A stretch of DNA of 64,000 bases, from NCBI RefSeq assembly GCF_000179235.2, contig NZ_CP039373.1:2328554-2392553 (forward strand), written 5' to 3'. The number at the start of each line of letters is the position of its first letter. Position 1 is the stretch's first letter. The position numbers and the translations under genes are program-made. The stretch is from Synechococcus sp. CB0101. GTDB lineage: Bacteria; Cyanobacteriota; Cyanobacteriia; PCC-6307; Cyanobiaceae. The notes under the pieces were generated by a model. That model did not search any database and was not told where the DNA came from. It was given only the letters and a program-made list of their open reading frames with translations. Below are positions 1-64,000 of this stretch, piece after piece.

Positions 1-852
1 CTGCTCGGGACGCCCGATCGTGCCCAGGCGCTGACCGGTGCTCACGGTCTGGCCCGGGATCACCTGCAAATCGAGCACCGTGCCGTCGCGTTCGGCGTGC
101 ACCTTGCCGTCGTAGGCGATCTTGGCCTGGGTCACCGCGATCTCGCGCTTGAGATCATCGATCTGATAGCGGCGCTGCAGGGCCTGGGTCTCGATGTTGA
201 GCTTCACCTGCTGGTAGCTGGTCACCACGTTGCGCTCGTTGATCTTCACCTCATCGAGATTCACGCTGGTGCTGGTGAGGCCCTGCTCTGCAGACACCAC
301 CTCGGTGGAGAGCGGCGCCACCACTTCCCGTTTCGCCAACCAATCCAGGTTGCGCAACTTGCTGGAGTACGTCGACTGCAACTCGCCGTAGCGGCGGCGA
401 TCGTCGGAATACTTGGCGAGGGCGGTGTCGAGTGCGCGCTTCTCGGTGAGCAAGCGCAGCTCATCGCGGTAATCGAGCTTCTCGTTGTGGCGCTCGAGCT
501 GGCGCAGGTTGCCGCGCTGCTGCTCCAGCTGCCGTTCGAGCACCGGCAGATAGAGCTGCATCAACACCTGACCGCGCTTCACCGTTTGGCCCACGCGCAC
601 GAACACTTCGCGCACCTGACCACCGGAGCGGGCATTGAGGATGCCGGCGTTTTCCGGATAGATGAGCACCCCAGTGCCTTTCACCTCGGTGGGCACCGGC
701 CAGAACAGGGCCCACAGCACGACCGAACCGGTCACACCGGCCAGGCAGACCCCCACCTGGTTGTGATCGCTCAACCCCTGCCAGCGCTCGCGCAGCTGCT
801 GGGCACGCCGGCGGTACCAGGGCGTGTCGGCAGTGGGGGTGGCCTGAGTCAT
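1..852 (-). CDS. HlyD-type membrane fusion protein of an NHLP/RiPP export system (3' end outside window)
   Basis: The minus-strand frame opens with ATG at 852 and stays open to the window edge (284 codons), so the C-terminus is missing. After a short basic N-terminus there is one membrane segment at about residues 35-52 (GVCLAGVTGSVVLWALFW). A biotinyl-lipoyl-like half domain follows (ARSGGQVREVFVRVGQTVKRGQ), then a long charged coiled-coil region at about residues 100-250, then the returning half domain (HAERDGTVLDLQVIPGQTV). This order is that of periplasmic adaptor proteins working with ABC exporters. The wording of the N-terminal part resembles the NHLM/NHLP bacteriocin secretion protein family known from marine Synechococcus. 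The partner ABC transporter should lie to the left of the window. The family is secure; the cargo is inferred. Confidence 0.8.
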   Translation of the reverse strand, partial: MTQATPTADTPWYRRRAQQLRERWQGLSDHNQVGVCLAGVTGSVVLWALFWPVPTEVKGTGVLIYPENAGILNARSGGQVREVFVRVGQTVKRGQVLMQLYLPVLERQLEQQRGNLRQLERHNEKLDYRDELRLLTEKRALDTALAKYSDDRRRYGELQSTYSSKLRNLDWLAKREVVAPLSTEVVSAEQGLTSTSVNLDEVKINERNVVTSYQQVKLNIETQALQRRYQIDDLKREIAVTQAKIAYDGKVHAERDGTVLDLQVIPGQTVSTGQRLGTIGRPEQ

Positions 853-884
853 GCGTGCCAGCTTGCAGGAATCCGATACAGCTG

Positions 885-1970
885 TCAGCCCCCCTGCGGC
901 CACACCCCCAGCTGTTGCAGCCGCTGCTCCGCTGCACCCGCCCGCCGGCTGTCTCCCACCAGACACTGGGCGAGCAACGGAGCCAACACCGGCACCTGGG
1001 CAAAAGCCCCGCTGAAGCCGGTGAACAGCCACAGCCCCGGGGCTCGGTCCAGCGCTCCCACCAATGGCGCCCCGGTGGTGCTGAAGGCCACGGCCGCCTG
1101 GCGCAGCACCCCGGTGAACGCCTGCCGCTGCCGGCTCCAGGCCGCACGCTGCTCCAGCTCCTGGCGCAACTGCTGCTCACACAGCGCCGCCGGCGGTGGT
1201 TCTGCGTAGGCCGCCGAGGCGGCAAGCCAGGTGTACTGGCCCACCAAAGCGCCGCGCCCCCAGGGCACCAGACCCGGATCCACCACCCAGGCAGGCTCGA
1301 GCAACCCATCCGATCGGCGCTCCAAACCCAGCCGCGCAAAGCCCTGGGGTAGCCAGGCCGCCGCAGATCCAAGCGCCGCGGGAAACACCTGGAGTTCGAG
1401 CACCGCCGCCCAACTGCTGCGCAAGGTCTGGGGCAGGTGCGGCCAGAGGCGGTGGCAGCCCGGCCCCGCCGCCAACACCACCTGATCGGCCTGGCAGGAG
1501 CTGCCATCGCTCAGCTGCACCTGCCAGCCGCCTGCAGCGGGCTGGATCGCTAACGCCGTTGCACCAAGCCGCTCCACCCCAGCCTGCGCCAGCACCGCCG
1601 GCAAGCGCTCGTTCAGCACCGCGGTATCCACCTGCGCCAGAGGCAACACCCCCAGGCGGGCCAACGCGCTCAGCCAAGGGCTTGGGCCCTGCAGGCGCAA
1701 CGCGCATCGATGCCAGCCCAGCGGCCCATGGCGCTGCTGCAGCTGGCGCCAGTGGTGCGAGGCACCGGCCGCCAACCGCGCCAGGGGCGTGGGAGCCAGC
1801 GGCCAACCGGGAATCACGCCGTAACTGATCGCCGTGGCCGACGCGGTGCCGTCCGCCGGAGGCGCATCAATCAGGGTGACGGCCTCCCCGAGCTGGCGCA
1901 GCTCCAGGGCCAGCAGTGCTCCCGCCAGCCCCCCGCCGACGACCACCAGGCCGGCGGGTGCGCCGGCCAT
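885..1970 (-). CDS. FAD-dependent oxidoreductase (DAO/glycine-oxidase-like)
   Basis: About 361 residues. The N-terminus has a Rossmann dinucleotide-binding motif (GLVVVGGGLAGALLALEL) within the first 25 residues, then a D-amino-acid-oxidase-like fold with a C-terminal FAD-contacting stretch (GLWLFTGFSGAFAQVP). The start at 1970 is chosen because its ATG overlaps the stop of the upstream psbP-like gene (TGATG), so the two are probably translationally coupled. An upstream ATG at 2030 would add 20 residues and overlap psbP further. The substrate cannot be read from sequence: the family oxidises amines, amino acids or thiazole precursors. It does not look like canonical ThiO by context. Confidence 0.8.
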   Translation of the reverse strand: MAGAPAGLVVVGGGLAGALLALELRQLGEAVTLIDAPPADGTASATAISYGVIPGWPLAPTPLARLAAGASHHWRQLQQRHGPLGWHRCALRLQGPSPWLSALARLGVLPLAQVDTAVLNERLPAVLAQAGVERLGATALAIQPAAGGWQVQLSDGSSCQADQVVLAAGPGCHRLWPHLPQTLRSSWAAVLELQVFPAALGSAAAWLPQGFARLGLERRSDGLLEPAWVVDPGLVPWGRGALVGQYTWLAASAAYAEPPPAALCEQQLRQELEQRAAWSRQRQAFTGVLRQAAVAFSTTGAPLVGALDRAPGLWLFTGFSGAFAQVPVLAPLLAQCLVGDSRRAGAAEQRLQQLGVWPQGG

Positions 1971-2569
1971 CAGATGCGCAGGGTGAAGGAGCTGATCACC
2001 TGGTGGAACAGACCCTCCACCCGAGGCCAACGGGCCTCATTGGTGCTGGCGGCAAAGGTGTAAAGGCGGCCGCGATCCACCACCACGGTGGCCAACTCAT
2101 GGCGATCGCGGTCGCTCAGGTGCACGGCGTATTCCAGGTCGTAGAAGGTGCGGCCACCGTCTTCCCGCTCGGAGGCCTCCACCAGCTCGGCCTCACGGCC
2201 ACTGCCTTCCGGGGCGATCACCACGCGGCGCAGCTTTTCGCCCACGGCGACAGCGCTGCCGAGGTTCTCGAGGCTGTTGGTGCTGTTCACATCCGACACC
2301 ACCAGGCTCAAGGTTTCGTCGGCATTGATCAGGTCGTGGAACACCACCTGCGGGCCATCGGTGACCTGCACGCGCGTCCAGCCGGTGGGATAGAGGAAGG
2401 CGTAGCGCCCATCTGGGCTCTGATAGGAATTCAAACCAGCGGCGGCGGCACTGCAGGCGCTGAGCACCACCGCCAGCAGCACAGCCAACAGGGCGGTGAG
2501 CGGGGCCCGGCGGGAGTGCGAGGAGAACGGCGAGGGCAGCATGCGGCGCGGCTGGCGAGCGACCCGCAT
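1970..2569 (-). CDS. PsbP family lipoprotein (CyanoP-like)
   Basis: 199 residues from the upstream ATG; a second ATG at 2542 gives a more normal signal peptide. A hydrophobic segment ends in a lipobox (VLSAC), so the mature protein is probably a thylakoid-lumen lipoprotein. The mature part begins with the typical PsbP pattern ([19 protein letters not shown]) and ends with the conserved strand ([16 protein letters not shown]). Cyanobacterial PsbP is a low-abundance photosystem II assembly or stability factor. It is divergent from recR, with fewer than 60 bases between the two, and overlaps the FAD oxidoreductase at its 3' end. Confidence 0.85.
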
Positions 2570-2625
2570 TCTGGCCCGCTGGCCCGGCCACCCCGCCTAG
2601 ATTCGCTTCAGCTACCGGCAGTGCC

Positions 2626-3225
2626 CTGAGCGGCTTCACCCGCCCCCTGGCCCGACTGATCGATCAGTTCGAGCGACTGCCGGGCATCGGTCCGCGCACA
2701 GCCCAGCGCCTGGCCCTGCACCTGCTGCGCCAGCCCAGCGAGCAGATCCAGGCCTTCGCCGATGCTCTGCTGGCGGCCAAAAGCCAGGTGGGCCAATGCC
2801 AGCGCTGCTATCACCTCTCTGCCGATCCGCTCTGTGAGATCTGCCGCAATGAGGAGCGCAACACCGGCGTGCTCTGCGTGGTGGCCGACTCGCGCGACCT
2901 GCTGGCCCTGGAGCGCACCCGTGAATTCCGGGGCGGCTATCACGTGCTCGGTGGCCTGATCTCTCCGATGGATGGCGTGGGGCCGGAGCTGCTGCAGATC
3001 CAGCCGCTGGTGGAGCGGGTGGATCGTGATGGCGTCAGCGAGGTGATCCTGGCCCTCACCCCCTCAGTGGAAGGTGACACCACCAGCCTTTACCTGGCCC
3101 GCTTGCTCAAGCCCTTCACCCAGGTGAGCCGCATCGCCTACGGCCTGCCGGTGGGCAGCGAACTGGAATACGCCGATGAGGTGACCCTGGCGCGGGCCCT
3201 GGAAGGACGCAGACGGATGGAGTGA
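2626..3225 (+). CDS. recR: Recombination mediator RecR (start codon abnormal)
   Basis: RecR acts with RecF/RecO in loading RecA at gaps. The helix-hairpin-helix region ([20 protein letters not shown]) is followed by a four-cysteine zinc motif ([16 protein letters not shown]) and a Toprim domain ([24 protein letters not shown]). Homology clearly extends upstream of the first ordinary start (GTG 2788, inside the zinc motif). Between the in-frame stop at 2596-2598 and 2788 there is no ATG, GTG or TTG in frame. The coordinates given use CTG at 2626. A GTG at 2621 lies one base out of frame and would serve if one base were missing here. lipA follows after 7 bases. Confidence 0.85.
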
Positions 3226-3232
3226 CAAGCCC

Positions 3233-4159
3233 GTGAGTTCCCGCGTTCACACCACCAGCCGCTATAGCGCCATCCCACCCGCCGATCGGCTTCCTGATTG
3301 GCTGCGCTCGCCGATTGGAAACGCCAGCGAGCTCGAAGCGGTGCAGGCGGTGGTGAAGCAGCAGCGGCTGCACACGATCTGCGAGGAAGGCCGCTGCCCC
3401 AACCGCGGCGAGTGTTACGCCGCCGGCACCGCCACGTTTTTGCTGGGCGGTCCGATCTGTACCCGCAGCTGCGCCTTCTGCCAGGTGGAGAAGGGCCAGG
3501 CCCCCGTGCCCTTCGATGCCGGTGAAGCCGAGCGTGTGGCCGATGCGGTGCAGGCGATGGGCCTGCGCTACGTGGTGCTCACCGCTGTCGCCCGCGACGA
3601 TCTGGCCGACCACGGCGCCAGCCTGTTCACCAACGCGATGGCGGCCATCCGCGCTCGCAACCCCCTGATCGCCATCGAAGTGCTCACCCCCGACTTCTGG
3701 GGCGGCCACCGCGATGAATTGGAGGCAATCGCCGCCCAACGTCAACGGCTACAGGCCGTGCTCGCCGCCGAGCCGGTGTGCTTCAACCACAACCTCGAAA
3801 CCGTGGAACGGCTGCAGGGGGAGGTGCGCCGCGGCGCCACCTACAACCGCTCGCTGGGGCTACTGGCCGCCGCCCGGGAACTCGCGCCTCAGATCCCCAC
3901 CAAGAGCGGCCTGATGCTGGGCCTCGGTGAAACCTTCGAGGAAGTGGTGGCAACGCTGCAGGCCCTGCGCGCCGTCGACTGCCAACGGCTCACCCTCGGC
4001 CAGTACCTGCGCCCGTCGCTGGCCCACATCCCGGTGGATCGGTACTGGACGCCCAAAGAATTCGAGCAGTTGGGTGCCATCGCACGCGAGCTGGGCTTCG
4101 CCGATGTGCGCTCAGGCCCGCTGGTGCGCAGCAGCTATCACGCCGCTGAAGCCAGCTGA
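3233..4159 (+). CDS. lipA: Lipoyl synthase
   Basis: 308 residues with a GTG start. A radical-SAM enzyme that inserts sulfur into protein-bound octanoate. The auxiliary cluster cysteines are C50, C55 and C61 ([12 protein letters not shown]) and the radical-SAM cysteines are C76, C80 and C83 (CTRSCAFC). The family signatures [14 protein letters not shown] and [16 protein letters not shown] are present, as is the C-terminal Arg-Ser pair near RSSYHA. It is probably co-transcribed with recR. Its last 22 bases overlap the convergent gene at 4138-4650. Confidence 0.97.
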
Positions 4160-4650
4160 GCCATCCGCCAGGCCCGCTCCAAGCCAGCGGCGCAATCGCC
4201 CCGCATCAACAAGCCTGCCCCACCCCACACCAGCCGCAGGGGCAGATCAGCCGCCGCCGCTCCCACCTCGCGAATCGGTGCAAACCCCAGCCGCTTGAAG
4301 TAGCGCACCAGGCGCCTGTGCTGAAGGTCGTTGTCGCGGATGGCCAGCAAGCGGGCGCTGCGGCAGGGGGTGGATTCCAGCGCCCACGCAAACGTGGCGG
4401 CCCAGATCAACGCACCCACGCCCTGGGTTTGCGGGCCCTGCACCCGCATCGTGTCGAGCTGGAGAGCATCCGGCAGGGGTAAGGCCCACCCTTTGAGCTC
4501 CCCAAGCAGCAGCGGCGGCTGATCCGTCCGCGGCCGCGCCACCACCACCCGCAGGCTGGTGATCGCCAACCAACGGCGCACCTGCAGCCGCAGCAACAAC
4601 CCCTGGGCCGCGGCCAGCTGTTCGATCTCGGCAAGGGAGGGAACACTCAT
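4138..4650 (-). CDS. Conserved hypothetical protein, GNAT-like
   Basis: 170 residues. The middle and C-terminal parts resemble an acetyltransferase fold: a central strand and helix ([15 protein letters not shown]), then strand and helix ([20 protein letters not shown]) and a closing 'FKRLGF' typical of GNAT proteins. No confident acetyl-CoA loop (Q/RxxGxG/A) is visible, so activity is uncertain. Its ATG overlaps the stop of the GST/DUF952 gene (ATGA), making it the last gene of the lysA-to-here cluster. Confidence 0.7.
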
Positions 4651-5633
4651 GGCACCAGCGGCTGCGCCAACAGCACCGCCTCCAAGGGCAACGTTCCGTA
4701 GAGGTGAGGGAACAGCTCACCGGTTCCCGGCGCGGGCTCCTCGCGCACATTGAGGCCTGCGGCCGACAACCGCTGTGGATCAAGCGTGAGCAACAGCACT
4801 GCACCGGCAGGGAGATCGCCATAAAAGCGCTGCGCCGTGGCCTCCACCTGATGGGCAGCGCTGAGATGGATGAACCCCACCTCCTCTAATGAGCGCCCGC
4901 GGGTGGAGCGGCAGTAGACGCCGTCTCGGCGGGCGTCATTCCACTCCTGGCGCAACGTCAGGTGATACAGCCAACTGGGAGAACGCCAGGCGCTGCGCTC
5001 AGCCCAGGGAGCCTCCATCACGGTGGCCAGCTCGGGGCCCTCCAGGAAGCGGGCCAGCCAGGCTTGCAACGGCGCAAGCCCTGGCTCCGCATCGAAGCCT
5101 TCGGGATCCGCCAGGCGGAACTGGCGCACGAAGGGAAGCAGCGCCCAATCGGCCAAGCAAGGGCGATCGCCCAACAACCAGCCGCCAGCCCTCAGCTGTT
5201 CACTCCAACGGCTCAGGATCGCGACAGCCGCGAGACGATGCGGCTCGGATGTCTCCCCTGGGTAGCGATCGGGGTACTTGAAGCGATCGAGATGGTGCTT
5301 GAACGGCCCATCGTTCTCGGCGATCAGGGCTTCCATGCGCTCGTGCTCCGCGGAGCTCCAACCGCTCAGCCAGCCCTGGGGATCACGCTGCTCCAGCGCC
5401 CAACGCATGATCGCCAGACTTTCCTCGATCACCCGGCTATCGGGCAGCACCATCACAGGCACGGTGGCTTTGGCGGAGGCCTCCACCAGCTCCGGCGGCT
5501 TGGCCTTCAGCGCCACCTCCCGTAGCTCCAGCGCGTGGCCGGGCTGCATCCCAGCTGCCGCCAGGGCCAGCCGCGCCCGCATCGCATAGGGGCAACGGCG
5601 AAAGCTATAGAGAACGGGCTGCACCAGCACCAC
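4647..5633 (-). CDS. Glutathione S-transferase fused to a DUF952 domain
   Basis: About 328 residues from GTG 5633; GTG 5624 is also possible. The longer ATG at 5726 is unlikely because it runs deep into trhO. The first 75 residues are a thioredoxin-like GST domain with a CxxA-type site ([17 protein letters not shown]) and the cis-Pro region (KATVPVMVLPDSRVIEESLAI). A helical GST C-domain follows. The last ~105 residues are a DUF952 domain: LYHLTLRQEW, then EEVGFIHLS, and ELFPHLYGTL. DUF952 is usually a stand-alone protein of about 110 residues, resembling ADP-ribosyl/NAD-related folds, of unknown function. The joint substrate is unknown. Confidence 0.85.
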   Translation of the reverse strand: MVLVQPVLYSFRRCPYAMRARLALAAAGMQPGHALELREVALKAKPPELVEASAKATVPVMVLPDSRVIEESLAIMRWALEQRDPQGWLSGWSSAEHERMEALIAENDGPFKHHLDRFKYPDRYPGETSEPHRLAAVAILSRWSEQLRAGGWLLGDRPCLADWALLPFVRQFRLADPEGFDAEPGLAPLQAWLARFLEGPELATVMEAPWAERSAWRSPSWLYHLTLRQEWNDARRDGVYCRSTRGRSLEEVGFIHLSAAHQVEATAQRFYGDLPAGAVLLLTLDPQRLSAAGLNVREEPAPGTGELFPHLYGTLPLEAVLLAQPLVP

Positions 5634-6546
5634 CGCCGATGTGTTGCACCCCGCGCTCCCGCGCCAAGCGCATCTGATGCTGCCGCTCGGCGAACCGCGC
5701 CCGATCGGTGTCGCTGAAGCGCTCAAGGCAATGCCGGCAGCTCACCCCCTCGCGATACGACGCAAGCTCGCGATCAGCCGGTGACAACGGCAAACCGCAA
5801 GCGTGGCAAAGGCTGTAACTCCCGGGCTCGAGCTGATGGTTCACGCTCACCCGTTGATCAAACACGAAGCACTCGCCCTGCCAGCTGCTGCCCTGCTCGG
5901 GCATCTCCTCGAGGTAGCGCAGGATTCCGCCCTGGAGGTGATACACGTTGTCAAACCCCTGCTGCAGCAGATAGGCCGTGCTCTTCTCACAGCGAATCCC
6001 GCCGGTGCAGAACATCGCAATCCCCTTGGGCTGACGCTGCTCCACCAGGGGCCGCAACGCCTGCTCCACCCAGGCGGGAAACTCGCGGAAACTCTCGGTG
6101 CCCGGATCGATCGCCCCTGCAAACGTGCCCACCGCCACCTCGTAGGCATTGCGGGTATCCACCACCAGCACATCCGGATCGCGGATCAGAGCATCCCACT
6201 GCTGTGGTGGCACGTAAGTTCCCACCTGCTCGGCGGGCTTCACGGTGGGGCAGCCCATGGTCACGATCTCGCGCTTGATGCGCACCTTGAGCCGGTGAAA
6301 GGCCTGCTGCGGTGCCTCGCTGAATTTCGCCTCCAACCCCGCTAGCCCAGGCAGCTGCCGCAACCGCGCCAATACCGCCTGCACTCCAGGCGCTGGGCCA
6401 CTGATAGTGCCGTTCACCCCCTCTTCGGCCAACAGAATCGTGCCGCGCACGGCGCCGGCTTCCGCCAGAGCCCGCAACTCCACCTGCAACGGCGGCAGCT
6501 CCGCCATGGCCGTGAAGCCATAGAAGGCCGCCACCTGCACGCTCAC
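5605..6546 (-). CDS. trhO: tRNA uridine(34) hydroxylase TrhO (rhodanese family, YceA)
   Basis: 313 residues from a GTG that overlaps the bioB stop (GTGA). The N-terminal acylphosphatase-like domain ([16 protein letters not shown]) and the rhodanese domain with active-site loop CTGGIRCEK (Cys180) match the UPF0176/TrhO family, which makes 5-hydroxyuridine at tRNA position 34. The C-terminus adds a zinc-finger-like CxxC..CxxC module ([21 protein letters not shown]), common in cyanobacterial and plant members. It overlaps the next gene's start by about 20-30 bases. Confidence 0.92.
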
Positions 6547-7535
6547 GCGGGCACGGCCTCCTGCCAGGGGGTCACGCCGGCGGCCGCGAGCAGCTCCTGG
6601 TCGGCGGCCACATCTGGATTCCCAGTGGTGAGCAGGGTGTCGCCATAGAAGATCGAATCGGCGCCGGCCAACAGGGCGAGCACCTGCGCTTCTTGGCTCA
6701 TCGTTTCGCGGCCAGCGCTCAGGCGCACACGGCTGTGGGGCATCAGGATCCGAGCCACAGCCACCATCCGCACCAGCTCCAGGGGATCCACCTCGGGCTG
6801 CTCCTCCAGGGGGGTGCCCTCCACCGCCACAAGGGCATTGATCGGCACGCTTTCGGGGTGCGGGTTCATCGCCGCGAGCACCTGCAACAGCGAGGCCCGA
6901 TCGGTGAGGGTTTCGCCCATGCCGATGATGCCGCCGCAGCACATCGAGATCCCGGCCTTGCGCACCCGCTGCAGTGTTTCCAGCCGTTCCTGGAAGGTGC
7001 GGGTGGTGATGATCCGGTCGTAGTGCTCGGGGCTGGTATCGAGGTTGTGGTTGTAGGAGGTGAGCCCGGCCTCGGCCAGGCGCTCGGCCTGGCTATCGGT
7101 GAGCATGCCGGCGGTGACGCAGGCCTCCATCCCCAGCTCGCGCACGCCGCGCACCATGGCGAGCATCGCTTCAAACGGGGCGCCGTCGCGAATGTCGCGC
7201 CAGGCCCAACCCATGCAGAACCGGTGGGCACCGGCCTCTTTGGCAGCGCGGGCCCGGGCGAGCACGGGCTCCACCTCCAGCTCCGGCCGTCCAGCCACGT
7301 CGCTGCTGTTGTGCATCGACTGGGGGCAATAGGCGCAGTCTTCCTCGCAGCCGCCCGTCTTGACGCTGAGCAAGGAGGCCAATTGCACTCGGTAGCCAGG
7401 GTTGGCCTGGCGGTGAACGGCCTGGGCGCGCCAGAGCAGATCCATCAAGGGCAGCTCGAGCAGCGCCTGAATCTCAGCGGTGCCCCAGTCGTGGCGCAGC
7501 TCGAGGGCGGGGAGGGTCAAGGGGCTGGACGTCAT
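6543..7535 (-). CDS. bioB: Biotin synthase
   Basis: 330 residues. Radical-SAM enzyme converting dethiobiotin to biotin. The [4Fe-4S] motif is C63/C67/C70 (CEEDCAYC). Other signatures: the [12 protein letters not shown] stretch, [10 protein letters not shown], and the conserved Arg of the [2Fe-2S] site in RVRLSAGRE. The start ATG overlaps the uppS stop (TGATG at 7535). Its position between uppS and trhO in a head-to-tail chain suggests a single transcript. Confidence 0.97.
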
Positions 7536-8329
7536 CAGGAGGCGTGAGGCTCAACGCCGCCGAAACGGCGCTGACGGCTCTGGTAATCGAGCAGGGCCGC
7601 GGTGAGGGCGGCTTCGTTGAAATCGGGCCAGAGCACATCAGTGATGTGCAGCTCCGCGTAGGCCAGCTGCCAGAGCAGGAAATTGCTGATGCGCTGTTCG
7701 CCGCTGGTGCGGATCAACAGATCCGGATCCACCTCGCCGGTGGTGAACAACTCGGCCGCAAAGTGCTGCTCCGTAATGGCGGCCGGATCCAGCTCACCGC
7801 GGGCCACCTGCTCCGCCAGCAACCGCGCCGCCCGCACCAGTTCACGGCGGCCGCCGTAATTGGTGCACACGTTGAAATGGATGCCCGTATTGGCGGCGGT
7901 GCGTTGGGTGGCATCGGCGATCAACTGCTGCAGCCCGTCGGGCAATTGCTCCAGATCACCGAGGAAGCGGATGCGCACCTGCTCCTCTTCGAGGGCCTGG
8001 AGCTCCCGGGCCAGCACTCGCTCAAACAACGCCATCAGGAAGCTCACCTCTTCGCCCGGGCGGCTCCAGTTTTCGGTGGAGAAGGCATAGGCGGTGAGCG
8101 CCCCGATGCCCCAATCGCTGCAGAGGCGCAGGGTGCGCTTGAGCGCTTCCACCCCTTCGCGGTGCCCCATCACCCGGGGCAACTTGCGCTGATTGGCCCA
8201 ACGACCATTGCCATCCATGATCACCGCCACGTGGGCCGGCAATCGGGCAGGGTCCAGACCGGCGGGCAGCACGGCACGGGCAGGCCGATTCCCCTGGACA
8301 GCAGTAGCGGTCGCCAGGGAGCGACTCAT
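7535..8329 (-). CDS. uppS: Isoprenyl transferase (undecaprenyl diphosphate synthase family)
   Basis: 264 residues. cis-Prenyltransferase making the lipid carrier for peptidoglycan and glycans. Diagnostic segments are [12 protein letters not shown] (catalytic Asp39), the [18 protein letters not shown] region, and the C-terminal [15 protein letters not shown] diphosphate-binding stretch. The first ~30 residues are a variable extension. The 3' end of cdaA overlaps its start by 4 bases (8326-8329). Confidence 0.96.
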
Positions 8330-9162
8330 GAGTTGGGTTCAGCCTTATCCATCGCCACGCTACGCCCGCCCCCTTTGGCCGCTGGCTTGCTGCTCTGGGC
8401 TAGCGATTCACCCAGCAGTTCCTGCAACCGGCTGCTGGTGAGCGGCCGCTCCAGCCGGCCCTGACGGGCCATCGACAGGGTGCCCGTTTCCTCCGACACC
8501 ACGATGCAAAGGCAGCGATCAAAGCGTTCGGTGATGCCCAGTGCCGCCAGATGGCGCGTGCCGTAACGGTTCAGGCCCTGACGCGAGAGCGGCAGGATCA
8601 CCCCCGCCGACAGGATCCGGTTGCCCTTCACCAGCACGGCGCCGTCGTGGAGAGGGGTGTCAACGGCGAAAAGGTTGAGCAACAGGTCTGCCGACAACTG
8701 GGCATCCAGGGCAATGCCGGGATTGAGGAAATCTTCGGGGCGCAGATCGCTGCCGAGGTCCACCACGATCAAACCGCCGCGCCGCAACTGCGAGAGCCGG
8801 CCCGCCGCTTCACTCAGCACGGCAGCCGATCCTGACGCCAGCTTGTCGCCCCGCTGACTGCCAAACAACACATCCAGCCGGCCGGTCCCGAGCAGCTCCA
8901 TCAACCGGCGCAGCTCTCCCTGCCAGAGGATCGCCAGTGCCAGGCTGCAAGCCATCACCAGCGCATCCACGAGCTTGCTGGTGAGCGGCAAGTTGGCGTA
9001 GCGCTGCACCACCCAGGCCAGAGCCACGAGGGTGAGGTAACCGCGCAGCAACCAAAGCGTGCGCGGCTCGTTCACCCGCGCCAGAAGAACCATGCCGAGG
9101 GCGGTGGCGAGCAGGAGATCCAGCACCGCTCCCAGCTGGATTCCGGCCAACGCCCCGAACAC
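8326..9162 (-). CDS. cdaA: Diadenylate cyclase CdaA (c-di-AMP synthase)
   Basis: 278 residues with a GTG start. Three N-terminal membrane helices (about residues 10-30, 36-52 and 64-80) precede a DAC domain. The DGA motif is residues 173-175 ([11 protein letters not shown]). The RHR motif reads R203-H204-L ([13 protein letters not shown]), so its third residue is Leu rather than Arg. The protein synthesises cyclic di-AMP from two ATP and is membrane-anchored. It lies between lysA (25 bases upstream) and uppS. In many bacteria cdaA neighbours cell-wall genes, and here it sits with a DAP-lysine gene and a lipid-carrier gene. The PgpH-type phosphodiesterase starts at 62032. Confidence 0.93.
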
Positions 9163-9187
9163 CCTCAGAATCGCTCCAACCTGCCGC

Positions 9188-10588
9188 TCAGGCTACCGGC
9201 CGCAGCCGCTCGGGAAGAACGTCGTAGCGCAGCAGGTCTTCCGGCTGCTCCCGGCGTTGCACCACCTCAGACAGGCCGTTGTGCACCATCACCGCCGCCG
9301 GGCGGGGGATGCGGTTGTAGTTCGACGACATCGAGGCGTTGTAAGCGCCGGTGGCAAACACGGCGAGCACATCGCCACTGGTGGCGGGCGGCAGCGCCAG
9401 ATCTTTCAGCAGCACGTCGCCAGATTCGCAGTGCTTGCCCGCCAGGGTGACGCTGTCGGAAGGCTCAGCCTCAGGCCGATCGGCGAGCACAGCGGTGTAT
9501 TGGGATTGATAGGTGATCGGCCGAGGGTTATCGCTCATGCCGCCATCCACCGACAGATAGGTGCGAATGCCGGGAATGTCTTTACGGCTGCCCACGCTGT
9601 AGAGGGTGACGCCCGAGGTCGCCACCAGGGAGCGGCCGGGCTCACACAGCAAACGGGGCAGATCCAGGCCCCGCTCCTGACAGGCCGCTGCCACGGCTTC
9701 AGCCACGGTGAGCACCCAGGCATCGATCGACGGCGGATCGTCGCTCTCCACATAGCGAATGCCCAGGCCGCCGCCCACGTTGAGATCGCTCACCGGATGC
9801 CCCATCTCCCGGGCCAACTTGAGGGCATCCGCCATGACCGCGGCGAGATCGCGGTGGGGCTGCAGCTCAAAAATCTGCGAGCCGATGTGGGCATGCAAGC
9901 CACTCACCTGGGCCCAGCTGCACTGTTTTAGGTGCTGGAGCACCCCTTCGAGCTGGTCGGGATCAAAGCCGAACTTGCTGTCGAGGTGGCCGGTGCGGAT
10001 GTATTCGTGCGTGTGGCACTCGATCCCCGGGGTGAAGCGCAGCATCAGCCGCACAGGCTGGGCCATCTCCAAGCTGGCGAGCTGCTCGATGTCGAGCCAG
10101 TTGTCGGCCACCACCGTCACCCCCAGCTCCACCGCCAGGCGCAGCTCCTCGAGGCTCTTGTTGTTGCCGTGGAACACGATGCGCTCTGGCGGCATCCCGC
10201 CTTGCACAGCCGTGAGCAGCTCACCGGCGGACACAGCATCGAGGCCCAGACCTTCAGAGGCCACCACGGCTGTGATCGCCAGGCTGCTGTTGGCCTTGGA
10301 GGCGTACAGCGCCAGGGCTGAGCCGGGGTAGTGAGAAGCCAGAGCCTTGCGATAGGCCTGAGCCGTGCCGCGCAGGGTGGCCTCATCGAGCACATACAAC
10401 GGTGTGCCGTAGCGCCGGGCCAGATCGCTCAGCACGCATCCACCCACCACCAGGCGACCCTCGGGGTCGATGGCCGTGGTAACGGGGGTGAGGTTGCGAT
10501 TGGGGCTGGCCACATCGCGCGCAGTCTCGTAGGGCCGCAGGTCGGCGGCGATGTCCGCTGCGGGGGCAGCTTCACGGGTACTGGTCAT
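9188..10588 (-). CDS. lysA: Diaminopimelate decarboxylase
   Basis: 466 residues. PLP enzyme of the fold-III family catalysing the last step of lysine synthesis. The PLP lysine is in ALYASKANSSLAI. Other signatures: SGLHAHIGSQIFE, the phosphate-binding LNVGGGLGIRY, CEPGRSLVA, and the catalytic Cys region AGKHCESGDVLL. The N-terminus carries about 35 extra residues compared with short family members. It is divergent from rimI with 34 bases between starts, and heads the leftward cluster. Confidence 0.96.
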   Translation of the reverse strand: MTSTREAAPAADIAADLRPYETARDVASPNRNLTPVTTAIDPEGRLVVGGCVLSDLARRYGTPLYVLDEATLRGTAQAYRKALASHYPGSALALYASKANSSLAITAVVASEGLGLDAVSAGELLTAVQGGMPPERIVFHGNNKSLEELRLAVELGVTVVADNWLDIEQLASLEMAQPVRLMLRFTPGIECHTHEYIRTGHLDSKFGFDPDQLEGVLQHLKQCSWAQVSGLHAHIGSQIFELQPHRDLAAVMADALKLAREMGHPVSDLNVGGGLGIRYVESDDPPSIDAWVLTVAEAVAAACQERGLDLPRLLCEPGRSLVATSGVTLYSVGSRKDIPGIRTYLSVDGGMSDNPRPITYQSQYTAVLADRPEAEPSDSVTLAGKHCESGDVLLKDLALPPATSGDVLAVFATGAYNASMSSNYNRIPRPAAVMVHNGLSEVVQRREQPEDLLRYDVLPERLRPVA

Positions 10589-10622
10589 CGGGCGATCCTA
10601 TGAAGAGCACCTCCCTCGCCTG

Positions 10623-11126
10623 GTGTCATTCGAGACAGAGCCCCCTGCCACCAACGAGCCCGTATCCCGGCGCCTTGGGCCAGAGCAGCTGAGCGCTTGC
10701 GTTGCCCTCGATCAAGCCAGCCTCAACGGGTTGTGGACCGAAGCGCAATGGCAAGAGGAACTAAGCCACACCCATCGGGTGTGCATGGGCTTGTTCAGGG
10801 GCCCAAGCCTGATCGCCCTTGCCAGCGGCTGGCTGGTGGTTGATGAACTGCAGATCGGTGCCGTGGCGGTGATGCCCGATCAACGGCGCCGGGGCTATGG
10901 GGAGCGGGTGTTGATGGCGTTGCTAAGGGAAGCCTGGCTGCTCGGAGCGATCAACGCCACGCTGGAAGTGAGCGGATCGAACACAGCCGCCCAGGCCCTT
11001 TACCGGCGCAGCGGCTTCAACACCGCGGGCATCCGTCGCGGTTACTACCGCAATGGAGACGATGCCCTGATCCAATGGAGAGGCTTACAGGACATGGAAC
11101 AGGTTCGGATTGCCGCCCATTCCTGA
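10623..11126 (+). CDS. rimI: Ribosomal-protein-alanine N-acetyltransferase RimI-like
   Basis: 167 residues from GTG 10623; an ATG at 10551 would overlap lysA and is unlikely. It is a GNAT fold with the acetyl-CoA loop VMPDQRRRGYGERVLMALL and a RimI-type C-terminal half (LEVSGSNTAAQALYRRSGF, then RRGYYRNGDDAL). RimI acetylates the N-terminus of ribosomal protein S18. It sits between lysA and clpC, divergent from the former. Confidence 0.88.
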   Translation: MSFETEPPATNEPVSRRLGPEQLSACVALDQASLNGLWTEAQWQEELSHTHRVCMGLFRGPSLIALASGWLVVDELQIGAVAVMPDQRRRGYGERVLMALLREAWLLGAINATLEVSGSNTAAQALYRRSGFNTAGIRRGYYRNGDDALIQWRGLQDMEQVRIAAHS

Positions 11127-11276
11127 TGCGAACAACCGAAGAAGTGTGCAGCTTGAGTTGTTGAAACCACGCGCCTAGAACGCAGTTGCAGCAGTGGGTT
11201 TGACGGATCCGAGCTTCACACCACACTCCCCAGGCCAACCCTGATAAGTTGGGAGTACACGCAACAGGCCCCGCCC

Positions 11277-13838
11277 ATGTTCGAGCGGTTTACCGAGAAG
11301 GCCATCAAGGTGATCATGCTGGCCCAAGAGGAGGCCCGCCGCCTGGGGCACAACTTCGTGGGCACCGAGCAGATCCTGCTGGGCCTGATCGGTGAAGGCA
11401 CCGGCGTGGCCGCCAAGGTGCTCAAGTCGATGGGGGTCAACCTCAAGGATGCCCGCGTTGAAGTGGAGAAAATCATTGGGCGCGGCTCCGGCTTCGTGGC
11501 CGTTGAAATCCCGTTCACGCCAAGAGCCAAACGGGTGCTGGAGCTGTCGCTCGAAGAAGCCCGCCAGCTCGGGCACAACTACATCGGCACCGAGCACCTG
11601 CTGCTGGGCCTGATTCGAGAAGGCGAGGGCGTGGCCGCCCGTGTGCTCGAAAACCTGGGTGTCGACCTGGCGAAGGTGCGCACCCAAGTGATCCGCATGC
11701 TCGGCGAAACCGCCGAGGTAGCCAGCGGCGGTGGCGGCGGCAAAGGGTCCACCAAAACCCCCACCCTCGACGAGTTCGGCAGCAACCTCACCCAACAGGC
11801 CGCCGACGGCAAGCTCGACCCGGTGGTGGGCCGCCAGCACGAGATCGAGCGCGTCATCCAGATCCTGGGTCGCCGCACCAAGAACAACCCCGTGCTGATC
11901 GGCGAACCCGGCGTGGGCAAAACCGCCATCGCCGAGGGCCTCGCCCAGCGGATCAACTCCGGCGATGTGCCCGACATCCTTGAAGACAAGCGCGTTCTCA
12001 CCCTGGATATCGGCCTGCTGGTGGCCGGCACCAAGTACCGCGGTGAATTTGAGGAGCGCCTCAAAAAGATCATGGAGGAGATCCGGGGTGCCGGGAACGT
12101 GATCCTCGTGATCGACGAGGTGCACACCCTGATCGGCGCCGGCGCTGCCGAAGGCGCCATCGACGCCGCCAACATCCTCAAGCCAGCCCTGGCCCGCGGC
12201 GAGCTGCAGTGCATCGGTGCCACCACGCTGGATGAATACCGCAAACACATCGAACGCGATGCCGCCCTGGAGCGTCGCTTCCAGCCGGTGCAGGTGGGTG
12301 AGCCGTCAGTTGACGACACCATCGAGATCCTGCGGGGCCTGAAGGAGCGCTACGAAGCGCACCACCGCCTCACGATCGCCGATGAGGCCCTGGTGGCCGC
12401 TGCGACCTTGGGCGACCGCTACATCTCCGATCGCTTCCTGCCCGACAAGGCCATCGACCTGATCGATGAAGCCGGCAGCCGCGTGCGTCTGATGAACTCG
12501 AAGCTGCCCCCGGCCGCCAAGGAGGTCGACAAGCAACTGCGCGCGGTCCAAAAGGAAAAGGAAGACGCCGTTCGCGAGCAGGACTTCACCAAGGCCGGCG
12601 AGCTGCGCGATAAGGAAGTGGAGCTGCGCGACCAGATCCGCTCGATCCTGCAGACCCGCAAGGAAGAGCCCGAGGCGCAAGTGGCCGAAGCCGGCAGCGA
12701 AGCCACTGCCGAGACCTCGGCTCCCGCAGCCACCGCTGTGGCCGAAGCCCCGGCTGATGACCGCACCCCGATGGTGACGGAGGAAGACATCGCCCAGATC
12801 GTGGCCTCCTGGACCGGTGTGCCGGTGCAGAAGCTCACCGAAAGCGAGTCGGCCAAGCTGCTCAACATGGAGGAAACCCTCCACCAGCGCCTGATCGGTC
12901 AAGACGAAGCGGTGAAGGCCGTGTCACGCGCCATCCGCCGCGCCCGCGTGGGCCTGAAGAACCCCAACCGCCCGATCGCCAGCTTCATCTTCTCCGGCCC
13001 CACTGGTGTGGGTAAAACTGAGCTGACCAAGTCGCTCGCGGCCTACTTCTTCGGCAGCGAAGAGGCGATGATCCGCCTCGACATGTCGGAGTTCATGGAG
13101 CGCCACACCGTCAGCAAGCTGATCGGTTCACCTCCGGGTTATGTGGGCTTCAACGAAGGCGGTCAGCTCACTGAGGCTGTGCGCCGCCGGCCCTACACCG
13201 TGGTGCTGTTCGACGAGATCGAGAAGGCCCACCCCGATGTGTTCAACCTGCTGCTGCAACTCCTGGAAGACGGTCGCCTGACCGATTCCAAGGGCCGCAC
13301 GGTTGATTTCAAGAACACGCTGATCATCATGACCTCGAACATCGGTTCGAAGGTGATCGAAAAGGGTGGCGGCGGCCTCGGCTTCGAGTTCTCCGGCGCC
13401 GATGCGGAAGAAACCAACTACAACCGCATCCGCTCGCTGGTGAACGAAGAGCTGAAGCAGTACTTCCGCCCTGAGTTCCTCAACCGTCTCGACGAAATCA
13501 TCGTCTTCCGTCAGCTCAGCCGCGACGAAGTCAAGGAGATCGCCGAGATCATGCTCAAGGAAGTGTTCAGCCGCATGAGCGAGAAGGGCATCCACCTATC
13601 CGTCACCGAGGCCTTCAAAGAGCGACTGGTGGAGGAGGGCTACAACCCCAGCTACGGCGCCCGTCCACTGCGTCGTGCCGTGATGCGCCTGCTCGAAGAC
13701 TCCCTGGCCGAAGAATTCCTCTCCGGTCGCATCGGCGAAGGCGACAGTGCCGTTGTGGATGTGGACGACAACAAGCAAGTTGTCATCCGCAAGCAAGGCG
13801 AAGCCGCCATTCCCGCACTGGCTGGGGCTGGGGTCTGA
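11277..13838 (+). CDS. clpC: ATP-dependent Clp protease ATPase subunit ClpC
   Basis: 853 residues, full length. Two N-terminal Clp repeats contain the paired [18 protein letters not shown] and [21 protein letters not shown]-1 has Walker A at residues 209-216 (GEPGVGKT). A middle UVR-containing region ([16 protein letters not shown]) is followed by an Ala/Glu-rich linker. AAA-2 has Walker A at 574-581 (GPTGVGKT) and a LGFE-type ClpP contact region ([11 protein letters not shown]). It is the unfoldase partner of ClpP/ClpR in the cytosol and also occurs in chloroplasts. The upstream 150 bases hold its promoter, but no clear box was identified. Confidence 0.98.
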
Positions 13839-13856
13839 TCCAAGCTCCTGTAACCG

Positions 13857-14800
13857 ATGTCGCATCCCCTTTCGGATGTTGTAGCCGGGCAGTACGAGAT
13901 ATGGGTTTACCCAGAACCCATCCAGGATTTGCCCCTTGGCTGGCATCAAACTGGCAATGGTTTGATCCCAGCCACGCGCATCCCCTGTTCTGGCCTGATC
14001 GCGACTATCGCGCTGATCTCGACATCCTGATCGCAGGCTGCGGCAGCAATCAAGCTGCAGTATTCGCTACCACCAACCCAGCTGTGCGGGTGGTACCGAT
14101 TGACGTGAGCGCGCATCGCTCGACCATCACCTCTTTCTCCAACAGAAATACGCACTCAACAAGTTCGAACTCCACCGGCTGCTCATCGAGTAGGTGGGCA
14201 AAGCGGAGCCGCCTCGCCGTCGCTCCCGACTTGCAGTTTGATGCGGGTCTTGTTGACGCGTTTCTCCAGGGCCTCGATCACAGTTGCGCCGTTGTCGACT
14301 GACACGAGCTAGTCGACGCGTGCGCCCTAGTAGTCCCTCAGGAATGGTTCTTCAAGTCGTCGTAGGAGCCCACGGTGGCCACAGGCGACTCATTTCTCAG
14401 CGCGGTCGCGGCTCTCCCAAAAGAACAACAATGGCCTGCGATGGGGCGGATCAACCACCGCAATGGCTGCCATTTTTTTATTACAGCGTCCCACCCAGAA
14501 CGACCACCAGAGTCATATCTAATCGATTGGACAATGGGGTGCTAGCTCGTTGCCGTGCAGCTATTTCGCTACTGCTGCAGGCTCGATGGCCAGAGCATCA
14601 GTCCTCCCGGCTGGAGCACGACCCTGAGCTCTGAGCAGCTGAGCTTCGTGCGACGGGCGAACAATCGCCGCACGATCCGTAACATCCTCGCCGGGGCCGC
14701 TTCAGACGCGAGCCGTAGAAAGGCAGACCGCGAACAATTCGCTCACGAGCTCTTTGAATCACTCATGAATCGCGACTGTTTGGCCGCGGCACTCCCCTGA
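13857..14800 (+). pseudogene. Decayed class I SAM-dependent methyltransferase gene
   Basis: Pieces of one protein appear in order in more than one frame. ATG 13857 begins MSHPLSDVVAGQYEIWVYPE. After a frame change near 13930 comes WLASNWQWFDPSHAHPLFWP and the SAM motif LDILIAGCGSNQAAVF. Another change near 14110 gives SLDHHLFLQQKYALNKFEL, ending in a stop at about 14190. About 75 codons of the methyltransferase core then appear to be missing. The C-terminal region resumes with VAPDLQFDAGLVDAFLQGLD and, past three in-frame stops, INHRNGCHFF, GWSTTLSSEQLSFVRR and FAHELFESLMNRDCLAAALP, ending at 14800. The gene started 18 bases after clpC. It is AT-richer than its neighbours, consistent with decay. 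Confidence 0.85.
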
Positions 14801-15020
14801 CATCAGTGAACGTGATGCCAAAAATCAAATGTCAGACTCAGGCGGGTTCGGTAAACTTTTTTTGCATGATGAAATCAAATTGAGAGCCTCGTATCTGCGT
14901 CCGCGTGATCAGCCATTCGCACCTGGGTACCCGTTGGCGGCTGTGCTGCCACCTTGGCAACCGTCACCGCCGGCTGCGCTTGGAGCGGTTGAGGCTCCGG
15001 AGCTGAAGGCGGCTGCCGAA
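14801..15020. other. Intergenic region between two convergent loci
   Basis: No ordinary gene is seen. On the minus strand, the frame one off from the end of the glycine-rich gene reads on as VSSAAAFSSGASTAPSAAGG and then GGSTAANGYPGANG before stopping at 14909. This looks compositionally like more of the glycine-rich protein, so its true C-terminus could lie here if another frame change exists. The stretch near 14865 has a T7 run, but no convincing stem was found. Confidence 0.4.
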
Positions 15021-17699
15021 CTAACCGATCGCACCGTTAGCACCCGCGGAGCCTCTCGTGCCGGTGATGGCGCCGTTACCACCGGCACCACCGGCACCAC
15101 CGGTGCCCGCGGCATCCACCGCCGCTGCTTCCGTATCCGACACACCGGAGAACGACGCACCCCCCCCCACCCCACTCGCGGATGTACCCGTTTTGGCCTG
15201 CGGGAGTGGTGAACGCGCCGTTAACTGCGGTCCACGTTCCATCGGCGAGCCGTAGCAAATAGTCGGCGCTCCCGGCACCAATTGGTTGACCGGCCGCCCA
15301 GTTCGCATAGTTGAGCGGCGGCAGGGTGGTCCCGCCCCCGCCTGAAGGGCCACCCGACCAGAAATCAGTGCCGGCCTCTGGACCCTGGGTCCATCTCCAG
15401 GTATCAGCGACAGCAGCGTCGGAGGCGGCCAGCCACTGGCTGCCATTACCGAGGATGTAGGTCGCGACGAAGGCGTCCTCCGCCGCGCTGGTGATGGTCG
15501 CCAGATAGCTATTCTGCCCGTTGAGCGAGACGCCGGGGCCGCCGGCATTTGCGCCGAACCAGAAGAAGCTGCCGGTAACAAGTTGGTAGAAGCGGCTTCC
15601 CGGAGATTGCCCAGGGGCCGTCGGCCCCTCCGGCCAGAAGTAGGTGTTGGCCGGATTGTTCAGCGAGAGAACGTCGAAGGAGAAGTTGCCCAGGGTCGCT
15701 CCGGTGGTGATCTGCATCGCCGCGAGGGCGGTGTTGATGTCGGCTTGACTGCCAGTGAAGTAGACCTCGGTTTTCTGCCCGGCCAGGGTGTAGCCGTAGG
15801 AAGCGGTCAGGCCCGCCGTGACCGGCAGGGAGAACGTCGTGCCGGTCGGCGCCCCGACCAGGGAGACCCGCACCACCTGGGTGCCGGCGGTTCCGGTGAT
15901 CGCCAGTTCCGGGGCGGCCTGACCAGCCGTGTTGGGCGCATAGAAGACGCGGTCCCCGGTCGGGGAGTACCCGCGACCGCCGTTGCCGCCGTTGCCTCCG
16001 TCACCAGCCGTACCGGTTGTGGCGTTGGTGCCCCCGGAGCCGCCAAGGCCACCGTTGCCACCGTTGCCACCGCGCCCGCCATTGGGAGTTGTGGCATCTC
16101 CATTACCTCCACTGCCGCCAACACCACCGGCACCACCGGTGCCGCCGGCTCCACCATTTCCGTCTTGGCCAGTAGCACCAGTGCCACCGGCCAAGACAGA
16201 AAACACATAGCGTCCAAGACCGCCTTCCCCGCCTTCCCCGCCGAGACCACCACTGCCGCCGTTGCCACCGCGTCCACCATCACCACCGTTGCCACCAGCG
16301 CCGCCAGCCGTGGTTGCAGCAGCACCCGCGCCACCTTGACCACCTATCCCGCCGGTGCCCCCCGTACCGCCGGTGCCCCCCGTACCGCCGGTGCCGCCAC
16401 GACCAAAGATCAAGCTACCCTGACCGCCTTCTCCGCCCAACCCACCGGATCCGCCGGTGCCGCCGAATCCGCCGTCACCGCCAGGAAGACCAATACCTTG
16501 TTGAAAACCACCGCTTGCGCCAGAGCTACCGGTCACACCGGTGCTGCCTTGTCCGCCTTGACCGCCATCGCCGAGCAACAGGCCACCGGCTCCACCCGTG
16601 CCACCAGCCCCGCCATCAAGACCCGTACCGCCCAGACCGCCGTCGCCAATCCAGCCGGCGTTGCCACCACGTCCACCGGTGATGGCATCACCTCCATCCC
16701 CATAAATAATTCCTGCATCACCACCATTTATGGAGGAAGATTTTCCATCGGCACCATCGGCAAACAAATAACGACCGGAGGAAGACTCAAGATCACCCAC
16801 TTGCTTCTGGCTGGGCACGTTGATATCCTTACGGTTCAGCTGAATCAGATTGAGGTTGATTGAACCCACACCATCAGCCGCACTAGAAACCTTAGCCAAG
16901 CGGTTGGACTTGCTGACCCACACCTCAATCGCAATCGGCTCCGCACCATCAGCGGCCGGCAATCCGCCCATTTCAGCAGCAGCCAAGTCGGAAAGGGGCA
17001 GCATCGACGCCCAGGTGGCCTGATCCAAATAGGCAGTGTATTTCTTGAGATCTCCATCGTTGCCCACCAGACGCCAATCAAGAGCCCGCTTCAGAGCAGA
17101 CAAGGCATTGCGAGCAGTCAGCCCCGTGGTCAAACTATTCAGAGCAACAGAGACATCAGCCGAATCCAGATCACCCTCGTCGACCTCAACCCATTTCCTA
17201 CCCTTTGCACCAAGCGAACGCGCATTAGCGTAAGTCATGGCGCCCTCTCTTACAAAGCGCGTAGATTCGCCGTCTATCGTTGACTTGACATTGAACTTAC
17301 GACCAGCCTGCACATCCCCCCGCGACGAGAGATTGATCCCATTAACGTCAATTGACAAATCGAACGCATAACGCTTAAGACGCCTCAATACCGCAGCTGG
17401 CGGATTCAATGAAGAACCCGAATCACCGATGCCGGTCAGGGGATCGCGGCCGTCAGTTACAAAAACAGAATCGCCAACCTCGCTAAGGCCATCGATCGTA
17501 GGGGATCCAACAGCAGAAGCTGCATCCAGCCCCCCCCGCCAAGTAACGCAGACGATCCTGAATGCGCCTCCTCCCAGCCACGCAAGCCCATCATCCCCTG
17601 CTCCTCAACACCGGGGATTGCAACTGACTGGAAAAGGGGATCCACAGCGGACAGATTTGCTGCAGGAAGGTTTATAGCAGAAAAAGCGAGTCCTGCCAA
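15021..17699 (-). CDS. Glycine-rich PGRS-like protein with C-type-lectin-like domain; frame broken at two poly-G tracts
   Basis: Three overlapping frames form one protein: 17699 to about 17530 (TTG start), then the longest frame down to 15076, and an alternative tail ending at 15021. With one G added at 17530-17537 and one removed at 15160-15168, the product is 892 residues. Residue numbers below count from 17409. Residues 15-205 resemble LppX/LprG-type lipoprotein domains (GRKWVEVDEGD, AIEVWVSKSNRLAKV). Residues 225-482 are Gly-Gly-X repeats with PGRS-like phrases (GWIGDGGLGGTG, GGLLLGDGGQGG). Residues 500-590 are strand-rich and cadherin-like (VYFTGSQADINTALAAMQIT). Residues 605-748 resemble a C-type lectin domain (YLATITSAAEDAFVATYI, QWLAASDA, DTWRWTQGPE, YANWAAGQP). 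Probably secreted or surface-exposed, although the N-terminal hydrophobic stretch is weak. Function unknown. Confidence 0.75.
15160..15168 (-). repeat. Poly-G tract (G9) at the 3' end of the glycine-rich gene
   Basis: Nine C on the plus strand, G9 in the coding sense. In the long frame the protein after this tract reads GCVVLRCVGYG and stops at 15076. With G8 the frame continues ASFSGVSDTEAAAVDAAG and GGAGGAGGNGAITG to 15021, matching the composition of the rest of the protein. Confidence 0.85.
17530..17537 (-). repeat. Poly-G tract (G8) near the 5' end of the glycine-rich gene
   Basis: Eight C on the plus strand. The frame from the TTG at 17699 crosses this tract and then reads out of phase, stopping at 17457. 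With one more G it would read GGGGLDAASAVGSPTIDGLS and run without a stop into the main frame. The tract therefore separates start and body of the gene. Confidence 0.85.
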
Positions 17700-17709
17700 C
17701 TTACGTATA

Positions 17710-17749
17710 GAGACAAAAAAAGCACCCGTCGGGTGGCTTTTTTTGTCTC
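17710..17749. terminator. Strong intrinsic terminator of the rRNA operon (bidirectional form)
   Basis: A nearly perfect inverted repeat with core GCACCC/GGGTGGC around a two-base loop, flanked by A7 on one side and T7 on the other, so it can act in both directions. It lies about 70 bases beyond the 5S 3' end and immediately before the glycine-rich gene. Confidence 0.9.
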
Positions 17750-17816
17750 ATCACTCCAGTCGGCTGATCAACAGCAGCAACGGAAAGCGGGAGATGGTTA
17801 GAGCAAAGAATGTTTT

Positions 17817-17934
17817 ACCTGGCATCGACCTATTTTCTCAGGGGGCTACCCCCCAAATATCGTCGGCGCTGCATCGTTTCACAGCCGAGTTCGAGATGGA
17901 TCGGAGTGGTTCCAATGCGCCATGGACACCAGGA
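17817..17934 (-). rRNA. rrf: 5S ribosomal RNA
   Basis: About 118 nt. The minus strand starts TCCTGGTGTCCATGGCGC and ends GGTCGATGCCAGGT, whose ends pair as the 5S terminal stem. The internal CGAACTCGGCTGTGAAACG matches the conserved 5S loop. It is the last gene of the rRNA operon; the 5S-23S spacer is 17935-18094. Confidence 0.95.
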
Positions 17935-18094
17935 TAGAAAACTTGGGTGACAAGCTTTCAAAGCATTCTTCGCTCTCAGGTGAACCCTGAGAACTGCATA
18001 GGTTACAGACCAGTCCGTCTGCCTGCTGACGCAGGTGTTGGAGGTCCGCTCTAGAAGACAAAGATCTCGCCTTTTTCAAGGTTTGAGAGCTGAG

Positions 18095-20971
<2,877 letters not shown>

Positions 20972-21447
20972 AAATTAATCCTCCTAACGCTTCAGGCTGT
21001 TGAGGCCTATTCTCTCGAATTTGGCAAGCAGCTTCGCTATTGATCGGTCTCCCAATCGCAAGCGGCTCTGCCGCAAATAAGGATCAGACTCCCGTCGGCT
21101 CGGCGCCGTTGGAAGAACGCTAGAAGGTCTCGGCTCTCAAAAATAGAATCACGACATAACATCAGCTTTGCAGCTTCTGTCATCTCGCCTCTATGAGATG
21201 CTTTGTCTTTCCAGACTCACCTATGCAGTTGTCAAGGTTCTGCTGAATCTCATTGAAAAAGCCCCTCGCGAGGCTCCTTCGCTGAATCCAGCATCAGATC
21301 AACCATCTCAACCTTGATCCTTGGATCAAAGACTGGGGAATGATCTGAGGCTGAACTCCACTCGATCTCTCGAGTGCTCTTGATCAGCGAACAACGTCTA
21401 CCTCACCTCACAAGAATTGCTTCCTGCTTCAGGAGTTCAGATGTTAG
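20972..21447 (-). other. tRNA-Ala to 23S internal transcribed spacer
   Basis: About 476 bases with no gene. It contains an antitermination boxA-like element on the minus strand (GAACCTTGACAACTGCATAG, 21240-21221), a conserved cyanobacterial spacer feature. The remainder is expected to form the RNase III processing stem with the far side of 23S. Confidence 0.75.
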
Positions 21448-21520
21448 TGGAGGTTAGCGGACTCGAACCGCTGACATCCTGCTTGCAAAGCAGGCGCTCT
21501 ACCAACTGAGCTAAACCCCC
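21448..21520 (-). tRNA. tRNA-Ala (anticodon UGC)
   Basis: 73 nt. Acceptor GGGGGTT pairs with AACCTCC, the D arm is AGCTCAGTTGGTAGAGC, the anticodon stem-loop CCTGCTTTGCAAGCAGG has TGC, and the T arm is AGCGGTTCGAGTCCGCT. CCA is not encoded. It lies in the 16S-23S spacer after tRNA-Ile. Confidence 0.97.
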
Positions 21521-21546
21521 AATTGATCCATCGCTGGACCTTGGCA

Positions 21547-21620
<74 letters not shown>

Positions 21621-21810
21621 AGGAAGTGAACCCTCTATGGGGTGACCTAGACAACGTTTAGGAACTAAAAATCAAGACTTGAGCATGAATGACTTACCGA
21701 GGTATCCCATTCATCCCAACCTTGAAGTTGAGGTACCGATCGACCTTCGAGATGACAGGATCATGGCCTGAGAATAAAGTACTCAGACATCACGATCAGT
21801 TGTTGTCTCC

Positions 21811-23298
<1,488 letters not shown>

Positions 23299-23928
23299 AG
23301 TTCAAGTCCTCTTGAAAAACTCAAAACAGTAAACCGTTCCAAATCATCTCAACTTGAATTGCTCATCACCCACTCGATCCACTGGCGCAGATCTCACAGT
23401 TGGAGCCACTCCCTCTGACAGAAGCGTTCAAAGAGTGCAAAACAAAATTTCTTTCGTCTCGACTTTCCAGGATCTCAGATCCGGTCGTTGCTCCACCAAC
23501 TGCACACCGACACAACCAACAACCGTGAGAGTCATCGATCGTGTAAAGCAGCAGGCTTCTGCAACTTAAAATTTTTGACGGGACCTCACACCTTCACTGC
23601 TCTTTGCGGCCAACCACTCACAGCCTCAACACCCTCTCGAGTGGATCCTGCAGGCGGCTGACGCAGTGAAAGCGTCAGTTCCTAAACGTTTCAGTTGTCC
23701 AGGTGCTCCAGAAAACAAAACCTGCCTCGCGGCTCGGCTTCGCTTTCGGATCAGCGGCCTCTCGACCGCTTGTTGAACCTACATCACCGACTGCTCGGCT
23801 TTCAGTTCCAAGCGGCCTCTCAGCCGCTGGATGAACCTACAACACCGATCTCTCGGGGTTTTCGGTTCGCCGCTGCAGGTCTTTCGACTCGCGAGCGGCT
23901 TCAAAAGTTACCAGAGCGCCGAACCGGG
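23299..23928 (-). promoter_or_regulatory. rRNA operon leader and upstream region
   Basis: About 630 bases without a gene between 16S and the hypothetical protein at 23929. It must hold the rRNA promoter and leader, transcribed leftward. A 7-bp inverted repeat (CTGACGC/GCGTCAG) lies at 23658-23678. An AT-rich patch with AAATTTTAAGTTGCAG on the minus strand (about 23560-23578) is a plausible promoter neighbourhood, but no clean -35/-10 pair could be assigned. Confidence 0.5.
23753..23868. repeat. Imperfect ~58-bp direct repeat upstream of the rRNA operon
   Basis: Unit 1 (23753-23810) and unit 2 (from 23811) share AGCGGCCTCTC, TGAACCTAC.TCACCGA/ACACCGA, CTCGG and TTCGGTTC/TTCAGTTC in the same order and spacing. 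The preceding bases (23725-23752) look like the end of a partial third unit. The repeats lie between the 3' end of the hypothetical gene and the rRNA leader. Confidence 0.7.
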
Positions 23929-24237
23929 TCAAGCCTCGGCATCGTCCTCGCCGGGGTCAAGCGCCATCTCAAGGCTGGACAGCAACAGAGCCAGAGCAGC
24001 GCCGCGGCTCAGATCCGGGCCGCACACCTGATCCAGCCACTGGCTGGCGAGGCTCTCGAGCTCCGAGAACAGCCCCTGGCCTGCCAACAGGCGTTGCATC
24101 ACCTGATCAACCTGCGCTTCATCCAGCGCCGGCAACGGGCCAACCACATAGCGGCGCCCGTCGTCACCGATATAAGTGAGGTTGCCTTCGGCGTCGAACA
24201 CCGGCACGGCATGGGGGGTGATCGGCTGATCCTCCAT
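23929..24237 (-). CDS. Conserved cyanobacterial hypothetical protein
   Basis: About 102 residues from ATG 24237 (MEDQPITPHAVPVFDAEGNL). An upstream start at 24354 would overlap the divergent transporter gene and add a Ser/Ala-rich stretch, so the shorter form is preferred. The N-terminal 35 residues look like a small beta unit (LTYIGDDGRRYVVGPLPAL), followed by two helices. The C-terminus is acidic (PGEDDAEA). No known domain is recognised. Confidence 0.65.
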   Translation of the reverse strand: MEDQPITPHAVPVFDAEGNLTYIGDDGRRYVVGPLPALDEAQVDQVMQRLLAGQGLFSELESLASQWLDQVCGPDLSRGAALALLLSSLEMALDPGEDDAEA

Positions 24238-24307
24238 CGCAGCGCCCGCAGCTGCTTCAGCGTTAGCGCTGTCAGCGGCGGACGGCAACGGCTGGCAGGG
24301 TGAAGGG

Positions 24308-26217
<1,910 letters not shown>

Positions 26218-26252
26218 TCAAGGCTCACCATACGGGCCAGGGTTCAGCGCCC

Positions 26253-26813
26253 TCAGCCTTCCTTCTGACCCGCTTCGAACTGATCACTCAGCAAACGGCG
26301 CTGATATTCAGCCGCCAGGGCGTTGAGATGCGCCTCGGCCGCTTCAACCATCTCTTCGTCGATCTGGTCGAAGGCGCGCCCTTCCGGCACCGCCATGCCC
26401 AGCACCAGGGCCAACGCATCAAACAAACGCACCTGATCGTTCTGCCAGGCCTGGTAGTCGCCGGCGAGGTCGGCAAGATCCTGCTCTTCGAGCTCACCGC
26501 GCTCCAGATCGGTACGCAGGTTCTGGATCTGCCCAAGCCGTGCCGAGGTCACCAGGGCATGGGCGGCTGCCAGCGCCGCGAGGGCATCGCAGGCTTCACG
26601 CTTGAGCACCGTGAGATCGCGGTTGCGCACCGCCTTTTCAATCGAGAGCGGCGGGCGAACGCCCGGCAGCTGGCTCATCTGGGCCGGTTGCCGGGGCTCC
26701 GCAGGCAGGCTGATGCGGGTGGGGGCTGGTGGCAACGGCTGGGGGGGCCGCAGCGCTGCACCCCAACGCATCAAGGTGTCGGCCAGGCGCGTGCGCCATC
26801 CACGCTTTGCCAT
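26253..26813 (-). CDS. Conserved cyanobacterial hypothetical protein
   Basis: About 186 residues from ATG 26813 (MAKRGWRTRLADTLMRWGAA); a second ATG at 26834 adds seven residues. A basic N-terminus and a Pro-rich linker (PPQPLPPAPTR) lead to a helical domain rich in Ala, Leu and Glu from residue 55 on (LTVLKREACDALAALAAAHA; then LERGELEEQDLADLAGDYQA). No enzymatic motif is seen. Confidence 0.7.
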   Translation of the reverse strand: MAKRGWRTRLADTLMRWGAALRPPQPLPPAPTRISLPAEPRQPAQMSQLPGVRPPLSIEKAVRNRDLTVLKREACDALAALAAAHALVTSARLGQIQNLRTDLERGELEEQDLADLAGDYQAWQNDQVRLFDALALVLGMAVPEGRAFDQIDEEMVEAAEAHLNALAAEYQRRLLSDQFEAGQKEG

Positions 26814-26882
26814 GCCCTGCTCACGCCACTGCACTCAATCTGACGCCAAACGGGCCCTGTAGACAGGGGGAAAGCCGAAGAA

Positions 26883-27557
26883 TCAGCGGCCGGCCACCGA
26901 AGCCAGGCCCTGCAGCAGCGACACCAGGCCAAAGGCTACGAACAAACCACCACTGAGCCGGTAGAGCAGCTGTTCGTTGACTCGACCGCCAACCCACTTA
27001 CCAGCCCCCACCGCCAGCCAGGTAACCAGCGCGTGCCCGGCCAGGGTGCCGGCGAGGAGCCCCGCAAAGCTGAACACCTGAGCCGGCGCAGTGGCCAGCA
27101 CGATCGTGGCGAACTGGGTGCGATCCCCCAGCTCCGCCACAAACACCAGCGCGAAGGCTTCCCAGATCACGGCCCATGCACCGCCCTGGCCGTTGCCTTG
27201 CTCCGCGGCATTCACCGCCTCTTCCGCCTCCTCGGCCTCCTCCTGAGCCGCGCCGGCCCCCAGCGACTGGGCATCCACGAGCAATTTGATGCCAAATCCC
27301 AGGAACAGAACCGCCGCAAGCCAAGGCACCAGGTTCTGGGGCAGCAACTCCCGCAAGCCGTAACCCACACCCAGCGACAGCAGGGTGACGGCGGCCAGGG
27401 CCGCAAAAGCCCCCACAAACACCAGCCGGGCGCTGTGACGCACCGCCAGGATCAAGGCCATAAAGAAGGTCTTGTCACCCAGCTCCGCCAGGGTGATGGC
27501 CGTGAGGCTCGAACCAAAGGCCGCCAGGCCCGGATCGGAGGGAAGTGGAGGTGCCAT
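26883..27557 (-). CDS. TMEM165/GDT1 family cation exporter (Mnx-like)
   Basis: 224 residues from ATG 27557. Two three-helix repeats each carry the family signature: ITLAELGDKTFFMAL near residue 22 and FVAELGDRTQFATIVL in the second half, separated by an acidic, Ala/Glu-rich loop (AAQEEAEEAEEAVNAAEQG). UPF0016 proteins exchange Mn2+ or Ca2+ against H+. In cyanobacteria the homologue Mnx protects thylakoids from manganese excess. The acidic six-residue motifs needed for cation transport are intact in both halves. Confidence 0.93.
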   Translation of the reverse strand: MAPPLPSDPGLAAFGSSLTAITLAELGDKTFFMALILAVRHSARLVFVGAFAALAAVTLLSLGVGYGLRELLPQNLVPWLAAVLFLGFGIKLLVDAQSLGAGAAQEEAEEAEEAVNAAEQGNGQGGAWAVIWEAFALVFVAELGDRTQFATIVLATAPAQVFSFAGLLAGTLAGHALVTWLAVGAGKWVGGRVNEQLLYRLSGGLFVAFGLVSLLQGLASVAGR

Positions 27558-27641
27558 GCCTGATCGCGAGACCAGCGAATGCGCTGCGCCCGTCACTTCT
27601 ACAGTGGACTCTTGGCAATTGGGCTGATCGTGGGCACCTCC

Positions 27642-28751
27642 ATGCAGCAACTCGCTATCGCTCCAGCGGTTGTTCTGCGGGGTGAAGGGGCCTGGCAGGA
27701 GTCGTGGCCGGCGATCCAAACGCTTTGCAGCCGGCCTCTGCTGCTGGGCCGCAGCCCGGCCACCCGCCAACTGCGCGGGCAGCTGGGCGTGGATCTGCAG
27801 CAGCTGGGGCTCACGCTGAGCGAGGCCGAGCTCAACCACGACTGCTGCGAGAGCGATCTGGAGCGGATCAGCGCGATCCTGCGCAGCAACGCCTGCGATG
27901 CCGTGGTGGCTGCCGGCGGCGGCAAGGTGCTCGATGCGGGCAAGTTGCTGGCCTTCCGCCATGGCCTGGCCTGCATCACCGTGCCCACCAGCGCCGCCAC
28001 CTGTGCCGGCTGGACGGCCCTGGCCAACCTTTATTCAGCCCAAGGGGCCTTTGAAGGCGACGTAGCCCTGGAGCGCTGCCCTGATCTGCTGGTGTTCGAC
28101 CACGCCCTGGTGCGCCAGGCACCCGCCCACACCCTGGCCAGCGGCATCGCCGATGCCATGGCCAAGTGGTACGAGGCCTCGGTGAGCAGCGGTGCCAGCA
28201 GCGATGGGATGGTGCAACAGGCGGTGCAAATGGCACGGGTGTTGCGCGATCAGTTGCTGTTGGAGGCCGGCGAGGCGATGGCCCAGCCAGGCGGAGAAGC
28301 GTGGGTACGAGTGGCCGAGGCCTGCGGCCTCACGGCCGGTTTGATCGGCGGCATCGGCGGCGCCCGCTGCCGGACCGTGGCCGCCCACGCAGTGCACAAC
28401 GGCCTCACCCAACTGGAGGCCAGCCATGGCCAGTTGCATGGCGCCAAGGTGGGCTTCGGGATCCTGGTGCAGCTGCGCCTGGAGGAGGTGATCGGCGGCA
28501 ACCGCCTGGCGGGGCAGGCACGCCGGCAGCTGCTGCCGTTGTTCCAGGAGCTGGGGCTGCCCGTGAGCCTGGGCGACCTCGGCCTGGAGCGGGCCAGCCT
28601 CAGCGAGCTCCAGGAAGTGGCGGCCTTTGCCTGCCGGCCAGGATCCGACCTCCATCACCTGCCCTTCAACGTGCAACCCAGCGATGTGCTCGCCGCGCTG
28701 GTGAGCACCACCACCAGCAGCGAAGCCAAATTGAGCGCCAGCCAGGGTTGA
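27642..28751 (+). CDS. Iron-containing alcohol / glycerol dehydrogenase family protein
   Basis: 369 residues from ATG 27642 (MQQLAIAPAVVLRGEGAW); the frame is open further upstream, but the extra part is not typical. The Rossmann-like half has the NAD-binding VVAAGGGKVLDAGKLLA and TVPTSAATCAGWTALA. The metal-binding region retains Asp/His positions (SGIADAMAKWYE, AHAVHNGLTQLEASHGQLHG). Glycerol dehydrogenases and glycerol-1-phosphate dehydrogenases share this layout; the substrate is unknown. It is divergent from the Mn exporter gene. Confidence 0.85.
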   Translation: MQQLAIAPAVVLRGEGAWQESWPAIQTLCSRPLLLGRSPATRQLRGQLGVDLQQLGLTLSEAELNHDCCESDLERISAILRSNACDAVVAAGGGKVLDAGKLLAFRHGLACITVPTSAATCAGWTALANLYSAQGAFEGDVALERCPDLLVFDHALVRQAPAHTLASGIADAMAKWYEASVSSGASSDGMVQQAVQMARVLRDQLLLEAGEAMAQPGGEAWVRVAEACGLTAGLIGGIGGARCRTVAAHAVHNGLTQLEASHGQLHGAKVGFGILVQLRLEEVIGGNRLAGQARRQLLPLFQELGLPVSLGDLGLERASLSELQEVAAFACRPGSDLHHLPFNVQPSDVLAALVSTTTSSEAKLSASQG

Positions 28752-28754
28752 TCC

Positions 28755-29639
28755 GTGATGACAACGGCACCCTCCGCCTCCCCCCAGGAACTCCTGGCCC
28801 ACGCCGCTGAGCACCTGCTTGATCCCGACGGCCGGGCCCTTGCCGCTGCGGTGCAGTGGTGGTCTCTACCGGATCTAGAAGGCGGCCCATGGCCGGTGGC
28901 GGTGATCGGCGAAGGGCCACCGCTGCTGGCGCTGCATGGTTTTGATAGCTCGCATTTGGAGTTCAGGCGGCTGGCCCCCTTGCTGGCCCCGCACCATCAG
29001 CTGTTCATTCCGGATCTGTTCGGTTTCGGCTTCTGCCCTAGACCCCTCAACGCCCCCTACGGCCCGGCGGCCGTGCTCGATCACCTCGAGCAGGTGCTGC
29101 AGGAGCTGATCCGGCGCAGCGGAGCAGTGCAGGTGGGCTTGATCGGCGCCTCCATGGGCGGCTCGGTGGCCGTGGAGCTGGCACGCCGCTGCCCCGAGCA
29201 GATCGAGCGATTGCTGCTGCTGGCCCCCGCCGGCCTAACGGGCCAACCAATGCCGGTGCCGCCTCTGCTCGATCAGCTGGGAGCCCGCTTCCTCGGATTG
29301 CCCGCGATCCGCCGGGGGCTGTGCCGCTCCGCTTTCGCGATGCCGGATCGGGATGTGGGGCCTGCGGAGCTGGAAATCGCCTCGCTGCATCTGGCGTGTC
29401 CCAACTGGGCAGGAGCCCTGGGGGCCTTTGCCCGCAGCGGCGGTTTCGCCGGTTGCGGAGATCCGCTACCGCCGCAACCCCTGCAGGTGCTCTGGGGCCA
29501 GAACGACCGCATCCTGCGGCCACCCCAGAAACGCGCCGCACAGGCTCTGTTAGGAGAGCGGATCACTGAGCTGGAGTGCTGCGGGCATCTGCCCCACATC
29601 GACCAGCCCGCCACCGTGGCTCGCATCTGGCATGGCTGA
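28755..29639 (+). CDS. Alpha/beta hydrolase
   Basis: 294 residues (GTG, with ATG next). The oxyanion segment LLALHGFDSSHLEFRRLAPL is followed by the nucleophile elbow GLIGASMGGSVAVELA (Ser in GASMG). The acid is in VLWGQNDRILRPP and the histidine in CGHLPHIDQP, so the Ser-Asp-His triad is complete. The substrate is unknown. It overlaps the next gene by 8 bases, so the two are probably coupled. Confidence 0.9.
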   Translation: MMTTAPSASPQELLAHAAEHLLDPDGRALAAAVQWWSLPDLEGGPWPVAVIGEGPPLLALHGFDSSHLEFRRLAPLLAPHHQLFIPDLFGFGFCPRPLNAPYGPAAVLDHLEQVLQELIRRSGAVQVGLIGASMGGSVAVELARRCPEQIERLLLLAPAGLTGQPMPVPPLLDQLGARFLGLPAIRRGLCRSAFAMPDRDVGPAELEIASLHLACPNWAGALGAFARSGGFAGCGDPLPPQPLQVLWGQNDRILRPPQKRAAQALLGERITELECCGHLPHIDQPATVARIWHG

Positions 29640-30255
29640 CGACACGCAGACACCCCGCTCAAGCCCGGTGCTGCAACTTCTGGCCAGCGGCTTGCAGTTC
29701 TGGATTCGCCAGCAATGCGAGGCGGTCGACAGCCTGGAGCTGCAGCTGCATGGATCCAGCCTGGGGCTGCTGCGCGGCCGCCTCGATGGCGTGAGCCTGG
29801 TGGCCAGGGGCGTGGTGTACAGCTCGCTGGAGATCGAGCGGGTGGAGCTGCGCAGCGATGCGATCGAGGTGCAAGTGGGCAACCTGCTGCGCGGCAAGGC
29901 GGTGCAGCTTGATCAGCCGTTCCAGATCGAGGGGAGTGTGGTGTTCAGCGCCGGCGGGCTGGGCCGTTCCCTCTGCACACCGCACTGGCGCCCCCTGGGA
30001 GATCAGCTGGTGGATGGGCTCTTGGGCCTGACCCCCTTGCAAAGCGTGAGCATCGAGCGCGACCAGCTGGTGCTCCAGGCGCAGGATCAGCGCTGCGCAA
30101 CCGTTCCCCGTGCCGTGGATGGGGGCCTGCAGCTCTGCGGTGTGGAGGGTCGCCCCTGCGTGTCGCTCCCCAGCGATCCCAACATCGAGATCCGCGACGC
30201 CAACCTCGAAGGCGGCGTGTTGCAGCTGCATGGCCGGGCGCGGGTGTCGCCCTGA
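29632..30255 (+). CDS. DUF2993 domain protein (LmeA-like)
   Basis: 207 residues. A beta-rich protein with the DUF2993 pattern: an early 'LELQLHGSSLGLLRGRLDGV' stretch, then VYSSLEIERVELRSDAIEV. DUF2993 occurs in cyanobacteria and actinobacteria (LmeA, mannan elongation). No signal peptide is evident here, so it may be a peripheral membrane or lipid-binding protein. It is coupled to the hydrolase upstream and convergent with cdsA. Confidence 0.8.
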   Translation: MADDTQTPRSSPVLQLLASGLQFWIRQQCEAVDSLELQLHGSSLGLLRGRLDGVSLVARGVVYSSLEIERVELRSDAIEVQVGNLLRGKAVQLDQPFQIEGSVVFSAGGLGRSLCTPHWRPLGDQLVDGLLGLTPLQSVSIERDQLVLQAQDQRCATVPRAVDGGLQLCGVEGRPCVSLPSDPNIEIRDANLEGGVLQLHGRARVSP

Positions 30256-30261
30256 GGCTCC

Positions 30262-31170
30262 TCAGCGAATCAACGGCAACAGCAGCGTGACCACGGTGAA
30301 AAACACCGCCGGGGTGAACAGATAGCTGTCGATGCGATCGAGGATGCCGCCGTGGCCTGGCAGCAGATCTCCTGAATCCTTCACGCCGGCATCGCGCTTC
30401 ATCATCGATTCTGTGAGATCCCCCACCAGGGCAAACAGGGCCACCACCATCCCCAGCAGAGCCCCCACGGCCCAGCCCCAATTCCAGCCGAGCAGCTCAG
30501 CAAACAGCCCCCCCAACAGCGCTGCACAGCCCACACCGCCTAATGCCCCTTCCACGGTTTTGCCCGGTGAGATCGGCGAAAGGGGCCGGCGGCCATAGCG
30601 GCGCCCGATCACATAGGAGCCGATATCGGTGGCCACGATCAGAAAGCAAGCCATCAGCATCAGCACCATGCCGGAGCTGAGATGGGGCCAAGCCTGGCTG
30701 AGGCCACTCAGCCGCGGCGCCAGCGCCGGATCGGTGAGATCGCGCAGGCGGATCCAGTAGCTGGGCAAAAAGCCCAGATAAAAGAGCGCAAAGATTGAGG
30801 CGGCGATATCGGCGATGCTGCCGGTGAGGGGTTGCAGCAGCAGCCAGCCGCAGATCGCCGCTCCGGAGAGGGGAAGAACCGCGGCCGCCAGATCGGCGGA
30901 AAAGCCAAGCGCCTGGGCATCGCCGCCATGGGCCCATTGCGTGGTGATCAACAGCAACTGCACCACCACCAGCGTGGTTTTGCTGGCGGGGCGGATGCCC
31001 TTGAAGCGCGCCAACCGGAAATACTCCAGCAGCCCCAGGTGCACCATCACCCCCAGAGCGAGGGTGAACCACCAGCCCCCCAACACCACCACCACAAAGC
31101 CAAACGCCCCCACGGCGTAACCGCTGAGCAGGCGCTGGGGAGAGGTGCGGGATCGGGGCGAGGGGATCAA
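30262..31170 (-). CDS. cdsA: Phosphatidate cytidylyltransferase (CDP-diglyceride synthase)
   Basis: 302 residues from a TTG that overlaps the cbiT stop (TTGA), implying coupled translation; a longer form from 31374 would run into cbiT. There are about eight membrane helices. The CdsA signature is at the C-terminus: ISPGKTVEGALGG, then GDLTESMMKRDAGVKDSG and LPGHGGILDRIDS. It makes CDP-diacylglycerol for phosphatidylglycerol and related lipids in the membrane. Confidence 0.95.
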   Translation of the reverse strand: MIPSPRSRTSPQRLLSGYAVGAFGFVVVVLGGWWFTLALGVMVHLGLLEYFRLARFKGIRPASKTTLVVVQLLLITTQWAHGGDAQALGFSADLAAAVLPLSGAAICGWLLLQPLTGSIADIAASIFALFYLGFLPSYWIRLRDLTDPALAPRLSGLSQAWPHLSSGMVLMLMACFLIVATDIGSYVIGRRYGRRPLSPISPGKTVEGALGGVGCAALLGGLFAELLGWNWGWAVGALLGMVVALFALVGDLTESMMKRDAGVKDSGDLLPGHGGILDRIDSYLFTPAVFFTVVTLLLPLIR

Positions 31171-31781
31171 GGGCGTTCGGCGGCGATCAAAAACAACGGT
31201 TCGGCCGCGGCCAGCCTGGCCTGACGACCGCGGCGCTGCATGCGATGCACCGTGGCCTGCACCACCTGCAGGTCGCGGGCTTCCAAACGCCCCAGCGTGT
31301 CGGTGGCATCCACCAGGCCCTCCAGGCTGGCGGTGCTGATCACCAGGCGCCCCTGCGGCACCAAGGCCTCCCACACCAGATCAAGCACCTGCCGCAAGGG
31401 GCGCCCCACCTCCAGCAACACCCGATCGGGATGCGGCGGCAGCTGGGTGAGGCCTTCGGGGGCATCCCCGGCATGGATGTGCAGGTTGGTGGCGCCGAAG
31501 CGCCGGGCATTGCGCTTGAGCAGCTCGATCGCTTCGGGGTCGCGCTCGAGGGTGTGCACCTGGCCGGCGGGCATCAAACGGGCAATCTCCAAGGCCAGCG
31601 CTCCGGTACCGCCACCCACATCCCACACCAGTGAATCGGGGCGGGGGCGCAGATGGGCCAGCAACATCACCCGCAATTCCAGGGGCGTGGGGCTGAAGCC
31701 GGGCGCATCAGCAAAGGCGGCATCCGGCAGCCCAGGCGTCACGAAGTCCCACTGGAAGGGGCCATCGCCGGACGCGCCCAT
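31167..31781 (-). CDS. cbiT: Precorrin-6B C15-methyltransferase CbiT-like
   Basis: 204 residues. SAM-binding class I fold: the early PGLPDAAFADAPGFSPTPLE pattern is typical of CbiT, followed by motif I VWDVGGGTGALALEIARL and the acidic VHTLERDPEAIELLKRN. In corrin synthesis CbiT/CobL methylates C15 and decarboxylates precorrin-6B. It lies six bases after the restored end of the decarboxylase gene and overlaps cdsA. Confidence 0.92.
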   Translation of the reverse strand: MGASGDGPFQWDFVTPGLPDAAFADAPGFSPTPLELRVMLLAHLRPRPDSLVWDVGGGTGALALEIARLMPAGQVHTLERDPEAIELLKRNARRFGATNLHIHAGDAPEGLTQLPPHPDRVLLEVGRPLRQVLDLVWEALVPQGRLVISTASLEGLVDATDTLGRLEARDLQVVQATVHRMQRRGRQARLAAAEPLFLIAAERP

Positions 31782-31787
31782 CGGCTC

Positions 31788-33198
31788 TCAATCGGCCACA
31801 ACCTTCACCGTATACGCGATCTGGCCGGGCCACAGCTGTTGTTGCTGCACCAACCAATCCGCCCGGGCGGCGTCGATGCGCTCCCCTGGAATCAGCAGAG
31901 GGATCCCGGGGGGGATAGGGGCAGAGCGGTTCGGCCGCCAGCCGGCCCCTGGCCGCCGCCAAGGGAACCCGCTGCTGCGGCGCCCGCCAAGCCTGCTCAA
32001 GCGGCAGCTCCGGCTCCGCCACCGGCGGCAGGGGCGGCGCCGAGAAGGCAGCAAGCGGGGGGCCTCCCAATGCGCTCTGCAACGCCAACAGACGCCTCGG
32101 CAGCACCCGCAGCACCCGCCGCGGTGGAGCCAACCCCAAACAAAACGTGAGGCAACCGGGCTCGGGTAACTCCGCAATCACGCCCCGCTCCATCATCCAG
32201 GCATCGGCGTCGAGCCCGTTGATGCCCAGCGCGGCGGTGTGCACGCACAGGCGTAGGGGATCGTCGCTGCTCAACAGGGGCACGCCCACCTGCTCGAGCC
32301 GCCGCCTGAGCTCCAGGGCGGTGTCGACGGCGCGGGCCAATTGTCGCCCGCCTGCTGCACTGTGCAAGTGATCCAAGGCTGTGGCCGCCGCCGCGAGCAA
32401 CAGAGCGCTGGGGCTGGAGGTTTGCAACCAGAGCAAGGCCCGCTCGATCGCTTCGCTGCGGGCTGCAGTGGCCTGGGCATCCGCGCAAGCCCCTTGCAGC
32501 AGCACCGCGCTCTGGGCCAAACCGCCCGCCGCCTTCTGCAGCGATTGCACCACCAAATCGGCGCCGCTGGCCAAGCCCGAAGCCGGAAGACGGGGATCGA
32601 GCCCGCCGTGGGCGCCGTGGGCCTCATCGAGCAGCACCGGCAAGCCGCGTTGATGGGCCAGCGCCACCAGGGCTGGTAGATCAGCCGCCAAGCCCTGATA
32701 GCTGGGCGACACCAACACCACCGCCGCCAGCGGTCCAGCCGCCAGGGCCTCGGCCAGATGCCGCTCCAGGTAGGCCGGGGTCGGGGGCAGCCACAACCCC
32801 GTGGCCGGATCGAAGGGCAGGTCAAACAGCACCGGCCGCAACTGACCGAGCAGGCAGCCATGCAGCAGTGAGCGGTGCAGGTTGCGCGGCAGCAACACCC
32901 GATCGCCGGGCTTGGCCAGAGCCATTAACGCCACCTGCAGGAGGCCACTGGCGCCGTTCACGCCAAACCAGCAGCGCTCTGCCCCCAGCTGCTCTGCGGC
33001 GGCAGCCTGCGCCTCGGCCACCGCACCCTCGGTCTCGAGCGGCCCGCCGATCTCCGGCAATTCGGGAAGATCCCAGCTACCCGGGGTCTGCCGCAGCAGG
33101 CGGCGCAGCCCCGGTGCCAAGGCGCGGCCCCGGCCATGGGCGGGCAGGTGCAGGGGCAGAAGCGGCGGAGCCGCCAACAGACGCTCCAGCAGAGCCAT
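31788..33198 (-). CDS. Orn/Lys/Arg decarboxylase family protein, frame broken near its 3' end
   Basis: PLP fold-I enzyme. The main frame runs from ATG 33198 with ALGxPDxxx-like N-terminal wording (LHLPAHGRGRALAPGLRRL), a PLP aspartate region (VLLDEAHGAHGGLDP) and the Schiff-base lysine in VVQSLQKAAGGLAQSA. After EPLCPYPP the main frame turns into non-homologous Arg-rich sequence running to 31708 inside cbiT. The next frame carries the proper ending: GIPLLIPGERIDAARADWL and IAYTVKVVAD, stopping at 31788. The switch is at a seven-base C tract (31908-31914); six bases would give one 469-residue protein. Either an indel error or recent inactivation. Confidence 0.85.
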
Positions 33199-33224
33199 GG
33201 CCCCTCGGGCGTTCTTCTTAGAGT

Positions 33225-34925
33225 TTGCCCTTCTTTGCGTGCGCCCCTGTGTTGAGCAGCCCCGCCCATCGCTACGACCCGGGGGCTGATCTGCGCTGGC
33301 TGCTGCTGCGCCCCTGGCTCCTGATCAGCCGGCTGGTGGTGCTGGTGAGCCAACTGGTGGGGCTCGCCCTGGTGTTGGTGCTGCAGAGCGGCAGCCGTGA
33401 TCCGAAGGTGCAGCAGAAGCTCGGCCAACGCATCTTCACCACCCTCACCAACCTGGGCCCCTGCTTCATCAAGCTCGGCCAAGCCCTCTCCACGCGCCCG
33501 GATCTGGTGCGGCGCGATTGGCTCGATGAGCTCACCAAGCTCCAAGACAACCTGCCCGCCTTCCCCCACGCCATCGCCCTGCGAACCATCGAGGAGGAGC
33601 TTGGGGCGCCGGTGGAGCAGCTGTTTGAGGAGTTTCCCGATTACCCCGTGGCTGCCGCCAGCCTCGGCCAGGTGTATCGGGCCAAACCGGTGGGGGGGAG
33701 CTGGGTGGCGGTGAAGGTGCAACGCCCCAACCTCACCCAACAACTGCGCCGCGACATGGTGCTGATCCGCTTGCTGGGGGTGATGGCTGCACCCTTGCTG
33801 CCCCTCAACCTCGGCTTCGGCCTCGGCGACATCATCGATGAATTCGGGCGGTCGTTGTTTGAGGAGATCGACTACCGCCGCGAAGCCGACAACGCGGAGC
33901 GCTTCGGCCGGCTGTTTGCCAGCAACCCCGCGGTGATCGTGCCGCGGGTGGACCGCAGCCTCTCGGCCCAGCGGGTGATCACCACCACCTGGATCGAAGG
34001 CACCAAGCTGCAACAGCGCCAGGAACTGGAAGCGCAGGACCTCGATCCCTCCTCGTTGATCCGCACGGGAGTGATTTCCGGGCTGCAGCAACTCCTGGAA
34101 TTCGGCTACTTCCACGCCGATCCACATCCCGGCAACCTCTTTGCCCTGCCCGGCAAAACCGGAGCCCTGGGCCATCTGGCCTATGTGGATTTCGGGATGA
34201 TGGATTCGATCAGCGACAGCGACCGCCTCACCCTCACCGGCGCGGTGGTGCACCTGATCAACCGCGACTTCCAATCCCTAGCCCAAGATTTTGTGGATCT
34301 GGGCTTTCTCAACCCCAACACCGATCTCGCCCCGATCGTGCCGGCCCTTGAGGAGGTGCTTGGCGGCGCCCTGGGAGACAACGTGGGCTCGTTCAACTTC
34401 AAAGCGATCACCGATCGCTTCTCGGAGCTGATGTACGCCTATCCCTTCCGGGTGCCGGCGCGGTTTGCCCTGATCATCCGCGCCGTGGTGAGCCAGGAGG
34501 GTCTGGCCCTGCGGCTCGATCCCAGTTTCCGGATCATCCGTGTGGCCTATCCCTACGTGGCCAAGCGCCTGCTGGCGGGCGACACCGCCGAGATGCGCGA
34601 AAAACTGTTGGAGGTGTTGTTCGATAGCGACGGGCGCCTGCAGGTGCAACGGCTCGAAAGCCTGCTGGCAGTGGTGGAAAACGATGAAAGCGCCGTGGGT
34701 GCTGAGCTGCTACCCGTGGCCGGTGCAGGGCTGAAGCTGCTGCTGGGTCAGGAAGGCCGCAGCATCCGAGAGCGGCTGCTGCTCACCCTGGTGCGCGACG
34801 ACCGCCTCAATACCGAAGACCTGCGGGGTCTGATGGACCTGTTGGGCCGCACCTTTGCTCCCCAGCGCCTGGTGCGGCGTCTGCGGGATCAGCTGCTCAC
34901 CCGGCTCAATCCCCTGGCCGCTTAG
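33225..34925 (+). CDS. ABC1/UbiB atypical kinase family protein
   Basis: 566 residues from TTG 33225; GTG 33249 is also possible. The ABC1 hallmarks are present: the KxGQ motif (FIKLGQALSTRPDLV), the Ala-rich loop replacing the Gly loop (VAAASLGQVYRAKP), the catalytic lysine in VAVKVQRP, ExD (FEEIDYRREADNAERF), HADPHPGNLF and the DFG (VDFGMM). Cyanobacterial members influence prenylquinone synthesis and thylakoid lipid metabolism. A hydrophobic N-terminal segment may contact membranes. Confidence 0.93.
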   Translation: MPFFACAPVLSSPAHRYDPGADLRWLLLRPWLLISRLVVLVSQLVGLALVLVLQSGSRDPKVQQKLGQRIFTTLTNLGPCFIKLGQALSTRPDLVRRDWLDELTKLQDNLPAFPHAIALRTIEEELGAPVEQLFEEFPDYPVAAASLGQVYRAKPVGGSWVAVKVQRPNLTQQLRRDMVLIRLLGVMAAPLLPLNLGFGLGDIIDEFGRSLFEEIDYRREADNAERFGRLFASNPAVIVPRVDRSLSAQRVITTTWIEGTKLQQRQELEAQDLDPSSLIRTGVISGLQQLLEFGYFHADPHPGNLFALPGKTGALGHLAYVDFGMMDSISDSDRLTLTGAVVHLINRDFQSLAQDFVDLGFLNPNTDLAPIVPALEEVLGGALGDNVGSFNFKAITDRFSELMYAYPFRVPARFALIIRAVVSQEGLALRLDPSFRIIRVAYPYVAKRLLAGDTAEMREKLLEVLFDSDGRLQVQRLESLLAVVENDESAVGAELLPVAGAGLKLLLGQEGRSIRERLLLTLVRDDRLNTEDLRGLMDLLGRTFAPQRLVRRLRDQLLTRLNPLAA

Positions 34926-34951
34926 GGTCGGCGCCACCTGAACGCACCGCG

Positions 34952-35419
34952 ATGTCTCTGGCCCCGATCAACCTGAGCGAAGCCGCCCAGGACATGGCCA
35001 GCGGCGACTACGGCGACCTGGATGCCCAGGAAATCCTGCTGGAGTTTGCGCCGTTCCTGCAGCCGCCCTATGTGGTGGCGGGGGTGGGCCTGGCGATGGG
35101 CGTGCTCTGCGGACTCACCTTCGCTCGCCTGGTGCAAGACAAGCTGAACGGCTGGAAGCAGGATCGCCTCGCACTCTTGCCGCTTGGCTGCTTCGAAACC
35201 AACCTGAGCTACACGGGGATCGTGCTGGGCATCACCCTGTTCATCGGAGGGAGCCTGCAGGTGTTCAGCTTCGCCGCCGGCGCAGCCTACCTGGTGGCCC
35301 TGCTGCTGTCGCTGGCCACCGCGGGAGCCCTGTGGGTGCAGCTGGAGCGGCTGATGCTGCAGGTGGAAAACGGCACCTTCAGTGCCGTTGATTTCGACAA
35401 CTTCGATCAGTTTTTCTAA
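34952..35419 (+). CDS. Cyanobacterial conserved membrane protein
   Basis: 155 residues with three predicted membrane helices (PPYVVAGVGLAMGVLCGLTF, YTGIVLGITLFIGGSLQVF, AAYLVALLLSLATAGALWV). A hydrophilic N-terminus and an acidic C-terminal tail (FSAVDFDNFDQFF) follow the Syn/Pro-clade style. No function is recognised. It follows the ABC1 kinase by 26 bases and may be co-transcribed. Confidence 0.7.
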   Translation: MSLAPINLSEAAQDMASGDYGDLDAQEILLEFAPFLQPPYVVAGVGLAMGVLCGLTFARLVQDKLNGWKQDRLALLPLGCFETNLSYTGIVLGITLFIGGSLQVFSFAAGAAYLVALLLSLATAGALWVQLERLMLQVENGTFSAVDFDNFDQFF

Positions 35420-35442
35420 GGATCCGGCCGAAGGCCGAGCGC

Positions 35443-36438
35443 TCAAGCCGCCAGATAAGCACCCATCTGCTGAGAGAGCCGGCGCATCTCCTCGTGGGCG
35501 CGGCGCTCGAGGCTGCGGGCCCGGTCGCGGCTCATCTCCAGTTCGCGGGCGATGGAGCTGAGGCTCATCGGTTCTTCGATACCGATGCCATAACGCATTT
35601 TCAGCACCCGGCCCTGCAGCTCCGGCAGCTGATCGAGCAGATCACGCATGTCGCTGCGAAGGCACTCGCCATCCACCAGCTCTTCCGGCTGGGTCCCGTC
35701 GGCTGCCAGCAGATCGAGTAGTTCGGTGTCGTCGCCGTCGCCCACCTTGGTTTCCAGGCTCACGGGCTGACGGGCGCGGCAGAGCAGATCCTTCACCTCC
35801 TCCTCCGGCAGCTCCACAAACTCCGCCAGCTCCGTCACCGTTGGGGTGCGGCCCAACTCCTGGCTCAGTTCCCGCTGGCCTTTCTTGAGCTTGTTCAGCG
35901 TTTCAGTGATGTGGATCGGCAGGCGAATCGTGCGGCTCTTCTCCGCGATCGCCCGCGTAATGCCCTGGCGGATCCACCAATAGGCATAAGTGGAGAACTT
36001 GTAGCCGCGGGTGGGGTCGAACTTCTCCACGCCCCGCACCAGGCCGATCGTGCCCTCCTGGATCAGGTCCAGGAGTTCCATGTTCCGCTTGGTGTATTTC
36101 TTCGCCACGCTCACCACCAGGCGCAGGTTGGCCGCCACCATCCGCTCCTTGGCCCGCTGGCCGGAGCGCAGGCGCTTCTTGAGCTGTTGCGGGGTAAGCT
36201 GCGCCGCCTCAGCCAGCTGGGCATCAGTGGGGTCTTCGCCACCGGCGCGCAGACGCAGCTCTTCGCGCTGCTCCTCCAAGGCCATCAGCTCCTGCACCTG
36301 GCGGCCGAGGGTGATCTCCTGCTCATGGGTGAGCAGCGGCACCCGACCGATATCCCGGAGGTAGGAGCGCACCAAGTCGGTGCCGCCGGCGAGGGCAGCA
36401 GCATCACGCTCGGAACGGATCACCGGAAGCGAGGGCAT
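35443..36438 (-). CDS. Group 2 RNA polymerase sigma-70 factor
   Basis: 331 residues. Region 1.2 (TDLVRSYLRDIGRVPLLTHE), region 2 (RLVVSVAKKYTKRNMELLDL and TYAYWWIRQGITRAI) and region 4 (MSLSSIARELEMSRDRARSL) are all complete, and region 1.1 is absent. This is the layout of the non-essential, stress- or light-responsive cyanobacterial sigma factors (SigB/C/D/E type). The start ATG at 36438 lies 10 bases after a perfect 12-bp inverted repeat. Divergent from the pseudouridine synthase. Confidence 0.95.
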   Translation of the reverse strand: MPSLPVIRSERDAAALAGGTDLVRSYLRDIGRVPLLTHEQEITLGRQVQELMALEEQREELRLRAGGEDPTDAQLAEAAQLTPQQLKKRLRSGQRAKERMVAANLRLVVSVAKKYTKRNMELLDLIQEGTIGLVRGVEKFDPTRGYKFSTYAYWWIRQGITRAIAEKSRTIRLPIHITETLNKLKKGQRELSQELGRTPTVTELAEFVELPEEEVKDLLCRARQPVSLETKVGDGDDTELLDLLAADGTQPEELVDGECLRSDMRDLLDQLPELQGRVLKMRYGIGIEEPMSLSSIARELEMSRDRARSLERRAHEEMRRLSQQMGAYLAA

Positions 36439-36447
36439 GAAGCGACG

Positions 36448-36477
36448 GGTTTACGAAACTCAGGTGTTTCGTAAACC
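36448..36477 (-). promoter_or_regulatory. Perfect 12-bp inverted repeat in the sigma-factor leader
   Basis: The arms are GGTTTACGAAAC (36448-36459) and GTTTCGTAAACC (36466-36477), separated by six bases. In the sigma transcript this is a hairpin placed immediately before the start codon, and no Shine-Dalgarno is visible between them. It could be an operator for a dimeric regulator or an RNA element controlling translation. On the plus strand a T6 run begins eight bases later, so weak termination is less likely. Confidence 0.75.
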
Positions 36478-36522
36478 TACCACCTTTTTTCTGGGCAGAA
36501 TGAAGCTCCAAAGGCCCTTGCC

Positions 36523-37248
36523 ATGCCCGAAGAGCGGCTGCAGAAGCTGATCGCTGCCGCCGGTCTCGGCTCGCGCCGGTACGCGGAAACCCTGCTGCGG
36601 GCAGGGCGCGTGAGTGTGAATGGGCGCACCGCCGAGCTAGGAGAACGGGCTGATCCCGAGCGCGATGCCATCTGCATCGATGGCGAACCGCTGCGCCCGG
36701 CGCAACCGCCTCTGGCATTGCTGCTCAATAAACCGGCGGGTGTGATGTGCAGCTGCCACGACCCTGAAGGCCGGCCGATTGTTCTGGATCTGTTGCCCCC
36801 GGAATTGGCCTCGGGTCAGGGGCTACACCCGGTGGGCCGCCTCGATTTCCACAGCCGCGGGGCGCTGCTGCTCAGCAACAACGGCGCTCTCACCCTGCAG
36901 CTCACCCACCCCCGCTTCCAGCACAGCAAGACCTATCGAATCTGGGTGCGCGGCCAGCCCAGCCAAACCGTGCTCGATCGCTGGGCCCGTGGGGTGCCCC
37001 TCGACGGACTACCGAGCCAACCGGTGACCCTGCATCGCCTGGATCAAGAGCACGATGCCACCCAGCTGCAGCTGGTGATGCACGAGGGGCGCAACCGCCA
37101 GATCCGCCGCACCGCCGAGCTCCTGGGCCATCCGGTGCTCGACCTGCAGCGGGTGGCGATCGGATCGATCGAACTGGGCGAGCTACCAGAGGGTCGCTGG
37201 AGACGCCTGGATCCCCAAGAATGGCCTGACACCCACCCCCGGCCTTAA
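36523..37248 (+). CDS. Pseudouridine synthase, RsuA/RluB/RluE family
   Basis: 241 residues. An S4 RNA-binding domain (ERLQKLIAAAGLGSRRYAET) is followed by the catalytic domain, with LLNKPAGVMCS and the nucleophile aspartate in HPVGRLDFHSRGALLLSNN. The terminal segment (EGRNRQIRRTAELLGHPVLDL) is conserved. It modifies rRNA or, for RluE types, 23S U2457. The stop overlaps the start of the RodZ-like gene (TAATG). Confidence 0.93.
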   Translation: MPEERLQKLIAAAGLGSRRYAETLLRAGRVSVNGRTAELGERADPERDAICIDGEPLRPAQPPLALLLNKPAGVMCSCHDPEGRPIVLDLLPPELASGQGLHPVGRLDFHSRGALLLSNNGALTLQLTHPRFQHSKTYRIWVRGQPSQTVLDRWARGVPLDGLPSQPVTLHRLDQEHDATQLQLVMHEGRNRQIRRTAELLGHPVLDLQRVAIGSIELGELPEGRWRRLDPQEWPDTHPRP

Positions 37249-38201
37249 TGCCCAGGCTTGTCCCACGCCTGCCCCGCCTCGGCCGCCTGTTGGGCCGAAG
37301 CGCCGGCCAGCGAGCGGGGGAGAACGGGGCTGCCATGCCTCAGGAGGACCCCCTGCTGGCCGTGGGACGACGACTGCGCCAGGAGCGGGAGGCCAGGGGC
37401 CTCAATTTGCGGCAACTCGCCCTGGAAACCCGGATCAGCACGCCCGTGCTGGAAGCACTCGAACGGGGCTGGCGCGATCGTCTGCCGGAAGGGGCCTATC
37501 TGCGCACAATGCTGCCCCTGATCGAGCAGCACCTCGACCTGCCCGCGGGCAGCCTGGATGTGGCGCTGCCCCCCCAGAGCCCGCAGCACGGCCCCCGCGG
37601 CAAAGGCGGAGGCCTGCTCAAGCGCTTCACACCGGGCTCGATCGATGTGTTCAGCACCTGGCAGGGGGGCCTGCTCTACGGAGGCATCTGCCTGGGCTTG
37701 ATCTACGCCCTGAACCTGCAGCAACGCCAGTTGGCCGCCGCCAACCTGCTCAGCCTCAATCCCATCGCCCCACTGCCGGCCGCCGAACAGCGCAAGCCCG
37801 CCGCCCCGGGCACTACCCTGCTGGGGGCCTTCCCTGAGCTGCGGCCCCTGCAACAGGCCAGCCGCGGAGTGGGCCGCACAGCCCTCAACGCGCTTCAGCA
37901 GGCCGGATCCGAGCAACCTGAGCTGGGGGTACTGGAGCTCAACCTCAGCCAGGCCAGCACCATCAACCTGCGCAGCGACAACGGCCAGCGCTCCCAGCTC
38001 ACCGGCAGCAAAGGGCAGTTGGTGTGGCAACTCGAACCACCCCTGGAGCTCAGCATCTATCCCGTTCCGAAAGCCACGGACGTGCTCTGGAATGGCGCGG
38101 CCCTGCCTCCCATCAGCAAGCAGCCCGGCCAATACCGCCTGCCCTTGCCAAAACCAACCCCTAACGCTGGTGGCGCTGCGCCAGCTCCCCAAACCCCTTG
38201 A
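37248..38201 (+). CDS. RodZ-like helix-turn-helix membrane protein
   Basis: 317 residues; a second start at about residue 30 (MPQEDPLLAVGRRLRQERE) may be the real one. A cytoplasmic HTH_25 domain (RQERE...NLRQLALETRISTPVLEALE, AYLRTMLPLIEQHLDL) precedes one membrane helix (GGLLYGGICLGLIYALNL), an Ala/Pro-rich linker and a C-terminal DUF4115-like beta domain (QASTINLRSDNGQRS). RodZ links MreB to the cell-elongation machinery. It overlaps malQ by about 40 bases at its 3' end. Confidence 0.8.
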   Translation: MPRLVPRLPRLGRLLGRSAGQRAGENGAAMPQEDPLLAVGRRLRQEREARGLNLRQLALETRISTPVLEALERGWRDRLPEGAYLRTMLPLIEQHLDLPAGSLDVALPPQSPQHGPRGKGGGLLKRFTPGSIDVFSTWQGGLLYGGICLGLIYALNLQQRQLAAANLLSLNPIAPLPAAEQRKPAAPGTTLLGAFPELRPLQQASRGVGRTALNALQQAGSEQPELGVLELNLSQASTINLRSDNGQRSQLTGSKGQLVWQLEPPLELSIYPVPKATDVLWNGAALPPISKQPGQYRLPLPKPTPNAGGAAPAPQTP

Positions 38202-39651
38202 GCGGACCGGTGATCTGATCCACACTCCCGCTCAAGCGCCAGAGCCAATTGCCGGAACTGGTGCCAGGGGTGTTGAAACGCGCCTCATCGCCCAGGTGCA
38301 ACAGATCCTGGAGTGGCACCACGGCCCAATCCGCCTCACTGGCCATGGCCAACTCCAAGAGCTGCCAACCTGGCGCCTGCACGGGCCCCAGCAACTGCTC
38401 CACCTGGTGGCGCTGATCATCACTGAGCTGCTGCCACCAACCGATGCAGGTGGCGTTGTCGTGCGTACCCGTGTACACGCACCAGTTGTGGCCGCGGTAG
38501 TTGGCGGGCAGATAGGGATTGTGGGGATCGCCGTCGAAGGCGAACTGAAGGATCTTCATGCCCGGTAGCCCATAGCGATCGCGCAGGGCTTCCACGGCGG
38601 GGGTGATCACACCGAGGTCTTCAGCGATCAGCGGGAGATGCCGGCCGCGGTAGCGGCGGCTCAGGCGGCGCAGCAGGCTGGCACCGGGCGAAGGGCGCCA
38701 GATGCCGCGCTCAGCGGTGTGATCACCGCCTGGTACGCACCAGGCGGACTCCAGGGCACGGAAGTGATCCAGCCGCAGCAGATCCACCAGGCTGAGCTGC
38801 CGCTGCAGCCGCCGGATCCACCAGCGAAAACGCGTGAGCCGGTGCAGAGGCCATCGGTATACGGGTGTGCCCCAGAGCTGACCCGTGGCGGAGAAGTAAT
38901 CGGGTGGAACACCGCTCTGCTGGCTCAAGCTGCCGTCCGCTGCGGCCGAAAACAGCCGGCGATGGCTCCAGACATCCGCACTGTCATGCGCCACATAGAA
39001 CGGCACATCGCCGATCACCTGAATGCCGCGCTCGCGGGCGTGATCCAGGAGCAGCTGCCACTGCTCCTGCAACTGCCACTGCACCAGCGCTTCCTGCAAC
39101 AGCGGCTGTTGCGCTTCAGCATCGAGAGCCCGCAGGGCTGAGCGCTGGCGGCAGGCCAGAGGCTGGGGCCACTGCCACCACGGTTGGGCGTTAAAGCGCC
39201 GCCGCAGCACCCAGAACCGGCAGTGATCCACCAACCACGTGCGCTGCTGATCGCGCCAGCTGGCGAAACGCTCCCGCTGGGCCCGCTCCCAGTGGGGGTA
39301 ACGCCGGAGCAGGGCGGCGCCCAGCTGCTCGGCGCGTTGGTCGGCCCGTACCAGATCCAACCGCGCCGAGTCGCCGCCCTGGGGCAGCTCGCTCAGGTCT
39401 GCCGGCTCCAGCAGCCCTTCTGCCACCAGCAGCTCAGCATCGAGGAGCCAAGCGTTGAGGGCGAAGCTGCTGGGGGAGCTGTAGGGCGAACCGAGCGAAT
39501 CGGGAGGAGCCAGGGGCAACAGCTGCCAGGCCTTGATGCCGTGATCGGCCAGCAGGTCGAGCCAGCGATGGGCCTCAGCACCGAAACTGCCGCACACCGG
39601 GGAGCCCGGCAGTGCCGTGGGGTGAAGCAGAACGCCGGCCCTGCGCATCAA
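38161..39651 (-). CDS. malQ: 4-alpha-glucanotransferase (amylomaltase)
   Basis: 496 residues, GH77 family. Signatures: the N-terminal RRAGVLLHPTALPGSPVCG, QVIGDVPFYVAHDSADVW, the nucleophile Asp region (LLRLDHFRALESAW), PLIAEDLGVITPAVEALRDR and the C-terminal THDNATCIGWW. It transfers maltodextrins during glycogen turnover. The ATG overlaps the neighbouring bciB-like stop region (39648-39651), so it is probably translated from the same message. Confidence 0.95.
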   Translation of the reverse strand: MMRRAGVLLHPTALPGSPVCGSFGAEAHRWLDLLADHGIKAWQLLPLAPPDSLGSPYSSPSSFALNAWLLDAELLVAEGLLEPADLSELPQGGDSARLDLVRADQRAEQLGAALLRRYPHWERAQRERFASWRDQQRTWLVDHCRFWVLRRRFNAQPWWQWPQPLACRQRSALRALDAEAQQPLLQEALVQWQLQEQWQLLLDHARERGIQVIGDVPFYVAHDSADVWSHRRLFSAAADGSLSQQSGVPPDYFSATGQLWGTPVYRWPLHRLTRFRWWIRRLQRQLSLVDLLRLDHFRALESAWCVPGGDHTAERGIWRPSPGASLLRRLSRRYRGRHLPLIAEDLGVITPAVEALRDRYGLPGMKILQFAFDGDPHNPYLPANYRGHNWCVYTGTHDNATCIGWWQQLSDDQRHQVEQLLGPVQAPGWQLLELAMASEADWAVVPLQDLLHLGDEARFNTPGTSSGNWLWRLSGSVDQITGPLKGFGELAQRHQR

Positions 39652-40928
39652 TCCGGAAGCCGGTAGCGGCTAATAATCCGGCGGGCAAAGGCCGGGATGT
39701 GTGCTTCCACCTTGTCAGGGTGATGGCGCCGCAGCCACACCGCATTGCGGGTGAAGTGGGAATCGATCGAGAAGCGGCCGTATTCCAGCCCCTTGGGCCC
39801 GAAGCGCTCCACGAAGAACCCGATCAGATTGGCAACCCAGATCGGCAGCTTCACGGCTTTGTCGTAGGCCTCAATGCCCTGCTGCACCGCCGCCTGGCGC
39901 TGACCGCTGCTGCTCACGGGCGCCACGTCCAGTTCCGCCTCCACCAGATCAAGCAGCTGCTGACCCTTCGGGTTGCGCACCGTCAGCCACTGGCGGCCGA
40001 AGGTGGCACCCATGTAGCCCACCACCAGATCAGCGCCGGCATTGGTGTAGTCGAAGCAGCTCAGGCAGCTGGGGGCAAACACATCCTTGAGTTTGGGCGT
40101 ATCCAGCCCGAAGAACGGCACCGTTTCCTCGCGGCCATCGCTGTGGCGGAAGTGGATGCGGAAGTCCTGCATGAACTCGTAATGCACCACCGTGTCTGGT
40201 GAACTGACCGTGCTCTCCAGGAAGGTCTGCAGCCCCTGGCGCGACACGTTGTCGACGCAGGGCAGGCCGAGTACAAACAGCTCATCGAGGGGCAGGGTGG
40301 GCTGCACGGCCCGCAGGGCCTGGATCTGGCAGCCCACACCAATGGCAAGCAAACGCTTGATGCCGCTGCCGGGCAGCTGCTCGAGCACCTCGAGGTTGGG
40401 CGAGAGGGTGGGCTTGTTCACCCGGGCGCTGAGCACCTCCTCGGGGGTGCGGGCCAGGCGCGGCACGGGGGTGAAGCGATCGTCTTCGCTCTGGCCCACG
40501 CAGAGCACCGCATCCACCAGGCCCGTTTCCAGGGCGCGCACACCGATGCGGCTCACGATCCCGGTCCACTGGGCGCCGTCGAGCGGTTGCTGCAGGCGGG
40601 CGGTGAGCATCCGCTGCTGCACACCGAAATAGAGCTCGTCTTCGTTGTCGAGATCGCGGCTGCGGCCATGGGCCGCTGCCTCCATCGCGTCAAAGCGTTG
40701 GTTGAGGAAGGCGCAGCTGTCCTTCACATAGGCCACCCAACGGCTGTCGCAGAGGCCGCACTGGCTGCAGAGGTCTTTGGCGGGATACACGCTGCCCTTG
40801 GCCAGCGGTTTGGCCCGCTCATGGGGCGCGACGGCACCTGATGGGGAAGCAGCGGAAGTCAACGGAGCCGCCCTGGGGTGGTGGTTGGCTGCACAACCTA
40901 TCGAGGGCGCCTGGCGCCAGGGCAACAA
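39648..40928 (-). CDS. bciB: Coenzyme F420 hydrogenase/dehydrogenase beta-subunit family; BciB-like 8-vinyl reductase
   Basis: Up to 426 residues; the true start is probably internal (GTG near 40832, before PHERAKPLAKGS). The iron-sulfur motif CSQCGLC and a second Cys set (SCLSCFDYTNAGAD) are present, plus a flavin-binding region (VGCQIQALRAV). Cyanobacterial members of this family are 3,8-divinyl chlorophyllide 8-vinyl reductases (BciB, slr1923 type); the sister group is 7-hydroxymethyl-chlorophyll a reductase. BciB is the more probable job, by cyanobacterial context. Confidence 0.8.
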   Translation of the reverse strand: MLPWRQAPSIGCAANHHPRAAPLTSAASPSGAVAPHERAKPLAKGSVYPAKDLCSQCGLCDSRWVAYVKDSCAFLNQRFDAMEAAAHGRSRDLDNEDELYFGVQQRMLTARLQQPLDGAQWTGIVSRIGVRALETGLVDAVLCVGQSEDDRFTPVPRLARTPEEVLSARVNKPTLSPNLEVLEQLPGSGIKRLLAIGVGCQIQALRAVQPTLPLDELFVLGLPCVDNVSRQGLQTFLESTVSSPDTVVHYEFMQDFRIHFRHSDGREETVPFFGLDTPKLKDVFAPSCLSCFDYTNAGADLVVGYMGATFGRQWLTVRNPKGQQLLDLVEAELDVAPVSSSGQRQAAVQQGIEAYDKAVKLPIWVANLIGFFVERFGPKGLEYGRFSIDSHFTRNAVWLRRHHPDKVEAHIPAFARRIISRYRLPD

Positions 40929-41904
40929 AACCGGGGAGCTCGGTCAAAGTGGAGGGAATGTTGATCGCACATCCGCTTTGGCTCCCGCCCAGCCACGCCC
41001 GCAGCGCCGCACCCGTGAACGGGCTGCCCTTCGCCTGCTGGCCGCTGGATTAGGCCTCGCTAGCAGCCTGGCGCTGCTCGGGGTGATCTGGCCGGAGGGC
41101 GATCGCAGCGCCAGCGAGCAAGGCCCCCCCAGCGCCGCCGATCTGGCCGAGGCTCCGGACCGCGCCATCAGCGTGCTCCTGATCGGCTCCGATGCCGATC
41201 GCCTCAGCAACGGCAGCACAGCGGTGCCAGCCAACAGCGATGCACTGCTGCTGGTGCACGTGAATCCGGAGGGGCCCCTGCAACTGCTCAGCCTGCCGGT
41301 CGAAACCGCCGTGCAGCTGCCGGGCGACAAGCTCCCGGTGGCACTCGGCACTCTCTACAAACGCGGCGGGCCCGCCCTCGTGGCCGGGGCAGCCGCCCAA
41401 CTCGTGGGCCTGCCCAAAGGTCAGCCCGATCGCTACGTGGTGCTGCCCAGGGCCGCCCTGCGGGATCTGGTGGATGGCATCGGCCGGGTGGAGCTCTCCC
41501 CCGACCGGAGCATGCGATACACCGACAAAACGCAGAAGTACACGATTCGCCTCGAAGGAGGCCTGCAGGTGATGGATGGCCAGCAGGTGGAGCAACTGCT
41601 GCGCTTCCGCGATGAAACCGATGGGGAAGAGCGGCGCCGCGACCGCCAGCAGATGGCGGTGGAAAGCGTGTTGCGGCAGATGGGGCAGCGCACGCAGTTG
41701 CAGCAATTGCCTGATCTGCTCCAGCAGCTGCAGGGCCAGGTGGAGACCAACCTCACACGCTCCGAGGCTTTGAGCCTGCTGGCCGTCGCCCTGCGGCCCG
41801 GGGAACGGCTGGAGTTCCGCACACTGCCGCTGCGGCCGCCGGTTCAGCCCAAGAGCCCGCTCAGAGCCCTGGATGCGCAAGCTCAGCGCCCCTGGCCGAA
41901 CTGA
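40777..41904 (+). CDS. LytR-CpsA-Psr (LCP) family protein
   Basis: 375 residues from the first ATG, but this start overlaps the divergent bciB-like gene by up to 150 bases. A later start near 40978 (TTG, before APAQPRPQRRTRERAALRLL) may be real; none is convincing. One membrane helix (LLAAGLGLASSLALLGVIW) precedes the LCP domain: RAISVLLIGSDA, NSDALLLVHVNPEG, the Arg-rich substrate loop (RFRDETDGEERRRDRQQMAV). LCP proteins transfer glycopolymers from prenyl carriers to peptidoglycan. Confidence 0.85.
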   Translation: MAGYTLPLASGLARSWGATAPDGEAAEVNGAALGWWLAAQPIEGAWRQGNKTGELGQSGGNVDRTSALAPAQPRPQRRTRERAALRLLAAGLGLASSLALLGVIWPEGDRSASEQGPPSAADLAEAPDRAISVLLIGSDADRLSNGSTAVPANSDALLLVHVNPEGPLQLLSLPVETAVQLPGDKLPVALGTLYKRGGPALVAGAAAQLVGLPKGQPDRYVVLPRAALRDLVDGIGRVELSPDRSMRYTDKTQKYTIRLEGGLQVMDGQQVEQLLRFRDETDGEERRRDRQQMAVESVLRQMGQRTQLQQLPDLLQQLQGQVETNLTRSEALSLLAVALRPGERLEFRTLPLRPPVQPKSPLRALDAQAQRPWPN

Positions 41905-42442
41905 GCTGCCAGCGGGCCAGCAGATGCAGGCGCAAGGCCTCAGCCGCCTGTTCCTCTTCACTGCCGGCCGGCCGAGGCTCCGCCGGTAGCCACCCCAGCC
42001 AGGGCAATCCGTCGGCCCGCCGGCGGTCTTGATCCCAGGGCCCGCCCTGCTGCACCAGCCCCACCAGCGGCACCCCAGCGGCCTGCAACAGGGCGGTATA
42101 GGCCCGGGCTGCACCGGATCCCGCCGCCGCCGCCGGAACCTGCAGCACCACGGCCTGCCGCCAGGCCCCCAGCGCTTCGCACCAACACCCCGGCTGGGGC
42201 AACTCCGCGCCGGGGTCGAGCGCCAGGGGCAACAGCCAACCCGGGGCTTCGCTGGACAGGCTGGCCAGGGCGGCAGAGGCATCGAGCACGCTCTCAGCGC
42301 CCCAGGCGAGCGGCCGCAGGCCCAACAACGCCGCCAGGGGCGCCCCTGCAACGGTGCTCACGCCGCCGGGGGCCACCAGCACCAGGCCCGGCGCAGGCCA
42401 GGCGGGCCGGTGGATTTCAGCGCTGGGGGAGGGCAATGTCAT
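41861..42442 (-). CDS. Hypothetical protein, distantly BioD/P-loop-like
   Basis: 193 residues, Ala/Leu/Pro-rich. The order of strands (APGLVLVAPGG, QAVVLQVPAAAAGSG, GVPLVGLVQQGGPWDQ, LPWLGWLPAEPRP) recalls dethiobiotin-synthase or CobQ-type NTPases, but there is no lysine-containing P-loop, so catalytic activity is doubtful. Convergent overlap of 44 bases with the LCP gene and divergent from prs. Composition is normal for the window. Confidence 0.55.
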   Translation of the reverse strand: MTLPSPSAEIHRPAWPAPGLVLVAPGGVSTVAGAPLAALLGLRPLAWGAESVLDASAALASLSSEAPGWLLPLALDPGAELPQPGCWCEALGAWRQAVVLQVPAAAAGSGAARAYTALLQAAGVPLVGLVQQGGPWDQDRRRADGLPWLGWLPAEPRPAGSEEEQAAEALRLHLLARWQLSSARGAELAHPGL

Positions 42443-42512
42443 CGATCGAGCGCAGCCAGAGATCCGGGCGGCTTCTACGATCGGGGTTCCACCGTTCGCG
42501 CCAGCGGCCGCC

Positions 42513-43508
42513 GTGACCAGTTTCCTGACCGCAGAACGGGTCGATCAGGCGCACGTGGCCCATGACACTCGCCGGCTGCGGCTGTTCAGTGGCACCGCCA
42601 ATCAGGCCCTGGCCCGGGAGATCGGCGCCTACCTGGGGGTTCCCGACGGCCCCCGCGTGATCAAACGCTTTGCCGACGGCGAGCTCTACATCCAGATCCA
42701 GGAATCCATCCGCGGCTGCGATGTGTTTCTGATCCAGCCCACCTGCGCTCCGGTGAACGATCACCTGATGGAGCTGCTGGTGATGGTGGATGCCTGCAAG
42801 CGAGCTTCAGCGCGCCAGATCACCGCGGTGATCCCCTACTACGGCTACGCCCGCGCCGACCGCAAAACCGCCGGCCGCGAATCGATCACCGCCAAGTTGG
42901 TGGCCAATCTGCTCACGGTTTCGGGCGTGGATCGGGTGCTGGCCATGGACCTGCATTCCGCCCAAATCCAGGGTTATTTCGACATTCCCTGCGACCACAT
43001 CTACGGCTCACCGGTCCTGGTGGATTACCTCGCCGGCCGCGACTTCGGCGATGTGGTGGTGGTCTCGCCCGATGTGGGCGGTGTGGCACGGGCGCGGGCC
43101 TTTGCCAAGCAGATGAACGATGCGCCCCTGGCGATCATCGACAAGCGCCGCTCCGGCCACAACGTGGCCGAGAGCCTCACCGTGATCGGCGACGTGGCGG
43201 GCAAGACAGCGATCCTGATCGACGACATGATCGACACCGGCGGCACCATCTGCGCCGGCGCAAGGCTGCTGCGCGAGAACGGCGCCACCCGTGTGCTCGC
43301 CTGCGCCACCCATCCGGTGTTCTCCGGCCCCGCCATCGAACGGCTCTCGGCTCCAGGGCTGTTTGAGGAAGTGATCGTGACGAACTCGATTCCTCTGCCC
43401 GACGATCGCCGCTTCCCGCAGCTGCAGGTGTTGTCGGTGGCCAACATGCTGGGCGAGGCGATCTGGCGCATCCACGACGAGAGCTCCGTGAGCTCGATGT
43501 TCCGTTGA
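42513..43508 (+). CDS. prs: Ribose-phosphate pyrophosphokinase
   Basis: 331 residues from GTG 42513; the frame is open from 42354 but conservation begins at RRLRLFSGTANQALAREIGA. Signatures: FADGELYIQIQESIRG, PYYGYARADRKT, the flexible-loop RRSGHNVAE and the PRPP-binding IDDMIDTGGTICAGA. Makes PRPP for nucleotides, histidine and tryptophan. The stop overlaps the next gene's TTG. Confidence 0.96.
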   Translation: MTSFLTAERVDQAHVAHDTRRLRLFSGTANQALAREIGAYLGVPDGPRVIKRFADGELYIQIQESIRGCDVFLIQPTCAPVNDHLMELLVMVDACKRASARQITAVIPYYGYARADRKTAGRESITAKLVANLLTVSGVDRVLAMDLHSAQIQGYFDIPCDHIYGSPVLVDYLAGRDFGDVVVVSPDVGGVARARAFAKQMNDAPLAIIDKRRSGHNVAESLTVIGDVAGKTAILIDDMIDTGGTICAGARLLRENGATRVLACATHPVFSGPAIERLSAPGLFEEVIVTNSIPLPDDRRFPQLQVLSVANMLGEAIWRIHDESSVSSMFR

Positions 43509-44665
43509 GGAAGGGCGTTCAGAAAGGCGTGAAACGGTGCTGGATCGCAGCAGCGCTGCTCAGCTTGCTGCCCACAGCAGCCTGGGCGGATTCGCGCCGG
43601 GTGGGGGTGTGGCTCACCAACAGCCCCAGCCCCCTCTACTACCAGCCCCAGCGCATCGAACGGGCTGTGGGGGAACTGGCACAGGCTGGCTTCAACACCC
43701 TCTACCCGAATGTGTGGAGCCGCGGCACCACCTTTCACCGCAGCCGCTGGGCACCGGTGGAGCCGGCGCTGCTGCAATCGGGCGCCCGCCACGACCCCAT
43801 CTGCCTGATGACCAGCGCGGCCCATCGCCGCGGCATGCGAGTGATTCCCTGGTTTGAGTACGGCCTGATGGAGCCGGCGGATGCAGCCGTGGTGCGCCAG
43901 AACCCGGAGTGGGTGCTGCAGAAGCGTGATGGCACCACGGCCATGAGCATGCATGGCAAAGACATGGTGTGGCTCAACCCCGCCCACCCCGGCGTGCGCG
44001 ACCGCTTTCTTGGCCTGATCGGCGAGATCGTGCAGCGCTGCAAAGTGGATGGCATCCAGCTGGATGACCACTTCGCCTGGCCGGTGGAGCTGGGCTACGA
44101 CCCGTATACCCGCGCTCTCTACGAGCGAGAACAGGGCGTTCAGCCCCCCGATAACCACACCGACCGCACCTGGATGGTGTGGCGGCGTAAACAGCTGAGC
44201 TCACTGCTGCGGGAGTTGCGGGCCACGCTCAAGCGCAGCGGCCAGGGCAGCCCCTATGTGAGCCTGTCACCGGGACCCTTCCGCTTTGCCTACAACCATT
44301 GGCTGCAGGACTGGGAGCTCTGGGCCCTGGGCGGGCTGATCGATGAGCTGGTGGTGCAGAACTACGCCTATTCACTCAAGGGATACGAACGCGATCTGCA
44401 GCAACCGGCGCTGGTGAAGGCCAGCAGCTGGGGGATCCCCGTGGAGATCGGCATCCTCTCGGGCTTTGGCGGGCGCACCACACCCATGCCCACCCTGAGC
44501 GAGAAGGTGCGGCTGGCCGCCGAGCGGGGCCATGGGGTGATCTATTTCTATTGGGAAGGCCTCTGGGGCCAATACGCCGGGCCCGAGGGCGGAAGCACTC
44601 GCCAACAGGCCCTGGGCCGATTGCACCAGAACCTGTTCAACAGCTCCATGTCGCCTCGGCGTTAG
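43505..44665 (+). CDS. GHL10/DUF187-type glycoside-hydrolase-like lipoprotein or secreted protein
   Basis: 386 residues with TTG start (TTGA overlap with the prs stop). A signal peptide (CWIAAALLSLLPTAAWA) precedes a TIM-barrel domain: RVGVWLTNSPSPLYY, GFNTLYPNVWSRG, RGMRVIPWFEYGLM, MVWLNPAHPGVRDRF and VDGIQLDDHFAWP with the paired Asp. GHL10 proteins cleave peptidoglycan glycan or polysaccharide; activity is not proven. Four-base convergent overlap with pepN. Confidence 0.88.
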   Translation: MRKGVQKGVKRCWIAAALLSLLPTAAWADSRRVGVWLTNSPSPLYYQPQRIERAVGELAQAGFNTLYPNVWSRGTTFHRSRWAPVEPALLQSGARHDPICLMTSAAHRRGMRVIPWFEYGLMEPADAAVVRQNPEWVLQKRDGTTAMSMHGKDMVWLNPAHPGVRDRFLGLIGEIVQRCKVDGIQLDDHFAWPVELGYDPYTRALYEREQGVQPPDNHTDRTWMVWRRKQLSSLLRELRATLKRSGQGSPYVSLSPGPFRFAYNHWLQDWELWALGGLIDELVVQNYAYSLKGYERDLQQPALVKASSWGIPVEIGILSGFGGRTTPMPTLSEKVRLAAERGHGVIYFYWEGLWGQYAGPEGGSTRQQALGRLHQNLFNSSMSPRR

Positions 44666-47359
44666 GCAGCCCCGAGGCACTGCCCCACCACCTCGCGCGT
44701 GTTGGTGGAGAGGGTGGCGGCGGCCAACTGCTCGAGGGCTTCGCGCATGCGGGCGCTGCGCTCGGGCCCGTAGCTCTGCCAACGGCTGAACAGCTTGGCC
44801 ATGCGTGAGGCGGTGATCGGATTGCGCTGATCGAGCTGCGCAATCTGCTCGGCCATGAAGCGATAGCCGCGGCCATCGGCCGCATGAAACTGAGCCACAT
44901 TGCCGGCGAAGCCCCCCAACACGGCGCGAATCGAATTGGGTGCTGCCGGATCGAAGCGCGGATGCTCGAGCAGTGCCTGCACCCGGGCCACGCCATCACC
45001 GAAAGGTGCCGAGGCCTCCAGGGCGAACCAGGCATCCAGGATCACCGGCTTTTCCTGCCAGCGGTCATGGAAGGCCGCCATTGCCGCCGCCCGTTCGGGG
45101 GTGTTGGCATTGCAAGGCCCGAAGGCCCGCCCGGGCCAGGGTCATCGAGGGGCCGCCCACGGCCGCCGCCGCCTCGGCGCGCACGCCCACATCGCCGGCG
45201 GCCACCCGCCAGCTCCAGGCCGTGGCCGTGAGATCGCGGTCACCGACGCCATCGGGCCAGGCCAGCAGCCATTGGGGCCGGCAACGCTCCAGCGTGTGCT
45301 CAAGCGGCTCAGCCAACGCCGTGCCGAAGCGCTGCTGCAGATCCAGCAACGCCTGGAACAGGGCCGGCGGATCGGAACAGCCAGCCGCGGCCACCGCCGC
45401 ATCCTCGAGCTCTGGCAGACCAGGCAGCGCCAACAGCATGCTGCGGTTGGAATCGCACAGGCCCACCTCCGCCAGGATCCGATCGAAGGCCGCCACCAGG
45501 CCTTCTTCCAGTTCTTCGTTGGGGGAGCCGGAGGCCCGCTCCAGCACCGCCTCACGCAGGAGCACCTGACCGGCATCCCAGCGGGCAAAGGGGTCGCTGT
45601 CGCAAGCGAGCAGGTGCAGCAACTCATTGGTGCTGCGTTGCAGCTCCAGCTTCACCGGCGCCGAAAAGCCCCGCAACAACGAGAGGGCTGGCGGGTGGCT
45701 GTAGGGCTCCAGGCCCTCCACACAGATCTGCTGCTCAGGCTGATCAATCACCACCAGCCGGCTGCCATCACCCCAGGCGTGGCTGAGCGACGACGCGCGG
45801 GCCTGTTCCTCGCTTTCACCCTGCAAACGCACCGGCAGCGGTTCGCCCGCCTGGCCCACCAGCCCCAAAACCAGAGGAATCACCAGGGGCTGCTTCTGGG
45901 GTTGGCCAGGGGTGGGTGGGGTGCTCTGACGCACCTGCAGGCGCAGGCTGCCCTGATCCCCATCCCAATGGCGCTCGATCTGCAGCTGTGGAGTCCCGGC
46001 CTGGCTGTACCAATGGCGAAACTGCGCAAAATCGAAGCGCGGCAGGGCGGCCCCTTGGGCCCAGGCCTCCTCGGCCGCATCCTGCATCGCCTGCACAAAG
46101 TCGTTGCAGGTGGCCGCGGTGCCGTCATGACGGCTCACGTACAGAGCCATCCCGCGCATGAAGGTCTCCTCACCCAACAGGGTGTGGAGTACTCGGATCA
46201 CCTCCGATCCCTTTTCATAGATCGTGGTGGTGTAAAAGTTGTCGATCGCCTGGTAGTGATCCGGCTGGATCGGATGTGCCGTTGGCCCGGCATCTTCTCG
46301 AAACTGCGTATTGCGCAGCAACGACACATCCTCGATCCGCTTCACCGCGGCGGAATGCAGATCCGCTGTGAAGCTGGCATCACGAAACACCGTGAGCCCT
46401 TCTTTGAGCGAGAGCTGGAACCAATCCCGGCAGGTGATGCGGTTGCCGGTCCAGTTATGGAAATACTCATGGCCGATCACACTTTCGATCCGCTCCAGCT
46501 CACCATCGGTGGCCGTTGCCGCATCGGCGAGCACCAGCTTGGAATTGAAGATATTGAGGCTCTTGTTCTCCATCGCGCCCATGTTGAAATGGCGCACCGC
46601 CACGATGTTGAACTCATCGAGGTCGTATTCCAGGCCGTAGCGCTGCTCATCCCAGAGCATCGAACGCTTGAGCGAAGCCATCGCATGGGCCGTGAAGGGC
46701 GCATCGCCGGGCTCCACGTGCAAGCGCAGCTGCACCGTGCGGCCGCTGCGGGTGGTGAACTGATCGCGCACCTCCTCCAACTGGCCTGCCACCAGGGCAA
46801 ACAGATAGGAGGGCTTGGGGAAGGGATCGTCCCAAACCGCGAAATGGCGGCCCTCGGGCAAGGGGCCGGTCTCCAGGCAGTTGCCATTGGAGAGCAGCAC
46901 CGGACAACTGGCTTGATCCGCCTCGATGCGCACCCGGAAGCGGCTGAGCAGATCGGGACGATCGGGGTGAAAGGTGATGCGGCGGAAGCCCACCGCCTCG
47001 CACTGGGTGGTGAACATGCCACCACTCACATACAGCCCTTCCAGACTGGTGTTGGTCGCGGGATGAATCCGCACCCGGCTGCGCAGGGAAAACGGCTCCG
47101 CCGGCGGCTGATGCAGCACCAGCCGAGTGGGTTCGAGCGTGTAGGCCTCAGCCGCCAGCGGCACGCCATTGAGCTGGAGCTCCAGCAGCTCGAGTTCCAC
47201 CCCCTGCAGCTCCAGTGGGCCTGGCTCAGCAACCGGGTTGGGTTCGAACTGATACTCGGCCTCCACCAAGGCGTGATCGGCAAACAGCTCAACCGTGAGG
47301 TTGGTGTGGGCGATCAGGCAGGGGGCCGGCCGGTAATCGGCGAGGCGAACGGTGGCCAT
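44662..47359 (-). CDS. pepN: Aminopeptidase N (M1 family), split by one frameshift
   Basis: The main frame (47359 to 45065) carries the substrate-binding GAMENKSLN, zinc motif VIGHEYFHNWTGNRIT and later LSLKEGLTVFRD. After ARAGLRAL near 45112 it turns into out-of-phase sequence and stops at 45065. The frame one base ahead resumes with NANTPERAAAMAAFHDRWQE and continues to the normal C-terminus (LSTNTREVVGQC) at 44662. Removing one base gives a protein of 898 residues, close to the usual PepN length. There is no homopolymer at the break; either a sequencing insertion or a real mutation. Confidence 0.9.
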
Positions 47360-47381
47360 GGCAGGAGCGTGGGGCTCGGGG

Positions 47382-47852
47382 TTATTTCTTGGCGGGAGCG
47401 GGGCTGGCGGCAGGGGCGCTGCTGCGGTTCTTCAACACCTCCTCCACCTTCTTGCGCACATCGGCAGGCACTTCATCCGGGCACACCTCAACGGCACCGA
47501 GCACGGCGGAGTTGATCGCACCCTTGCGCAGCTCTTCAATCGTGAGCGGCTTGGGACCCACCTGGGCGATGGCGCCATCGTGCTGGCCCTGGATCACCTG
47601 GGCGATGGTTTCACCCGCCACAGCCACCGCCTTGTCGAATTCGATGCCGGCAGCCCGGGCGATGCACACATTCAGCGCCCCGATCCGGGTGTAGAGGCTC
47701 ATATCGGCTTCGGATGCCGGTGCAGCCACCGCAGCCACAGGAGCCAGGGTGAGAGCCAGAGGAAGCAGCAGAAGAGCGAGGCGGCTGGCGGAGGAGCGCA
47801 CGCGACAGGAGCGATGTTGCCTAATCCTGCTGCAGAACCAGCCAAACGCCAT
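47382..47852 (-). CDS. Secreted cyanobacterial hypothetical protein
   Basis: Up to 156 residues; the functional start may be the GTG at 47801. A signal peptide (LALLLLPLALTLAPVAAVAA) is followed by a ~90-residue helical region (LNVCIARAAGIEFDKAVAVA; IEELRKGAINSAVLGAVEVC) with two Cys and a Lys/Ala/Pro tail (ASPAPAKK). The C-terminal tail and Cys pair suggest a small periplasmic protein. No function recognised. It ends near the start of pepN. Confidence 0.65.
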   Translation of the reverse strand: MAFGWFCSRIRQHRSCRVRSSASRLALLLLPLALTLAPVAAVAAPASEADMSLYTRIGALNVCIARAAGIEFDKAVAVAGETIAQVIQGQHDGAIAQVGPKPLTIEELRKGAINSAVLGAVEVCPDEVPADVRKKVEEVLKNRSSAPAASPAPAKK

Positions 47853-48436
47853 CAGGCATCCGCCGGCAGCGGCGGCCCGGCCGGCTCAAGGCGAATCTCG
47901 TGGTGCGTTTCCACCAGTTCAAGATTGCCGTCGCACCAGGAGTAGATGGAGCGGGCGCGGAACCGGTCCTGATCCACCAGGCGGATGTGCTCGAGGATGT
48001 CCCACTGCTGGTAATGCGACTCAAACACCAGCTCGTGCTCATCGGCCTGGCGGATCTGGCTCTTGGTGGGAGACCCGCACAGATAGCCGTGACTGCGCCG
48101 CAGCTGATGGCCGCAGAGGGAGGCATCCATCGTGCCTTCGCGCACGTAGCGCGGCTTGATGTCGAAGAAGTCGTATTCCTTTTCCGGCCACCAGGTGAAG
48201 CGATAGCGGGGTTCCGCTTCGGCCTGATCCTCAAAGGTCTGCACCCGCAGCAGCATGTCGACGCGCAGCACCTCGTCGTCAGGGAAGAAGTACTGACGCC
48301 GGGAGCGCCACAGGCCGAGGTTGCGGTTGAACCAACGGCGCAGGGTGTTGTCGAACTGAATACGGCTGCCACGCATCGCCGGCGGCTGGGGCGACACCGG
48401 ATGCACCCGTGTCGCGAGTTCTCGTGGATGGGCCAC
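47852..48436 (-). CDS. Lipocalin-like protein, possibly CpcS/CpeS-related
   Basis: 194 residues with GTG start. The order of an N-terminal helix (DNTLRRWFNRNLGLWRSRRQ), beta strands (DDEVLRVDMLLRVQTF; RYRFTWWPEKEYDFFDIKP) and a final strand (LELVETHHEIRL) resembles the CpcS lipocalin fold of phycobiliprotein lyases, but the usual catalytic wording is not clear. Chromophore attachment is a guess. Divergent from sasA. Confidence 0.55.
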   Translation of the reverse strand: MAHPRELATRVHPVSPQPPAMRGSRIQFDNTLRRWFNRNLGLWRSRRQYFFPDDEVLRVDMLLRVQTFEDQAEAEPRYRFTWWPEKEYDFFDIKPRYVREGTMDASLCGHQLRRSHGYLCGSPTKSQIRQADEHELVFESHYQQWDILEHIRLVDQDRFRARSIYSWCDGNLELVETHHEIRLEPAGPPLPADA

Positions 48437-48541
48437 GGCGTTCCTCTCGACAACGTCTCATCACAGTCGTCATAGCGGGGCTGGTCAGCCCTGCCAAACC
48501 TCATAAGGTGAAAGCACAATTTCTGCAGATTCAGCGCGCCG

Positions 48542-49777
48542 GTGCCAGCCGCAGGGGAACAGTCCCCCGACGAGCCTCAACCCAGCCGCTTCCCCGTCAG
48601 CACAACGTCCCAGCCGCAACAGCGCGGGGACGTGCGCAGGGGGGCAGGCCTTGCCCTGCCCTCCCATCTCGACGGTGATGGTTCGCAGCGCCGCTACCTG
48701 AAACTGCTGCTGGTGGCGGCCCCGCACCACCGCGCCACCCCCGACCTGCGCGGCTTGGTGGCGTTCCTGGAAAACCAGGATTTTGGCTTCGACGTGAGTC
48801 TGGAGATCGCCGATCCAGCCGAACGGCCTGAACTGCTGGAGCTGCATCGGCTGGTGGCCACACCGGCTCTGATCAAGCTCGACCCCACCCCCAAGCAGGT
48901 GTTTGCCGGCAACACCCTCCTGCAGCAGCTGCGCAACTGGCTGCCGCGCTGGCAGCAGCTGGAGGTGGTGAGCGGGCTCGGCATCAGCCTTCGGCCAGCC
49001 GAAAGCGATGGCAGTCGCACCCAGCGCGAACTGCAACTGGAAGATCAGCTGCTGGTGCTGCGCCAAGAGAACGAAACTCTGATCGAACGCCTCCGGGTTC
49101 AGGAGCGGCTGCTGCGGATGGTGGCCCACGAGCTGCGCACCCCGCTCACGGCCTCAAAACTGGCCTTGCAGAGCCTCAAGCTCGGCCAGATCGATGAAAC
49201 CCGCTTCCGCGACGTGCTCGGACGACGTCTCGACGACATCGAGCAACTCTCCAAAGACCTGCTGGAGGTGGGAACCACCCGCTGGGAAGCCCTGTTCAAC
49301 CCGCAGCGCCTCGCCCTGGGCCCCGTTGCGGCGGAGGCGATCCTCGAGCTGGAGAAGCTGTGGGTGGGGCGCGGACTGGAGCTGCTCACCGATATCCCAA
49401 CGGATCTACCGGATGTGTATGCCGATCAGCGCCGCATGCGCCAGGTGCTGCTCAACCTGCTGGAGAACGCCTTCAAGTACACCCCCGACGGCGGCCAGGT
49501 GAGCCTCACGATCCTGCACCGCACCAGCCAGTGGCTACAGATCAGCGTGTGCGACTCGGGGCCGGGCATTCCGCGCGATGAACAGGAACGCATCTTTCTC
49601 GAGCGGGTGCGACTGCCGCAGACCTCCTCCAACACATCAGGGTTTGGCGTGGGGCTGTCGGTGTGCCGGCGTATCACCGAAGTGCACGGTGGCCGGATCT
49701 GGGTGGTGTCCGAGCCGGGTGAAGGCGCCTGCTTCCACTTCACCGTGCCCGTTTGGGACGGCCAAAGCGCCAGCTGA
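48542..49777 (+). CDS. sasA: Clock-associated histidine kinase SasA
   Basis: 411 residues with GTG start. Residues 50-150 are the KaiB-like thioredoxin fold ([31 protein letters not shown]) that binds KaiC. Then an HisKA domain with phospho-acceptor His196 ([19 protein letters not shown]) and a HATPase_c domain ([40 protein letters not shown]). SasA relays KaiC phosphorylation to RpaA. The ~40 N-terminal residues are variable. Confidence 0.95.
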
Positions 49778-49790
49778 TTGACGAAGGGCA

Positions 49791-49821
49791 CCTCCGACCC
49801 GTAACTTCATCCCATCGGAGG
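49791..49821 (+). terminator. Possible weak hairpin after sasA
   Basis: CCTCCGA (49791-49797) pairs with TCGGAGG (49815-49821) around a 17-base loop. There is no T tract, so this may be a processing or stability element rather than a terminator. Confidence 0.35.
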
Positions 49822-49885
49822 CGCGGCTGAAAAGCCAGGCAGCACAAGGGCATCGCCCGAATGCTGTTCTCACCACCGAGTCCTA

Positions 49886-49958
49886 GCCCCCATCGTCTAG
49901 AGGCCTAGGACACCTCCCTTTCACGGAGGCGACAGGGGTTCGAATCCCCTTGGGGGTA
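49886..49958 (+). tRNA. tRNA-Glu (anticodon UUC)
   Basis: 73 nt. Acceptor GCCCCCA pairs with TGGGGGT, the anticodon stem-loop CCTCCCTTTCACGGAGG has TTC, and the T arm is AGGGGTTCGAATCCCCT. CCA is not encoded. In cyanobacteria tRNA-Glu also feeds tetrapyrrole synthesis. Confidence 0.97.
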
Positions 49959-49968
49959 TACCGAAAAG

Positions 49969-49990
49969 AGCGGCCTCAGGGCCGCTTTTT
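49969..49990 (+). terminator. Intrinsic terminator of tRNA-Glu
   Basis: Stem AGCGGCC/GGCCGCT with a TCAG loop followed by T5, ten bases after the tRNA. Confidence 0.9.
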
Positions 49991-50084
49991 CGTTGCCGTT
50001 GAGGCGTGAGTGGTGGCATCAGGTCAACGGCGCTCAACCGGCTCTACAAACGATTCACAACGGGCCAAACGCTGAGCCCGCACC

Positions 50085-50126
50085 GTTCAGATCGCCCTGT
50101 CCAGATCGCCCCGTTCAGATCGCCGC
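50085..50126. repeat. Three tandem 14-bp units (GTTCAGATCGCCCY)
   Basis: Units at 50085, 50099 and 50113 read GTTCAGATCGCCCT, GTCCAGATCGCCCC and GTTCAGATCGCCGC. The last covers the stop codon of the SRPBCC gene. The remaining 50001-50084 holds nothing recognisable. Confidence 0.8.
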
Positions 50127-50684
50127 TTCCAGAGAAGCCGAACGTCGCTGGGCTTCCTGCTGCACGGCCCGCAAGTTGGCAGCCAAATCCTCCCGCAGGC
50201 GCTGTTCGATCAAACCGATCGGCATCCCCACACAGCCCTGCACCGTGAGCTCATACAGGAGCGTGGTAGCTCCGGCTTCCACACCGATTTGCCAGGTGCC
50301 CTCAAAGCGGCGGAAATCACCTTTCGCCATCACAAACGAGAGGCGGCGCTCCTCCAGGTGTTCGGTGAGCTCCAGCTGCACGCGGGCCTTGAAGCGCATG
50401 CCCATGAAGGTTTGAGCGCCCTCCTGCTCGAGGCCAACAACGTTGGCTCGGCGCCAGAGCAGCCGCGAACTCTGCAGGTTGGGAATGAAGCGGCTGAGGC
50501 TGTCGTAATCGGTGAGGACTGCCCACAACCATTGAGGGTCGAGGGCAAGGCGCAGGCGCACGGCGAGCCGGCGCGTCCCGCCTGGCAACCGCTCCATCTC
50601 CTGCTGAATGGTGTCGAGCGCACAGGCATCAACCTGCTGCGACTCAGCGCCTTTGGGAGTTGCCGTGAGCTGCGACGAGAGCAA
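50115..50684 (-). CDS. SRPBCC (START-like) family protein
   Basis: 189 residues. The helix-grip fold pattern is clear: RRLAVRLRLALDPQWLWAVL, LTDYDSLSRFIPNLQSSRLL, the central strands RVQLELTEHLEERRLSFVM and WQIGVEAGATTLLYELTVQG, and the long C-terminal helix RLREDLAANLRAVQQEAQRR. This is the cyclase/dehydrase-like group typical of cyanobacteria; the ligand is unknown. Its last codons fall in the 14-bp tandem repeat. Confidence 0.85.
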   Translation of the reverse strand: MLSSQLTATPKGAESQQVDACALDTIQQEMERLPGGTRRLAVRLRLALDPQWLWAVLTDYDSLSRFIPNLQSSRLLWRRANVVGLEQEGAQTFMGMRFKARVQLELTEHLEERRLSFVMAKGDFRRFEGTWQIGVEAGATTLLYELTVQGCVGMPIGLIEQRLREDLAANLRAVQQEAQRRSASLEAAI

Positions 50685-50733
50685 ACCGGCTAGATGACGC
50701 TTTAAGCGCCATAACTTAACGCCCTCAAGCTGA

Positions 50734-51969
<1,236 letters not shown>

Positions 51970-51992
51970 GCTCCTGGTGCGCTCAGGTCTCC

Positions 51993-52017
51993 AGCCCGCC
52001 ACATGGCGGGCTTTTTT
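51993..52017 (+). terminator. Intrinsic terminator after petH
   Basis: AGCCCGCC/GGCGGGCT stem with an ACAT loop and T6, 24 bases after the petH stop. Confidence 0.93.
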
Positions 52018-52078
52018 GTTGCCAACCCATGCGGTGTTGGCTCGGCCTCGTTAAACCTGGAACACGCACGCGTTGCCC

Positions 52079-53602
52079 ATGGCCGCCACCCAGACCAATC
52101 CCCTGCGCGTTGGCCTGCGCCAGGAGCGGGTGATCTCACCACAGTGCCTGGTGATCTTTGGAGCCAGCGGCGATCTCACCCATCGCAAGCTGATCCCGGC
52201 ACTGTTTGAGCTATTCCGCCAGCGTCGCCTACCCACCGAGTTTTCGGTGCTGGGCTGCGCACGTCGCCCCTGGAGCGACGACGACTTCCGCAACCGCATG
52301 GCCGAAGCCATGGCTGAGGAGGTAAAGCAGCACCAGAGCGCCTGGCAGCAGTTCGCCGCCTGCCTCTTCTACGAACCGGTTGATCTCCAGCAAGACGAAG
52401 ACGTGGTGCGCCTCGGCACCCGCCTCGAGGCTCTGGACCGGCAGCGCGCCACCCGTGGCAACCGCACCTTCTATCTCTCGGTGTCACCGGCCTTCTATGG
52501 CAGCGGCTGCCGGGCCCTGGCCAATGCCGGCCTGCTCAAGGATCCCAGCCGCAGCCGGGTGGTGATCGAGAAACCATTCGGCACCGATTACAGCAGCGCC
52601 CAAGCCCTCAACCGGGTGGTGCAGAGCTGCGGCCAGGAGTCGCAGATCTTCCGCATCGACCACTACCTGGGCAAGGAGACGGTGCAGAACATCCTGGTGC
52701 TGCGCTTCGCGAACGCGATCTTCGAGCCGATCTGGAATCGCAACTACATCGCCAACGTGCAGATCACGGCGGCGGAAACCGTGGGAGTGGAAGAGCGGGC
52801 CGGTTACTACGAAACCAGCGGCGCCCTGCGGGACATGGTGCAAAACCACCTCACCCAGATGCTGGCGCTCACCACGATGGAGACCCCTGGGCACTTCGAT
52901 CCGGAATCGATCCGCAGTGAGAAGGCCAAGGTGCTGCAGGCCGCCCGCCTCGCCAACGAAGACGAACCCTGGAAATGCTGTGTGCGCGGCCAATACAGCC
53001 GCGGCGGCAATCCAGCGAACCCGATGGCGGGCTATCGCGAAGAGCCGGGGGTGAATCCCGAGAGCACCACCGAAACCTATGTGGCGATGAAGCTGTTCAT
53101 CGACAACTGGCGCTGGCAGGGGGTGCCCTTCTACCTGCGCACCGGCAAGCGGCTGCCCAAGCGTCTTTCGGAGGTGGTGCTCACCTTCCGCAAAGCGCCG
53201 GTGCAGCTGTTCGACGCCGCCGGAGGCACCCCCACCGCCAACCAACTGGTGCTGCGCATCCAGCCCGATGAAGGCGCTGGCTTCGTGTTCGATGTGAAAG
53301 CCCCCGGCTCCGGCATGCGCAGCCGCCCGGTGGACATGCACTTCAGCTACGACGAAAGCTTCGGCGAACCCTCCGATGAGGGCTATGTGCGCCTGCTGGC
53401 CGACGCGATGCTCGGCGATCCCACCCTGTTCACCCGCAGCGATGAGGTGGAGGCTGCCTGGCGCCTCTACACACCGCTGCTGGAGCTGATTGAAGACGCC
53501 CCCTGGCAGCTACCAGTGCACCCCTATGAAGCCCGCACCTGGGGCCCTGGCGCCGCCGACAACCTGCTGGCTGAAGACGGCCTGATGTGGCGTCGCCCCT
53601 GA
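52079..53602 (+). CDS. zwf: Glucose-6-phosphate dehydrogenase
   Basis: 507 residues from ATG 52079; ATG-less GTG/TTG alternatives at 52073 add two residues. NADP-binding [20 protein letters not shown], the catalytic [13 protein letters not shown] and the conserved structural segments [20 protein letters not shown] are present. First enzyme of the oxidative pentose phosphate pathway, giving NADPH in the dark. opcA follows after 45 bases. Confidence 0.97.
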
Positions 53603-53647
53603 TCCCTTCCACCGCGCTTCCTTTCCTCCTCCGTCGCACCAACCGCC

Positions 53648-54955
53648 ATGGCCCCCCAGCTCACCCTGCAGGCCCCGCATCAACTGCCTCCCAGCGAGGT
53701 ACCGGCCTATCTCAACCGGCTCTGGAGCGAAAACCTCAAGGACTCCAGTGGTGCCGCCACCTTCACCCTGGTGGTGTGGGAGCCCTCCTGGCTGCAGCAA
53801 CAGCTGATCCGCACCGGACGCATGGATGGGCCGATCACAGGCCTGCTCAGTGATCAGCTGCTGGCGGCCGCGCGCCTGGCGATCGGCGAACTGGGCCTCC
53901 CAGCCAGCACGGCACCCACGGCGCCCGCGGTGGCCTGGGCCCTGGGTCAGCTACCCGGCAGCCATAGCGCCGACGACCTGCGGGGCCAATTTGTGGATCG
54001 CGCCATCAGCGCCCACCAGCCCCGCCGCCTGATCACCCTGGCCCCCACCCTGGCGGGCGATCAGCAGCTGGAATCCACGGTGGCGGCCTACTGCCCGCTG
54101 CCGGAGGAGCGCGGCGTGAGCGCTGATGCCTGCGGTGATGTGGTGGTGCTGCGCGGCGGCATGGGAGTCATGCAGCAGGGATTGGCGATGCTCCAGGAGC
54201 TGATCCCCGATGACCTGCCCTGCTGGGTGTGGTGGAACGGCACGATGGATGAATCTCCAGAGCTGCTCGAGGCCTTGGCGGTGCCGCCACGGCGTTTGGT
54301 GGTGGATAGCTCCATCGGCGAACCGCGCCGTTGCCTCGATCTCTTGGTGCAACGGATTGAGCAAGGGCAGGCCGTGAACGACCTGAACTGGCTGCGGCTG
54401 CGCACCTGGCGGGAATCGCTGGCGATGGTGTTTGATCCCCCCACCCGCCAGAGCGCGCTCGATCAGGTGGTGCAGCTCGACATCGACGTGGAGGGCCAGC
54501 ACCCGGTGAAAGGTCTGCTGCTGGCGGCCTGGATCGCCGATCGGCTCGGCTGGCACCTGCTCAACAGCTACTGGATCGATGGCAATGGCGGTAGCGAAGG
54601 GCGCGGCATCGGCGCCGAGTTTCAGCGCAGCGACGGCCAGAGCGTGCAAATGCGGCTGATGCCGGTGCCCGTTGGCCTCAGCAAGATGCACCCCGGCGCC
54701 ATGGTGGGAATGCGCCTGATCTGCGCGCCGGCCAATCGGCCGCCGCTGTGCGTGATCCTCTGCTCGGAATCCGGCGGCTGCATGCGCCTGGAGGCCGGCG
54801 GCGTGGCCTCGATGGAGCTGGCCGAAGAGGTGGTGCCCCTGCCCAACGAAAGCGAAGAGATGGAAATGGCGCGGCTGCTTGGCGGCGGCCACGACAGCAC
54901 CAACCCACTGCTGGCCGCTGCCGCGGCCCTGGCTGCCAAGCTGCTGCCCAACTAA
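53648..54955 (+). CDS. opcA: OxPP cycle protein OpcA
   Basis: 435 residues. OpcA is a cyanobacterial allosteric partner that activates and assembles G6PDH under redox control. The match rests on the family layout (TFTLVVWEPSWLQQQL near the start; LPCWVWWNGTMDESPELLEAL; RLLVQRIEQG-like helix; DWLGWHLLNSYWIDGNGG) and on its place directly after zwf. No catalytic motif is expected. Strongly acidic C-terminal segment (PNESEEMEMARLLGG). Confidence 0.93.
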   Translation: MAPQLTLQAPHQLPPSEVPAYLNRLWSENLKDSSGAATFTLVVWEPSWLQQQLIRTGRMDGPITGLLSDQLLAAARLAIGELGLPASTAPTAPAVAWALGQLPGSHSADDLRGQFVDRAISAHQPRRLITLAPTLAGDQQLESTVAAYCPLPEERGVSADACGDVVVLRGGMGVMQQGLAMLQELIPDDLPCWVWWNGTMDESPELLEALAVPPRRLVVDSSIGEPRRCLDLLVQRIEQGQAVNDLNWLRLRTWRESLAMVFDPPTRQSALDQVVQLDIDVEGQHPVKGLLLAAWIADRLGWHLLNSYWIDGNGGSEGRGIGAEFQRSDGQSVQMRLMPVPVGLSKMHPGAMVGMRLICAPANRPPLCVILCSESGGCMRLEAGGVASMELAEEVVPLPNESEEMEMARLLGGGHDSTNPLLAAAAALAAKLLPN

Positions 54956-54964
54956 GCGGCCCGC

Positions 54965-56335
54965 ATGCCCTGCCTGATCGCCGCCCCGGCCAGCGGCAGC
55001 GGCAAAACCTTGGTGAGCCTGTCGCTCACGGCCCTGGCACGCCGCCGCGGCCAGAGCATCCAAACCTTCAAGGTGGGGCCCGACTACCTCGACCCGCAGC
55101 TGCTCAGCGCCGCCAGCGGCCGGCCCTGCCGCAACCTCGATCCGCTGCTCTGCGGCGAGGCCTGGGTGCAGCAGAGCTTCCAGCAGCACGGCAGCGCCGC
55201 TGAGCTCTCCTTGGTGGAGGGCGTGATGGGCCTGTTCGATGGCCGAGGCCCCAGCAGCGAGGGCAGTTCGGCCCATGTGGCCCAGCTGCTGGAGCTACCC
55301 GTGGTGCTGGTGGTGGAGGCCAGCCGCCAGGCGGGCTCGCTGGCCGCGCTGGTGCGGGGCTTCCGCGATCACCAGCCCAACCTGCACCTGAGCGGCGTGG
55401 TGCTGAACGGCGTGGGCAGCGAGCGCCACCATGCCCTGCTGGCGGAGGCACTGGCCTCAATCGCCATGCCACTGCTCGGGGCCCTGCCCCGCCACGACAG
55501 CTTGGAGCTGCCATCGCGCCATCTGGGCCTGCTGCCGGCCCATGAGCTAGCCGATCTTGAGGAGCGAATCGGGGCCTGGGCCGATCTCGCGGAACGGCAC
55601 TTCGCGCTGGATCAGCTCTGGCCGCTGCTGCAATCAGCGGCGCCACGCACCTTGGCGGCGAATGGCAGCGCACCGCCCGCTGAGGGCGGGGAGCCAGTGC
55701 GCATCGCCATCGCCAGCGATGCCGCGTTTCACTTCCGGTATCCCGAGGCGAGCGAACTGCTGGTTCAGCACGGTGTGGAAGTGCAGAGCTGGTCACCCTT
55801 GGCGGATCAACCACTGCCGGAGGGCTGCCAAGCCCTGGTGTTGCCAGGGGGGTATCCGGAGCTGCATGCCGCTCAACTGGCCGCCAGCCAACGGAGCCTC
55901 CAGGATCTGCGGCGGGCCCATCAGCGGGGGCTGCCGATCTATGCCGAGTGTGGCGGGCTGCTGCTGCTCGGCCAACAACTCAGTGACCGCAATGGTGAGC
56001 CCCACTCGATGGCCGGCCTGCTGCCATTCCAGGCGGCGCGGGGTTCCCTCAGCCTCGGCTACCGCACCGCCACAGCGCTGCGGAATGGGCTGGTGCTCCA
56101 AGAGGGCGATCAGCTGTGCGGCCATGAATTCCACCGCTGGCAGCTCAGCAACAGCCCTGACGAAACCGATCAGCTGTGGCAGCTTGAGGGCTGGGGCTCT
56201 CCCATGCGCCCCGAAGGCTGGAGCCACTCCAACCTGCATGCCACTTGGCTGCACCTTCACTGGGGGGGATGTGGCTTCATCCCCGAGCGGTTAGCCGCTG
56301 CTGCACGGCGCACGCCACCCCTGCTGCCCTGTTGA
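54965..56335 (+). CDS. cobB: Cobyrinate a,c-diamide synthase
   Basis: 456 residues, CobB/CbiA type. The P-loop is at residues 7-15 (APASGSGKT) with the CobB-specific KVGPDYLDP following. The C-terminal glutaminase domain has the GYPE region (VLPGGYPELHAAQL) and the nucleophile cysteine in YAECGGLLLLGQ; the closing His of the triad is in NLHATWLHLHW. Amidates cobyrinic acid for B12. Follows opcA by 9 bases. Confidence 0.95.
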   Translation: MPCLIAAPASGSGKTLVSLSLTALARRRGQSIQTFKVGPDYLDPQLLSAASGRPCRNLDPLLCGEAWVQQSFQQHGSAAELSLVEGVMGLFDGRGPSSEGSSAHVAQLLELPVVLVVEASRQAGSLAALVRGFRDHQPNLHLSGVVLNGVGSERHHALLAEALASIAMPLLGALPRHDSLELPSRHLGLLPAHELADLEERIGAWADLAERHFALDQLWPLLQSAAPRTLAANGSAPPAEGGEPVRIAIASDAAFHFRYPEASELLVQHGVEVQSWSPLADQPLPEGCQALVLPGGYPELHAAQLAASQRSLQDLRRAHQRGLPIYAECGGLLLLGQQLSDRNGEPHSMAGLLPFQAARGSLSLGYRTATALRNGLVLQEGDQLCGHEFHRWQLSNSPDETDQLWQLEGWGSPMRPEGWSHSNLHATWLHLHWGGCGFIPERLAAAARRTPPLLPC

Positions 56336-56350
56336 ACGTCCGACTCTCAA

Positions 56351-56938
56351 ATGGCCAACCCTGAACTCTGGTTGCTGCGGCACGGCGCCACCGAATGGGC
56401 CCTGAACGGCCGCCATACGGGCAGCACCGACATCCCGCTTCTGCCGGAGGGCGAAGCCGAAGCCCGCGCCCTGGCTCCTGTACTGGCCCAGCAAAGCTTT
56501 GATGCGGTGTATTGCAGCCCCCTGCAGCGGGCGCGGCGCACCTGTGAACTGGCGGGTCTCGCTGGCCAGGCCCAGTTGGAACCCGACCTACGCGAGTGGG
56601 GCTACGGCCGCTACGAGGGAATCACCACCGCTGAAATCCGCCAGAGCGTCCCCGACTGGACCGTGTTCAGCCACCCCTGCCCGGAGGGAGAAAGCCTGGA
56701 GGACGTGCAGCAGCGCTGTGAGCGGCTGATCGAACGGCTGGTGCAGCAACACCCAGGCGGCCGGGTGGCCCTGTTCGCCCACGGCCACATCCTGCGCAGC
56801 CTGGCGGGCTGCTGGCTGGGGCTTGGGGTGGCCGGTGGTGCCCTGTTGGTGCTGGGAACCGGCAGTTTCTGCGTGCTTGGCAGCGAGCGTGAACAGCGGG
56901 CTCTGCTGCGCTGGAATGCGCCGGTTCCACACCCGTAG
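56351..56938 (+). CDS. Histidine phosphatase family protein
   Basis: 195 residues. Phosphohistidine loop LLRHGATEWALNGRHTGSTD with His at residue 11, the second conserved residues in CSPLQRARRTCELAG, and VALFAHGHILRSLAG near the end. PGM-type phosphatases act on sugar phosphates or alpha-ribazole phosphate; the position just after cobB makes CobC-type activity possible but not shown. Confidence 0.88.
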   Translation: MANPELWLLRHGATEWALNGRHTGSTDIPLLPEGEAEARALAPVLAQQSFDAVYCSPLQRARRTCELAGLAGQAQLEPDLREWGYGRYEGITTAEIRQSVPDWTVFSHPCPEGESLEDVQQRCERLIERLVQQHPGGRVALFAHGHILRSLAGCWLGLGVAGGALLVLGTGSFCVLGSEREQRALLRWNAPVPHP

Positions 56939-56994
56939 CCAGAGGCCCCTCGCCGTGTCAGCTTGAGAACAAGCGGTCGGAGGGTTCGAAAGCA

Positions 56995-57435
56995 GTGGGA
57001 CCAAAAAAAGAAACGGCATCCAAACGCAGCACCCCACGCCAGGTGGAGTCCCGCGCACCCGGCTGGTTGATTGCCGATGCCTACACCCCCGGTCGCAACG
57101 GCCGCAGCGTTCGCCAGCGGGAGTGGCTGGAGGTGGAGAGGCCTGATCCGGCCAGCCAACAGCGCCTCGAACGGTGGCAGTTGATTGTGCGCGGGCGGGT
57201 TCAGGGCGTGGGCTACCGCGCCGCCTGCTGCCAGAAAGCCCGCGAGCTGGATCTGAACGGCTGGGTGCGCAACCGCCCCGATGGATCCGTGGAGGTGCAG
57301 GCCGAGGGAGCCATGCACAAGCTCACCGAACTGCGGCTTTGGTGCGAGCGGGGACCCCAAGGGGCCGGCGTTCACAGCGTGAGCCATAGCCAACTGGCCC
57401 CGAGCAGGGAAGACTGGTTCGAAATTCGACGCTGA
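56995..57435 (+). CDS. Acylphosphatase with N-terminal extension
   Basis: 146 residues from GTG 56995, supported by GGAGGG ten bases upstream. The last 90 residues are a normal acylphosphatase with the catalytic Arg in IVRGRVQGVGYRAACC and Asn in NGWVRNRPDGSVEV. The first ~55 residues are basic and of unknown type (STPRQVESRAPGWLIADAYT, NGRSVRQREWLEVER). The enzyme core alone could start at TTG 57181. Ten bases from the next gene. Confidence 0.85.
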   Translation: MGPKKETASKRSTPRQVESRAPGWLIADAYTPGRNGRSVRQREWLEVERPDPASQQRLERWQLIVRGRVQGVGYRAACCQKARELDLNGWVRNRPDGSVEVQAEGAMHKLTELRLWCERGPQGAGVHSVSHSQLAPSREDWFEIRR

Positions 57436-57445
57436 ACCAGCTGCG

Positions 57446-58132
57446 ATGACAAACGGGACCCTGTGGGCTGAACTCCTGGCCTACGGCAGCGGCATCGCCA
57501 TCAGTCCGATCCACATCGGCCTGCTTCTGCTGCTGTTGCTGGGTCCCCAGCCCCTGCGCCGGGGCGGTTTGTTTGTGCTGGCCTGGATGGTCACCGTCAC
57601 CTCGATGGTGGTGCTGCTGCTCACCGTGGGGCATGGCCTGTTGCTCACCATGGAGAAGGGCAGCAGCCACCGCACGGGCTTGGATCTCCTGGCAGCCGGC
57701 GCCCTGCTGGCCCTGGGCCTCAAGGAGCTGCTGGATCGCAAGGAAGAAGGGCAGGATCCCCCCGCCTGGACGCGCCAGCTGGATCGCTTCTGCGCGATGC
57801 CGCTGCCGCTGCTGCTGGGTGCCAGTTGCGCGATTGAAGTGATCAGTCCGGATGACCTGTTTCTGTTTGCCAAGGCAGCTTCTGCCCTGCTGGCCTCAGG
57901 CCTGAGCCGCGTTCAGGAGGTGATCTACACAGCTGGCTTCAGCATCTCCGCCAGCCTGGCGCTGCTGCTGCCCTTCGGGGCGGTGCTGGTGGGACGTGAC
58001 CGGGTGGTGCCGCTGCTGGAGAAAGGCAAGCAGGTGCTGTTCGCGCGGGGCGATCTGCTGGTGGGGGCCCTCAGCCTTGTGCTGGCGGGCTATCTGGGCT
58101 GGCAGGGAATTGAGGGACTGCAGCTCAGCTGA
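57446..58132 (+). CDS. GAP family (Sap, LysE-like) membrane protein
   Basis: 228 residues with about six membrane helices. The opening (ELLAYGSGIAISPIHIGLLL) and the mid-protein GASCAIEVISPDDLFLFAKA match the GAP/Sap family, related to LysE-type exporters and mycobacterial sulfolipid-transport accessory proteins. The solute is unknown. Ends three bases before the convergent helicase stop. Confidence 0.78.
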   Translation: MTNGTLWAELLAYGSGIAISPIHIGLLLLLLLGPQPLRRGGLFVLAWMVTVTSMVVLLLTVGHGLLLTMEKGSSHRTGLDLLAAGALLALGLKELLDRKEEGQDPPAWTRQLDRFCAMPLPLLLGASCAIEVISPDDLFLFAKAASALLASGLSRVQEVIYTAGFSISASLALLLPFGAVLVGRDRVVPLLEKGKQVLFARGDLLVGALSLVLAGYLGWQGIEGLQLS

Positions 58133-58134
58133 GC

Positions 58135-59569
58135 TCAAACGCCCTGCTGAAGCCAGTCGCTCCAGAGGCGCTGATCTTCCACAGCCTTGCCTCCGGCCAC
58201 CAGCCACACCGCCTGGCTGGCACGGCTCACGGCCACATATACCAGCTGACGGCGCAGCACTGCATCACTGGGCCAGAACACATCCCCGGCCACAAACACC
58301 TCACCGAAGGTGCTGCCCTGGCTGCGATGAACGGTGAGCACCGCCGCCGGGCCCAGCGAGGCGAAGGCATCGCGCACCAGGAAATAGCGGCGCCAGAGGG
58401 CGCGGCCACCCTGCTTGCCGGCATCACGGGCCTGCTGGCGCAGCTGGCGCATCAGCCCATCGAGCTGTTCGCGGGCCGAGCTACCCGCCGGCGGTAATAG
58501 CCGCAGCGTGAGCCGCGCTTCGCCAGCTTCCACTTCTGCGCTGAGGGTGTCGATCACCGGAGCGGTGAGGCCATCGCCGCTGCCGATGCCGAAATCAGCC
58601 AGGTCGCAGCGCTCTGGGGTCACATCGCGCACCACCAGCTCCCGGTTGGAGCCGAGCAGCATGTCGGGCTCCTCGGCGGCCTCTTCGCCGGCGCGGCAGG
58701 CCGGTGCCATCACCGCCGCGCGGGTGATCAACACCTCGCCGGGCAGCACCGGCAGCTGATCGGCCATCTCGCCGTGAATCGCGCGGCGGGCAATCGGCAC
58801 CAGCTGCTCAAGGGCGCGGTTGGTGTAGCAGAGAATCCTGGCGTGATCAGGGTTGTCGAGCTCGGCACCGCGGCGCAGAGCGGCCTGGGCAGCAGCGAGC
58901 CACTCGCTGCGGGAGAGGGCCGCCACCTGGCCGTGGTCATCGCGCACCGGCGCCAGGGCCGGGGGCTGGCGGCAGGGCAGCTGGCCGTTGCGCAGGCCCG
59001 TGGCGAGCTGGAGCACCGGCCCCTGATGGCGCACCACCTCGCTGAGGCTGGCGGCTGCGGCGCGGCCCATGCCAAACACTGGGCTGGTGGGCTCCCCCAC
59101 CGGCGGCAACTGGGCCGGATCCCCCACAAACACCAGCCGCGTGCGGAAGGGATGGGCGCAGCGCAAGGCAATCTCCAGCAGGGTGCTGTCGACCATCGAG
59201 GCCTCATCCACCAACACCAGGCCGAGGTTTTCCAGTGAGGCCGCCGTTTGCTCGGTTTCCTCGCAACGCTCAAGATCCCCCTGGCGCTTGAGCTTCAGGC
59301 GCAACAACCGGTGGATCGTGCTCGGGTACCAAGTGGGCTGCAAGCCAGCCCAAGCCAACTGCTGTCGCAACACCCCCACAGCCTTATGGGTGGGGGCAAC
59401 CACCGTCCAGCAGGTGCCGAGATCGTCCACCTGTTGGAGCAGGTGGCGGGAGAGGTAGGTCTTGCCTGTGCCGGCATAGCCGCTCAGCACAAAGGGGGTG
59501 CCGTCGTAGGGCGCCTTCAGCCAGGCCGCGAAGGCCTCAGCTGCAGCGGCCTGGCCGGCGGTGAGGGCC

Positions 59570-59577
<8 letters not shown>
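58135..59577 (-). CDS. SF1 DNA helicase, RecD2-like
   Basis: 480 residues from TTG 59577 (overlap with the upstream PAP2-like stop). Walker A at 33-40 (GYAGTGKT), Walker B LVLVDEASMVD, motif III FVGDPAQLPPVGE, motif IV-V region (ILCYTNRALEQL) and the C-terminal motif VI-type VYVAVSRASQAVWLV. It is shorter than full RecD2 and lacks its N-terminal domain. A 5'-3' repair helicase by family. Confidence 0.9.
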
Positions 59578-61960
<2,383 letters not shown>

Positions 61961-62031
61961 GGGAGAGGGCGCCCATCACTGCCCTCAGCATGCAATGGCA
62001 TCGCTAGCGTGGACGATTCAAGGCCTCTTCA

Positions 62032-64000
62032 GTGAGCGGCACGGGTCCCGGCCATCGCCCCTGGCGAACCCTGATGCGGCTCCGGCGCGGGCTGTTGCGG
62101 CTGGAGCTGCCGCGGCAGGCGCTCACGCCCTGGCGCCGGCGTGACGGCTTTGCACTTCTGCTGGCTGCCCTGCTCGTGGCGCTGCTCTCCAGCTGGCCAT
62201 GGCTGGTGGAGCCAAGCCTGAGACCGGGTGTGCCCGCCCCATTCACGGTGCGTGCCCCCAAAACCGCCACCGTGGTGGATTCCGACGCCCTGGAGCAGCG
62301 CCGCTCCCAACTCGGGCCGCGCACCCACGTGCAGGTGGTGGATCCGCGCATCAACCGCGAACTGGAACAGCGGCTGGAACGGCAGCTGAAGGCGATTCAG
62401 CAGCTGGCCAGCACCAACCAGGAGCAGGTGGCCCCCCTCGAACTCAGCCTCGACGAGCGCGACTGGCTGGCGAGCCAATCCCCCGCCGTGCTTCGGGGGT
62501 GGGAGGAGAACCTGCGCCAGGCCCAGCGGCGCATGCTCCAGCAGGGTCTGGTGAGCAGCGTGGCCCACCGCCAACTGGAGCAGGCCGCGCAGTTGCAGTT
62601 GGACGACCTGGCAGAACCTGGCCGCAGCCTGGGTAGCCGCGTAGTGGCGAGCTCCCTGCAGGGCCGCAGCAACCTGCGTATCGATGCCGCCCTGAGCCAG
62701 CGGCTGATCGAAGACCTACTCACCCAGCAGGGCATCCCCACCATCAAGGTGCGCGAAGGCGAGCTGATTACCCGCCAAGGCCAGCCGATCAGCAACCAGG
62801 CCTATGCAGTGCTCGATTACTTCGGCCTGGTGAACCGCAGGCCGTTGATCGGAGCCTGGCTGCTGCATGCCGGTGAGGCCCTGGCCGCCTGTGGCGTGTT
62901 GGTGCTGGTCTTACGCCAAAACCGAGCCAGCCTCGAGCCCCGCCAGGCGCTGCTGGCCCTGGGGCTGCTGTTGATCGTGCAGGGGTTCAAGCTCTGGCTG
63001 GGAGCGGCCGCCAGTCCGCTGGCGCTGCTGGTGCCCGCCACCTTGCTGCTGGCCCAGGGTCTGGGCACCACAGCCGGCCTCGCCTGGGTGGCGATCGCGG
63101 CGCTGCTCTGGCCGCTGCCGTTGGCTCCGTTCAACGACCAGCGCATCTTGGTCGCTGCCGGCGTGGCCGCCGCGACGGCGGTGTTGGCGGGAAGGCAGCG
63201 CAGCCGCGCTCAGTTGCTGCAACTGGCCCTGCTGATTCCGGTGGGGGCGCTGGTGGCTGAGTGGCTGCTGCTGCAGCTGGCGGTGGCCAGCGGCGAAGGC
63301 GATGGGCGTCTGCCCGTGGGCGCCGACCTCCCGGGCGAAGCGGTGTTGCTCGGGGGGCTGCTGCTGGGGGTGCTGCTGATCAGCCCGCTGGTGGAGAGCT
63401 TCTTTGATCTGCTCACCCGGGCCCGGCTGCTGGAACTGGCCGACCTGGAGCGCCCCTTGCTGCGCCGGCTCTCCTGTGAAGCCCCCGGCACGTTTGAGCA
63501 CACCTTGATGATCTGCGGCCTCGCCGAAGAAGGGGGCCGGGCCATCCAGGCCGACACCGACCTGATCCGCACCGGTGCGCTCTATCACGACGTAGGCAAA
63601 CTGCACGGCCCGCAATGGTTCATCGAGAACCAGATGGGCAGCGACAACCCCCACGACAAGCTCGATGACCCGCAGCTGAGCGCCGGCATCCTTCAGGCCC
63701 ATGTGGATGAGGGCCTCAAGCTCGCCCGCCGCTACCGGCTGCCTCGCCCCCTGGCGGATTTCATCCCCGAGCATCAAGGCACCCTCAAGATGGGGTACTT
63801 CCTGCATGAAGCCCGGCGGCGCGATCCCAACATCCGCGAAGCCGACTACCGCTACCGCGGCCCAATCCCCCGCAGCCGCGAAACAGCCGTGTTGATGCTG
63901 GCTGATGGCTGTGAGGCGGCGCTGCGCTCGCTTCCGCCCGACACCAGCGAACAGGAAGCCCGGGCGATGGTGCGCCGCATTGTGGAAGCCCGCTGGCGCG
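62032..64000 (+). CDS. pgpH: 7TM-HD domain phosphohydrolase, PgpH-type (3' end outside window)
   Basis: 656 codons from GTG 62032 run open to the edge. N-terminal membrane helix (FALLLAALLVALLSSWPW), an extracytoplasmic 7TMR-HDED-type region (residues 70-270; VREGELITRQGQPISNQAYA near its end), seven membrane helices (residues 280-470) and a cytoplasmic HD domain: CEAPGTFEHTLMICGLAEEG, GALYHDVGKLHGPQWFIENQ, FIPEHQGTLKMGYF. The HD metal-binding residues are all present. PgpH enzymes hydrolyse c-di-AMP to pApA; with CdaA in the same window this is the probable role. Confidence 0.92.
   Translation, partial: MSGTGPGHRPWRTLMRLRRGLLRLELPRQALTPWRRRDGFALLLAALLVALLSSWPWLVEPSLRPGVPAPFTVRAPKTATVVDSDALEQRRSQLGPRTHVQVVDPRINRELEQRLERQLKAIQQLASTNQEQVAPLELSLDERDWLASQSPAVLRGWEENLRQAQRRMLQQGLVSSVAHRQLEQAAQLQLDDLAEPGRSLGSRVVASSLQGRSNLRIDAALSQRLIEDLLTQQGIPTIKVREGELITRQGQPISNQAYAVLDYFGLVNRRPLIGAWLLHAGEALAACGVLVLVLRQNRASLEPRQALLALGLLLIVQGFKLWLGAAASPLALLVPATLLLAQGLGTTAGLAWVAIAALLWPLPLAPFNDQRILVAAGVAAATAVLAGRQRSRAQLLQLALLIPVGALVAEWLLLQLAVASGEGDGRLPVGADLPGEAVLLGGLLLGVLLISPLVESFFDLLTRARLLELADLERPLLRRLSCEAPGTFEHTLMICGLAEEGGRAIQADTDLIRTGALYHDVGKLHGPQWFIENQMGSDNPHDKLDDPQLSAGILQAHVDEGLKLARRYRLPRPLADFIPEHQGTLKMGYFLHEARRRDPNIREADYRYRGPIPRSRETAVLMLADGCEAALRSLPPDTSEQEARAMVRRIVEARWR

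Follow-up and report, generated by a model that had tools for sequence, protein, structure and literature searches.

A putative SufR operator at a duplicated sigma factor gene of Synechococcus sp. CB0101 and related picocyanobacteria

A palindrome between a sigma factor gene and a divergent synthase gene

In Synechococcus sp. CB0101, the region between a sigma factor gene and a divergent pseudouridine synthase gene contains a perfect palindrome, which raises the question of what recognizes it and which of the two genes it controls. The window analyzed here is the whole stretch of 64,000 nucleotides, and positions are counted from its first letter. The features on which the analysis relies are the following.

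36448..36477, no strand: palindrome, putative SufR operator, perfect 12+6+12, with core TTACGAAAC-N6-GTTTCGTAA at 36451-36474
35443..36438, minus strand: gene for a sigma factor of 331 aa, probably of group 2, and the proposed target; matches to TIGR02997 and to Pfam sigma regions 1.2, 2, 3, and 4
36523..37248, plus strand: pseudouridine synthase gene of the RsuA type, divergent marker gene; match to TIGR00093
36474..36482, minus strand: extended -10 element predicted for the sigma promoter, with sequence TGGTAGGTT and consensus TGnTANNNT, which overlaps the edge of the operator
36466..36468, minus strand: transcription start predicted for the sigma gene, within the operator and 6 to 8 nt downstream of the -10 hexamer

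As an earlier, sequence-only reading of this DNA had described, the left arm (36448-36459, GGTTTACGAAAC) and the right arm (36466-36477, GTTTCGTAAACC) form an inverted repeat of 12 bp with 100% complementarity around a 6-nt spacer, TCAGGT. That reading had also placed it ten bases from the sigma ATG; it is indeed close, and the count is nine (36439-36447, on the minus strand), with 45 bases on the synthase side. By eye, no purine run of the Shine-Dalgarno kind lies between the palindrome and the ATG, as had been claimed. The NtcA box is GTAN8TAC and a cyanobacterial LexA box is also known; the palindrome resembles neither by eye, again in agreement with the earlier account, and both were set aside as its identity. 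The palindrome is the only perfect inverted repeat in the 64-kb window with arms of at least 12 bases and a spacer of 3 to 10, and such repeats averaged 0.067 per window in 30 first-order Markov simulations. The 2.79-Mb genome has a single copy of its 22-base form and, allowing up to three mismatches, two copies of the 18-base core (reversed control pattern, none). The number of core sites expected in 2.79 Mb is 2.6e-6 (perfect) or 1.8e-4 (at most one mismatch) with the base composition of the window, and 4e-5 or 2e-3 with equal bases. On the simulations and the expected counts, a chance origin was rejected.

The sigma gene scored 434.8 bits (cut-off, 384.5) against TIGR02997, a model of cyanobacterial RpoD/SigA-type sigma factors that does not separate group 1 from group 2. 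It fell below the cut-offs of the RpoD models NF005643 (317.8 of 500) and NF004208 (305 of 555), and likewise of the SigC and SigD models. The genome gave eight sigma matches, one of them 44% identical and located in a 515-aa frame, and the sigma factor of the window is probably a group 2 member. The divergent synthase scored 171.7 bits against TIGR00093 (cut-off, 109.3). Ahead of it, a GCAGAAT box at 36495-36501 reads in the synthase direction and has a similar form in most genus members by eye; it is perhaps the -10 element of the synthase.

The same sequence at sufR and a changed half-site

The genome scan for the arm pair that the sequence-only reading had proposed as a check returned one further core site, with one mismatch, at C1:2624550-2624573. 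This second site lies between the gene for SufR (TIGR02702, 217.3 bits; cut-off, 178.8) and the divergent ftrC-sufB-sufC genes, of which sufB and sufC were assigned from matches to NF008773 and TIGR01978 and ftrC was named by eye, with no NCBIfam match. SufR had not been named in the earlier reading. It is reported to be a dimer with [4Fe-4S] clusters that represses sufBCDS and sufR, with repression relieved by cluster reduction, and sufBCDS expression is reported to rise when iron is limiting and in oxidative stress (PMC13421787, PMC7058544). In marine Synechococcus WH7803, another study reports sufBCDS as mostly up in low temperature and likewise in high light and late UV (PMC7393227). For the SufR operator, the literature gives CAAC-N6-GTTG (PMC13421787; PMC4755962). 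The palindrome shares with it an inverted repeat separated by a 6-nt spacer, and has GAAAC/GTTTC in place of the CAAC/GTTG half-site. In addition, the genome encodes a SufR protein with the conserved cysteines, and the same sequence stands between its sufR and suf genes.

To place this difference, sufR loci inside and outside the picocyanobacterial family of the strain were compared. Within 600 nt upstream of sufR, GAAAC-N6-GTTTC was found in 30/30 family loci (the 30 best among 150 matching genomes) and in none of the 27 outside loci listed among 66 matching genomes beyond the family, whereas CAAC-N6-GTTG was found in 0/30 and 26/27, respectively, the one outside locus without it being L431. 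A further 39 family sufR regions carried the site at up to three mismatches in 33 cases, and five of the remaining six had GAAAC-N6-GTTTC with other outer bases. One genome, G072, has sufR yet shows no site either at sufR/suf or at the sigma-synthase locus. Within the genus, the gap between sufR and ftrC-sufB holds the site in 24/25 genomes, the exception being G003, which is 86% complete. Judged by these loci, the half-site of the family is changed from CAAC to GAAAC, with the geometry kept. The operator of Synechocystis sp. PCC 6803, located between sufR and sufBCDS, is likewise an inverted repeat with N6 and AAC/GTT as its inner bases, and the window's sequence similarly recurs, with one mismatch, in the sufR-suf gap of its own genome. 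In contrast to Synechocystis, the half-site here is GAAAC with conserved outer TTAC/GTAA bases instead of CAAC, and a further site stands at a sigma factor gene. The family loci read have one site at sufR, compared with often two or three outside the family. Rv1460, the SufR homologue of Mycobacterium tuberculosis, is likewise described as a SufR-type repressor of a suf operon (PMC6034842).

The protein differs along with the site. The presumed recognition helix of SufR reads SVQxMRRHLR (x = V, I, or A) in 16/16 family rows, while HLK, with I, V, or T replacing M, was found in all 16 outside rows, drawn from 16 of the 27 outside loci. SufR proteins inside and outside the family share mostly 38 to 47% identity and differ at many positions, which keeps the helix change from proving a change in specificity. 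By eye, four cysteine columns are conserved in 32/32 rows (16 family and 16 outside). SufR and its operator may have moved together to the new half-site in the family, and jointly with the two-promoter arrangement of the sigma gene described below we regard this as an even bet; the repressor would offer a natural example in which operator and recognition helix possibly changed in step.

A dimeric regulator other than SufR could be supposed to bind the palindrome in the suf promoter as well as in the sigma promoter, given that the half-site departs from the published one. We consider this unlikely, since in the sufR-suf gap the site stands where the known SufR operator stands and keeps its N6 spacing, the 30 family loci read having exchanged one half-site completely for the other; the distribution of sufR, given below, argues in the same direction.

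Distribution of the site and the gene that it accompanies

A search of 25 genus genomes for the core at up to three mismatches gave 48 sites (reversed control pattern, 6), of which 19 lay at the sigma gene, 24 at sufR/ftrC-sufB, and 2 at an ammonium transporter gene, the other 3 being weak. The sigma site is thus found in 19/25 genomes, and in the six without it (G006, G009, G012, G014, G021, and G024) the synthase of the locus was truncated or not found. Across 201 family genomes, the 22-base pattern matched in 44, belonging to 11 of 59 genera (reversed control, 7 genomes); among the 30 loci listed, 29 show the sigma gene, the synthase gene, or both, and L032 shows neither. Footprinting at orthologous sigma genes, another check proposed earlier, found the arms in all 47 family loci in which a sigma gene of the window's type is visible. 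These sites were located with an N6 pattern; when spacers of 4 to 8 nt were allowed on 61 loci, N6 was again found, with N7 appearing just as an overlapping shifted match at two loci. Genus included, sites at sigma occur in 17 genera of one picocyanobacterial family. Among 64 named cyanobacterial records around the synthase (L062-L125), some of which are probably genomes also counted in the sets above, ten had a sigma match and all ten had the site, while L064, beyond these ten, has a site 2 kb from the synthase and close to a contig end; the other 53 showed neither a sigma match nor a site. Among the named carriers are Cyanobium sp. (L067), Synechococcus sp. CS-1329 (L069) and CS-1332 (L071), and Prochlorococcus sp. 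AG-412-I05 (L075).

Placement was more informative than number in a further set of 36 family genomes, which includes A+T-rich ones. Here, TNACGAAAC-N6-GTTTCGTNA at up to two mismatches gave 47 matches and the reversed control 46, so the count alone is no evidence. By coordinate comparison with the sufR and sigma loci, 25 of the 47 fell between sufR and the suf genes, 15 at sigma, and 7 elsewhere; three of these seven were in genomes without sufR (G087 and G089, 2 of 9 such genomes).

The arms allow a decision between a site in DNA and a structure in RNA, both of which the sequence-only reading had entertained. A hairpin that governs sigma translation from the ribosome entry site of the mRNA has in its favor an adjoining ATG that lacks a Shine-Dalgarno sequence and a predicted fold of -32.7 kcal/mol for the stretch 36400-36485 (minus strand), with the palindrome as its stem if it is fully transcribed. 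However, the nine arm pairs of the 47 sites, 423 cells in all, included 0 compensatory changes, 7 G-T pairs, and 29 broken pairs, and arm positions 5 to 7 were invariant across the 47 sites. The arms are hence conserved as sequence, and this pattern of variation fits protein-DNA contact and not a conserved stem. Moreover, the left arm contains the predicted start point, the same sequence stands at varied distances before ftrC, and Rfam gave no match at gathering score at the palindrome. The hairpin was rejected on the zero compensatory changes and the predicted start point, and we regard it as very unlikely. Of the two findings that the earlier reading had named as refuting, orthologues without the arms did not turn up; arm variation free of compensation is seen, and it weighs against the RNA option only. 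Of the two options, the DNA site for a dimeric protein is the one supported, by the conserved arms, by an N6 spacer fixed in length and free in sequence, and by the recurrence of the site at sufR/suf.

The next question was which gene the site belongs to, and for this we read the region upstream of the synthase in 54 family genomes outside the genus, hand-picked at one to few per genus and mostly near-complete. The sigma gene was visible upstream of the synthase in 28 of the 54, and a site lay near the sigma start in 28/28. Another 20 genomes had neither a sigma match over 1.6 to 2.6 kb upstream of the synthase nor a site, and the same held for G138 over the 1.4 kb read. The five others reach a contig end in less than 0.5 kb; among them, G061 shows the site with no visible sigma gene. 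In G041, G074, G077, G160, and G197, about 2 kb part the sigma gene from the synthase, and the site stays beside the sigma gene. The palindrome does occupy the promoter space of the synthase, as the sequence-only reading had noted, and the conserved GCAGAAT-like box faces that way, yet an operator serving mainly the synthase deserves next to no credence: the site keeps to sigma across the 2-kb gap, and is missing from 11 genomes that have sufR and no sigma gene 1.6 to 2.6 kb upstream of the synthase, as well as from nine without sufR. The synthase was rejected as the main target, and is probably a neighbor only.

The site at this locus co-occurred with sufR. The sigma-synthase site was found in 28/40 readable genomes with sufR and in 0/9 without, absence of sufR meaning no detection at E <= 1e-20 (Fisher p = 1.4e-4, with the genomes treated as independent and kinship ignored); the complete absence from the latter counts against a regulator other than SufR. 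The nine SufR-less genomes in which the locus was read have no sigma copy upstream of the synthase. Near-complete small family genomes without a SufR match at this threshold include G033, G087, G040, G062, and G108. Among the 12 genomes with sufR and no site, a search for close sigma copies covered G084, G202, G047, G055, G067, and G081, each of which has a single one; the other six of the 12 are G133, G092, G102, G072, G034, and G138.

The arrangement of the sigma promoter bears on what a bound protein would do. TGnTANNNT stands at the operator edge in a nearly fixed register, with one base of play, in 44/47 loci, compared with 44/5600 random 17-nt windows of 28 family loci, a contrast that is somewhat flattering, since the pattern was picked after alignment and its last T belongs to the operator. 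The exceptions in register are L012, L015, and L019, all from genus genomes, where a 13-nt insertion between the -10 box and the operator shifts the box, offering a natural experiment on spacing. On the suf side, a TANNNT-like box precedes the operator by 4 to 5 nt in the ftrC direction (by eye). Because the extended -10 element abuts the operator, bound SufR is expected to lie over the sigma start point, and the same is expected at the suf promoter.

With a probability of about 0.87, the palindrome is a SufR operator of lineage-specific form, TTACGAAAC-N6-GTTTCGTAA, through which cluster-loaded SufR would repress the duplicated sigma gene. This reading draws on the conserved site, its common occurrence at sufR/suf, its tie to sigma, the consensus promoter layout, and the co-occurrence with sufR; from these we infer SufR as the binder, repression and not activation, the signal, and the targets of the sigma factor. 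A SufR dimer with its cluster would bind across the -10 edge and the start point of the sigma promoter and block RNA polymerase there, in the way it acts on its own suf operon. With clusters lost, reduced, or unbuilt, for instance under iron limitation, oxidative stress, or over-reduction, SufR would release the DNA, and the sigma factor would be made alongside the SUF assembly machinery. Since operator and layout are common to both promoters, the sigma gene is most likely repressed like suf. That SufR binds here and instead activates or merely tunes the sigma gene is scarcely credible, since an operator that starts at the -10 element and covers the predicted start is expected to block polymerase and the suf promoter is similarly laid out.

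The sigma duplicate and further matches

The sigma gene of the window has a sibling at G000:C1:1695089-1696057 with 87% identity and without the operator, the next paralogues being at about 50% identity. A search for close copies in 29 genomes found two or more in 19 and one in 9; G041 gave no match at the close-copy threshold, though its sigma locus and operator had been read. The operator is at the synthase-side copy in all 19 multi-copy genomes, and the inner core, at up to two mismatches, was found in 0/24 of the 500-base regions before the aligned start of sibling copies. The two copies within one genome are 78 to 99% identical in 15 genomes (in G160, over 151 aa). In the tree, G057, G160 (one row of 151 aa), G093, G075, G054, and G123 each have their own copies paired. 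Bootstrap support is unsettled, 16 of the 42 inner branches are open, and both outgroup rows are very long-branched, which leaves the deep parts of the tree uninformative. A single old duplication giving two clean clades was rejected on the six same-genome pairs. Gene conversion between copies that keep different promoters appears to be the simplest reading, the copies seeming to evolve in concert in several genera; duplications recurring at one place, each with the same operator, seem less likely. We give equal odds for and against the composite picture of a sigma switch with two promoters, in which the gene is duplicated, the copies are kept alike by gene conversion, and one of them is under SufR.

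If so, cells losing Fe-S clusters would make more of a sigma factor that has changed little, and a local SUF repair response would lead into a global transcription program. Duplicated sigma genes that differ in their promoters would also make a natural case for study. More broadly, Fe-S status would be tied to wider transcription in abundant phototrophs (Synechococcus, Cyanobium, and Prochlorococcus), and a shortage of Fe-S clusters could directly switch on a wider genetic program in these cyanobacteria. What appears new for the known repressor SufR is the sigma gene as a target class, together with the changed half-site, and an earlier prediction is possible. RegPrecise, which includes a cyanobacterial SufR set, stood with subscription papers outside the literature searched on SufR sites, regulons, Prochlorococcus, and iron limitation with sigma factors, in which no SufR-sigma link was found. 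The passages available from PMC7058544, PMC7393227, PMC4755962, PMC5970561, and PMC13421787 likewise name no such link. SufR is described in the available part of one of these as a local regulator of Fe-S assembly acting on sufBCDS, sufR, and ftrC (PMC13421787). The same passages place the group 2 sigma genes rpoD3/sigD, rpoD5/sigC, rpoD6, and rpoD2/sigB under the control of RpaB, RpaA, and Rre1 (PMC13421787). The arrangement proposed here resembles theirs in that a stress-responsive regulator would act directly on a sigma gene, here probably of group 2 (PMC13421787); in contrast, RpaB, RpaA, and Rre1 are response regulators with other motifs, and SufR is a one-component Fe-S sensor.

A few matches lie apart from both loci, and we take them as regulon members that are unproven or as chance. 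Sites with two to three mismatches in G018, G022, and G024 had no suf or sigma match nearby, and one match in G054 falls inside a reading frame. G067, which has a single close sigma copy, carries a perfect palindrome, TTGCGAAAC-N6-GTTTCGCAA, between two genes (G067:C20:9416-9439, L445). A third core site, TTGCGAAAC-TTTTTG-GTTTCGTAA, occurs in only G020 and G022 of the 25 genus genomes (L181:2001-2024 and L184:2001-2024). It precedes, by about 100 bases, an ammonium transporter gene, identified by a PF00909 match on the G020 copy, to which the G022 copy is alike by eye, and this gene is a possible extension of the regulon.
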